39,816 nt of DNA from Bacteroidaceae bacterium (lineage in GTDB: Bacteria; Bacteroidota; Bacteroidia; Bacteroidales; Bacteroidaceae): positions 1 to 39,816 of the forward strand of contig JAFXQT010000039.1 in NCBI GenBank assembly GCA_017526905.1, given 5' to 3'. Below the pieces are notes generated by a model. The model had not been told where the DNA came from. It ran no database searches and was given only the letters and a program-made list of their open reading frames with translations. Each line of letters opens with the position of its first letter. Position 1 is the stretch's first letter. The translations under genes and the position numbers were made by a program. This document shows, one piece after another, positions 1 through 39,816 of the stretch.

Positions 1-49
1 CAAAGGACTGAAAATCCTTGTGTCCCCGGTTCGATTCCTGGTGACACCA
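1..49 (+). tRNA. tRNA-Phe (GAA), 3' part only
   Basis: The window opens inside the tRNA. The anticodon stem AAGGA/TCCTT (3-7 and 15-19) encloses the loop CTGAAAA with anticodon GAA at 10-12. The T loop TTCGATT is at 30-36. The acceptor 3' strand TGACACC and discriminator A end at 49, and no CCA is encoded, as is common in Bacteroidota. The T stem has one mismatch (C27/T39). The D arm and 5' acceptor strand lie outside the window. Confidence 0.93.
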
Positions 50-57
50 CCCAGAAA

Positions 58-95
58 CCCTGATTGATTCAACATCAGTCAGGGCTTTTCTTTTG
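58..95 (+). terminator. Terminator after tRNA-Phe
   Basis: An imperfect hairpin, CCCTGATTGAT at 58-68 pairing with ATCAGTCAGGG at 74-84, is followed directly by a T-rich run (CTTTTCTTTT). It lies 9 nt after the tRNA and is a good intrinsic terminator. Confidence 0.75.
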
Positions 96-134
96 TCCAC
101 GAATGGTTGCAAAACGGCTGTTGTTTCAAAATGT

Positions 135-216
135 ATCTATCATCTATCACTAAACGCTGCAACACGCTGATATATGAACACTTACAAGTGATAGATAGTA
201 GTGATAGATGATAGAT
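135..216 (+). repeat. 82-bp element, copy 1 (inverted partner at 889-970)
   Basis: The ends are a perfect terminal inverted repeat, ATCTATCATCTATCACT (135-151) and AGTGATAGATGATAGAT (200-216). A further GTGATAGAT motif lies at 188-196. The reverse complement matches 889-970 with only a few differences, and the similarity continues outward to about 120. It has no coding capacity. The structure resembles a MITE or a paired protein-binding repeat. Confidence 0.85.
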
Positions 217-288
217 AAATCTATCATTTCATTAGCGTTTCGTTAAAATTAGAATTTCAACTTTCGGGGACTCGTAAAACCACGAATT

Positions 289-308
289 ACACGAATTACA
301 CGAATTTT
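289..308. repeat. Short A/T-rich tandem repeat, 9-bp period
   Basis: The motif ACGAATTAC is repeated about two and a half times and runs into a T tract. It is a small minisatellite of the kind common between Bacteroidales genes. No function is visible. Confidence 0.6.
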
Positions 309-339
309 TCATGGCCTATGGGTTTCTATGATTCAACAT

Positions 340-670
340 TCGAAAGTGACGAAATGCCCCCTATGGGGCTTTGCTGCGCTGCATTCCATACCAATGCCCC
401 CCTCTGGGGCTTTGTTGCGCTACATTCAAGCATCAGACATTGGTTTTTCGAAGGGTCGAAGCCATCAGAGGTCGAGCCGATGCCGTAGGCATCAGACATT
501 GGTAGCCAGCCATTCCTATGGCTGGTATGTAGGCCGTGAAAAAAGCGTGCCTTTAGGTACGCGACCACAGCGCATCGGTGTCGCGTACCTAAAGGCACGC
601 ATTCCTCGCTGCATTCCATACCAGCCATAGGAATGGCTGGCTACCAATATCAAGCCCCTCTGGGGCTTTG
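340..670. repeat. Three GGGGCTTTG palindromic repeats
   Basis: Related units near 355-390, 398-432 and 652-672 contain a small palindrome of the form CCCCTNTGGGG followed by CTTTG; the first two continue into a TTGCGCT-like tail. They lie around the large inverted repeat 500-646 in a stretch without credible genes. The overlapping small open frames have no recognisable composition or start signals and look like by-products of the repeats. Confidence 0.6.
500..646. repeat. Large nested inverted repeat (potential cruciform)
   Basis: Outer arms of 30 nt (500-529 and 617-646) are perfect inverse copies. Inside them a second perfect pair of 21 nt (545-565 and 580-600) closes on a 14-nt loop. Each outer arm is itself a palindrome, CCAGCCAT-TCCT-ATGGCTGG. 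No T tract follows, so a simple terminator is unlikely. Confidence 0.85.
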
Positions 671-758
671 CCTTATTGACTTGCTGCCCGAAGTGCATGG
701 ACTTGCTGCCTGAAGTGCGTGGACTTGCAGCTCAAAGTGCTTGGAGTTATGCACGAAA

Positions 759-790
759 GCCGTACGCTTTACCCGCATAACCCGTACGGC
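759..790. repeat. Small inverted repeat GCCGTACG/CGTACGGC
   Basis: Eight-base perfect arms at 759-766 and 783-790. The same GTACGG vocabulary recurs near 39485-39520 at the other end of the window, which suggests a dispersed intergenic repeat rather than a site tied to one gene. Confidence 0.5.
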
Positions 791-888
791 TTACAGCCAC
801 AACCCGTACCTTTGAAGGAAGCCGTCCTTCCTAAAGGCTCTGTTCAGTCACTGAATAAGCTCGGGGAAAGCGAGAAAAAAGATGAAAA

Positions 889-970
889 ATCTATCATCTA
901 TCACTACTATCTATCACTTGCAAGTATTCATATATCAGTACGTTGCGGCGTTTAGTGATAGATGATAGAT
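889..970 (-). repeat. 82-bp element, copy 2 (inverted partner of 135-216)
   Basis: Near-identical reverse complement of 135-216, with the same 17-bp terminal inverted repeats. Together the two copies bracket about 670 bp of palindrome-rich, gene-free DNA. They could be the ends of one composite element or two independent insertions. Confidence 0.85.
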
Positions 971-1011
971 ATATTTTAAAAACAACGTTAGTTTCGGAAT
1001 TTTCCTTCTGC

Positions 1012-1054
1012 TTGACTGACACACGCCCCCGCCCTACGCGCGTGTGTCAGTCAA
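1012..1054. repeat. 15-bp inverted repeat
   Basis: TTGACTGACACACGC (1012-1026) and its exact inverse complement (1040-1054) surround a 13-nt C-rich loop. It lies about 110 bp past the 3' end of the small secreted-protein gene on the minus strand. There is no T run on either side, so its role is unclear. Confidence 0.75.
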
Positions 1055-1167
1055 ACAGATAAGTGACTCTATTCAGAGCATACATGCGGAGGCGTGTCAA
1101 AATGCATAGATAGTCGCCCGCTGGGCGAGAAATCTTACCGCTCGGCATCCCGCAGGGTGACGCTTGC

Positions 1168-1449
1168 CTAAGCAAGAAATCTGTCCAAATCAAGCAAATC
1201 AATGTATTGATATGAAAGATGAAAGATCTTCAGGTCTGTGGCCGTGATACCATCGGCCATGCCGAGCACATAGGCTTGGGCATTGATGCTGCCTTTGGTT
1301 CCGGCTACGAGCTGGTACTTCAGGAGTCCATCGCTAAAGGGGTTCGCGTTCTGACCATAGTCCTCGGCTTTCGCCGCCTGCCCCAGCAGCACAACGAGCA
1401 GGGCTGCTATACGCACGCCCAGAAAGGAAAGGAAGTTCTTTTTCATCAT
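1168..1449 (-). CDS. Small secreted protein of unknown function, possibly truncated
   Basis: The 93-residue product starts MMKKNFLSF and has a clear Sec signal peptide: a basic N-terminus, a hydrophobic stretch at about 8-23, and a likely cut after AKA (residue 28). No lipobox cysteine is visible. The second Met is an equally good start (1446). The mature part of about 65 residues has no motif I can name. Its opening, with DGLLKYQLVAG, faintly resembles the start of longer Bacteroidales surface proteins, so it could be a remnant cut short by the repeat tract on its 3' side. A well-placed TATCTTTG box at 1519-1526 supports expression. The function is unknown. Confidence 0.5.
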   Translation of the reverse strand: MMKKNFLSFLGVRIAALLVVLLGQAAKAEDYGQNANPFSDGLLKYQLVAGTKGSINAQAYVLGMADGITATDLKIFHLSYQYIDLLDLDRFLA

Positions 1450-1518
1450 ACAGGGTTTTGAATTAATTTAGTATTTATTCATTTCGAAACTTACAGCAAC
1501 CACTACGGATTGCAGGTG

Positions 1519-1526
1519 CAAAGATA
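1519..1526 (-). promoter_or_regulatory. -7 element (TATCTTTG) of the small secreted-protein gene
   Basis: TATCTTTG on the minus strand matches the Bacteroidota -7 consensus TAnnTTTG and sits about 70 nt upstream of the start. Confidence 0.65.
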
Positions 1527-1698
1527 TGAACTCTACGACATATATGCGTGGTCATTTCATGCAGTGCATTTGTTATTTTCTGACATTTTGAGCCGAAGAG
1601 GGCAACAAAACGGTATTCAGACCGGCATTACACTTGAAAAAGGTGCAATTCAAGGCAAGCGCGAGGCACGCGGTCTGGAAGGGGTCTCCGATGCATGT

Positions 1699-1736
1699 GC
1701 AAGCAAAAATATGCGTGAAGCATGCATATTTCTTGC
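1699..1736. promoter_or_regulatory. Imperfect palindrome upstream of argR
   Basis: AAATATGC (1707-1714) and GCATATTT (1724-1731) are perfect inverse arms. With one bulge the symmetry extends to GCAAG at 1699 and CTTGC at 1736. It lies 33-70 bp upstream of the argR -7 box, in the otherwise empty stretch 1527-1768. A site for ArgR or another regulator is possible, but the sequence does not clearly match the enterobacterial ARG box. Confidence 0.4.
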
Positions 1737-1768
1737 CCATTTATGCGGCATGAATGAAAAATTATCCA

Positions 1769-1776
1769 TACCTTTG
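1769..1776 (+). promoter_or_regulatory. -7 element (TACCTTTG) of the argR operon
   Basis: Good match to TAnnTTTG, 29 nt upstream of the argR ATG. The next three genes are closely spaced, so it may serve argR through argC. Confidence 0.7.
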
Positions 1777-1805
1777 CGCCGCAAAAACGAACCAAGACAC
1801 CTGAA

Positions 1806-2294
1806 ATGGCAGAACGAATAGCGAAACGAAGCGATAAAGACACCCGCCTGGAGGTGATCAAGATGATCATCTCAAGTCAGGAAATCGGCACGCAGGACGA
1901 GTTGTTGCGCGAACTGGACAAGGCCGGTTTCCCATCGACACAGGCCACCCTCTCGCGCGACCTGCACCAGCTGCGCATTGCCAAAGGACACAGCGACACG
2001 GGCGCATACGTATATATGCTGCCTGAACAACGGCGCTACCAGCGGGTGAGCGACACACACATCACCGTGCAGAAGATGAACCGGCTGGGCACCCTCTCGG
2101 TGAAGTTCAGCGGCAACATGGCCGTGCTGCGCACACCGCCGGGACACGCCGCTCATGTGGCCTACGATATAGATAACGCGCAAATACCTGAAGTGCTGGG
2201 CACGGTGGCAGGCGACGACACGGTATTCATGGTGCTGGACGAACAGACCGACCGCCCCACCCTACTCAACCAGCTGAACGCGATTGGGGAGTGA
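1806..2294 (+). CDS. argR: Arginine repressor ArgR
   Basis: A 162-residue hexameric transcription factor that senses L-arginine and controls arginine biosynthesis genes. The N-terminal winged helix-turn-helix (about 10-75) carries the family motif QATLSRDL (50-57). The C-terminal oligomerisation and arginine-binding domain (about 85-160) carries GTVAGDDTVF, with the paired Asp residues that contact the arginine ligand. The length is normal for the family. The start is fixed by a TACCTTTG box 29 nt upstream. It heads the argininosuccinate genes on the same strand, which fits local control. The 3' side runs into a palindrome array (2306-2628) before the next gene. Confidence 0.95.
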   Translation: MAERIAKRSDKDTRLEVIKMIISSQEIGTQDELLRELDKAGFPSTQATLSRDLHQLRIAKGHSDTGAYVYMLPEQRRYQRVSDTHITVQKMNRLGTLSVKFSGNMAVLRTPPGHAAHVAYDIDNAQIPEVLGTVAGDDTVFMVLDEQTDRPTLLNQLNAIGE

Positions 2295-2305
2295 AAGGAA
2301 AGCCC

Positions 2306-2326
2306 CCCTGTAATCCAATTACAGGG
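2306..2326 (+). terminator. Hairpin after argR
   Basis: CCCTGTAA (2306-2313) and TTACAGGG (2319-2326) form a perfect 8-bp stem 12 nt past the argR stop. It is followed by an A-rich, not T-rich, stretch, so termination or attenuation is possible but not certain. Confidence 0.45.
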
Positions 2327-2354
2327 AGATAAAAGATAGGAGATAAAAGATAAA

Positions 2355-2628
2355 AGTTAGCTCTGGCCCTAACAAGCGTCCCCCACCGGGGGACTACAGG
2401 GGGCCTGAAAAGTGAAAAATAAAAGTAACCTCTGGCTCTAACGAGCGTCCCCCACCGGGGGACCACAGGGGGCCTGAAGAGATAAAAGATAAAAGATAAA
2501 AAATAAAAGTTACACCGACCTCTAACGAGTGTCCCCCACCGGGGGACTACAGGGGGCCTGAAGAGATAAAAAATAAAAGTAACCTCTGGCTCTAACGAGT
2601 GTCCCCCACCGGGGGACCACAGGGGGCC
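2355..2628 (+). repeat. Tandem array of four 28-nt GC-rich palindromic arms
   Basis: Four near-identical 28-nt cores lie at 2378-2405, 2447-2474, 2531-2558 and 2601-2628. Each has a C5-ACC-G5 palindrome followed by AC(T/C)ACAGGGGGCC. They are separated by A-rich spacers containing GATAAAA and TCTAACGAG. The cores match the right arm of the element at 3759-3786. All four point the same way, and the start-to-start spacing is 69, 84 and 70 bp. They lie between argR and the acyltransferase gene and could fold in the leader RNA. Confidence 0.85.
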
Positions 2629-2652
2629 AAAGGGGCCATAACACGACACAAC

Positions 2653-3741
2653 ATGGAAGAATCAAGCAAGATAAAAGCGGAGGACATCCAGATCCTGGTG
2701 GCCGACGAGAGCCACGAACGCTACGTTGATACCATCCTCAAAACGATTGAGGAGGCAGCCAAGGTGCGCGGCACAGGTATCGCCAAGCGCACACATGAGT
2801 ACGTGGCAACCAAGATGCGCGAGGCCAAGGCCGTGATTGCCCTGGCACCCGCAGGCGAGGGCCAGGAACCGGAGTTTGCCGGCTTCAGCTACATCGAGAC
2901 ATGGGGCAACAAGCAGTATGTCACCACCTCGGGCCTCATCGTCAACCCGCAATACCGCGGACTGGGCATTGCCAAGAAGATCAAGGACATGACCTTCTCG
3001 CTGGCTCGCATCCGCTGGCCACACGCCAAGATATTCTCACTGACCAGCGGCGCCGCCGTGATGAAGATGAACACGCAACTGGGCTACCAACCCGTCACCT
3101 TCGATGACCTTACGGATGACGAGGCCTTCTGGAAAGGGTGTGAGGGCTGCGTGAACGTGGAGGTGCTGCGCGAACGCAACCGCAAGTTCTGCATCTGCAC
3201 CGCCATGCTCTTCGACCCCGAGGAACACCTGCCCGCCAAGATTCCGCAGGAGGTGATCAACCGCATAAACAAATTGGAGGCCCCCTATTGTCCCCCGGAG
3301 GGGGACGAGCAGCGTTGCTCAAACCAAGCTAAAGGGAAAGTAACAGGCCCGAATAACAGCGATGCAGTATTCCGCAAGCCACTATATCAGACTGCCGATT
3401 GTTCCATTTATGGAAAGCTGAAAGAATTAGCAACCGAGAACAGGAAGAATCCGACCCAAGCCGAAACTGTCCTTTGGGAATACTTAAAAGAGAAAAGATT
3501 AGGAGTACCCTTCAGGAGGCAACAGGTTATTGGACAATTCATCGCAGACTTTGCTTGTCTGCAGCGCAAACTTGTTGTAGAAGTAGATGGTGGCTACCAC
3601 CAGCTTCCAGAACAGCAGGTCAGCGATAAGGAACGGACCAGCTGGCTACAAGCTCAAGGTTTAAGAGTGGTAAGATTCACCAACGATGAGGTTATTGGAA
3701 ATATTGAATCAGTAATAAATAGCATAAAGGAATCTCTATGA
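2653..3741 (+). CDS. GNAT acyltransferase (arginine pathway) fused to a DUF559 Vsr-like endonuclease
   Basis: Residues 1 to about 208 are a GNAT-family acyltransferase of the type found beside argG in Bacteroidota, probably acylating glutamate or an arginine intermediate; NPQYRGLGIAKKI is the acyl-CoA binding motif. The frame then runs without a stop through a palindromic arm (3279-3306) into a DUF559 domain (about 242-362). That domain has the PD-(D/E)xK signature FIADF followed by VVEVDGGYH, so its active site looks intact. The nuclease part is visibly poorer in G+C than its neighbours, which suggests transfer. No in-frame Met precedes it, so it is made only as a fusion or after processing. 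The start at 2653 lies just past the last array core; a GTG at 2599 inside that core is less likely. The stop overlaps argG by 4 nt (ATGA). Confidence 0.85.
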   Translation: MEESSKIKAEDIQILVADESHERYVDTILKTIEEAAKVRGTGIAKRTHEYVATKMREAKAVIALAPAGEGQEPEFAGFSYIETWGNKQYVTTSGLIVNPQYRGLGIAKKIKDMTFSLARIRWPHAKIFSLTSGAAVMKMNTQLGYQPVTFDDLTDDEAFWKGCEGCVNVEVLRERNRKFCICTAMLFDPEEHLPAKIPQEVINRINKLEAPYCPPEGDEQRCSNQAKGKVTGPNNSDAVFRKPLYQTADCSIYGKLKELATENRKNPTQAETVLWEYLKEKRLGVPFRRQQVIGQFIADFACLQRKLVVEVDGGYHQLPEQQVSDKERTSWLQAQGLRVVRFTNDEVIGNIESVINSIKESL

Positions 3742-3786
3742 AATCATCAACAAACATCGCCCCCCTCCGGGGGGCAACGGGGGGCC
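3279..3786 (+). mobile_element. Palindrome-armed element carrying the DUF559 nuclease gene
   Basis: A left arm of 28 nt (3279-3306) and a right arm of 28 nt (3759-3786) are inverted copies of each other, 24 of 28 positions identical. Each arm contains its own C5/G5 palindrome. Between them lies the DUF559 coding region, of lower G+C. The same 28-nt arms bracket a 20-nt spacer inside argF' (34551-34626), which looks like a cargo-less version. No target duplication is obvious. Calling it mobile is an inference from the paired arms, the cargo and the dispersed short copies. Confidence 0.6.
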
Positions 3787-4976
3787 GCATCGTCGTCGCC
3801 TTTTCCGGCGGCTTAGACACGAGCTACACCGTGATGTACCTGGCTCAGCAGGGTTACGAAGTGCATGCCGCATGCGCCAACACAGGCGGTTTCAGCGCCG
3901 AACAACTCAAAACCAACGAGGAGAATGCCTACCGCCTGGGCGCCACGAAATACGTGACGCTCGACGTGACGCAGGAGTACTATGAGAAGTCGCTCAAGTA
4001 CATGGTATTCGGCAACGTGCTCCGCAACAACTGCTACCCCATTTCCGTCTCCAGCGAGCGCATCTTCCAGGCCATCGCCATCGCGCGCTACGCGAAAGAG
4101 ATAGGTGCCGATGCCATCGCACACGGCTCGACCGGCGCCGGCAACGACCAGATTCGCTTTGACATGACCTTCCTAGTCATGGCTCCCGGCGTGGAGATCA
4201 TCACGCTGACACGCGACAAGAAGCTGACGCGCAAGGAAGAAGTGGACTACCTGAACGCACACGGCTTTGAGGCCGACTTTGCCAAGCTGAAGTACTCGTA
4301 CAACGTGGGCATCTGGGGCACCAGCATCTGCGGCGGCGAACTGCTCGATGCCACGCAGGGCCTGCCCGAAGAGGCCTACCTGAAGCATGTCACAGCCAAG
4401 GAGCCCGAGGCACTGCTGAAGATCGAGTTTGAGAAGGGCGAAGTGGTGGGCGTGAACGGCGAACACTTCGACGACCGCATCAAAGCCATCCAGCGCATCG
4501 AGGAAATCGGTGCCAGCTATGCCATCGGCCGCGACGCCAACGTAGGCGACACCATCATCGGCATCAAAGGCCGCGTGGGCTTTGAGGCTGCTGCGCCCAA
4601 ACTCATCATCGAGGCACACCGCCTGCTGGAGAAGTCAACACTCTCGAAATGGCAGCAGTACTGGAAGGACCAGGTGGCCAACTGGTATGGCATGTTCCTG
4701 CACGAAAGCCAGTACCTGGAGCCCGTCATGCCCGACATCGAGGCCATGCTCACCTCCTCACAGCGCAACGTGACCGGCACCGCCATCCTCAAGCTGCGCC
4801 CCTACGGCTTCGAGACGGTGGGTATTGACTCGGCCAACGACCTGACCAAGTCGAAGCTGGGCGAGTACGGCGAGACACAAACGGGCTGGACTGCCGACGA
4901 GGCCAAGGGCTTCATCAAAGTGCTCTCCACCCCGCTCAGAGTATATTACGGCATCCACAAGGACGAAGAAAGATGA
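3738..4976 (+). CDS. argG: Argininosuccinate synthase ArgG, with an element-derived N-terminus
   Basis: Catalyses ATP-dependent joining of citrulline and aspartate to argininosuccinate in the cytoplasm. The ATP-binding motif AFSGGLDTS is at residues 21-29, and the rest, including NCYPISVSSER and GSTGAGNDQIRF, is typical; 412 residues is close to the usual length. The family normally starts only a few residues before the ATP loop. Here residues 7-16 (IAPLRGATGG) are translated from the right arm of the palindromic element (3759-3786), and the ATG itself overlaps the DUF559 stop. No ATG lies between the element and the ATP loop, so the gene seems to depend on the start codon supplied by the inserted DNA and is probably translationally coupled to the fusion gene. 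It overlaps argC by 4 nt. Confidence 0.95.
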   Translation: MKSSTNIAPLRGATGGRIVVAFSGGLDTSYTVMYLAQQGYEVHAACANTGGFSAEQLKTNEENAYRLGATKYVTLDVTQEYYEKSLKYMVFGNVLRNNCYPISVSSERIFQAIAIARYAKEIGADAIAHGSTGAGNDQIRFDMTFLVMAPGVEIITLTRDKKLTRKEEVDYLNAHGFEADFAKLKYSYNVGIWGTSICGGELLDATQGLPEEAYLKHVTAKEPEALLKIEFEKGEVVGVNGEHFDDRIKAIQRIEEIGASYAIGRDANVGDTIIGIKGRVGFEAAAPKLIIEAHRLLEKSTLSKWQQYWKDQVANWYGMFLHESQYLEPVMPDIEAMLTSSQRNVTGTAILKLRPYGFETVGIDSANDLTKSKLGEYGETQTGWTADEAKGFIKVLSTPLRVYYGIHKDEER

Positions 4977-6058
4977 TACGCGTAGGAATACTCGGGGCGG
5001 CAGGCTATACGGGCGGCGAGCTGATACGCCTGCTGCTGAACCACCCCGAAGCGGAAATTGTATTCGCCAACAGCGAATCGAATGCCGGCAACCCCGTTGC
5101 AGCCGTGCACGAGGGCCTCATCGGCGACACGGACCTGCAGTTCACTTCTGAGATGCCGTGGGATGCCGTTGATGTAGTGTTCTTCTGCTTCGGCCACGGC
5201 AAGAGCAAGCAGTTCCTCGGGGAACACGACATCCCCGAACGGGTCAGGATTATCGACCTGGCGCAGGACTTCAGGGTTGTGGGCCCCCTCCCGTCCCCCC
5301 CGAGGGGGGGCGCCCTCTCGAGCAACGGGCAAGCAACAACGAGCTACCCTCCCCAGGGAGGGGTCGGGGGTGGGCTTCACGGGAGTGCGCTTCACGGGAG
5401 TGGACTTCCAATCTACGGCCTGCCCGAACTGAACCGCGACGCCATCCGCACGGCCCACTTTGTGGCCAACCCCGGCTGCTTCGCCACCGCCATCCAGTTG
5501 GGGCTGCTGCCCGCAGCCGCCCACAGCCTCATCCATGACGATGTGCTGGTGCATGCCATCACGGGCTCGACGGGTGCCGGACAGAAGCCGGGTGCCACCA
5601 CCCACTTTTCCTGGCGGGCCGACAACCTGAGCATCTACAAGCCCTTCCAGCACCAGCATGTGCCGGAAATCAGGCAGTCGCTCAGACAGTTGCAGGCCGA
5701 CTTCAACGCCGCCATCGACTTCGTGCCCTACCGCGGTCCGTTTGCCCGCGGCATCTTCGCCACCTCGGTGGTAAAAGTGGAGGCCGATGTTCCCGAAGAG
5801 ACTTACGTGGAGATGTACCGCCAGTTCTACCACACGGCAGCCTTCACACACTACACCGACAAGGCGCTCGACCTGAAACAGGTGGTCAATACCAACAAGG
5901 CGCTGGTGCATGTGGAGAAATACGGCAACAAGCTGCTCATCACCAGCGTTATCGACAACCTGCTGAAAGGTGCCGTCGGCCAGGCCGTACAGAACATGAA
6001 CCTGATGTTCCATCTGGACGAGCGGACCGGGCTATGCCTGAAAGCCAGCGCCTTCTGA
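4973..6058 (+). CDS. argC: N-acyl-glutamyl-phosphate reductase ArgC with an in-frame palindrome insertion
   Basis: NADPH-dependent reductase of the third arginine step. The nucleotide-binding loop GAAGYTGGELIRLL is near the N-terminus, the catalytic Cys is residue 169 in NPGCFAT, and GSTGAGQKP and HQHVPEI follow. At 361 residues it is about 40 longer than usual. The excess is residues ~104-144, between DLAQDFR and YGLPELNR, which are normally close together. This stretch is rich in Gly, Pro and Ser (PSPPRGGALSS, GGVGGGLHGSALHGSG) and is encoded by two GC-rich palindromic arms at 5283-5405. The rest looks intact, so the enzyme is probably active with a surface loop. The start overlaps the argG stop. 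Confidence 0.94.
   Translation: MIRVGILGAAGYTGGELIRLLLNHPEAEIVFANSESNAGNPVAAVHEGLIGDTDLQFTSEMPWDAVDVVFFCFGHGKSKQFLGEHDIPERVRIIDLAQDFRVVGPLPSPPRGGALSSNGQATTSYPPQGGVGGGLHGSALHGSGLPIYGLPELNRDAIRTAHFVANPGCFATAIQLGLLPAAAHSLIHDDVLVHAITGSTGAGQKPGATTHFSWRADNLSIYKPFQHQHVPEIRQSLRQLQADFNAAIDFVPYRGPFARGIFATSVVKVEADVPEETYVEMYRQFYHTAAFTHYTDKALDLKQVVNTNKALVHVEKYGNKLLITSVIDNLLKGAVGQAVQNMNLMFHLDERTGLCLKASAF
5283..5405 (+). repeat. Palindromic element inside argC (class B pair)
   Basis: A C-rich/G-rich palindrome at about 5287-5312 is followed by a linker with CAACAACGAG and a second palindrome CCCTCCCCAGGGAGGGG (5347-5363). Then comes a GGGGGTGGGCTTCAC tail repeated three times with a 15-bp period (5366, 5381, 5396). 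The arrangement matches the intergenic copies at 9742 and 17204. The frame stays open throughout. Confidence 0.8.
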
Positions 6059-6088
6059 AGCCCCCTCACACATCCCCCACAACGCCCT

Positions 6089-6970
6089 ATGATACACCTG
6101 CAACGAACCATCGCCCTGGGCCTGCTCATCATCGCTACCGGCATGTGTGCCCTGGCACAGTCGCTCACCGTGGGCAGCTATAACATCCGCTACAAGAACC
6201 GCGATGACAGCCTGAACGGCAACGGCTGGGCCCACCGCAGCCAAGTCATCGCAGCACAAATCAACTGGGAACAGCCCGACATCTTCGGCACCCAGGAGGT
6301 GCTGCACCAACAACTGGCAGACCTCACGGCATTGCTCGACGGCTACCAATGGATTGGCGTGGGACGCGACGACGGCAAGCAGGCGGGCGAATATGCAGCC
6401 ATCTTCTACAAGCCCGAACGGGTGCAACTGCTGGAGCAGGGCAACTTCTGGCTTAACGAGACACCCGACCGCCCTGCCCTGGGGTGGGATGCGGCCTGCA
6501 TCCGTATCTGCACATGGGGGCATTTCCGCGACCGCACGACACAGCAGGAGTTCTTCTTCCTGAACCTGCACATGGACCACGTGGGGGTGACCGCCCGCCG
6601 CGAGTCGGCAAAGCTCGTCATGCAGCGCATCACCGAAATGACCGATGGCGGCAAGAAACTGGCGGTGCTGACGGGCGACTTCAACGTGCCACAGACCGAC
6701 GAGTTGTATGCGCTGTTCACCCAGTCGGGTGTGCTGAAGGACTGCTACACACATGCCAAGCACCGCTTTGCCGAGAATGGCACCTTCAACAGTTTCGACA
6801 CCCAACGCTTCGTCAGCGGGCGCATCGACCACATCCTGGTAACGCCCGCCACCACCGTCGAGGCCTACGCCGTGCGCACCGACGGCTATTGGAGCCCCAA
6901 CGCCCGCGGCACCATGACACGGCGCAACCCCTCGGACCACTACCCTATCTTTGCCCGCATCAAGTTCTGA
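6089..6970 (+). CDS. Secreted endonuclease/exonuclease/phosphatase-family protein
   Basis: A 293-residue protein with an N-terminal hydrophobic signal (about 6-22, ending CALAQ), so periplasmic or surface-exposed. The EEP fold is marked by SYNIRYKN (metal and nucleophile region), FGTQEV (metal-binding Glu), LNLHMDHVG, LTGDFNVPQ and the C-terminal SDHYPIFA with its catalytic Asp-His. Members hydrolyse phosphodiesters or sugar/lipid phosphates; the substrate cannot be read from the sequence. It follows argC by 30 nt on the same strand, so it may be cotranscribed without sharing the pathway. Confidence 0.9.
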   Translation: MIHLQRTIALGLLIIATGMCALAQSLTVGSYNIRYKNRDDSLNGNGWAHRSQVIAAQINWEQPDIFGTQEVLHQQLADLTALLDGYQWIGVGRDDGKQAGEYAAIFYKPERVQLLEQGNFWLNETPDRPALGWDAACIRICTWGHFRDRTTQQEFFFLNLHMDHVGVTARRESAKLVMQRITEMTDGGKKLAVLTGDFNVPQTDELYALFTQSGVLKDCYTHAKHRFAENGTFNSFDTQRFVSGRIDHILVTPATTVEAYAVRTDGYWSPNARGTMTRRNPSDHYPIFARIKF

Positions 6971-7019
6971 TTCCTACGGGCATCCTGCCCACGATAACAA
7001 GGTACCACCTTACTGCAAC

Positions 7020-7087
7020 GGCCAACAGGGCCTTCGCCACCCTACCTGACACTGTTCAGGCACAGGATGTGCGAGGCCCTGTTGGCC
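7020..7087. repeat. Long inverted repeat after the EEP gene
   Basis: GGCCAACAGGGCC (7020-7032) and GGCCCTGTTGGCC (7075-7087) are perfect inverse arms, with further pairing inside (TTCGC/GCGA and CCTGA/TCAGG). It lies between the EEP gene and the next promoter and may end transcription, though no T run follows. Confidence 0.6.
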
Positions 7088-7135
7088 GTTGTGTGCCTCT
7101 GATTCCGTTTCTGCCAACGCCACGGATGGGCGAAG

Positions 7136-7152
7136 TGTCAATTTTTTAGACG
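7136..7152 (+). promoter_or_regulatory. Predicted efflux-regulon operator (membrane-fusion gene)
   Basis: TGTCAATTTTTTAGACG followed by TTTT. The right half-site TTAGACG is intact and the left is degenerate. It starts 79 bp upstream of the -7 box at 7215. The same site with the same spacing precedes permeases 1 and 2, and a related one precedes the response regulator. Confidence 0.65.
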
Positions 7153-7214
7153 TTTTGCACTGCCAAGAGCAAGAAAGCGATGCCCGATGCTTGGAGGGAA
7201 AGTGTGAAAGAGCG

Positions 7215-7222
7215 TACCTTTG
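7215..7222 (+). promoter_or_regulatory. Promoter -7 (TACCTTTG) of the membrane-fusion gene
   Basis: TACCTTTG with a TTG 21 nt upstream at the -33 position, the same layout as at 9708 and 17170. Confidence 0.7.
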
Positions 7223-7303
7223 CACTGCCGCAAGCGGTAAGCATGGCTGCGGCGGCTCATCACATCCAAGCAACCCTCATCGTTCATCTACCTTACCCCA
7301 ACA

Positions 7304-8554
7304 ATGGACAAACTCATCGAAAAGAAAGGCTTGCAGCGCAAGCACCTCTACTGGATAGCCGGGGGCGCAGTAGCCCTGCTCATCGCCTGCTGGCTGCTCT
7401 TCGGCAACCACGACAGCACGCTGCGTGTAGCAGCCACCGACCTCACCATCAGCGAAGCCCGGCTAGCAGAGTTCAAGGACTACGTACGCCTGTCCGGGCA
7501 GGTGGTGCCCATACAAGTGGTGCAGCTCTCGCCCGAAGAGGGCGGTATCGTCACCGAACGCGTGGCCGAAGAAGGGACCATGGTCAGGAAGGGCGACGTC
7601 ATCATCCGTCTGCGCAACTCGAACCTCGACTTGCAGATACTCAATGCCGAGGCCGAACTGGCCGAGAAACAGAACCTGCTGCGCAACACACAGGTGGCCA
7701 TGCAACAGGACCGGCTGAACAACCAACTGGAGCAGGCCCAGCTGGCCATGGACACCGAACGCAAGCTGCGCACCTACCGGCAGCAGGAGCGGCTGTACGG
7801 CGAAAGGCTCGTCAGCCGCGAGAACTACCTGCAGGCCGAGGAGGACTACCGGCTGGCACAGCGCAAGCAGGGCCTCATCAGCCAACGCCTGCGGCAGGAC
7901 AGCATCTACCGCTCGGTGCAGATGGACCAGATGGAGGACAACCTCGCCAACATGCGCACCAACGTGGTGCTGGTGCGCGAACGCAAGCAGAAACTGGAAG
8001 TGCGGGCCACCATCGACGGCGAGCTGGGCCTCCTGGACGTGGAGCTGGGACAGAGCATCACGCCCGGGCAAAAGATCGGGCAGATCAACGACCTGAGCGA
8101 CTACAAGATTGAGGCCCAAGTGGACGAGCACTACATCGACCGCGTCCGGACCGGTCTCTCGGCCTCCTTTGTCCGCGGCGAACAGGAATACAAGCTCGGC
8201 GTGCGCAAGGTATATCCCGAAGTGCGGCAGGGCAAGTTCCGCACAGACTTCACGTTCCGCGGCCCGCGTCCGGAAAACATACGCAGCGGCCAGACCTACT
8301 ACCTCAACCTCGAACTGGGGCAGTCCGAGCAGGCAGTGCTCATCCCCCGCGGCGCCTTCTTCCAGACCACCGGCGGGCAGTGGATATTCGTGTTGAGCCG
8401 TGATGGCCGCACCGCCTTCCGCCGCAGTATCAAGGTGGGGCGCCAAAACCCACAGTACTACGAAGTGACCGAGGGGCTGGAGCCCGGCGAGCGAGTCATC
8501 ACCAGCGGCTACGAAGCCTTCGGCGACAATCAGCGGCTGGAAATCAAGCAATAA
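7304..8554 (+). CDS. Periplasmic adaptor (HlyD/MacA-type membrane-fusion protein)
   Basis: A 416-residue efflux adaptor that would link inner-membrane permeases to the outer-membrane channel. A single N-terminal membrane anchor lies at about 16-33. A lipoyl half-domain follows (VRLSGQVVPIQVVQLSPEEGGIV...GDVIIRL, ~62-102), then a long coiled-coil hairpin rich in Gln, Glu, Leu and Arg (~105-220), the second lipoyl half (VRATIDGELGLLDVELGQSITPGQ), a beta-barrel and the membrane-proximal domain ending at 416. The length is normal. It has its own promoter with the shared operator 79 bp upstream, and the other parts of the exporter lie downstream under the same type of control. Confidence 0.92.
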   Translation: MDKLIEKKGLQRKHLYWIAGGAVALLIACWLLFGNHDSTLRVAATDLTISEARLAEFKDYVRLSGQVVPIQVVQLSPEEGGIVTERVAEEGTMVRKGDVIIRLRNSNLDLQILNAEAELAEKQNLLRNTQVAMQQDRLNNQLEQAQLAMDTERKLRTYRQQERLYGERLVSRENYLQAEEDYRLAQRKQGLISQRLRQDSIYRSVQMDQMEDNLANMRTNVVLVRERKQKLEVRATIDGELGLLDVELGQSITPGQKIGQINDLSDYKIEAQVDEHYIDRVRTGLSASFVRGEQEYKLGVRKVYPEVRQGKFRTDFTFRGPRPENIRSGQTYYLNLELGQSEQAVLIPRGAFFQTTGGQWIFVLSRDGRTAFRRSIKVGRQNPQYYEVTEGLEPGERVITSGYEAFGDNQRLEIKQ

Positions 8555-8580
8555 TCAGCATGGAGGGGGTGCCATTGCCG

Positions 8581-9543
8581 CTATGGGGCGACCTCCTGCG
8601 ACTTTGCCAAGCGCTTGCGCCAATGCCTGTTCAGCCGCGGGAACATCTTGCGAACGCGCAACAGGTGGTGGGTGATGCTGCCACCGGCGATGATCAGCGT
8701 GACGCTGGCCACAACGAGCAACATCCCTATTGCCAGGCGCGGCGTCAGCACTTCGTTGAAAACAAGAATGGCTATGGCCACGGCGGTAACAGGCTCCATC
8801 GCACCAAGGATAGCCACGGGCGTGCTGCCTATCTTGTGGATGGCGGCACTGGTGCAGATGAGCGAGATGGCCGTGGGGAACAGTGCCATCGAAAACGCCG
8901 ATGCCCACAGCCAGGGATTGGCCGAGAGGATGGCAAACGTGCCCATGCGGAAACGGAAGGCAAAGAGCAACAGCCCAAAGGCAATGACATAGAGCGTCAG
9001 CTTCAACGTGGGAATCTCCTTCATCTGCCCACGGTTCACCGCCACCAGATAGACGGCATACGAGAGTGCCGACAGGAATACCAACAGCAGGCCCATGGGA
9101 CTGAGCACCGCACCATCGTCGCCTCGATAGAGTAGGCCAATGCCCGCCGTGGCCAGCAGGATGCACACCACCGTCAGACGGCTCACCCGTTCGTGGTAGA
9201 ACAAGGCCATGATGAGGGTCACCAAGATGGGATACACAAACAGCAACGTCGAGGCGATGGCCGCACCGATATAGGCATAGCTTAAATACAAAGCCAACGA
9301 AGAAAAAGCCATGAGGATGCCCAGGACGGCCAGCGGCACCACCTGCCCCCGGCGCAACCCGAAGCCACGTCCGCGGACAACCATCATCACAGCCAGCATC
9401 GGCACAGCAAAGAAATAGCGCAGGAACAAGACACTGTAAGCATCGACCCCTGCACCCAATAGCGGCAACGCAAACAGCGGATTCAAGCCATAGCTGGCTG
9501 CCGCAGCCACGCCAAGGGCATACCCTTTAAAAGTATCGGTCAT
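8581..9543 (-). CDS. EamA/DMT-family transporter
   Basis: A 320-residue inner-membrane protein with ten predicted hydrophobic helices arranged as two EamA repeats (about 5-140 and 150-285). Typical features are SYGLNPLF at the start, a short loop with YHERVS after helix 4, and GAMEPVTAVAIAILVFNE in helix 9. Such proteins export amino acids or other metabolites; the substrate is unknown. It is on the opposite strand inside the efflux region, converges on the membrane-fusion gene with a 26-nt gap, and has its own TACCTTTG box without the shared operator, so it is probably not part of that regulon. Confidence 0.9.
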   Translation of the reverse strand: MTDTFKGYALGVAAAASYGLNPLFALPLLGAGVDAYSVLFLRYFFAVPMLAVMMVVRGRGFGLRRGQVVPLAVLGILMAFSSLALYLSYAYIGAAIASTLLFVYPILVTLIMALFYHERVSRLTVVCILLATAGIGLLYRGDDGAVLSPMGLLLVFLSALSYAVYLVAVNRGQMKEIPTLKLTLYVIAFGLLLFAFRFRMGTFAILSANPWLWASAFSMALFPTAISLICTSAAIHKIGSTPVAILGAMEPVTAVAIAILVFNEVLTPRLAIGMLLVVASVTLIIAGGSITHHLLRVRKMFPRLNRHWRKRLAKSQEVAP

Positions 9544-9569
9544 TTCATTCAGTTTCTGAACACGGGCCG

Positions 9570-9577
9570 CAAAGGTA
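9570..9577 (-). promoter_or_regulatory. -7 element (TACCTTTG) of the EamA gene
   Basis: Exact TACCTTTG on the minus strand, 27 nt upstream of the start codon. Confidence 0.7.
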
Positions 9578-9627
9578 CACCTTTTTCCTGAAACTACGGC
9601 CGCGAAACGAAGCTAATCCCCAGCGAG

Positions 9628-9644
9628 TGACAATTTTTTAGACG
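9628..9644 (+). promoter_or_regulatory. Predicted efflux-regulon operator (permease 1)
   Basis: TGACAATTTTTTAGACG followed by TTTT. It starts 80 bp upstream of the -7 box at 9708. The right half-site is identical to those at 7136 and 17091. Confidence 0.65.
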
Positions 9645-9707
9645 TTTTATACATCGAAGAGGCAGAAAGTGGGGCGGAGGACTTGCGGGGGAAAGAGGAA
9701 ATGTGCG

Positions 9708-9715
9708 TAACTTTG
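9708..9715 (+). promoter_or_regulatory. Promoter -7 (TAACTTTG) of permease 1
   Basis: TAACTTTG with a TTG 21 nt upstream. The leader from here to the ATG at 9858 contains a class B palindrome pair. Confidence 0.7.
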
Positions 9716-9741
9716 CGGCAGCAAACGAACTAAAACCCAAA

Positions 9742-9838
9742 AGCCCACCCCTTGCCCCTCCCAGGGGAGGGGAACCAAGACTGGCAGCAAACGAGTTGTA
9801 ATGAACTTCCCTCCCGGGAGGGGCTGGGGGTGGGCCTC
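9742..9838 (+). repeat. Class B palindrome pair in the permease 1 leader
   Basis: Outer ends GCCCACCCC and GGGGTGGGC are inverted. Each inner arm is a CCCCTCCC/GGGAGGGG palindrome, with a linker of about 36 nt containing CAAACGAG. A close copy precedes permease 2 at 17204, so the element was present before the duplication or was copied with it. Confidence 0.85.
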
Positions 9839-9857
9839 ACTTTAAGAATCACTTCAT

Positions 9858-12263
9858 ATGAATAGTCTCTACTACATGGCCCGCCGCTTCAAGACGGCCA
9901 CCCTTCTGAACTTCCTCGGCCTCATGGTGGCCTTCGCCTCGTTCTACCTGTTCATGACACAGGTGGCCTACAACCACAGTTTCAACCACGGCTTCACCGA
10001 TGCCGACCGTCTCTACCGCGTGGAAATGATGCGCAAAGACGGCTGGGACCACTACGCCAACCGTCTGACAGGTAGCCTGATGACCGAGACGCCGGGCGTG
10101 GAGGCTGCGGCGCTCACACAGACTTGGCTTGAGAACGTGACGGCGCGCAAGGGGCAGACGGAACTGACGTTCCCGAAGGTGGAGGTCGATGCCCGCGCAC
10201 TGGAGACGTTCCAGCCCCGCGTCCTCGACGGCACCATCACGTGGGACGAAGGTAGCACCGACGGCATCGTCATCCCGGCCTCCATCGCGCGTACCTATTT
10301 TAATAACGAGACGGCCGTGGCCGGACGAGCCATGCTGCTGAACGACGACAGCGTGACCGTGCGCGGCGTCTTCGAGGACTTTCCCGACAACTGCTGCATG
10401 CTGAATGCCATCTACCGCAGCTTCGGTGATCAAGACCTCGACCAGCTGAACAACTACAACTTCACATGCTATGTCCGTCTGGCGGCCGATGCCGACACTG
10501 CCACCGTGCGTCAGACCTTTGCCAACGTTTATCTCGGTCACATGAAGCAATACTTCTTCGACAACGGTGGCGCCGAGTACTGGGATCAGGCCAAAGCGCA
10601 GATGGTGTTCCGCCTGATGCCGCTGACCGAGACTTACTTCACAGGCATTGACGAAGACAACGACAAGGGCAACCGCCTGGTAGATCGTGTGCTCATCTGG
10701 GCCTGCGTACTGCTCATCATCGTGGCGGCCATCAACTTCCTCAACTTCATGCTGGCCGAAGCTCCCATGCGCGTCAAGGGTGTGAACACACGGCGCGTGC
10801 TGGGCAGCACTATCGCCGGCATCCGTGCCGGCCTCATCGGCGAAGCGGTAGTCATGGCAGTCGGGGCGTGCATGGCAGGGCTACTGCTGGCTTACCTCCT
10901 GACCGAATGGCCGCTCATCGGCGAACTGACCGTGGGCGACATCTCGCTGGCTAACCATCCGAATCTGCTGGCGTGGACGGCGGCGCTGAGCGTGGCCGTC
11001 GGCATCGCCGCCGGACTCTACCCCGCCTTCTACGTCACCTCGTTCCAACCCGCCCTGGCGCTGAAAGGCAGTGCCGGCCTCACGCCCCGTGGCCGCCAGC
11101 TGCGCACGGCGCTCATCGCCCTGCAGCTGCTCATCTCCTCCGTCATGGTGGTCTATATCGGCATCCTCTACCTCCAGAGCCACTACATCTACACCTCCGA
11201 CTACGGCTTCGCCAAGGACGAGGTGCTCTACACCAACCTCGACAACCTGCAGAAAAAGCGCGAGGCGTTGCGCACCGAGGTGCTCTCGCTGACGGGCGTC
11301 GAGGAAGTGGCCTTCTCGCAGATCTGTATCGGCACCCAAGACAGCTATATGACCTGGGGGCGCAAGGACGACGAGCACGAGATTTACACTGCCGTCCTGC
11401 GCGTGGATTGGCGCTACCTGCGGACATTAGGCATCAAGGTCATTGAGGGGCGCGACTTTACCGAGCACGACGGCCTACCTGCAACCGGCGAGGCCGAAAC
11501 CGGGCGCTTCGACAGCGACGAGGTCTATATCATCAACGAGGCCGCCCGCCGACAATGGGACTGGGTGCAGATGGACAAACCGCTACTCATGAACAATATG
11601 GGGCGCGTCATCGGCGTCTGCGAGAATGTGCGCTATGCTACCACGCGCGTGGACCGTCAGGCTACGCCGATGATGTTCATGGTGCGCGTGGACCCGCGCG
11701 AGGAACAAAGCGAATGGAATCCCATGCGGGTAATGAACGTCCGCGTCAGCGCCGGCATCGACAAGGTGGCCATGCGCACGAGCATTGCCGATAAGATGAA
11801 GGCGATGGGCTACGAGGGCGAGCCCGACGTGCGCTTCCTCGACCAGGACCTCGAGACGACCTATCAGGAGGAGTTCCGCTTTATCCACCAGGTGCTGCTC
11901 TTCAGCATCATCTGCCTCGTCATCACCCTCATCGGTGTCTTCTGCCTGACGCTCTTTGAGACGGAGTACCGCCGCAAGGAAATCGGCATCCGCAAGGTAT
12001 TCGGCTCAACTGAGGAGGCCATTCTGCTGATGCTCAGCCGCCGCTACGTCCTGCTCATCCTCGTCGCCTTCGTCCTCGCCGCCCCCATTGCCTGGTACAT
12101 CGGACGCCAGTGGCTGATGAGCTTCGCCGAGCGCACACCCGTCTACTGGTGGCTCTTCCCCCTGGCCCTCCTGGCCGTCTCGGCCATCACCCTCGCCACA
12201 GTCGGCATCCAAGGCTGGCGCGCCGCCACGGAGAACCCGGTGAATAGTATCAAGACAGAATAG
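9858..12263 (+). CDS. FtsX/MacB-type ABC transporter permease 1
   Basis: An 801-residue inner-membrane permease without an ATPase domain. Eight hydrophobic helices fit the double FtsX layout: one at about 13-36, three at about 275-405, one at about 420-440, and three at about 675-795. Two large periplasmic (MacB core-like) domains sit between. The motif RKEIGIRKVFGST near the start of the last FtsX domain is the usual coupling region for the ATPase. Such permeases move lipoproteins, peptides or drugs by mechanotransmission. The ATPase at 22590 is the likely partner. It is a paralogue of permease 2 (17322), and the last ~130 codons are nearly identical in DNA. Confidence 0.92.
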   Translation: MNSLYYMARRFKTATLLNFLGLMVAFASFYLFMTQVAYNHSFNHGFTDADRLYRVEMMRKDGWDHYANRLTGSLMTETPGVEAAALTQTWLENVTARKGQTELTFPKVEVDARALETFQPRVLDGTITWDEGSTDGIVIPASIARTYFNNETAVAGRAMLLNDDSVTVRGVFEDFPDNCCMLNAIYRSFGDQDLDQLNNYNFTCYVRLAADADTATVRQTFANVYLGHMKQYFFDNGGAEYWDQAKAQMVFRLMPLTETYFTGIDEDNDKGNRLVDRVLIWACVLLIIVAAINFLNFMLAEAPMRVKGVNTRRVLGSTIAGIRAGLIGEAVVMAVGACMAGLLLAYLLTEWPLIGELTVGDISLANHPNLLAWTAALSVAVGIAAGLYPAFYVTSFQPALALKGSAGLTPRGRQLRTALIALQLLISSVMVVYIGILYLQSHYIYTSDYGFAKDEVLYTNLDNLQKKREALRTEVLSLTGVEEVAFSQICIGTQDSYMTWGRKDDEHEIYTAVLRVDWRYLRTLGIKVIEGRDFTEHDGLPATGEAETGRFDSDEVYIINEAARRQWDWVQMDKPLLMNNMGRVIGVCENVRYATTRVDRQATPMMFMVRVDPREEQSEWNPMRVMNVRVSAGIDKVAMRTSIADKMKAMGYEGEPDVRFLDQDLETTYQEEFRFIHQVLLFSIICLVITLIGVFCLTLFETEYRRKEIGIRKVFGSTEEAILLMLSRRYVLLILVAFVLAAPIAWYIGRQWLMSFAERTPVYWWLFPLALLAVSAITLATVGIQGWRAATENPVNSIKTE

Positions 12264-12292
12264 TCGTTGCTGCAACGCTGCTACAAAGATAA

Positions 12293-12331
12293 TAGGGGGC
12301 TAATGCCCCCCTATTCCCGCAGAGCTGCGGG
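12293..12331 (+). terminator. Hairpins after permease 1
   Basis: TAGGGGGC (12293-12300) pairs with GCCCCCCTA (12305-12313), followed by CCCGCAGAGCTGCGGG (12316-12331). A smaller CGTTGCTGCAACG hairpin directly follows the stop codon. There is no strong T tract, so termination is likely but not proven. Confidence 0.5.
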
Positions 12332-12424
12332 GTTACCGGCGTTATACTTGCCTCATTGGAGACAATTCATGATAAAAAAACAGAAAATCATGTATTTTCT
12401 TTTGGTGCTTTCCTCATATAAGTT

Positions 12425-12432
12425 TACCTTTG
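12425..12432 (+). promoter_or_regulatory. -7 element (TACCTTTG) of the CotH-protein gene
   Basis: TACCTTTG 37 nt upstream of the ATG at 12470. No shared operator is seen, so this gene appears independently controlled inside the efflux region. Confidence 0.7.
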
Positions 12433-12469
12433 CTGCTGTATTTAACACCCACAAACACAAAGGCAAAAC

Positions 12470-15400
12470 ATGAAACCAATCGTCTCTTTTTGCATTACGC
12501 TCATGGCGGCACTCTTTGTGCCGGCCAATATCCTGGCACAGGTACGTATCAACGAGGCCATGGCCCAGAACAACAGTTTCATCACCGACCCCGATTTTGA
12601 CGGTTCTGCCGACTGGATAGAGCTGTGCAACTACGGCTCGGATGAGGTGGATCTCTCTGGCTTTTACGTCACCGACAACCTAACAAACCCAACAAAATAC
12701 GCGCTACCGGCGGGAACCGTCATTAAGGCAAACGGTTATCTGGTGCTGTGGTGCGACGACCGAGGCGAGGGGCTGCACCCAGCGTTCAAGCTTTCGGCCG
12801 ACGGCGAGCAGATAGGACTCTTTGATGCTGAGGGCAATTTGGTCGATAGCCTCTCGTTTGGCGTGCAGCATGTTGACATCTCCTACGGACGGCGGATGGA
12901 CAACCCGGAATCGCTGGCTTACTTCATGAAGCCCACCCCAGGGGCGGCAAACGATGCACAGGCTTATGACGGCCTATCGAACCAACCCATGATACTGACG
13001 CCGGGCGGTTTTTTCAGCGGCAGCGCCACCGTCAGTATCACCAACGACCTGGGCGGAACCGTATACTACACCACTGACGGCTCGCAACCCACCACGCAGT
13101 CGCAGGTCTATACCGGGCCGCTCACCTTCACCAAGACCACAGTGCTGCGGGCACGCATCATTGCCGACGACATGATGCCCGGCAATGTGATGACCGAGAC
13201 CTACTTCATCGACGAGGCTTTTGCCGGACACGAACTGCCCGTGGTCTCTATCGCTACAGAAGAGGCCAATTTCTGGGATGCCGAACGCGGCATCTACGTG
13301 CAGGACTTCAAACCAGACTGGGAGGTGCCGGTCAACATTGAGATGTTCCTCAATAACGGCAGCGACCGGTCAGCCTTCAACGAGCGGGCGGGCATCAAGG
13401 TCAACGGCCTCTACGCCTGGCAGTTGCCACAGAAGATGTTGGGCGTGTATTTCAAAAAGAAATACGGGGAAAGCAAATTGGCCTACCAACTGTTCACCGA
13501 CGACAGCCGCAACGCATTCGACAACTTTGCCCTGCGTGCATCAGGCAGCGACTGGAGTTACACCCTCATGCGCGACGGGCTGGTGCAACAGGCCGCCCGA
13601 CGTGGCAACATGAATCTTGACCTCATGGCATTCCGCCCCTGTGTGGTCTATGTGAACGGACAGTTCATGGGCGTCCACAACATCCGCGAGAAAGTAGATG
13701 AAGACTATGTGAAGCAACACTACGGACTCGCGAGCAGCGAGTTCGACATGGTGGAGGGCGGCGACACACCCGAGGTGGGCACCGTGGATGCGTGGAACGA
13801 CTTCTTCTCCTTTGCCACCAAAGCCGACCTGACAAATGCTGACAACTGGAGCGCGCTGGAGGCGCAATGTGACATCGAGAATTTCTCAGACTACCTCATC
13901 ACCGAGATCTATAGCGGCAACACCTCGCTCGCCCACAACACCATGACCTGGAAGCCTATCGGTTCCGGCCAGTGGCGCTGGATTCTCATGGACACCGACC
14001 GCGGCTTCTTCCGATACGACAATAACCTCTTCGACTATTACATCGACAAGTCGGCCTGGCCACTCTCGAACATGCTTGAAAACGAAACCTACAAGCGCTA
14101 TTTCTTTAAGCGTGCCGCCGACCACCTTTTCACCACCTATAACACCAATAATATCCTGCGCCAGATTGACGAGCACAAGACCGACATCGAGCCACTCATG
14201 CAGCAGCACATCCAACGCTGGCAGGGAACTACATCCAGCTATGGCGACGCCATGAAGTCGATGGACTACTGGTTGAACGAGGTGAACAAGTTGCGCGACT
14301 TTGCCGTGGGACGCGTAGCGGTGCTCACGGGCGACCTCGTCAACTACGGTATGTCGGCACCGGCCATGCTCTCCCTCTCGTCCTTCCCCGCCAACGCCTG
14401 CACCTACGATTTCAATGGCCACGCCATCGACAATAGCTACTGGAGCGGCCTCTACCCGCAGGACACCGACATCAGGCTCACTGCCCGCCATCGCGAAGGC
14501 TACCGTTTCTGTGGATGGCGGCAGGCCCGGATGACCGACATCATCCCGCGCGGCAGCATGTGGAAGTATCTGGACGACGGCAGCGACCAAGGCACACAGT
14601 GGCAGGCAGTTGATTTCGACGACGCGGCATGGCAAGAAGGGGGCGCCCCCCTCGGCTATGGCCACAGCAACATCAAGACCACCGTCTCCTACGGCTCCAG
14701 CAGCAACAAGCACATCACCACCTATTTCCGCAAACATTTCGATGTAAACATTCCCGTTGCCTCCATTCGCACAGCCCGCATCTACCTGCTGCGCGAGGAC
14801 GCAGCCATCGTCTATCTCAACGGCCAGCGCATCATCACGTCAAACATCACCATCCATCCCCAAAACCTCACGTACAAGACGCTGTCCAAGCAAGCCATAG
14901 GAGGCTCGGCTGAGAAGACGTATGTGGTCTATGACATCGACCCGTCGCTGCTCCAGTTGGGGCACAATGTGTTTGCCGTGGAGGTGCATCAGACGGCTGC
15001 CAGCAGTTCCGACCTTGAGTTCGACATCCAGCTACAGGTGGAAACACTCGACGCTGACAACGCCTTGGTGAGCGAGGAGCCCACGGTGACGTTCAGCCTC
15101 AACGGCGACAGGAGTCTCTGTGCCATCTATGAACCCACGGGCGAGAGCATCGTACCCGACAGCATACACACTGACTTCGTGCTCACCAAAGCCCGTTCGC
15201 CGTGGCTCGTCACGGCCGACGTGGTGGTGGATAGTCCCGCCACGCTCACCATAGAGCCCGGCGTGGAAGTGTACTTCTCGCCCGATGCCAGCATGTACAT
15301 CCACGGAAGGATGGATGCACAGGGAACCGCCTCGGACAGCATCGTCTTCTGCCTCAACCCCAAATGCGACCCATCTCTCAGCTGGGGAGCACTATGCTTC

Positions 15401-16909
15401 ATCCATACGGGCGACCGTGCTTCGACCATCACCTACGCTACCCTGCGCGATGCCAATAAGGGACCGCTGGCGTATAACTGTGTGGCTGCCATATCCGGCT
15501 TTGGCACCACCCTGCGCCTGGACCACCTCAACATAACCGACGTACGTGCCAACCCGATAACAGCGCGCTACTCCGACGTACGCCTGACCAACAGTGTGCT
15601 GCACGCCGACATCACCGGCGACCTCATCAACGTGAAGTATGGCAAGGGCTACATCTCCGACTGCGAGTTCATCGGCAACCGCCAGCCCGACACCGATGCT
15701 ATCGACTACGACGGCGTTTCCGGGGGCGTCATCCGCCGTGTCATTGCCCACGATTTCCTTGGTAGCAACAGCGATGCCATCGACCTTGGCGAGCAGGCAG
15801 AGGGTGTCATCGTTGACAGCATCATGGTTTATAACATCACGGATAAAGGCATCTCCATAGGGCAGCGTTCCAGCGTCAGCCTCAGCAACTCCACATTCAT
15901 CCAGACCAACCTCGGCGTGGGGGTGAAGGATTCCTGCTCCATCGAGATCTCAGGTTGCACCTTCTTTGCCGTGCAGACGCCCATCTCTTGCTACGAAAAG
16001 GTGATAGGCCGGGCCGGTGGCAACGCCATGGTACGCGACTGCGTGTTCTCCAACAGCAGCAACGCCGACATCGCCTGCGACGACAAGTCGTTTGTCAGCG
16101 TCAGTCGCTCCTTGTCCGACACGCACCCCATCCTCTTCGGAACGGACAACCTCCTGGGCGACCCCGGATTTACCGCACCTACTTTCTATGACCTCACCTC
16201 CGATTACCTGCGCAGCCAGTCCTTAGGCTCCAACTATCTGCCCGCGGTTCCCGATGCCCAGCCGCTCATCAGCCATATCTGCTACGCTCCGTTTGAGGCG
16301 CTTGGCGAGAGCGAGTTCGTGGCCGTCGCCAACCCTACTGATCTGCCCCTCGACATCAGCGGCTATTCGCTCTCCAATGCCATCTCTTTCACCTTCCCCG
16401 AAGGCACTGTCCTTCCGCCCCACGAGCAGGTCTATGTAGCCAAAAGTGTCGGGACGCTGGATAATGAGCCATTCATTTGGGACAAGGGCAAGTTGGCTAA
16501 CGAAGGTGAGACCATCGAGCTCACGTCACCGGCTGGCATCGTTGTGGACCATGTGGCCTACGCGCCCTCGGCTCCATGGCCTGTCATCGGAACAGAAAAA
16601 GGCAATAATATACTGGTGCTGACGGACCTTGCCAAGGGCAATCACCTCGCTGCCAACTGGACGCTCCTGGTGACGACGAACCTGGCTGAAACAGGCTGCG
16701 CAGACTACCTGTCCTACGACGCCCGCAGCCGGCTCGCCACCGTCCACCTCACAAATCAGACCAGTGCCGTTGTCACTTTGTTCGACCTCAGCGGACGCAT
16801 CGTCCGGCAGCTTCAAGCCACCAACGGCACACAGTTCACCCTTCCCGGGGGCGGTACCTATATCCTCCATTTTGCCGGCAAGACTTATAAGTTCATGCCT
16901 GCACAATGA
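12470..16909 (+). CDS. Large secreted CotH-kinase protein with lamin-tail domains and a type IX sorting domain
   Basis: A 1479-residue exported multidomain protein. Order: signal peptide (1-24); lamin-tail domain (~25-165); a chitobiase/hexosaminidase C-terminal-like domain with VYYTTDGSQPTT (~168-245); a CotH kinase domain (~255-620) with the metal-binding WILMDTDRGFF near 504; a beta-sandwich region (~690-880); a right-handed beta-helix (~900-1240) recalling pectate-lyase-like repeats; a second lamin-tail domain (~1265-1390); and a type IX sorting domain (FDLSGRIVRQL to the end). CotH proteins are atypical kinases known from spore coats and some surface proteins. The target here is unknown. 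It separates two related permeases and uses its own promoter and terminator. Confidence 0.88.
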   Translation: MKPIVSFCITLMAALFVPANILAQVRINEAMAQNNSFITDPDFDGSADWIELCNYGSDEVDLSGFYVTDNLTNPTKYALPAGTVIKANGYLVLWCDDRGEGLHPAFKLSADGEQIGLFDAEGNLVDSLSFGVQHVDISYGRRMDNPESLAYFMKPTPGAANDAQAYDGLSNQPMILTPGGFFSGSATVSITNDLGGTVYYTTDGSQPTTQSQVYTGPLTFTKTTVLRARIIADDMMPGNVMTETYFIDEAFAGHELPVVSIATEEANFWDAERGIYVQDFKPDWEVPVNIEMFLNNGSDRSAFNERAGIKVNGLYAWQLPQKMLGVYFKKKYGESKLAYQLFTDDSRNAFDNFALRASGSDWSYTLMRDGLVQQAARRGNMNLDLMAFRPCVVYVNGQFMGVHNIREKVDEDYVKQHYGLASSEFDMVEGGDTPEVGTVDAWNDFFSFATKADLTNADNWSALEAQCDIENFSDYLITEIYSGNTSLAHNTMTWKPIGSGQWRWILMDTDRGFFRYDNNLFDYYIDKSAWPLSNMLENETYKRYFFKRAADHLFTTYNTNNILRQIDEHKTDIEPLMQQHIQRWQGTTSSYGDAMKSMDYWLNEVNKLRDFAVGRVAVLTGDLVNYGMSAPAMLSLSSFPANACTYDFNGHAIDNSYWSGLYPQDTDIRLTARHREGYRFCGWRQARMTDIIPRGSMWKYLDDGSDQGTQWQAVDFDDAAWQEGGAPLGYGHSNIKTTVSYGSSSNKHITTYFRKHFDVNIPVASIRTARIYLLREDAAIVYLNGQRIITSNITIHPQNLTYKTLSKQAIGGSAEKTYVVYDIDPSLLQLGHNVFAVEVHQTAASSSDLEFDIQLQVETLDADNALVSEEPTVTFSLNGDRSLCAIYEPTGESIVPDSIHTDFVLTKARSPWLVTADVVVDSPATLTIEPGVEVYFSPDASMYIHGRMDAQGTASDSIVFCLNPKCDPSLSWGALCFIHTGDRASTITYATLRDANKGPLAYNCVAAISGFGTTLRLDHLNITDVRANPITARYSDVRLTNSVLHADITGDLINVKYGKGYISDCEFIGNRQPDTDAIDYDGVSGGVIRRVIAHDFLGSNSDAIDLGEQAEGVIVDSIMVYNITDKGISIGQRSSVSLSNSTFIQTNLGVGVKDSCSIEISGCTFFAVQTPISCYEKVIGRAGGNAMVRDCVFSNSSNADIACDDKSFVSVSRSLSDTHPILFGTDNLLGDPGFTAPTFYDLTSDYLRSQSLGSNYLPAVPDAQPLISHICYAPFEALGESEFVAVANPTDLPLDISGYSLSNAISFTFPEGTVLPPHEQVYVAKSVGTLDNEPFIWDKGKLANEGETIELTSPAGIVVDHVAYAPSAPWPVIGTEKGNNILVLTDLAKGNHLAANWTLLVTTNLAETGCADYLSYDARSRLATVHLTNQTSAVVTLFDLSGRIVRQLQATNGTQFTLPGGGTYILHFAGKTYKFMPAQ

Positions 16910-16942
16910 AACGGACTGCGGAGGCTTCCGTTGTCTATGCTG

Positions 16943-16992
16943 CTGTTCCCTTCGCTGCAAAAATGTTGCAGCGGAGGGAACAGTTCCTTTTA
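16943..16992 (+). terminator. Intrinsic terminator of the CotH-protein gene
   Basis: An 18-bp stem (16943-16960 pairing with 16966-16983, one G/T mismatch) with an AAATG loop, followed by TTCCTTTTA. It starts 34 nt past the stop. Confidence 0.85.
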
Positions 16993-17090
16993 CTCCCCCT
17001 TTTACTTCCCCCTTTTACTCCCGAAACTTAAATGAAGTTACATCTTTCCCGTCAAACAGAAACTCAGCCGCGCCTGGATTCATTGCCGAG

Positions 17091-17107
17091 TGTCTAATTT
17101 TTAGACG
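17091..17107 (+). promoter_or_regulatory. Predicted efflux-regulon operator (permease 2), best palindrome
   Basis: TGTCTAATTTTTAGACG, with GTCTAA and TTAGAC as perfect inverse half-sites around TTT, followed by TTTT. It starts 79 bp upstream of the -7 box at 17170. Confidence 0.7.
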
Positions 17108-17169
17108 TTTTATGCATCGAAGAGACAGAAAGTGGGACAGAGGACTTGCAGGGAAAGAGGAAATGTGCG

Positions 17170-17177
17170 TAACTTTG
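17170..17177 (+). promoter_or_regulatory. Promoter -7 (TAACTTTG) of permease 2
   Basis: TAACTTTG with TTG 21 nt upstream; nearly the same sequence as the permease 1 promoter. Confidence 0.7.
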
Positions 17178-17203
17178 CAGCAACAAATGAACTAAAACCC
17201 AAA

Positions 17204-17300
17204 AGCCCACCCCTTGCCCCTCCCTGGAGAGGGGAACCAAGTTTGGCAGCAAACGAGCTGTTATGAACGCCCCTCCCTGGGGAGGGGCTGGTGGTGGGCT
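17204..17300 (+). repeat. Class B palindrome pair in the permease 2 leader
   Basis: Same structure as 9742-9838: inverted GCCCACCCC and GGTGGTGGGC outer ends, inner CCCCTCCC-type palindromes and a CAAACGAG linker. Differences are confined to a few bases. Confidence 0.85.
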
Positions 17301-17321
17301 TCACTTTAAAAATCACTTAAT

Positions 17322-19748
17322 ATGAATTCTCTCTTCTACCTCGCGCGCCGCTTCAAGACGGCCACCGCCCTGAACCTCCTTGGCCTCACCGTGGCCTTCG
17401 CCGCCTTCTATCTGTTCATGACGCAGGTGCGGTACAACGCCGGCTACAACCGCAGCTTCCCCGATGCCGAACGCATCCTGCGCGTGGAAGCGAAGATGAA
17501 TCAGGATTCGCCGTGGGGCACCCACTGCAACCGGCCGCTGCTGGAGTACATGATTCAGATGCCCGAGGTGGTATCGGGCACCATCACGAGCATCTTTACC
17601 GGAGTGTGGGACTTCTATCTTGGCGAATCGCCCATCACCTATTCCACCTCGAACGTGCGCAACGAGAGCGGCCTGGAAACCTTCGGTATGGAGTGTCTGG
17701 ATGGCAAACTGCACTGGGACGAAGGCGAGAAGGGCATCCTCATCCCCGCCTCGATGGCAGAGCGCTTCCTCGGCACCACGATGGCTGCCGGGCGTCACCT
17801 TTGGGACGGCAAGGATAGCATCCGCGTCCAGGGTGTCTATCGCGACCTGCCCGCCAACACATTTCTCACCAACATCCCTTCCAACGAATATCCCATCAAC
17901 GGTGTCTTCTTCGCCATGAGCGACGAGAATCGCCACAACTTCAGCGAGTGGAGTTATGTAGGTTACCTCCATATCTATGACACCGTTGACCTCGACGCCT
18001 TCTGCGCCGAGTTCAGGGAGCGCTGCAAAACGGCCGTCCGCAAGGCGGTGCTGGCCGAGAACGCTGAAGAGTATGACAAAGCCTCGCCCGAGGAAAAGGC
18101 CGAGATGGAACAGCAGGTCGATGACTACTTCGGGAAGTTCGACCTCCGCGCCACACCCATCACCGAGACCTATTTCTCCGGTGTAGGCGGGAACGACCGC
18201 GGCAACCGCACCGTACACCTTATTCTTATATGGGCGTGCGTGATCATCCTCGTCGTCGCTGCCATCAACTTCCTCAACTTCACGCTGGCCGAAGCACCGA
18301 TGCGCGTGAAGGGCGTCAACACCCGTCGCGTCCTTGGCAGCACCCTCTGGAGCCTGCGCCTCGGCCTCATCGGCGAGGCGGTGGCAACGTCGCTCGTAGC
18401 CTTCGCCCTCTCCCTCGGCTTGGTACATTTGCTGTCCGAGTGGCCCCCTATTGCCGAACTCTTCTCGGGCGACATCAGCCTCACTGCCAACCTCCCCTCT
18501 GTGGTCCCTGTCCTCGCAGCGCTCTCTGTGGTCATCGGCATTGTCGCCGGCACCTATCCCGCCTTCTTCGTCACTTCCTTCCAGCCTGCCTTGGCCCTGA
18601 AAGGCAGCTTCGGCCTCACACCCAAGGGACGCCGTCTGCGCACGGGACTGGTCGCCCTGCAGCTGTTCGTCAGCCTCGTCCTGGTCGCTTTCATCGGTAT
18701 TCTCTATCTGCAGAGCCACTTCATCTTCCACTCCGACTACGGTTACGACAAGGATCAGATTATCTACGCCCAGCTGCCCGCAGAACTCATGCAGAAGAAA
18801 GATGCCATCCGCTCGGAGCTCATGCAGATGGGCGGCGTGGAGGAAGTCAGCTATTCCAACTTCGTCCTCGGCTCGCAGACGCAGTACATGGGCTGGGGAC
18901 GCGGCACGGGCGACAAGGCCGTCACCTTCACGTGCCTACCTGTAGATTGGCGCTACCTACGCACGATGGGCATCAAGGTTATCGAGGGGCGCGACTTCAA
19001 CGAACATGATGGCGACTGCTACATCATCAACGAAGCTGCCCGCAAACGTTGGTCGTGGATAGAGATGGACAAGCCTCTGACAGACAACGACTTGCCCGTC
19101 GTCGGTGTCTGCGAGAACATCCGCTACGGCAGCGTCCGTCAGGACCGGGCCGAGGATCCCGTGGCCTTCGTCATTCTCGGCGAAAGCTATGCACAATGGG
19201 GTGACCGGCTGGGGACACTGAATGCTCACCTCGGGGCTGGCGTGGATAAGGTGGAACTGCGTCGTACCATCGAAGAGAAGCTCGTCGAAATGAACGGCGG
19301 CAACGCCGTCACCGTCCGCTTCCTCGACCAAATCCTCGAGAACCTCTATCAGGAGGAGTTCCGCTTCATCCGTCAGGTGCTCCTCTTCAGCATCATCTGC
19401 CTCGTCATCACCCTCATCGGCGTCTTCTGCCTGACGCTCTTCGAGACGGAGTACCGCCGCAAGGAGATTGGCATCCGCAAGGTATTCGGCTCCACCGAGG
19501 AGGCTATCCTGCTGATGCTCAGCCGTCGCTATGTCTTGCTCATCCTCCTTGCCTTCGTCCTCGCCGCACCTCTCGCCTGGTACATCGGACGCCAGTGGCT
19601 GATGAGCTTCGCCGAGCGCACACCCATCTACTGGTGGCTCTTCCCCCTCGCCCTCCTGGCCGTCTCGGCCATCACCCTCGCTACCGTCGGCATCCAAGGC
19701 TGGCGCGCCGCCACGGAGAATCCGGTCAGGAGTATTAAGACGGAGTAA
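17322..19748 (+). CDS. FtsX/MacB-type ABC transporter permease 2
   Basis: An 808-residue paralogue of permease 1 with the same eight-helix layout and two periplasmic domains. The N-terminus (ARRFKTAT.LN.LGL.VAFA) and the last ~130 residues, from YQEEFRFI to PVRSIKTE, are almost the same as in permease 1, while the periplasmic parts are much more diverged. The promoter, operator, leader palindromes and start are also shared, so the whole unit was duplicated and the 3' end may have been homogenised. The two may form a heterodimer or serve different substrates. The ATPase at 22590 is the likely shared partner. Permease 3 follows after a short element. Confidence 0.92.
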   Translation: MNSLFYLARRFKTATALNLLGLTVAFAAFYLFMTQVRYNAGYNRSFPDAERILRVEAKMNQDSPWGTHCNRPLLEYMIQMPEVVSGTITSIFTGVWDFYLGESPITYSTSNVRNESGLETFGMECLDGKLHWDEGEKGILIPASMAERFLGTTMAAGRHLWDGKDSIRVQGVYRDLPANTFLTNIPSNEYPINGVFFAMSDENRHNFSEWSYVGYLHIYDTVDLDAFCAEFRERCKTAVRKAVLAENAEEYDKASPEEKAEMEQQVDDYFGKFDLRATPITETYFSGVGGNDRGNRTVHLILIWACVIILVVAAINFLNFTLAEAPMRVKGVNTRRVLGSTLWSLRLGLIGEAVATSLVAFALSLGLVHLLSEWPPIAELFSGDISLTANLPSVVPVLAALSVVIGIVAGTYPAFFVTSFQPALALKGSFGLTPKGRRLRTGLVALQLFVSLVLVAFIGILYLQSHFIFHSDYGYDKDQIIYAQLPAELMQKKDAIRSELMQMGGVEEVSYSNFVLGSQTQYMGWGRGTGDKAVTFTCLPVDWRYLRTMGIKVIEGRDFNEHDGDCYIINEAARKRWSWIEMDKPLTDNDLPVVGVCENIRYGSVRQDRAEDPVAFVILGESYAQWGDRLGTLNAHLGAGVDKVELRRTIEEKLVEMNGGNAVTVRFLDQILENLYQEEFRFIRQVLLFSIICLVITLIGVFCLTLFETEYRRKEIGIRKVFGSTEEAILLMLSRRYVLLILLAFVLAAPLAWYIGRQWLMSFAERTPIYWWLFPLALLAVSAITLATVGIQGWRAATENPVRSIKTE

Positions 19749-19752
19749 AAAA

Positions 19753-19775
19753 GACCCACCCCTCCCAGGGAGGGG
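19753..19775 (+). repeat. Class B palindromic arm after permease 2
   Basis: ACCCACCCCTCCCAGGGAGG-type palindrome starting a few bases past the permease 2 stop. A single arm, which may act as a terminator-like hairpin. Confidence 0.65.
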
Positions 19776-19819
19776 AGAAGGCTGGCGCGTCACTTTCATG
19801 CTGAACGAGACGCTCTCCT

Positions 19820-20005
19820 TATAGGTGGGTTCTATAAATTAGCTTTGAATAGCTCTTAGGCTATTTCCGAACAGATTTTGTTTCAAGGCCGCCGGGGCGT
19901 AGCGGGCTACGTCCCAAGGACTTGGAGCAAAAGATGCCGGAAAGAGGCAAGAGCAAACAAAGATAATTCATAGAGAATTTATTAATTAATAGAACACACC
20001 TATAG
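19820..20005. mobile_element. MITE-like element upstream of permease 3
   Basis: The ends are inverted: TATAGGTGGGTTCTATAAAT at the left (19820) matches the inverse complement of the right end (to 20005) at about 19 of 21 positions. Inside, GGGGCGTAGC and GCTACGTCCC (about 19894-19915) form a hairpin. It is about 185 bp with no coding capacity. A non-autonomous transposon is the simplest reading. It separates permease 2 from permease 3 and may supply or disturb the promoter of the latter. Confidence 0.55.
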
Positions 20006-20036
20006 TAACTTTTATTTTTCATTTTTCATTCATAAA

Positions 20037-22391
20037 ATGCATCCATTCTCCAAAGGCCAAGGCGCCTTTATCAAAATCACATCGCTCACCGTAGGTCTCA
20101 CCGTGGGGCTGGTGCTGCTGGCCAAGGTGCAGCTGGAACGCAGCTACGACCGCTGCATCGTGGACAAGGAGCATGTGTATGAGTTGCAAGAAACGTTCCA
20201 GCGTGCGGGCGAAGAACTGCAGCAACACAGCGCCACGTCGGGCGGCATCGCACCTGTATTGGCACAAGAGATACCCGAGGTGGTGACGGCCACACGCTAT
20301 ACCGCGCAGTTCGGCGACGAGAAACTGACGCTGGAGGACGGCAGCCGGCACTACTTTGAAGAGGCGGTGTTTGCCGATTCCTGCTTCTTCAACATCTTCG
20401 CAACAAGGACGCTGGTGGGCGATGCCAAGCAGATTCTCTCGACCGCCGGGCAATGCATGATCAGCCGTCGGCTGAGCGAAAAGATGGGCGGCGAGGTCGT
20501 CGGCCAGACGTTCTGCTTCGCCTCGGCACCACAGAAGCCGATGACCATCTGCGGCGTCTATGAGGACTATCCCGAGAACTCCACCTTCGCGCGCTTCGAC
20601 ATCCTCATGTCGATGCCCTCCGTCGGCACCTACGCCTGGGACGGCACCGAGAACCTCATCGGCAACGACCGCTATCATTCGTATGTACGCTTGCGTCCCG
20701 ATGCCGACATGGACAAGGTGCGCGGCGAGGTCAAAGAGCTGCTGCAGCGCATTCTCCCGTGGGAGGACCTGAAGCAAACCGGCTACACCGACGCCGGCAT
20801 TGAACTGGTCAGCGTCGCCGGCAGCCGCATGAAGGAAACCACCGTGCGCACCACCTGCATCATCCTCGCCGTGGTGGCGCTGGTGATGCTCTTCACGGCG
20901 GTGATGAACTACATCCTCGTTGTCATCAGCTCGCTCGTCGGCCGTGCCCGTCAGGTGGCTGTACGCAAGGTGCTCGGTGCCCACAGCCGGGAGTTCTACC
21001 TCGGCTCGATAGGCGATGCCGCCCTTCATCTGCTGACGGCACTTGCCTTGATGGCACTCCTGCTCTATGCCGGGCAGGACCTGACGCGCGACCTGCTGGG
21101 CGTCAGCGTCACGACGCTCTTCTCCCGGCAGACGTTCGCGGTGCTGCTCGCAGTCTGCCTCACCGTATTGCTCTGCTGCGGCATCCTGCCGGGCTTCATC
21201 TACTCGCGCATCCCGCTCACCTACGCCTACCGCCTCTACAGCGAGAGCAAGCGCGTGTGGAAGCTGTCGCTGCTGGCCTTCCAGTTCGTGCTCTCGACGA
21301 TGCTGCTCTGCGTGCTCACCACCATCTATCGGCAATACAACTTTATGCTCCATACGGACATGGGCTATCAGTATGACAAGGTGGCTTACGTCAACGTGTC
21401 CGCCCTCCACGGCGACTCCATCTATTCGCTGGCCCGCGAGATCGAGAACCTGCCGTGCGTCGAGAGGACCGCTGCTGCCTACTCCCTCTTCTGCAATCGG
21501 CAGAGCGGAGACAACGTGCTCGTGCCCGGCCATCCGCAGGAACTGTTCAACTGTGCCAACATGTTCTTTGCCGAGAGCGGACTGGTGGAGACGATGGGCC
21601 TGCAAATTGTGCGCGGCCGCGACTTCGAGCGCGTGAACCATCAAGGTTGGCAGCCGGAGATGCTGGTGGACGAGCATTTCGCCCAGAAGATGAAAGAAGT
21701 GGCGGGCATAGACGACGTCGTGGGGCGGCAATTCATCAACTCTTCGTTAGGAAACCAATACCCCTTGACCGTCGTTGGCGTGGTGAAGAACTTCACCCTG
21801 GGCTCTCTGGTGTCGCGCGAAGAGCGACCCATCATGGTCGTCAACGGCAATGTCTTCACACACTACGTCATGATGAAGCTTCAGCGCGTCACACCCGACC
21901 ACCTGCAGGCCGTGCAGCAACTCTGCGACCGGCTCTACCCCGATGCCGAACTCAACGTGAAGCTCTACTCCAACGAGATGGCCGACCAGTATCAGGAGAC
22001 GCAGCGCACGCGTGACCTCGTCATGATTGGTTGCATCGCCTCGCTGCTCATCACCCTCATCGGACTGATAGGTTATGTCCGTGACGAGGTACAGCGCCGC
22101 TCGCGCGAGCTGGCCATCCGCAAGGTCATCGGTGCCACCATGAGCGAGGTCCAGCTGCTGTTTGCACGCAGCATCGCCGTCATCGCCCTGCCCTCTATCG
22201 CCGTCGGTGTGGCTCTGGGCTGGTATCTGAGCACGCTGCTCATGCAGCAGTTCGCCTACAAGGTGGCTCTCCCGTGGACGGTCTTCGCCATCGACGCCCT
22301 CCTCATCATCCTCATCATCGCCGCCGTCGTGTTCATCCAGACAAGGCGCGTGGCCAACGATAATCCGGTGGAGTATTTGAAGAAGGAATAG
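20037..22391 (+). CDS. FtsX/MacB-type ABC transporter permease 3
   Basis: A 784-residue permease of the same superfamily as permeases 1 and 2 but only distantly similar. The first helix starts almost at once (about 11-27), so the cytoplasmic N-terminus is shorter than in the other two; the neighbouring MITE-like element may have removed a few residues or the original start. FtsX coupling motifs are ARQVAVRKVLGAHS (about 302-315) and SRELAIRKVIGATM (about 690-703). Helices cluster near 280-390, 405-430 and 660-775. It ends NPVEYLKKE. The ATPase gene follows by about 200 nt, separated by palindromic repeats, and is probably cotranscribed. Confidence 0.9.
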   Translation: MHPFSKGQGAFIKITSLTVGLTVGLVLLAKVQLERSYDRCIVDKEHVYELQETFQRAGEELQQHSATSGGIAPVLAQEIPEVVTATRYTAQFGDEKLTLEDGSRHYFEEAVFADSCFFNIFATRTLVGDAKQILSTAGQCMISRRLSEKMGGEVVGQTFCFASAPQKPMTICGVYEDYPENSTFARFDILMSMPSVGTYAWDGTENLIGNDRYHSYVRLRPDADMDKVRGEVKELLQRILPWEDLKQTGYTDAGIELVSVAGSRMKETTVRTTCIILAVVALVMLFTAVMNYILVVISSLVGRARQVAVRKVLGAHSREFYLGSIGDAALHLLTALALMALLLYAGQDLTRDLLGVSVTTLFSRQTFAVLLAVCLTVLLCCGILPGFIYSRIPLTYAYRLYSESKRVWKLSLLAFQFVLSTMLLCVLTTIYRQYNFMLHTDMGYQYDKVAYVNVSALHGDSIYSLAREIENLPCVERTAAAYSLFCNRQSGDNVLVPGHPQELFNCANMFFAESGLVETMGLQIVRGRDFERVNHQGWQPEMLVDEHFAQKMKEVAGIDDVVGRQFINSSLGNQYPLTVVGVVKNFTLGSLVSREERPIMVVNGNVFTHYVMMKLQRVTPDHLQAVQQLCDRLYPDAELNVKLYSNEMADQYQETQRTRDLVMIGCIASLLITLIGLIGYVRDEVQRRSRELAIRKVIGATMSEVQLLFARSIAVIALPSIAVGVALGWYLSTLLMQQFAYKVALPWTVFAIDALLIILIIAAVVFIQTRRVANDNPVEYLKKE

Positions 22392-22392
22392 A

Positions 22393-22448
22393 AGGCCCAC
22401 CCCCTGCCCCCTCAAAGACCCCTCCCCGCTCCCCCTCAAGGGGGAGAG
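22393..22448 (+). repeat. Class B-like palindromic repeats after permease 3
   Basis: GCCCACCCCCTGCCCCCTC, then CCCCCTCAAGGGGG, starting directly after the permease 3 stop. Degenerate copy. Confidence 0.6.
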
Positions 22449-22540
22449 TGGTCACCTTTCAAGAATTGCAATCCAATAAATTATTATCACTTTAACCCCA
22501 TAAACAATGACCCAGTATCCTCTGCCGCTCGAATACATTC

Positions 22541-22581
22541 CACTCCCCTCCCTACAAGGGAGGGGCAGGGGGGAGGGTCTT
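22541..22581 (+). repeat. Class C-like palindrome just before the ATPase gene
   Basis: CTCCCCTCCCTACAAGGGAG-type palindrome followed by GGGGAGGGTCTTC, ending a few bases upstream of the ATPase start. It may affect translation of that gene. Confidence 0.65.
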
Positions 22582-22589
22582 CTACTATT

Positions 22590-23264
22590 ATGATCAAACT
22601 CGAAAACATCAAGAAGGTCTTCCGCACAGACGTTGTGGAGACCACGGCCCTCGGGGGCATCACACTGGAAGTGAAGGACGGCGAGTTCGTCGCCATCATG
22701 GGTCCTTCGGGCTGCGGCAAATCAACGCTGCTTAACATCCTCGGCCTGTTGGACAATCCCACGGAGGGCAGCTACTGGCTCGACGGCAAGGAAGTGGGGC
22801 ACCTGAAGGAGCGCCAGCGCACTTTCACGCGGCGCGGACAGATTGGCTTCGTATTCCAAAGTTTCAACCTCATCGACGAACTCACCGTGGAGGCTAACAT
22901 CGAGCTGCCGCTGAAATATCTGGGCGTGCCGGCGGCCGAGCGCAAACAGCGCGTGCTGGAGATCATGCAGCGCATGGCCATCAGCCATCGTGCCAACCAC
23001 TATCCCCAGCAGCTCTCGGGCGGACAGCAGCAGCGCGTGGCCATCGCCCGCGCCGTGGTGGTCAAGCCAAAGCTGGTACTCGCCGACGAGCCCACAGGTA
23101 ACCTCGATTCGAAGAACGGCAAGGAGGTGATGGACCTGCTCACACAACTCAACGCCGAAGGCACCACCGTCGTCATGGTCACCCACTCCCAGCACGACGC
23201 CTCCTTCGCCACGCGCACCATCAACCTGCTCGACGGTATGGTGGTGGAGAAAACGCTGCTATAA
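22590..23264 (+). CDS. ABC transporter ATPase (LolD/MacB type)
   Basis: A 224-residue cytoplasmic ATPase that would power the FtsX-type permeases. All motifs are present: Walker A GPSGCGKST (about 37-45), a Q-loop in VFQSFNLID, the signature LSGGQQQRVAIARA, Walker B LVLADEPTGNLD, and the H-loop in VTHSQHD. The length is typical for LolD-like stand-alone ATPases. It is the only ATPase in the region with three permeases, so it probably serves all of them. The class C-like palindrome ends just before the ATG. No separate promoter is evident, so it is likely read from upstream. Confidence 0.95.
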   Translation: MIKLENIKKVFRTDVVETTALGGITLEVKDGEFVAIMGPSGCGKSTLLNILGLLDNPTEGSYWLDGKEVGHLKERQRTFTRRGQIGFVFQSFNLIDELTVEANIELPLKYLGVPAAERKQRVLEIMQRMAISHRANHYPQQLSGGQQQRVAIARAVVVKPKLVLADEPTGNLDSKNGKEVMDLLTQLNAEGTTVVMVTHSQHDASFATRTINLLDGMVVEKTLL

Positions 23265-23466
23265 AACTCCCACCTCTCCAGCAAGGGGGGCGATTAAACA
23301 TGATATAACCTGTTTCATCATACTTTGATGAAGACGCTGGGTGGCCGTCCGTGAGGATAGCTGCCCAGCGGTGTTTTCAAGTCTCAACGTGCTGCTGCCA
23401 CGGAATCATTTGCCCTGTCCTAAAGCAACAGCGCACGAACGTCTATACATACGCTTTCCAAAAAAG

Positions 23467-23957
23467 AAATATCACAAATATCACCATCTGCCCATAACTA
23501 TTGTAAATCAACGCACTGTCAAGTGATATTTGAGTGATATTTACGTGATATTTGGGTAGCATTTGGGTGATCCTCGGGTCGTGTTTGGCCTGTATTGGGT
23601 GTCTGGGAGTGTCTCACTGGTGAGACACGGGCGTCTCAGTGCTGAGACTCGCGCGTCTCAGCGCTGAGAGGCGACTTTCTCACCGCTGCGACACGAGCGT
23701 CGCACGGCCGAGACATCCGCGGGAACGCCCACACGCACCAAGGCACACACCGTAAAAGGTGATTACAGCACAGCATGTGCGCCAGGAAATCCGTTGCCCA
23801 AGCAGTTGCAACACGAAAAGCGTGCTGTCAGGGGCCAAAGGGCAAAAAGAAATATCACGAATCGGGGCAAATATCACGCGAAATATCACACAAATATCAC
23901 TCAGCACAGAACTGATTTTCAGGCGTTATAACCCCATTCGTGATATTTGTGATATTT
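23467..23957. mobile_element. Iteron-ended palindromic element between the ATPase and kinase genes
   Basis: Perfect 18-bp terminal inverted repeats made of two 9-mers: AAATATCAC twice at 23467-23484 and GTGATATTT twice at 23940-23957. Inside, GTGATATTT occurs three times with an exact 11-bp period (23523, 23534, 23545), and AAATATCAC four times at 23850-23900. The centre holds a series of GTCTCA palindromes (23609-23704). It has no credible gene. The layout suggests a non-autonomous mobile element or a cluster of protein-binding sites. Confidence 0.65.
23609..23704. repeat. Four successive palindromes with a GTCTCA/GCGAC core
   Basis: GTGTCTCACTGGTGAGACAC (23609-23628), GTCTCAGTGCTGAGAC (23633-23648), TCTCAGCGCTGAGA (23656-23669), and TGCGAC/GTCGCA (23687-23704). 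The first three centres are exactly 22 bp apart. Confidence 0.8.
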
Positions 23958-23987
23958 ATTTTCGGGAAAGTATAAGAAGGGGCGAAC

Positions 23988-25106
23988 TCACGCGAAGGTC
24001 AGCCTGAACGTGGTGGTGTAGCCTGACTCGGGCCTGTCCATCAGTTCGAGGTTGCCGCCCTGCCGCACCATGATCTGACGGGACAGAGCGAGACCGATGC
24101 CGGTGCCGCCGTGTTTGGTTGTAAAGAAGGGGATGAAGATGCTATCGCGGTCGGCGGCGGGGATGGGAGCGCCGTTATTTGAAATGAAAAGTGAATGAGT
24201 GAAAAGTGAAAAATAAGAATTACTTTCAGAAGTCATTAGTTTCTCAGAGGAAGAAACATGGCCCATTCCATTAGCTTCAGGTAACATATATTTTTCACTT
24301 TTCACTCTTTCACTTTTCACTCTTATCCTCCTCGCCCTCCCTGTTAGGGAGGGAGCAGAATGTATTAGACTGGATGAAAGAGTGTAATTATCAAAGGTAA
24401 CCGCTCCCTCCCTAACAGGGAGGGCGGGGGGAGAGTCTACCTTTATCCTCCCCGCCCCCGCTTCCACGGCATTCTTCACCAGGTTCACCACCACCTGCTG
24501 CAGAAGGACAGGGTCGGCATGAACGACCATGCCGTCCATGTCCGCTACGTCCCATGTCAACTGCGGATAGAGGCGCTGCACCTCGGCGAAGAAGGTATCC
24601 AGGGCCACGTCCTCGGGGTTGGGCTGCTGCAGCTGTGCCAGTTTGCGATAGCTGTCCACGAAGGCGGTAAGGCGGGCAGCCGTGGTATTGATGCTGCGGA
24701 TGCCCGCTTCGAGGGGTGTGCCAACGACGTCGGCACGGTGCAACAAGCTCTGGCTGATGCTGGCGATGGGCGCGGTGGAGTTCATGATTTCGTGGGTCAG
24801 CACGCGTGTGAGCCGTTCCCACGACTCCACCTCGCTCCGGTTCACCTGCTGGTGGATGATCTCGCCCAGGTCGTTCAGCGTTTCTTGCATGGCCCGCTCG
24901 CCGCTGGCCAGACCGCGCGTGCTCAGGCGGAACGACCAGTCGTGGTTACGAATGGCCTCGCGCATCAGGTGGGCACGACGACGCAGCGAGCGCTGGTGGC
25001 GGACAAAGACAAGGAAGAGACAGCATAAAAGTAACAAAAGGACAGCCCATCCCCAACCCCTCACTGGGAAGGGGAGATAGGAGGCTAACAAGTCTATTAC
25101 TACCAT
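23988..25106 (-). CDS. Sensor histidine kinase with a large repeat insertion in its ATPase domain
   Basis: A 372-residue membrane kinase and likely partner of the response regulator at 25242. One clear membrane helix lies at about 19-36. The H-box LTRVLTHEIMNS has the phospho-accepting His at 105, and the N-box NLVKNAVEAG has its Asn at 212. Between the N-box and the G region (SNNGAPIP, ~309-316; HGGTGIGLALS, ~332-342) lies an insertion of about 80 residues (~225-307), encoded by nested repeats at 24187-24436, with no stop codon. Residues ~10-19 (YLPFPVRGWG) are encoded by another palindromic arm (25044-25076). The insertion sits where the ATP-lid region begins, so activity may be altered or lost. 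The start at 25106 is the only suitable one. Confidence 0.85.
   Translation of the reverse strand: MVVIDLLASYLPFPVRGWGWAVLLLLLCCLFLVFVRHQRSLRRRAHLMREAIRNHDWSFRLSTRGLASGERAMQETLNDLGEIIHQQVNRSEVESWERLTRVLTHEIMNSTAPIASISQSLLHRADVVGTPLEAGIRSINTTAARLTAFVDSYRKLAQLQQPNPEDVALDTFFAEVQRLYPQLTWDVADMDGMVVHADPVLLQQVVVNLVKNAVEAGAGRIKVDSPPALPVREGAVTFDNYTLSSSLIHSAPSLTGRARRIRVKSERVKSEKYMLPEANGMGHVSSSEKLMTSESNSYFSLFTHSLFISNNGAPIPAADRDSIFIPFFTTKHGGTGIGLALSRQIMVRQGGNLELMDRPESGYTTTFRLTFA
24197..24307. repeat. 19-bp inverted repeat inside the kinase gene
   Basis: GAGTGAAAAGTGAAAAATA (24197-24215) and its exact inverse complement (24289-24307) bracket 73 bp of A/T-rich DNA unlike the surrounding gene. It adjoins the class C element and together they form the in-frame insertion. 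Confidence 0.8.
24319..24436. repeat. Class C palindrome pair inside the kinase gene
   Basis: Left arm 24319-24356 and right arm 24403-24436 are inverted copies with a perfect 23-nt core; each arm contains CCCTCCCT-GTTA-type palindromes. The spacer is 46 nt. A single right-type arm lies in proA at 33562-33595. Confidence 0.85.
25044..25076. repeat. Class B arm encoding part of the kinase N-terminus
   Basis: GCCCATCCCCAACCCCTCAC followed by TGGGAAGGGGAGATAG. On the minus strand it is read as part of the kinase N-terminal segment just before the membrane helix. Confidence 0.65.
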
Positions 25107-25110
25107 AATT

Positions 25111-25258
25111 ACTTCTTGAGGATTTGAATTCCCTCCCTGGGGAGGGGTTGGGGTGGGCTACCTTCTTGAGGATTTGAGTTCCCCTCCCTTGGGGAGGGGT
25201 TAGGGGTGGGCCTTCAGGGGTGGGCTTTTAGGGGTGGGCCTTTAGGGGTGGGCCTTCA
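25111..25258. repeat. Class B palindromes and 14-bp tail repeats between kinase and regulator
   Basis: Two units begin with CTTCTTGAGGATTTGA (about 25112 and 25162), each followed by a CCCTCCC-GGGGAGGGG palindrome. The second ends in four GGGGTGGGC tails with an exact 14-bp period (25203, 25217, 25231, 25245). The last tail runs into the response-regulator gene and supplies its final codons and stop. Confidence 0.85.
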
Positions 25259-25766
25259 GCCTATTATACAGCGTCTGTCTGGTCAGCCCCAGCATCTTGG
25301 CCGCAGCGGTGAGGTTGCCGTCGGCACGGTCCACGGCCCGACGTATGTGCTCCATCTCCACCTGGTCGAGCGGTGCCAGCGCCTGTTGGGCCTGCATGAT
25401 GCCCTGCAACTTATAGGTGAGTTTGTCGTTGTCCCAGGGCTTGGTCACGAAGTCGGCAGCGCCGCTCTGCAGCGCACGCACGGCCAGGGGCACGTCGCCA
25501 TAGGCCGTCAGCATCACCACGGGCACGTCGGGGTGCGCCTCGTGTACCCGTTGCAACCAGTGCAGGCCATCTCGCCCGGAGTTGTCGCCTATGGAGAAAT
25601 TCATGTCGAGCAGTACCATATCCACATGTTCGGCAGCCATGGTGCGCAGCATATCCTCGGGGCGCAGCAGCGTGAGGATGCGGTCGAACGTGCCCTCCAG
25701 CGCATACTGCATGGCGGTGAGGATGTCTGCATTGTCATCGCAGACAAGTATTGTTCCCAGTTTCAT
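25242..25766 (-). CDS. Response regulator with receiver and Fis-type helix-turn-helix, lacking a sigma-54 AAA+ domain
   Basis: A 174-residue DNA-binding response regulator. The receiver (1 to ~120) has the acidic pair at residues 10-11, phospho-acceptor Asp54 in VLLDMNF, the Thr in MLTAYGD and Lys109 in FVTKPWD. A Fis-family helix-turn-helix follows directly (~133-172, NLTAAAKMLGLTRQTLYNRL). Relatives in this order usually carry an AAA+ domain between the two for sigma-54 activation; it is absent here, giving a RegA/PrrA-like layout. The last residues, KAHP, and the TAA stop are encoded by a palindromic tail repeat. The gene precedes the kinase on the same strand. Its promoter (25796-25803) has the shared operator 79 bp upstream, suggesting autoregulation. 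Confidence 0.92.
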   Translation of the reverse strand: MKLGTILVCDDNADILTAMQYALEGTFDRILTLLRPEDMLRTMAAEHVDMVLLDMNFSIGDNSGRDGLHWLQRVHEAHPDVPVVMLTAYGDVPLAVRALQSGAADFVTKPWDNDKLTYKLQGIMQAQQALAPLDQVEMEHIRRAVDRADGNLTAAAKMLGLTRQTLYNRLKAHP

Positions 25767-25795
25767 CGGCTATCAGTTGTTCGTTTTAACGCCTG

Positions 25796-25803
25796 CAAAG
25801 GTA
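25796..25803 (-). promoter_or_regulatory. Promoter -7 (TACCTTTG) of the response-regulator/kinase operon
   Basis: Exact TACCTTTG on the minus strand, 29 nt upstream of the start. A clear -33 TTG at the usual distance is missing, which would fit activator dependence. Confidence 0.7.
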
Positions 25804-25865
25804 GGTATTATTTCCAGATTCGGCCTCTCCGTGCCCGCTGTTTTCATTGGCGGCAGGGCAAAAGC

Positions 25866-25882
25866 GTAAAATAATTAGACAA
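25866..25882 (-). promoter_or_regulatory. Predicted efflux-regulon operator shared by the divergent regulator and TolC promoters
   Basis: On the minus strand TGTCTAATTATTTTACG, followed by CTTTT. The left half-site TGTCTAA is intact and the right half is degenerate. It starts 79 bp from the regulator -7 box and about 77 bp from the TolC -7 box on the other side, so one site could serve both. Confidence 0.6.
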
Positions 25883-25942
25883 TTTCTGCGTCCGCACGCC
25901 GTTTTGCCCGCTCTACGCTTGGCGGCGAAGCGGGAAAAGGCA

Positions 25943-25950
25943 TACCTTTG
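25943..25950 (+). promoter_or_regulatory. Promoter -7 (TACCTTTG) of the TolC-like gene
   Basis: Exact TACCTTTG, 22 nt upstream of the ATG at 25973. Confidence 0.72.
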
Positions 25951-25972
25951 CCGGCATCAAACCTAAACTGCA

Positions 25973-27289
25973 ATGAGACAGATCCTCCTTTCCATCGGCC
26001 TGCTCGCCACCATGAGCGCGCATGCTACCGTCGGGAATGACACCACCGCCATGACGGCATGGGACTGCGTCCGCTACGCAGTGAGTCACAGCCACGGCCT
26101 CCGTCAGCGCGAGCTGCAGGCAGACAATGCCGAGGCCACGCGGCTGCAGACCATCGGTGCCCTCCTGCCCAACATCGGCGCCAGCGTCAGCGCACAGATG
26201 AACTTCGGACGTGCCATCGACCCCGAGACCAACACCTACACCAACGTGAGCACAGTGGGCACGGGCTACGGACTGTCGGGCAGCATGCCCGTGTTCGATG
26301 GGATGTACCGGCTGCACGCCCTACGTGCCGCCCGCGCCGACTTGCTGATGCAGAAGAATGCGCTGGTGGCCGAGCGCGACCAACTGGTTCTGGCCACCTA
26401 CCAGGCCTGCCTGGAAGTGACCTATGCGAAGGAGGCCAAGCTGCTGGCGGCCGAGAAACTGCATGACAGCCAACGCCTGCTGCAACAGGCTCGCGTCATG
26501 GAGGAGGAAGGACTGAAAAGCCCGACGGACGTGGCTCAGATACAAGCACAACAGGCTGCCGACGCACTCCTGCTGACGCAGCAGGAGAACCAGGAACAGG
26601 TGGCGCTGCTGAAACTGAAAGAGGTGATGGGATGGCCGGGGAAGGAAGAATTACGAATGACGAATGACGAATTACGAATGACTAATGATGAATGGAGCGC
26701 TCGGACTGTGGGCGGAAGTGCTGCCCAGCTGCTGCAATCGCGCTATGCCGTGGAATCTGCACGTCACAACGTGGGCATGGCGCGGGCGGCCTTCTACCCC
26801 ACCCTTTCGGCCTCGGGCGGCATCAACTCGTCCTACTACCGCAACATCGATGCCCCCAGCCACAGCAGTTTCAGCCGCCAGCTGAAGGACAACTTAGGTC
26901 AGTGGGTAGGCGTCAGCGTCAGCATCCCCATCTTCAACCGACTGGGCAACCTGATGGCATTGCGGCGCGCCAAGAACAACCTACGCATAGCCCAGGAACA
27001 GGATGCGGCCAAGGCCGACGAGTTGGAGGTGTTGCGACAACAAGCCACGCTCGACGTGGAGGCCAACGCAAAGGAAATTGTACAGGCTGAGGCAAAAACA
27101 GAGGCCGACAGCATTGCATACGAGCTCATCCGGCGCCAGTTTACCGAGGGCCTGGCTTCGCCACTCGAGGTGCAGACAGCCGCCACCACGCTGCTGCAAA
27201 GCCGGACGGCCCTGCTGCAAAAACGGCTGACACGAGGCTTGCGGCTCCTGCAGAAGCGCTATTACGAGGGCCAAAGCCTTGTTCCGTAG
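25973..27289 (+). CDS. TolC-family outer-membrane efflux protein
   Basis: A 438-residue outer-membrane channel subunit that would complete the exporter with the adaptor at 7304 and the permeases. A signal peptide is at 1-19 (ending SAHA). Two OEP repeats follow, with long alpha-helical stretches rich in Ala, Gln and Glu (~100-215 and ~320-435) and the typical opening WDCVRYAVSHSHGLRQRELQ. At ~225-240, between the repeats, EELRMTNDELRMTNDEWS is encoded by an A/T-rich minisatellite (26650-26694) that keeps the frame; it probably forms a loop. It is transcribed divergently from the regulator, with a shared operator between. Confidence 0.92.
   Translation: MRQILLSIGLLATMSAHATVGNDTTAMTAWDCVRYAVSHSHGLRQRELQADNAEATRLQTIGALLPNIGASVSAQMNFGRAIDPETNTYTNVSTVGTGYGLSGSMPVFDGMYRLHALRAARADLLMQKNALVAERDQLVLATYQACLEVTYAKEAKLLAAEKLHDSQRLLQQARVMEEEGLKSPTDVAQIQAQQAADALLLTQQENQEQVALLKLKEVMGWPGKEELRMTNDELRMTNDEWSARTVGGSAAQLLQSRYAVESARHNVGMARAAFYPTLSASGGINSSYYRNIDAPSHSSFSRQLKDNLGQWVGVSVSIPIFNRLGNLMALRRAKNNLRIAQEQDAAKADELEVLRQQATLDVEANAKEIVQAEAKTEADSIAYELIRRQFTEGLASPLEVQTAATTLLQSRTALLQKRLTRGLRLLQKRYYEGQSLVP
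26650..26694 (+). repeat. In-frame A/T-rich minisatellite in the TolC-like gene
   Basis: Variants of ATTACGAATGACGAATGACG repeated in a gene that is otherwise GC-rich. The motif is common between Bacteroidales genes but unusual in coding DNA. Confidence 0.75.
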
Positions 27290-27462
27290 CTGTTTGCCCC
27301 GACGGTGCGCCACCTCCACCCGCGGGCCGAGTGCCGCTCATACAGATTGAGCCCAGACGAAACTTCGGCATAGAACTGACGCTGCACGCCTATTTATGTC
27401 ATGAAAGCTTACAAAATGTGAGAAAATAGCAACATGACGCTTTCTTTTTGAGAATAATTGCA

Positions 27463-27470
27463 TACCTTTG
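27463..27470 (+). promoter_or_regulatory. -7 element (TACCTTTG) of argD
   Basis: Exact TACCTTTG, 28 nt upstream of the ATG at 27499. This rules out an upstream start at 27448. Confidence 0.75.
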
Positions 27471-27498
27471 CAGCGATTTATCAGAAAACAACCATCGC

Positions 27499-28671
27499 AT
27501 GCAATTATTTGACGTATATCCGCTCTTCCCCATCAACATCGTGCGTGGCCAAGGCTGCCGCGTGTGGGACGAGCAGGGCACCGAATACCTCGACCTGTAT
27601 GGCGGGCACGCCGTGATTAGCATCGGCCACGCCCACCCGCACTATGTAGAAGCCGTCAGTCGGCAAGTGAGCCAGCTGGGATTCTACTCCAACTCCGTAG
27701 TGAACAAGCTGCAACAACAGCTGGCCGAACGTCTGGGCCGTGCCTGCGGCTACGAGGATTACCGACTGTTCCTCATCAACAGCGGTGCCGAGGCCAACGA
27801 GAATGCGCTGAAGCTGGCATCCTTCCACACAGGCCGCACCCGCGTGCTCGCAGCACAGAAAGCATTCCACGGACGCACCAGCCTGGCCGTGGAAGCAACA
27901 GCCAATCCTAAAATCATAGCTCCTATCAATGCCAACGGACACGTCACCTTCCTGCCGCTGAACGACTTGGCGGCATGGAGCGCCGAGCTGGCCAAAGGTG
28001 ATGTGGCGGCCTGTATCGTGGAGTGCATCCAAGGTGTGGGCGGCATCCAGCTGGCCACGGCCGAGTTCATGCAGGGGCTGCGCAAAGCCTGCGACGAAAC
28101 GGGCACCGTGCTCATCTGCGATGAGATTCAATGTGGCTACGGGCGCAGCGGCAAGTTCTTTGCCCACCAGTGGCTGATGGACACCTCCGCCGCCAGTGAA
28201 GGCTGGAAGGGGGCGCCCGACATCATCACCGTGGCCAAGGGCATTGCCAACGGCTTCCCCATGGGCGGGGTGCTCATCTCGCCGAAGTTCGAGGCTGTGT
28301 ATGGCCAGCTGGGCACCACCTTCGGCGGCAACCACCTGGCCTGTGCCGCAGCGCTGGCCGTGCTGGATGTCATCGAGGGCGAAGGGCTCATCGAGAACGC
28401 CCGCAAGGTGGGCGAATACCTGATGAAGGAACTGGCCAACACCGCCGGAGGGTTGTGTACGGACGTGCGCGGCCGCGGCCTGATGATCGGCATCGAGCTC
28501 AGCGTGCCATACAAGGAAGTGCGCCAGCGCCTGCTCTTCGACCAACACGTATTCACGGGCTGTGCGGGCACCCACGTGCTGCGCCTGCTGCCGCCGCTGT
28601 GCCTGAGCATGGCCGAGGCTGAGGAGTTTCTGGAGAAGTTCAAGAAGGTGCTCGGAGAGGGGGAGGAGTAA
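27499..28671 (+). CDS. argD: N-acyl-ornithine aminotransferase ArgD
   Basis: A PLP-dependent class III aminotransferase of 390 residues that forms N-acetyl- or N-succinyl-ornithine from the semialdehyde. Visible features are NSGAEANENALKLA (phosphate binding), CDEIQCGYGRSGKF with the PLP-binding Asp, and TVAKGIANGFPMG with the Schiff-base Lys. The length is normal. The start at 27499 is fixed by the promoter. With the succinylornithine-type carbamoyltransferase downstream, the natural substrate may be the succinyl form, but that cannot be read from this protein. It is separated from argC by the 20-kb efflux region. Confidence 0.93.
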   Translation: MQLFDVYPLFPINIVRGQGCRVWDEQGTEYLDLYGGHAVISIGHAHPHYVEAVSRQVSQLGFYSNSVVNKLQQQLAERLGRACGYEDYRLFLINSGAEANENALKLASFHTGRTRVLAAQKAFHGRTSLAVEATANPKIIAPINANGHVTFLPLNDLAAWSAELAKGDVAACIVECIQGVGGIQLATAEFMQGLRKACDETGTVLICDEIQCGYGRSGKFFAHQWLMDTSAASEGWKGAPDIITVAKGIANGFPMGGVLISPKFEAVYGQLGTTFGGNHLACAAALAVLDVIEGEGLIENARKVGEYLMKELANTAGGLCTDVRGRGLMIGIELSVPYKEVRQRLLFDQHVFTGCAGTHVLRLLPPLCLSMAEAEEFLEKFKKVLGEGEE

Positions 28672-28673
28672 TC

Positions 28674-28790
28674 AGAATAATCGGAAAACTCTGAGTACTC
28701 TGAGTATTCTGAGTACTCTGAATAATCGGAATAATCTGAGTACTCTGAATAATCTGAGTACTCCGAGAACTCTGAGAACTCGGAAAGTTA
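28674..28790 (+). repeat. Minisatellite after argD (about 10-bp units)
   Basis: About a dozen variants of TCTGAGTACT/TCTGAATAAT with a period near 10 bp fill most of the gap between argD and the next gene. There is no hairpin with a T tract. Confidence 0.8.
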
Positions 28791-28813
28791 AATCAACAAA
28801 ATAGCATAAAAGA

Positions 28814-29368
28814 ATGGACGAGCAACTGAAACAGATTGGCGAGCGCCTGCGCGGCCTGCGCGATGTGCTGGACATCGAGCCACAGGAAGTGGCCGACCTC
28901 TGCGGCATCACCCTGGAGCACTACCTGCAGATGGAGAGCGGCGAGGGCGAACTCTCCGTGGCCAACCTACAGAAGATAGCCAAAGAATATGGTGTGGAAC
29001 TGAACGTGCTGCTGTTTGGCGAGGAGCCGCACATGAGCTCCTACTTCCTCACCCGCAAAGGACAAGGACTGAAGGTGGAACGCCGCAAGGCCTACAACTA
29101 CGAGAGCCTGGCCAGCGGCTTCCGCGGGCGCAAGGCCGACCCCTTCATCGTCACCGTGGAGCCCAAGCCAGAGGGCACGCCACGCGAGTGCAACTCGCAC
29201 CCCGGCCAGGAGTTCAACATGGTGCTGGAAGGCTCTATGGAACTGAACATCGGCGAAAAGACACTGGTACTGAACGAGGGCGACAGCATCTATTTCGACG
29301 CCACACAGCCCCACGGCATGCGCGCTCTGGGCGACAAGAACGTGCGTTTCTTCGCAATCATATTTTAG
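28814..29368 (+). CDS. XRE-family regulator with cupin domain
   Basis: A 184-residue predicted transcription factor. An N-terminal XRE helix-turn-helix (about 5-66; DIEPQEVADLCGITLEHYLQMESGE) is joined to a C-terminal cupin barrel (about 105-183) with conserved HPGQEFNMVLEGSMEL and LNEGDSIYFDATQPHGMRAL, holding the possible metal-binding His residues. Such proteins usually sense a small metabolite through the cupin and control the neighbouring gene. It lies 15 nt upstream of the acyl-CoA synthetase, so that is the likely target and partner. Confidence 0.92.
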   Translation: MDEQLKQIGERLRGLRDVLDIEPQEVADLCGITLEHYLQMESGEGELSVANLQKIAKEYGVELNVLLFGEEPHMSSYFLTRKGQGLKVERRKAYNYESLASGFRGRKADPFIVTVEPKPEGTPRECNSHPGQEFNMVLEGSMELNIGEKTLVLNEGDSIYFDATQPHGMRALGDKNVRFFAIIF

Positions 29369-29383
29369 AGACTTGACAGAACC

Positions 29384-31135
29384 ATGGTAGAAAGATTTCT
29401 GAAACAAACACACTTCACTTCCTACGAGGACTACAACGAGCACCTGGAGTTCATCATCCCAGAGCACTTCAACTTCGCCTACGATGTCATGGACGCTTGG
29501 GCCGAGGAGGCACCCGACAAGCTGGCCCTGCTCTGGACCAACGACGAGGGGGCCGAACGGCGCGCCACCTTCGGACAACTCAAGGCCGAAAGCGACCAGG
29601 CAGCCGCCTACCTGCAGAGCCTTGGCATCGGCAAGGGCGACCCGGTGATGCTCATCCTGAAACGACGCTATGAGTGGTGGGTCACCATGCTGGCCCTGCA
29701 TAAGCTGGCAGCAGTGGTCATTCCTGCCACACACATGCTGACCAAACACGACATTATATATAGGAACACACGCGCAAGCATCAAAGCCATCATCTGCGTG
29801 GACGACGCGTATGTGATGAGCCAGGTGGAGGCCGCCCTGCCCGAAAGCCCCACTGTGGAAGCCCTGATCAAAGTAAGCGCCTCCCCCAAGGCACCAGCAC
29901 CGTCGGATGCCGCACATACTCGCACGGAATGGCACGACTACCACTCCGAGATCGCAGCCTTCAGCACCTTCGAGCGTCCTGCCGCAAAGAACGACAACGA
30001 CGACACGATGATCATGTACTTCACCAGCGGCACCTCGGGCGAGCCGAAGATGGTGGCTCACGACTTCCTCTACGCCATGGGGCACCTCACCACTGGCGTG
30101 TTCTGGCACAACCTCAGCGAGGACTCCATACACCTCACTGTGGCCGACACGGGCTGGGGCAAGGCCGTGTGGGGCAAGTTCTACGGACAGTGGTTTGCCG
30201 GCGCCACGGTGTTCGTCTTCGACCACGAGAAATTCGATGCCGACCGCCTGCTGCGCCAGATGGAGAAGTACCGCGTGACGAGCTTCTGCGCCCCACCAAC
30301 CATCTACCGCTTCATGATTCGCGAAGACCTGTCGAAATACGACCTCAGCGCCCTGCGCTACTGCTGCACAGCGGGCGAGGCACTGAATCCCGCCGTTTAT
30401 GACAAGTTCTTGGAGCAGACGGGCATACGCCTGATGGAGGGCTTCGGACAGACGGAGACCACCATGACGCTGGGCACCATGCCCTGGATGGAACCCAAGC
30501 CCGGCTCAATGGGCAAGCCCAACGGGCAGTACCAGATAGACTTGCTGAAGCCCGACGGAACGCCCTGCGAAGACGGTGAGAAGGGAGAGATTGTGATAGT
30601 AGCACCCTGTCCCCAAATGGGAGACACTGCGAGCACGAACGCCAGCGCCCCCCGCCGGGGGGCTAAGGGGGGCTGTCCCATCGGCCTGTTCAAGGAATAC
30701 TACCGCGACCCCGAACTGACGCACGAAGCCTGGCACGACGGGCTGTACCACACAGGCGACATGGCCTGGCGCGACGAGGACGGCTACTACTGGTTCGAGG
30801 GCCGCATAGACGATGTGATCAAGAGCAGCGGCTACCGCATCGGTCCCTTCGAGGTGGAAAGCGCGCTCATGACACACCCCGCCGTGGTGGAATGTGCCAT
30901 CACAGGCGTGCCCGACGACATACGCGGCATGGTGGTAAAGGCCACCATCGTGCTGGGCAAGGAGTGGAAGGACAAGGCCGGCGACGACCTCATCAAGGAG
31001 CTGCAACAACACGTCAAACACGAGACAGCCCCCTACAAATACCCCCGCATCATCGAATTCGTGGACGAACTGCCCAAGACCATCAGCGGCAAGATACGCA
31101 GGGTAGAAATCCGCAATAAAGATAAGAAAAAATGA
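29384..31135 (+). CDS. AMP-forming acyl-CoA synthetase with an in-frame palindrome insertion
   Basis: A 583-residue adenylate-forming ligase activating an acid with ATP and CoA (acetyl- or medium-chain acyl-CoA synthetase type; substrate not clear). The AMP-binding P-loop MYFTSGTSGEPKMVAH is at about 210-225; EGFGQTET, YHTGD and the C-terminal KTISGKIRR with the catalytic Lys are present. At about 406-430 the segment running from PCPQMGDTAS to RRGAKGGCPIG is encoded by a class A palindrome pair (30601-30674), just before GLFKEYYRDP. It lies on the surface side of the hinge region, so activity may survive. The stop overlaps proC by 4 nt. Confidence 0.92.
   Translation: MVERFLKQTHFTSYEDYNEHLEFIIPEHFNFAYDVMDAWAEEAPDKLALLWTNDEGAERRATFGQLKAESDQAAAYLQSLGIGKGDPVMLILKRRYEWWVTMLALHKLAAVVIPATHMLTKHDIIYRNTRASIKAIICVDDAYVMSQVEAALPESPTVEALIKVSASPKAPAPSDAAHTRTEWHDYHSEIAAFSTFERPAAKNDNDDTMIMYFTSGTSGEPKMVAHDFLYAMGHLTTGVFWHNLSEDSIHLTVADTGWGKAVWGKFYGQWFAGATVFVFDHEKFDADRLLRQMEKYRVTSFCAPPTIYRFMIREDLSKYDLSALRYCCTAGEALNPAVYDKFLEQTGIRLMEGFGQTETTMTLGTMPWMEPKPGSMGKPNGQYQIDLLKPDGTPCEDGEKGEIVIVAPCPQMGDTASTNASAPRRGAKGGCPIGLFKEYYRDPELTHEAWHDGLYHTGDMAWRDEDGYYWFEGRIDDVIKSSGYRIGPFEVESALMTHPAVVECAITGVPDDIRGMVVKATIVLGKEWKDKAGDDLIKELQQHVKHETAPYKYPRIIEFVDELPKTISGKIRRVEIRNKDKKK
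30601..30674 (+). repeat. Class A palindromic element inside the acyl-CoA synthetase gene
   Basis: The right arm 30647-30674 (28 nt, C6-G-CC-G6 palindrome followed by CTAAGGGGGGCT) matches the arms at 3759 and 34599. The left arm at about 30601-30625 is degenerate. The frame stays open. Confidence 0.75.
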
Positions 31136-31924
31136 AATTTGCCATCATTGGAGCCGGAAACATCGGCAGTGCACTGGCCTTCGGCCTGGCACAAAGCAAG
31201 TTAGTACGCACGGAGGACATCTGCATCAGCAATACGCACCCTGAGAAGCTGGAGCGCATCAAGGCCTTCGACCCCGCTATACGCACCACCACCGACAACC
31301 GCGAGTGCATCCAAGGGGCCGATGTCGTGGTGCTGGCCATGAAGCCCTGGCGCCTGAAAGAGGCGGCCGAGCAGCTGAAACCCTGGCTGGACTACGACCA
31401 CCAGATCGTGGCCTCGATGGTGGGCGGCGTAGGGCTCAGCGACCTGAAGGAAATATTTAGAAGAGAAGAGCTGCCCACCCCTCTACTATCTCATCCCCAA
31501 CACCGCCATCACTGCGCGCCAAAGCATGACTTTCCTCAGCTCGACCGGAGCAACGAAGGAACAGGACGAGGCGCTGCTGGCGGTATTCAAGGAACTGGGC
31601 GACGCCATGCTGGTCGAGGAGCGCCTGATGAATGCCGGCCTGGTGCTGGCCTCCTGCGGCATCGCTTACGCCCTGCGCTACATCCGCGCCAACACCCAGG
31701 GCGGTGTGCTCATGGGCTTCACGCCCGCCGATGCCCAGCGCATCGTGGCACAGACCATGAAGGGTGCAGCCAGCCTGCTCAGCAATGGCAGTTCGCACCC
31801 CGAATCGGAGATAGACAAGGTCACGACACCCGCCGGACTCACCATCCGTGGCCTCAACGCCATGGAACGCAACGGATTCACCACCAGCATCATCGAAGGT
31901 CTCATGGCCTCCATGCCCAAATAA
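31132..31924 (+). pseudogene. proC: Pyrroline-5-carboxylate reductase proC, frameshifted
   Basis: NAD(P)H-dependent enzyme of the last proline step. The N-terminal Rossmann part (MKFAIIGAGNIGSALAFGLA to GVGLSDLKEIF) is in the first frame up to about 31476. The conserved continuation LYYLIPNTAITARQSMTFLS and the rest to MASMPK is in the +1 frame, starting at about 31482 and ending at 31924. One extra C in the CCCC run at 31478-31481 would explain the shift: removing it gives an unbroken ProC of normal length (about 263 residues). It could be a sequencing or assembly error, a recent mutation, or phase variation in a short C run. The ATG overlaps the stop of the gene before, and the stop overlaps the proB start. 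Confidence 0.85.
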
Positions 31925-32691
31925 TGAGAATCGTCATCAAGATAGGCAGCAACGTCCTCACCCGCAAGGACGGCAAGCTGGACGTGACGCGCGTATCGGC
32001 CCTCGTGGACCAGGTGGCGTGGTTGCGCCAGCAGGGGCATGAGGTCATCCTCGTGTCATCGGGTGCCGTGGCGTGCGGCCGCAACGAGCTCAAGGTGGAC
32101 CACTCGCTGGACAGCGTGGAGCAGCGTCAGCTCTTCTCTGCGCTGGGTCAGGTCAAACTCATCGGCCTCTACTACGACCTCTTCCGCGAGTTCGGCATCC
32201 ATGTGGGGCAGGTACTGACCATGAAGGAGAACTTCGAGCCAGGCGAGCAGTTCGAGAACCAGCGCGCCTGCATGCGCGTGATGCTGGAGAACGGCGTGCT
32301 GCCCATCGTCAACGAGAACGACACCGTATGCGTCACCGAGCTGATGTTCACCGACAATGACGAACTCAGCGGCCTCATCGCCCAGATGATGCAGGCCAAC
32401 ACACTCATCCTGCTGTCCAACATCGACGGCATCTACACCGGGCACCCCGACGACCCGCAGTCGCAGCTCATCCGCGAGGTAGCACCCGGCACCGACCTCT
32501 CCACCTATATCAAAGAGGAGAAGAGCGCCTTCGGCCGTGGCGGCATGCACTCCAAGTACACCACCGCCAGCCGCGTGCAGCAGGCCGGCATCCGCGTGGT
32601 CATCGCCAACGGCGAGCACGACAACATCCTCCTCGACCTGATGCAAAAGCCCGAACAAACGCCCCACACCGAATTTGTCTCATGCCACTGA
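31924..32691 (+). CDS. proB: Glutamate 5-kinase ProB, short form without PUA domain
   Basis: ATP-dependent phosphorylation of glutamate, the first proline step. The 255-residue product is only the amino-acid kinase domain: [10 protein letters not shown] (ATP), [33 protein letters not shown] and [14 protein letters not shown]. The C-terminal PUA domain of many bacterial ProB proteins is absent, which may change feedback inhibition or oligomer form. The start overlaps the proC stop (TAATG), and the last bases overlap proA by 10 nt, so the three genes form a tight proline operon. Confidence 0.92.
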
Positions 32692-33926
32692 CAGAAACCT
32701 TTCAGCGTGTAAAGCAGGCCAGCCGGCACCTGGCCCTCATCGCCGATGAGCAGCGCAACGCGGTACTCACGGCGGTGGCCGATGCCATCGTAGCCAGGCA
32801 GACGGACCTCCTCGATGCCAACGCCCAGGACCTGGCCAAGATGTCCAGGGAGAACCCGCTCTACGACCGTCTGCAGCTGACACCCGCCCGACTGGAGGGT
32901 ATCGCTGCCGACATGCGCAACGTGGCCTGCCTGCCCTCGCCCCTCGGACATATCACCAATGCACGCACGCTGCCCAACGGGCTGCAGTTGCACCGCATCA
33001 GCGTGCCCTTCGGCGTCATCGGCATGATCTATGAGGCGCGCCCCAACGTCACCTTCGATGTGTTCTCGCTCTGCTTCAAGAGCGGCAATGCCTGCATCCT
33101 GAAGGGCGGACGCGATGCCGATGCCTCCAACCGTGCGGCCGTGGCCCTCATCCACGACGTGCTGCAGCGCTTTAACATAAGCACAGATGCTGTGGCCCTG
33201 CTGCCCGCCACCCACGAGGCCACGGCCGAACTGCTGAATGCCGTGGGCTATGTGGACCTCTGCATCCCCCGTGGAGGGCGCAAGCTCATCGATTTCGTGC
33301 GCGACAACGCCCGTGTGCCAATCATTGAGACGGGAGCCGGTGTGGTGCACTGCTATATCGACCGCGACGCCGACCTCAGGAAAGCCATTCCCATCGTCGT
33401 CAACGCCAAGACACGCCGCGTCAGCGTGTGCAACGCCCTCGACTGTCTCATCATCCACCGCAACCGCCTCAGCGACCTGCCGGCCCTCTGCCAACCCTTG
33501 TTTGATAAAGGAGTTTTCGTAGAAGCCGACGAAGAAGCCTATCCAACGCTTCAGGTAATTGCTCCCTCCCTAGCAGGGAGGGCGGGGGGAGAGTCTTTTG
33601 GCACCGAGTACCTGTCGCTGCGCATGGCCGTCAAGACCGTCGCCGACCTGGACGAGGCCCTCGCTCACATCGGCCGCTACGGCTCAGGCCACAGCGAGAG
33701 CATCGTCACCGAAGACGAAGCGGCCGCCCGTCGCTTCCTGGCCGAAGTGGATGCCGCCTGCGTGTATTGGAACGCACCAACCTCGTTCACCGACGGCGCT
33801 CAGTTCGGCCTCGGCGCCGAGATAGGCATCAGCACCCAGAAGCTGCACGCCCGCGGCCCCATGGCGCTCGAAGAGATTACCACTTATAAGTGGATCATCA
33901 AAGGAGAAGGGCAGACGCGGCCATAG
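32682..33926 (+). CDS. proA: Gamma-glutamyl phosphate reductase ProA with an in-frame palindrome insertion
   Basis: NADPH-dependent reductase of the second proline step, 414 residues, aldehyde-dehydrogenase superfamily. Conserved parts are [42 protein letters not shown], the catalytic Cys250 in [10 protein letters not shown], and [25 protein letters not shown] split over the C-terminal third. Residues of about 294-306 ([13 protein letters not shown]) are encoded by a class C palindromic arm at 33562-33595 between two conserved blocks, at a variable surface position. The remaining sequence looks complete. Overlap with proB suggests coupled translation. Confidence 0.94.
33562..33595 (+). repeat. 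Class C palindromic arm inside proA
   Basis: GCTCCCTCCCTAGCAGGGAG followed by GGCGGGGGGAGAGT, 34 nt. It differs at only one or two positions from the right arm in the kinase gene (24403-24436) and is read without a stop. Confidence 0.8.
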
Positions 33927-34019
33927 CCACACTCACCCGCTCACCCTCCCCTGGCTTCCATAACAAATGATCAACACATATAAACAATAGCCCTGCAACA
34001 TCCCTTCAGATGCGATTAT

Positions 34020-34051
34020 CTCCCCTCCTTAGGGAGGGGCGGGGGTGGGCT
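34020..34051 (+). repeat. Class B palindrome upstream of argF'
   Basis: CTCCCCTCCTTAGGGAGGGG followed by CGGGGGTGGGC, 17 nt before the argF' ATG. Confidence 0.75.
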
Positions 34052-34067
34052 TTCTATTCCGGACATT

Positions 34068-35198
34068 ATGAAAATATTCCAACACGTACAAGACATCGGC
34101 GACCTCCGCGTCGCCCTCGCAGAAGCGCAGGAAGTGAAGCGCGACCGTTTCCAGTGGCAGCACTTAGGCAAGAACAAGACGGCGCTGCTCATCTTCTTTA
34201 ACAACTCGCTGCGCACGCGCCTCAGCACGCAGAAGGCGGCCATGAACCTGGGCATGAACGTGATTGTGCTCGACGTGAACCAAGGTGCCTGGAAGTTAGA
34301 GACGGAGCGCGGTGTCGTCATGGACGGCGACAAGAGCGAGCATCTGCTGGAAGCCATCCCCGTGATGGCCTCCTACTGCGACCTCATCGGCGTGCGCTCC
34401 TTCGCCCGCTTCGAAAGCCGCCAGGACGACTACGAGGAGAAAATCCTGAACCAGTTCATCCGCTACTCGGGCCGCCCCGTGTTCTTCATGGAGAGTGCCA
34501 CGGTGCATCCGCTGCAGGCCTTCGCTGACCTTATTACGATTGCAGAGTATAGCCCCCTATGGTCCCCCGCCGGGGGACAAACAGAGTCCACTGGCAATGC
34601 CCTCCACCGGGGGGCTACGGGGGGCCATTCCATCAAGGTTGTCATGACCTGGGCACCGCATCCCAAGGCCCTGCCGCAGGCCGTGCCAAATAGCTTCGCC
34701 GAGTGGATGAATGCCGCCGCTAACCTCAGTGCCCATTCTCCTCTGTTCACCCCTCCCCAGGGAGGGGCCGGGGGTGGGCTCTCAGGGGGTGGGCTCTCAG
34801 GGGGTGGGCTCTCCATCGACTTCGTCATCACGCACCCCGAGGGCTATGAGCTCGACCCGCAGTTCGTGGGCGATGCCCGCGTGGAGTACGACCAGATGAA
34901 GGCCTTCGAGGGTGCCGACTTCATTTATGCCAAGAACTGGAGCTGCCCTGGCGTGACACGGCCCGACGACTACGGCAAGGTACTGCACGACTACCACACC
35001 ATGATGGACTGGTGCGTCAGTGCCCGCCAGATGGCTGTGACCAACGATGCCCACTTCATGCACTGCCTGCCCGTGCGCCGCAACATGATTGTCACCGACG
35101 ACGTCATCGAAGGTCCCCGCAGCCTCGTCATTCCCGAAGCTGCCAACCGCGAGATATCTGCCCAAGTGGTGCTGAAGCGGATGCTGGAGGCACTATAG
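34068..35198 (+). CDS. argF': N-succinylornithine carbamoyltransferase (argF') with two in-frame palindrome insertions
   Basis: Transfers carbamoyl phosphate to an N-acylated ornithine in the arginine pathway of Bacteroidota. Conserved parts are FFNNSLRTRLSTQ (carbamoyl phosphate), HPLQAFADLIT, VVMTWAPHPKALPQAVPNSF, ITHPEGYEL and HCLPVRRNM. Residue 90, in DGDKSEH, is Ser. In the characterised enzymes Glu at this position selects acetyl- and Pro selects succinyl-ornithine; a Ser mutant of the acetyl enzyme is known to favour the succinyl substrate, so succinyl use is expected. The 376-residue protein is longer than usual because of insertions at residues ~162-187 (class A pair) and ~228-249 (class B, ending GGGLSGGGLSGGGLS). 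Both lie between conserved blocks. Confidence 0.93.
   Translation: MKIFQHVQDIGDLRVALAEAQEVKRDRFQWQHLGKNKTALLIFFNNSLRTRLSTQKAAMNLGMNVIVLDVNQGAWKLETERGVVMDGDKSEHLLEAIPVMASYCDLIGVRSFARFESRQDDYEEKILNQFIRYSGRPVFFMESATVHPLQAFADLITIAEYSPLWSPAGGQTESTGNALHRGATGGHSIKVVMTWAPHPKALPQAVPNSFAEWMNAAANLSAHSPLFTPPQGGAGGGLSGGGLSGGGLSIDFVITHPEGYELDPQFVGDARVEYDQMKAFEGADFIYAKNWSCPGVTRPDDYGKVLHDYHTMMDWCVSARQMAVTNDAHFMHCLPVRRNMIVTDDVIEGPRSLVIPEAANREISAQVVLKRMLEAL
34551..34626 (+). repeat. Class A palindrome pair inside argF' (cargo-less form)
   Basis: Arms of 28 nt (34551-34578 and 34599-34626) are inverted, imperfect copies of each other and of the arms around the DUF559 gene. The spacer is only 20 nt. It is translated without a stop. 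Confidence 0.8.
34749..34814 (+). repeat. Class B palindrome with 15-bp tail repeats inside argF'
   Basis: CCCCTCCCCAGGGAGGGG followed by three GGGGTGGGCTCTCAG units with an exact 15-bp period (34771, 34786, 34801), each read as GGGLS. Confidence 0.85.
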
Positions 35199-35207
35199 CT
35201 TAGCCCT

Positions 35208-38200
35208 TTACCTCTTCACCACCTTCTGCCCGCCACGGATGAACACCCCGTGGGCGGGTTCTTTGTACAACTGCCGGCCTGTCAGGTCGTACAGCAGCGC
35301 CTCTGCGGCTGCGGACTGCACGTTGCCGATGCCGTTGGCCACCTCCTCGTCGGTCTGCACCAACTGCCACACGCTGGCACCCCAGTCATAGGGCTTCAGC
35401 AGCACATAGTTCCAGGCGCTGGGGTTGGTGTACCAGCTGAAGGCGCCCGTGCGGTCGGTAATGCCGATAGCCGTATTGCCCTGATCGGTCGTCACTTCCC
35501 TCAGCGTCCATTGGTATTCGCGTCCCAGCCGCAGTTGCTGGTCGGCGGCACTGGACGACACGTAGGCCATGCTGCCCGTTTGCTTGTTGCGTATGCCGAA
35601 GGTGCCGTTGTCGTTCTTCACCAGCGCCCAGCGGCAGGCATCGCCCTCGGCACTGTTCTTCGGTTCGATGCCCTTGCCCGAGGCATTGGCCGCGGCATAA
35701 TAGCCGGTGAAGTAGGCATTGCGAATCAGGTAGTAGTGCTCCTGACTGATGGCATCGGCTATGCTGGTAGTGCCTTTGGTCCAGAACGTGTCATAGCGCG
35801 CCACCATGTCCAGATAGTCCTGCTGGCTCACCTGCGGCTGTGCCAGACGCTGGCGTATGGGGGCAATCACCTCGTCGGTCAGGTACTGGAGGGCCGCCTC
35901 GGTGGGCTGCCCATACTGGTGCGGGTCGGCCGTGGCCAGGATATGCTCGGCCTTGTACAGCAGTTTCTGCAGCCAGTCGTGGTAGTCGTCCACCGCCTCG
36001 ATGCGCCAAGTGCCAGGGTAGCACAAGGCCGAGTCGGCCGATGCCACGATGGTCATGGTGCGCGACTTCAGTTGGGCATACAGGTTGTACCGCCCGTTCT
36101 TGATGTTCACCACGCCAGGGATGTAATCGTAGGTGCCGGCGGGTTTGGTGGCCTTGCGTATGGCCAGGTTCGTGCCCCGCTCCTTCTCGGCCTTCACGGC
36201 GCCGCCTTCCGAGGCTGTCATCGTCACGGCCTTGCCCGTGCTGACGCTGACCAGCTGATAGGTGCCGTCGGCCTGCGGCACAAAGCGCCACAGCTCCTCG
36301 GGCTCAGTCTGCTGCGTGTAGTGGATGTTCAGCGCTGTGCCGTTGACATAGAGCGACGAACCGGCAAAGCGGTTGCGGAAGAAGGTGGAGGCGCTGACCA
36401 CCTTGTACAGGCTGCCCTCCTGCGGCAAGCCGATGGGCGCCGCCTTGTAGGCTGCAATCTGGGCGCGCAGGGCTGCCAGGGCTGCTTCGGCCGAAGGCTG
36501 CTGTGCCTCCTGTGCCTGCTGCATGGCATCCAGGGCCTGCTGCAAGGCATCGAAGGCCGACTGGTCGGGGTAGCCCACGGCACCAGGCATGCTCTGGTCC
36601 AACAGGTTTTGCGCCTCGGCCATGGCTTGCTGGGCGGGCGTCAGTTCCTCCGGCTCGAAATAATGGGGCGCGTAGCAGATGTCCTTGGCCTTGAGGATGG
36701 CGGCATGGTGCTGCAGGCGGTAGTAGAAGCTGCCAAAGTCCTTCTTCGCGTTGGGCAACCACCCTATCTCGCTCAGCGCCAGCAAACGCGGGTAGTACTG
36801 GTACTCGGCCTCGCGGTTGCTGGTGCAGCTCTCCGTCCACAGGTTGGCCTGCGTGCCCAGCACATAGTGCTCGCGCCCGCTCACGTTGGCGCGCGGGTTG
36901 AAGTTATAGATACGGTCCACGCTGTTGATGGTGCCGTCGCCGTAGCCACCCATATAGGGCGAGTCGATCTCCAGCCTGGAGGGGCTCACCTGCAGCTGGT
37001 CCAAGTAGAGGGGCACCGACGGCACCACGATGCTCTTGAAGCCCTTGTCGGCCGCCTGACTGGCATAGCCGGCGCTGCGCCAAGCCATGATCACAGGTTT
37101 CACCTTGTACTTGCTGTTCCAGTGTGCCAGCAGCTCGTCCCACACCACCACCGTCTTTCCGTACTGCTCGTGCAGGAAGGTGCCCAACACCTCCACCAGC
37201 CACGGCTGCAGGTCGTTCACGCCGCTCAGTCCCTCCTCCTGGATGCGGCGTGCGCAGTCGGCATTGTTCCGCCATGCGTCGGTGGGGCACTCGTCGCCGC
37301 CAATGTGTATCAGTTCGAAGGGGAACACCTCGGCCACATGGCCCAGCACACACTTCAGGAAATCGATCACCTCGTCCTTGCCCACATTCAGCACATCGCG
37401 GCTGATGCCTCCGGCCGACATCACCTGATACTCCTTGCTGGGGTCGCAGCTCAGTTCGGGATAGGATGCCAGTGCCGCCACCATGTGTCCGGGCAGATCC
37501 ACCTCGGGCATGATTTCGATGTTGCGCTCGCGAGCGTAGGCCACCACCTCGCGCAGGTCGTCCAGCGTGTAGTAGCAGCCGCGGCCGTACTCCGTGTCGT
37601 CGAAGAACTGGGTGCCGCTCGAGGGGTCGTTGGTGGTCATGGAGCGCTGACGGATGGCGCCCACGGTGGTCAGCCGCGGGTACTCGGGTATTTCTATGCG
37701 CCAGCCCTGGTCGTCGGTCAGGTGCCAGTGGAAACGGTTCAGCTTATAGATGCTGGCCACGTCGAGCAGTTTCTTCACCTCGTCCTTGTCGAAGAAGTGT
37801 CGGCTCACATCCAGGTGGAAGCCGCGGTGGGGCATGGCGGGCGTGTCGGTGATGCCGAGCAGGGGCACCGTCCACGCGGCATCGGCCTGCCGCTCAGCGC
37901 CGTAGATGGCCGTGGGCATCAGCTGTCGCAGCGTCTGCAGGGCATAGAAGAAACCGCCATAGGCCGAGGCAGCCACGCTGATGCCGTCGGCCGTGATGCT
38001 GAGCTTATAGGCCTCGGCGCCCAGGTTGTCGTTCAGCGTCAGTTGCAGGCACTTGCCTGCACAGGCCACCTGCGGGTCGCGCGACACATTCAGGCGGATG
38101 CCCGCCGTGCGTTCCAGGTCGGTGCGCAGGCGTTGGGCCAGCAGTTCGGTGCTGTCGTCCAGGCAGACGATGCAGCACAGCTCGTGCAGGTCCAGCACGC

Positions 38201-38750
38201 CCCCTTTCATGCTGATGGAGGTGGGGTACGGCACCACGTTGACCTGGGCATTGGTCAGGCTCATCTCGTCCTCGGCCACGAAGGTCATGGGCGCATTGGC
38301 ATCGTTGCTGTCATACAGCTTCACGTCATTGCCCAGGCCCATGCCGCCCCAGCAGTTGAGCGACTGGCCGCTGTTGCTGAAGGGGCAGATGGCGTAGTTC
38401 GTGCCGCGGGCGCTGAAGCGGAAGCGCATCTCGCCCGTGGGCTGGGCCGCTGCATACACGCCCGAGCCCTGCGAGGTGGCATCGACATACAGCCGCAGCC
38501 CCTGTTTGTTGGTCAGGGTGTAGCCATCGGCCGACGAGCCCTCCACCTTCCACAGCTGGGTGGAGCGGCCGGTGGGAATGGCCGAACGGCACATGGCCCC
38601 GTCGCCTTCGGAGGCCACCACATACACGCCTTGCGCAAATTTGAGGAAATACCAGTACTCCTGGGTGTCGGTGCTCAGTTTGGGCATGCCTGCGGCGCGC
38701 AAGCCGAGGGCTGTGGCCGCCAGCAACAAAAAGGTGAACAGTTTTCGCAT
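35208..38750 (-). CDS. Secreted GH20 beta-N-acetylhexosaminidase with ricin-like and type IX sorting domains
   Basis: A 1180-residue exported glycosidase removing terminal GlcNAc/GalNAc from glycans. Order: signal peptide (1-19, LLLAATALGLRAA); a lectin-like beta-trefoil region (~25-160) with QLWKVEG and TNKQGLRLYVDA; the GH20 N-terminal domain (~170-300); the catalytic barrel (~300-640) with HRGFHLDVSRHF, FHWHLTDDQGWRIEI and the catalytic pair Asp486-Glu487 in HIGGDECPTDAW; a helical segment rich in Ala and Gln; a second lectin-like repeat; and a C-terminal type IX sorting domain (YDLTGRQLYKEPAHGVFIRG). The start at 38750 gives the signal peptide and follows a TACTTTTG box; the upstream Met at 38840 lies before that box. 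It converges on argF' with a 9-nt gap. Confidence 0.92.
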   Translation of the reverse strand: MRKLFTFLLLAATALGLRAAGMPKLSTDTQEYWYFLKFAQGVYVVASEGDGAMCRSAIPTGRSTQLWKVEGSSADGYTLTNKQGLRLYVDATSQGSGVYAAAQPTGEMRFRFSARGTNYAICPFSNSGQSLNCWGGMGLGNDVKLYDSNDANAPMTFVAEDEMSLTNAQVNVVPYPTSISMKGGVLDLHELCCIVCLDDSTELLAQRLRTDLERTAGIRLNVSRDPQVACAGKCLQLTLNDNLGAEAYKLSITADGISVAASAYGGFFYALQTLRQLMPTAIYGAERQADAAWTVPLLGITDTPAMPHRGFHLDVSRHFFDKDEVKKLLDVASIYKLNRFHWHLTDDQGWRIEIPEYPRLTTVGAIRQRSMTTNDPSSGTQFFDDTEYGRGCYYTLDDLREVVAYARERNIEIMPEVDLPGHMVAALASYPELSCDPSKEYQVMSAGGISRDVLNVGKDEVIDFLKCVLGHVAEVFPFELIHIGGDECPTDAWRNNADCARRIQEEGLSGVNDLQPWLVEVLGTFLHEQYGKTVVVWDELLAHWNSKYKVKPVIMAWRSAGYASQAADKGFKSIVVPSVPLYLDQLQVSPSRLEIDSPYMGGYGDGTINSVDRIYNFNPRANVSGREHYVLGTQANLWTESCTSNREAEYQYYPRLLALSEIGWLPNAKKDFGSFYYRLQHHAAILKAKDICYAPHYFEPEELTPAQQAMAEAQNLLDQSMPGAVGYPDQSAFDALQQALDAMQQAQEAQQPSAEAALAALRAQIAAYKAAPIGLPQEGSLYKVVSASTFFRNRFAGSSLYVNGTALNIHYTQQTEPEELWRFVPQADGTYQLVSVSTGKAVTMTASEGGAVKAEKERGTNLAIRKATKPAGTYDYIPGVVNIKNGRYNLYAQLKSRTMTIVASADSALCYPGTWRIEAVDDYHDWLQKLLYKAEHILATADPHQYGQPTEAALQYLTDEVIAPIRQRLAQPQVSQQDYLDMVARYDTFWTKGTTSIADAISQEHYYLIRNAYFTGYYAAANASGKGIEPKNSAEGDACRWALVKNDNGTFGIRNKQTGSMAYVSSSAADQQLRLGREYQWTLREVTTDQGNTAIGITDRTGAFSWYTNPSAWNYVLLKPYDWGASVWQLVQTDEEVANGIGNVQSAAAEALLYDLTGRQLYKEPAHGVFIRGGQKVVKR

Positions 38751-38778
38751 CTTCGTGGTAGGTTGGTTTGTCTGCTGA

Positions 38779-38786
38779 CAAAAGTA
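38779..38786 (-). promoter_or_regulatory. Promoter -7 (TACTTTTG) of the hexosaminidase gene
   Basis: TACTTTTG on the minus strand with TTTG about 19 nt further upstream, 28 nt before the start at 38750. Confidence 0.65.
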
Positions 38787-38970
38787 CAACTCTTTTCCGA
38801 CCCGACAAAGGAAAACGTCGAAAAACAGCGTGTTAACCACACATTGGCCAGCGGTTCGCCCCGCGTCGGAGGCCAGCCACCGCCAGGACGCTGCACCCGC
38901 GCCTCCAACAAAATCGTGTTAAAACGTCAAAAAAGCGCCCTTCCATGAATGCTTAATCCGACAAATGCAC

Positions 38971-38978
38971 TACCTTTG
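38971..38978 (+). promoter_or_regulatory. Promoter -7 (TACCTTTG) of the small ORF at 39033
   Basis: Exact TACCTTTG about 55 nt before the ATG at 39033. Confidence 0.6.
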
Positions 38979-39032
38979 CGGGCAGTTATATTCACATACC
39001 AAATTTTACCTATCAATAAACAAATTCTACGC

Positions 39033-39146
39033 ATGACGGGGCTCATCAGGCCCCTGTTGCTCATGCTTGCACTGCTGCTTTTTGGCAATGCAAGAGGTTG
39101 GGACGGTTGTGGCTGCCGTTTCCTTTTTGCGCGATGGGAAGTTTGA
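39033..39146 (+). pseudogene. Short secreted-protein remnant
   Basis: A 37-residue frame, MTGLIRPLLLMLALLLFGNARG, looks like a signal peptide and then runs into a copy of the terminator half-site found at 39460. It has its own promoter. The simplest reading is the 5' end of a secreted-protein gene whose body was lost and replaced by a terminator fragment. No function can be given. Confidence 0.4.
39103..39131 (+). repeat. Copy of the terminator right arm
   Basis: ACGGTTGTGGCTGCCGTTTC followed by CTTTTTGCG repeats 39460-39487 almost exactly, but the left arm of the hairpin is missing here. Confidence 0.75.
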
Positions 39147-39185
39147 AAAAATGCGCTCAGATTTGGCGGACTGAGTGGAATGCAT

Positions 39186-39193
39186 TACTTTTG
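39186..39193 (+). promoter_or_regulatory. Promoter -7 (TACTTTTG) of the small charged protein
   Basis: TACTTTTG 26 nt before the ATG at 39220. Confidence 0.65.
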
Positions 39194-39219
39194 CCAACAG
39201 AAACCAACAAGTATCAGTT

Positions 39220-39390
39220 ATGGAATCGGAAGCACTACAGCAGGAACAGCTTTATCAGAATTTCGTGCAGGCTTTCAGGTCTTATAAAAAGCGGAAACGA
39301 GAATGGCAGGACCGGATGGCAGTTGTTCTGACACAGGAAGAAGAAGAGATTCGCCGCAAGCGGGAAGCATTGTATGCTGACTATGAATAA
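39220..39390 (+). CDS. Small charged protein of unknown function
   Basis: A 56-residue protein, MESEALQQEQLYQNFVQAF onward, rich in Glu, Lys, Arg and Gln and probably almost entirely helical (a coiled coil is possible). It has no signal peptide. Start at 39220 rather than 39175 because the promoter box lies between. It has its own promoter and a strong terminator downstream, which supports a real gene. I do not recognise the family. Confidence 0.6.
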   Translation: MESEALQQEQLYQNFVQAFRSYKKRKREWQDRMAVVLTQEEEEIRRKREALYADYE

Positions 39391-39443
39391 ACCATGAACG
39401 CATTAGACACGAACCGCATCAGTCAGACAAGATAACATTCAAG

Positions 39444-39485
39444 AACGGCAGCGACAACGACGGTTGTGGCTGCCGTTTCCTTTTG
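39444..39485 (+). terminator. Strong intrinsic terminator
   Basis: AACGGCAGCGACAAC (39444-39458) pairs with GTTGTGGCTGCCGTT (39463-39477), with one mismatch and a GACG loop, followed by TTCCTTTT. It ends the unit starting at 39220. Nothing else is recognisable in 39486-39690 apart from short GTACGG repeats. Confidence 0.85.
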
Positions 39486-39689
39486 CGTACGGCTTATGGC
39501 AGCAAGACGTACGGGTTACCGGCTGAGGTGCGTGGGCTTACCGGCAGAGGTGTTAAGGCTCTTCATTCAACGCTTAAAAAGGGTGATGCGGGAGGTTGAG
39601 GGGTGCGGAGGGAGCATGAGACCTATAGAGATTTCGACATGGCCGTTCGCTGGCCGAATGCATGCAATCTCTGCAAATGTCTTATACTG

Positions 39690-39816
39690 ATATAGGTTGA
39701 CACATTTAGGAACTTAATAAAATGTGTTAATTATGAGAAATGTAAGAACTCAGTACCCAAAGTCATTACGCTATGAAATTGTTCGCGTTTATTTGACAGG
39801 GAACAACAGCTATGAA
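39690..39816 (+). mobile_element. Left end of an insertion sequence (partial)
   Basis: TGATATAGGTTGACACATTT near 39690 looks like an IS end shortly before a transposase-like start. ACACATTT and AAATGTGT (39703-39726) are inverse. The element continues past the window, so its family cannot be settled. Confidence 0.5.
39733..39816 (+). CDS. Transposase N-terminus (partial)
   Basis: The first 28 residues, MRNVRTQYPKSLRYEIVRVY, continue LTGNNSYE and run off the window. This resembles the helix-turn-helix start of IS3-type or related transposases (LRYEIVRVYLTGN...SY). No stop in frame. The family assignment is tentative because only the first helix region is present. Confidence 0.55.
   Translation, partial: MRNVRTQYPKSLRYEIVRVYLTGNNSYE

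Follow-up and report, generated by a model that had tools for sequence, protein, structure and literature searches.

What moves the palindromes that lie inside bacterial protein genes? Rickettsia palindromic elements (RPEs) are palindromic, scattered in frame through unrelated protein genes, and translated, and the consulted part of PMC10969869 describes such palindromes without a known mover. A locus in a Bacteroidaceae genome (GenBank assembly GCA_017526905.1, contig JAFXQT010000039.1, positions 1 to 39,816; this whole stretch is referred to here as the window) bears on this question. A preliminary description of the window had proposed an autonomous element at 3279 to 3786, with a DUF559 (Vsr-like) nuclease rather than a transposase as its mover and with scattered arms as its short derivatives. 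The observation was confirmed and is larger than was reported; its most unusual feature, translation in frame with a host gene, had been missed. We place at roughly 0.7 the probability that the locus holds an autonomous, palindrome-bounded, homing-like mobile element that resides in frame, encodes a Vsr/EDxHD-type nuclease, and is translated as part of host genes. Because the enzyme, arms, empty sites, and hosts of this candidate autonomous form are defined, the question of what moves such palindromes becomes testable.

Anatomy of the element

The 508-nt unit at 3279 to 3786 consists of inverted C/G-rich arms, each a tail plus a hairpin, around a DUF559 nuclease frame:

3279..3308, forward strand: left arm, a C-rich tail (GGCCCCC) followed by the hairpin GTCCCCCGGAGGGGGAC at 3290-3306, within the open frame of the upstream GNAT-like ORF
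3309..3414, forward strand: in-frame linker that ends in the motif YQTADCSIYGKL, without an in-frame ATG, GTG, or TTG between arm and domain
3415..3741, forward strand: DUF559 nuclease domain (PF04480, Vsr/EDxHD-like) and stop codon
3738..3741, forward strand: ATGA, the DUF559 stop overlapping the argG start codon
3757..3786, reverse strand: right arm, the inverted copy, with its hairpin at 3759-3775, read in the argG frame as IAPLRGATGGR

On recomputation, the arms at 3279-3306 and 3759-3786 are identical at 24 of 28 positions, as first described, and a repeat search extends them to 3279-3308 and 3757-3786 (30 nt, 87%). The reported drop in G+C between them also holds (0.441 in the interior versus 0.584 in the whole window), as does the identity of the frame (PF04480, E value of 1.9e-32 in a Pfam search of the ORF). 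The residues invariant in the alignments, E, D, E, D, and H among them, are present in the window's domain. The DUF559 profile further reaches an "endonuclease-like protein" (3hrl, 8.1e-31) and a "mobile intron protein" (3r3p, E value of 1.1e-7), the latter of which we take to be I-Bth0305I, an EDxHD homing nuclease. The linker motif YQTADCSIYGKL is common to the Bacteroidota elements in the alignment as roughly [YW].TA.P..Y.L. Whereas a DDE insertion sequence carries a transposase gene, the ORF list and Pfam showed no such gene between the window arms, where the DUF559 frame stands alone.

The setting between two arginine genes was only partly as described, with argG downstream but a GNAT-like gene as the immediate upstream neighbor, the GNAT label being that of the preliminary description and Pfam at an E value of 1e-3 giving no GNAT match. 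The ORF at 2599-3741 is open from this gene across the left arm to the end of DUF559, the argG frame passes through the right arm, and both arms lie inside translated frames. The only families that Pfam (E value of 1e-3) assigned to the fused ORF were DUF559 and a nuclease family related to it. Since no ATG, GTG, or TTG stands in frame between the left arm and DUF559, the nuclease lacks a start of its own here and should be made as a fusion. At the other end, the ATGA overlap indicates that the argG start codon is supplied by the DUF559 end of the element.

The window holds two further repeats, a separate element at 124-981, whose 93-nt inverted arms (91%) are 672 nt apart and enclose more inverted repeats, and a tandem array at 28647-28803 with about a dozen copies of a 9-nt unit.

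Inverted arms around DUF559 genes at other loci

The plan of tail-hairpin arm, DUF559, and inverted arm, approximately 0.45 to 0.7 kb long and without a transposase, recurs at other loci. A profile search of this genome (79% complete) found five DUF559 matches, all five of which lie between inverted arms; the arm sequence differs from copy to copy, and the copies precede argG, fmt, leuD, korB, and cysS (genes named by eye). Arms were counted at an inverted-arm score of at least 15, a strict criterion that excludes visible imperfect arms (e.g., at L075, L096, and L134). In the genus set of 35 loci (this genome's five and the best of 30 more), arms passed in 28, compared with 110 of 1190 mispaired left and right flanks and 1 of 201 nearby windows, so that the finding named beforehand as fatal to the mobile reading, a consistent lack of arms in relatives, fails. 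The scan set comprised the best 80 of 578 confirmed DUF559 loci in named genomes, mostly Bacteroidota with one MAG named Nitrotoga; here, 39 passed (54/1185 mispaired flanks and 0/456 nearby windows), both sets being best-scoring matches rather than random samples and overlapping in part (L073 is on a G048 contig, and each of the pairs L082/L016, L135/L019, and L148/L027 is one element or two identical ones).

A plasmid-collection set of 17 loci, chosen for spread among 40 matching records from Cyanobacteria, Deinococcota, and Pseudomonadota, gave 11 loci with arms versus 19 of 272 mispaired flanks and 4 of 272 nearby windows. Arms were present in Deinococcus (4/4, three of these in like gene clusters), Sphingomonas (3/3, all from one strain), Pseudanabaena, Picosynechococcus, Azospirillum lipoferum, and Qipengyuania; Azospirillum brasilense, E. 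coli, Photobacterium, Methylobacterium, and two Synechocystis loci fell below the threshold. Altogether, 7/35 genus, 41/80 scan, and 6/17 plasmid loci did so, and several of these still show a weaker arm. The mispaired-flank and nearby-window controls rule out chance or mere terminators as the source of the arms.

Some loci depart from the common arrangement. In three elements at an acyl-CoA-dehydrogenase-like gene named by eye (L008, L009, and L010), the right arm is approximately 45 codons inside the downstream gene, and what lies between DUF559 and this arm resembles coding sequence of the host; in L012, L020, and L029, which are related elements, the right arm precedes the start codon of the downstream gene. 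The hairpin is outside and the G-rich tail inside in L220 and L222 (Sphingomonas and Qipengyuania), the opposite of the order in Bacteroidota elements. Short DUF559 matches in G123 and G124 (profile positions ~66 to 108, open frames of 161 to 195 aa) are perhaps decayed or partial copies.

The extent of the mobile unit is indicated by a relative, G093, in which two copies 4.6 kb apart in different genes have 96 of 104 residues alike. When their DNA is aligned, the likeness extends from AGACTCTCCCC to GGGGAGAGTC and no farther, that is, exactly arm to arm, which implies that the bounded unit is what moves. The loops of this pair (L212) are exchanged, left TTTCC and right TAACA versus left TGTTA and right GGAAA, as if the interior had been flipped between its arms, and this suggests an inversion. 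No target-site duplication was seen by eye at this pair or at the metH sites described below. The pair differs by a dN of 0.038 and a dS of 0.354 (ratio, 0.11), the latter value placing the duplication in the not very recent past. Four of nine DUF559 pairs gave a dN/dS of 0.10 to 0.12, the other five being saturated at synonymous sites; the nuclease is under purifying selection.

Cargo-free arms and nuclease copy number

Arms also occur without a nuclease, and the cargo-free copies given in the preliminary description are real. In addition to a hairpin at 30647, between two AMP-binding domains, the window contains the following:

2378..2629, no strand assigned: four tandem cargo-free arms (hairpins at 2378-2617) of the same family as the arms of the 3279-3786 unit, between argR and the GNAT-like gene
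5282..5377, forward strand: cargo-free arm pair in frame inside argC, within the Semialdhyde_dh (NAD-binding) domain
24330..24429, reverse strand: cargo-free inverted pair (27-nt arms, 96%) inside the frame of a histidine-kinase-like ORF, assigned by eye to the arm family of the L001 DUF559 element
34551..34626, forward strand: cargo-free arm pair in frame between the OTCace_N and OTCace domains of an argF-like gene

A survey of 259 kb of this genome found 46 C-rich hairpins, and 18 of these fall within an ORF that is at least 200 aa long and continues for 20 or more codons to either side of the hairpin; the cargo-free pairs in this survey were left-right in six cases and right-right in five.

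Across 121 genomes of the genus, hairpin count rises with DUF559 copy number (Spearman 0.65; 0.58 when partial on genome size), a correlation that ignores descent and for which a tree of 30 genomes gives three supported independent pairs, on average 0.7 to 0.9 agreeing, 0 disagreeing, and 2.1 to 2.3 equal. The median number of hairpin sites is 2 in the 37 genomes without DUF559 and 10, 19.5, 37, 42.5, and 76 in those with one to five copies, and the five genomes with 6, 7, and 8 copies have 219, 73, and 81. In one genome, G018, the assembly (80% complete) contains 123 hairpins and gave no match to DUF559.

These numbers bear on an alternative in which the palindromes are REP-like and moved by another enzyme, a RAYT/Y1 transposase or an unknown one, with the DUF559 gene a passenger caught between two of them. 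Its appeal lies in the REP-like shape of the arms, in the excess of cargo-free arms over nuclease genes (77 hairpin matches versus 5 DUF559 in this genome), and in Y1_Tnp, which is over the cut-off in 44 of the 121 genomes and correlates weakly with hairpin count (0.22). However, this correlation vanishes given genome size (0.07), and a profile search for Y1_Tnp (PF01797) found none in this 79%-complete genome; on these two grounds, we rejected RAYT as the mover. Furthermore, the same cargo recurs with its own matched arms in several phyla, and the nuclease is under purifying selection. We consider this explanation unlikely.

Occupied and empty sites

If the element is mobile in the sense proposed, relatives should include genomes with empty sites, and such sites were found at both junctions compared. 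Of 30 argG loci fetched, 27 were readable, and a DUF559 end stands directly before argG in three (G000, which is the present genome, G048, and G015). The other 24 have no DUF559 end in the 150 nt before argG, which begins there with MKKKVVVAFSGG or similar; the GNAT-like gene ends in EFRD in several of them, and a few have a lone palindrome at the junction. Relative to G042, for example, what the element has replaced is the last part of the upstream gene, the spacer, and the first codons of argG. A fixed ancestral GNAT-DUF559-argG operon, which would have spoken against mobility, is ruled out by the occupancy of only 3 of 27 readable loci.

The second comparison was at metH in the genus Flavobacterium, where 96 of 101 genomes match a 467-residue occupied MetH query somewhere and at least 11 match over its full length. 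In many others, the match falls into two adjoining parts, residues 1 to ~149 and from ~283. We read the DNA of 11 occupied and 19 unoccupied loci, and the linker is uninterrupted in 19/19 of the latter, which are the closest matches rather than a random draw. In occupied genes, arm, DUF559, and inverted arm take the place of QAGDKQGN (approximately 8 codons, more in some) between ...EASK and GKILM; the right junction hardly differs between loci, and the left one varies. In a tree of host sequences, the occupied metH of F. frigidimaris is nested among empty genomes on supported branches, and at least three changes are needed.

A DUF559 tree (122 rows and 125 columns) indicates how often elements changed site: 87 elements at 25 host sites need 29 site changes, where 24 is the least possible for 25 labels and 100 shuffles gave at least 64, on a tree that is short, with many forks open and most site names read by eye from the downstream protein. 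Elements at the same site are thus mostly each other's relatives, as in homing or vertical descent, and site changes have been numerous across the whole family. Empty sites in relatives, the arm-to-arm likeness of the G093 pair, and cargo-free relatives in the same genome together bear out the mobile-unit part of the preliminary claim.

Residence inside host genes

In 44 of the 80 scan loci, the open frame that contains DUF559 extends for at least 60 residues ahead of the domain and at least 40 beyond it. A Pfam search covered 19 ORFs, namely, 16 of these 44 loci, the window ORF, and L116 and L147, in which the upstream part is shorter. Hosts split by or beside DUF559 are methionyl-, valyl-, isoleucyl-, and leucyl-tRNA synthetases, UvrA, MetH, RecG, GH31, DegT, UDP-GlcNAc 2-epimerase, a poly(A)-polymerase head domain, NAD-dependent epimerase, polysaccharide-synthesis domains, the aconitase family, amino-acid kinase, and chorismate synthase, with the limits that some loci end within the gene and that, in a few, the insert is near one end of the host. 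In the isoleucyl-tRNA synthetase (IleRS) group, the sole full-length IleRS match carries the insert in all five genomes checked, and the remaining matches are weak paralogues or other DUF559 copies. Of 67 armed elements, 57 continue into an ORF downstream, but such an ORF also occurs in 585 of 1308 random windows; the right-arm frame count is therefore weak taken alone, and the argG and metH comparisons and the Pfam assignments carry the claim.

Residence in housekeeping genes that are single copy where checked could also be expected of domesticated DUF559 domains that serve the host, for example in DNA repair or gene regulation, the hairpins then being only RNA terminators or attenuators. Purifying selection would fit this explanation as well. 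So would the DUF559 protein VsrA of Caulobacter, which the consulted portion of PMC12907096 ties to cytosine methylation, SOS, and a role in DNA damage and regards as a probable repair enzyme, and which counts against the mobile-element reading. Set against domestication are the unrelated hosts at the 25 labelled sites, the patchy presence between relatives, and the duplicated unit in G093, whose copies lie in different genes, and we regard it as improbable. Slightly less probable still is a self-splicing insert, intein- or intron-like with DUF559 as its homing nuclease: residence in frame inside essential enzymes and kinship to the mobile-intron nuclease 3r3p would suit it, but there is no Rfam intron in 12 loci at the gathering score and no intein domain among the Pfam matches of the 19 ORFs, host linker residues are replaced and the left junction varies at metH, and operon-junction copies would need no splicing. 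The one Rfam match in the 12 loci was a Flavo-1 RNA in L112, outside the insert.

Proposed mechanism and relation to known systems

Under the mobile-element reading, the element keeps the reading frame of the housekeeping proteins in which it lies, frequently at a linker, or else occupies a tight junction within an operon; at such a junction, translation of the upstream gene can continue into the element, which in turn provides the start codon of the downstream gene. Given such residence, the nuclease would be made from the host's expression signals. The host product would stay functional despite the insert, and residence in frame is our proposed way by which harm is avoided. Given the kinship of DUF559 to 3r3p, we propose spread by cutting and repair, in which the Vsr/EDxHD-type nuclease would cut or nick unoccupied alleles or hairpin ends and repair would copy the element in, replacing a short host stretch. 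In most cases, the element would return to the corresponding site of a related genome (homing) and would rarely enter a new one, and loss of its interior would leave the arms only, as scattered in-frame palindromes. The cleavage target, the nuclease as mover, homing, a functional host product, and the origin of cargo-free arms by deletion are steps that we infer, nuclease-driven movement being a proposal from sequence kinship and distribution. What stands of the original claim of an autonomous, nuclease-moved element is thus the discrete arm-nuclease-arm unit at different loci, with the mover role among the inferred steps.

Parts of this system are already known, namely, REP-like hairpins, in-frame palindromes (RPEs), and Vsr-like homing nucleases. 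By description, RPEs resemble the present element in being palindromic, in frame in unrelated genes, and translated; they are ~150 bp, and the consulted part of PMC10969869 mentions no nuclease gene, whereas here full copies carry DUF559 and coexist with arms-only copies in one genome. REPINs and REPtrons are alike in having tail-plus-hairpin REPs, inverted pairs, a gene between repeats, and many short derivatives (PMC3733652, in the part consulted), but the gene of the REPtron is a Y1 HUH transposase (RAYT, or TnpA-REP) in place of a DUF559 nuclease. I-Bth0305I and other EDxHD/Vsr-like homing endonucleases share a related nuclease domain, and homing behavior is likely here too. Excerpts of PMC3943268 describe I-Bth0305I as a long multidomain homing nuclease of group I introns, in contrast to the nuclease domain of ~110 aa here, which is hairpin-bounded, translated with its host, and in the 12 loci searched accompanied by no intron. 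Likewise, inteins reside in frame in conserved genes with a nuclease, but a splicing domain was not found in the 19 ORFs here, and host residues are replaced. The Pfam domain is shared with Vsr-like DUF559 proteins, such as VsrA and E. coli YcjD (COG2852); the single E. coli locus examined fell below the arm threshold. A DUF559 gene was called a member of the EDxHD homing family in a 2022 cyanobacterial genome paper (PMC9403480, consulted in part).

A literature search, mainly of titles and abstract openings and thus not proof of absence, found no published description of a transposase-free, host-translated nuclease element without a splicing part. The combination of known parts appears to be new, although a cautious reader could see a variant of homing elements. 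We lean, by a little over even odds, toward a widespread class of mobile DNA beside introns and inteins that does without splicing: a hairpin-bounded nuclease element that homes, occasionally jumps, and endures because its in-frame insertion lets it be translated as a tolerated domain of essential proteins, with its arms-only relics being the bacterial coding palindromes that have long lacked an explanation and the nuclease their mover. If true, this would be a mobile element that spares its host by in-frame translation rather than by splicing and that occurs even in an enzyme like IleRS; part of DUF559, a large family of unknown function, would thereby gain a role.

Judged by eye, a GTAG tag is absent from the listed DUF559-locus arms of the genus, scan, and plasmid sets. 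The window arm family reads CGTCCCCC at the hairpin foot (in the tandem copies after argR, e.g., at 2377-2406), and the other arm families do not. This foot resembles the CGTC tag of REPs that are said, in the consulted part of PMC3733652, to lack a transposase, and a link between CGTCCCCC and that tag is possible.
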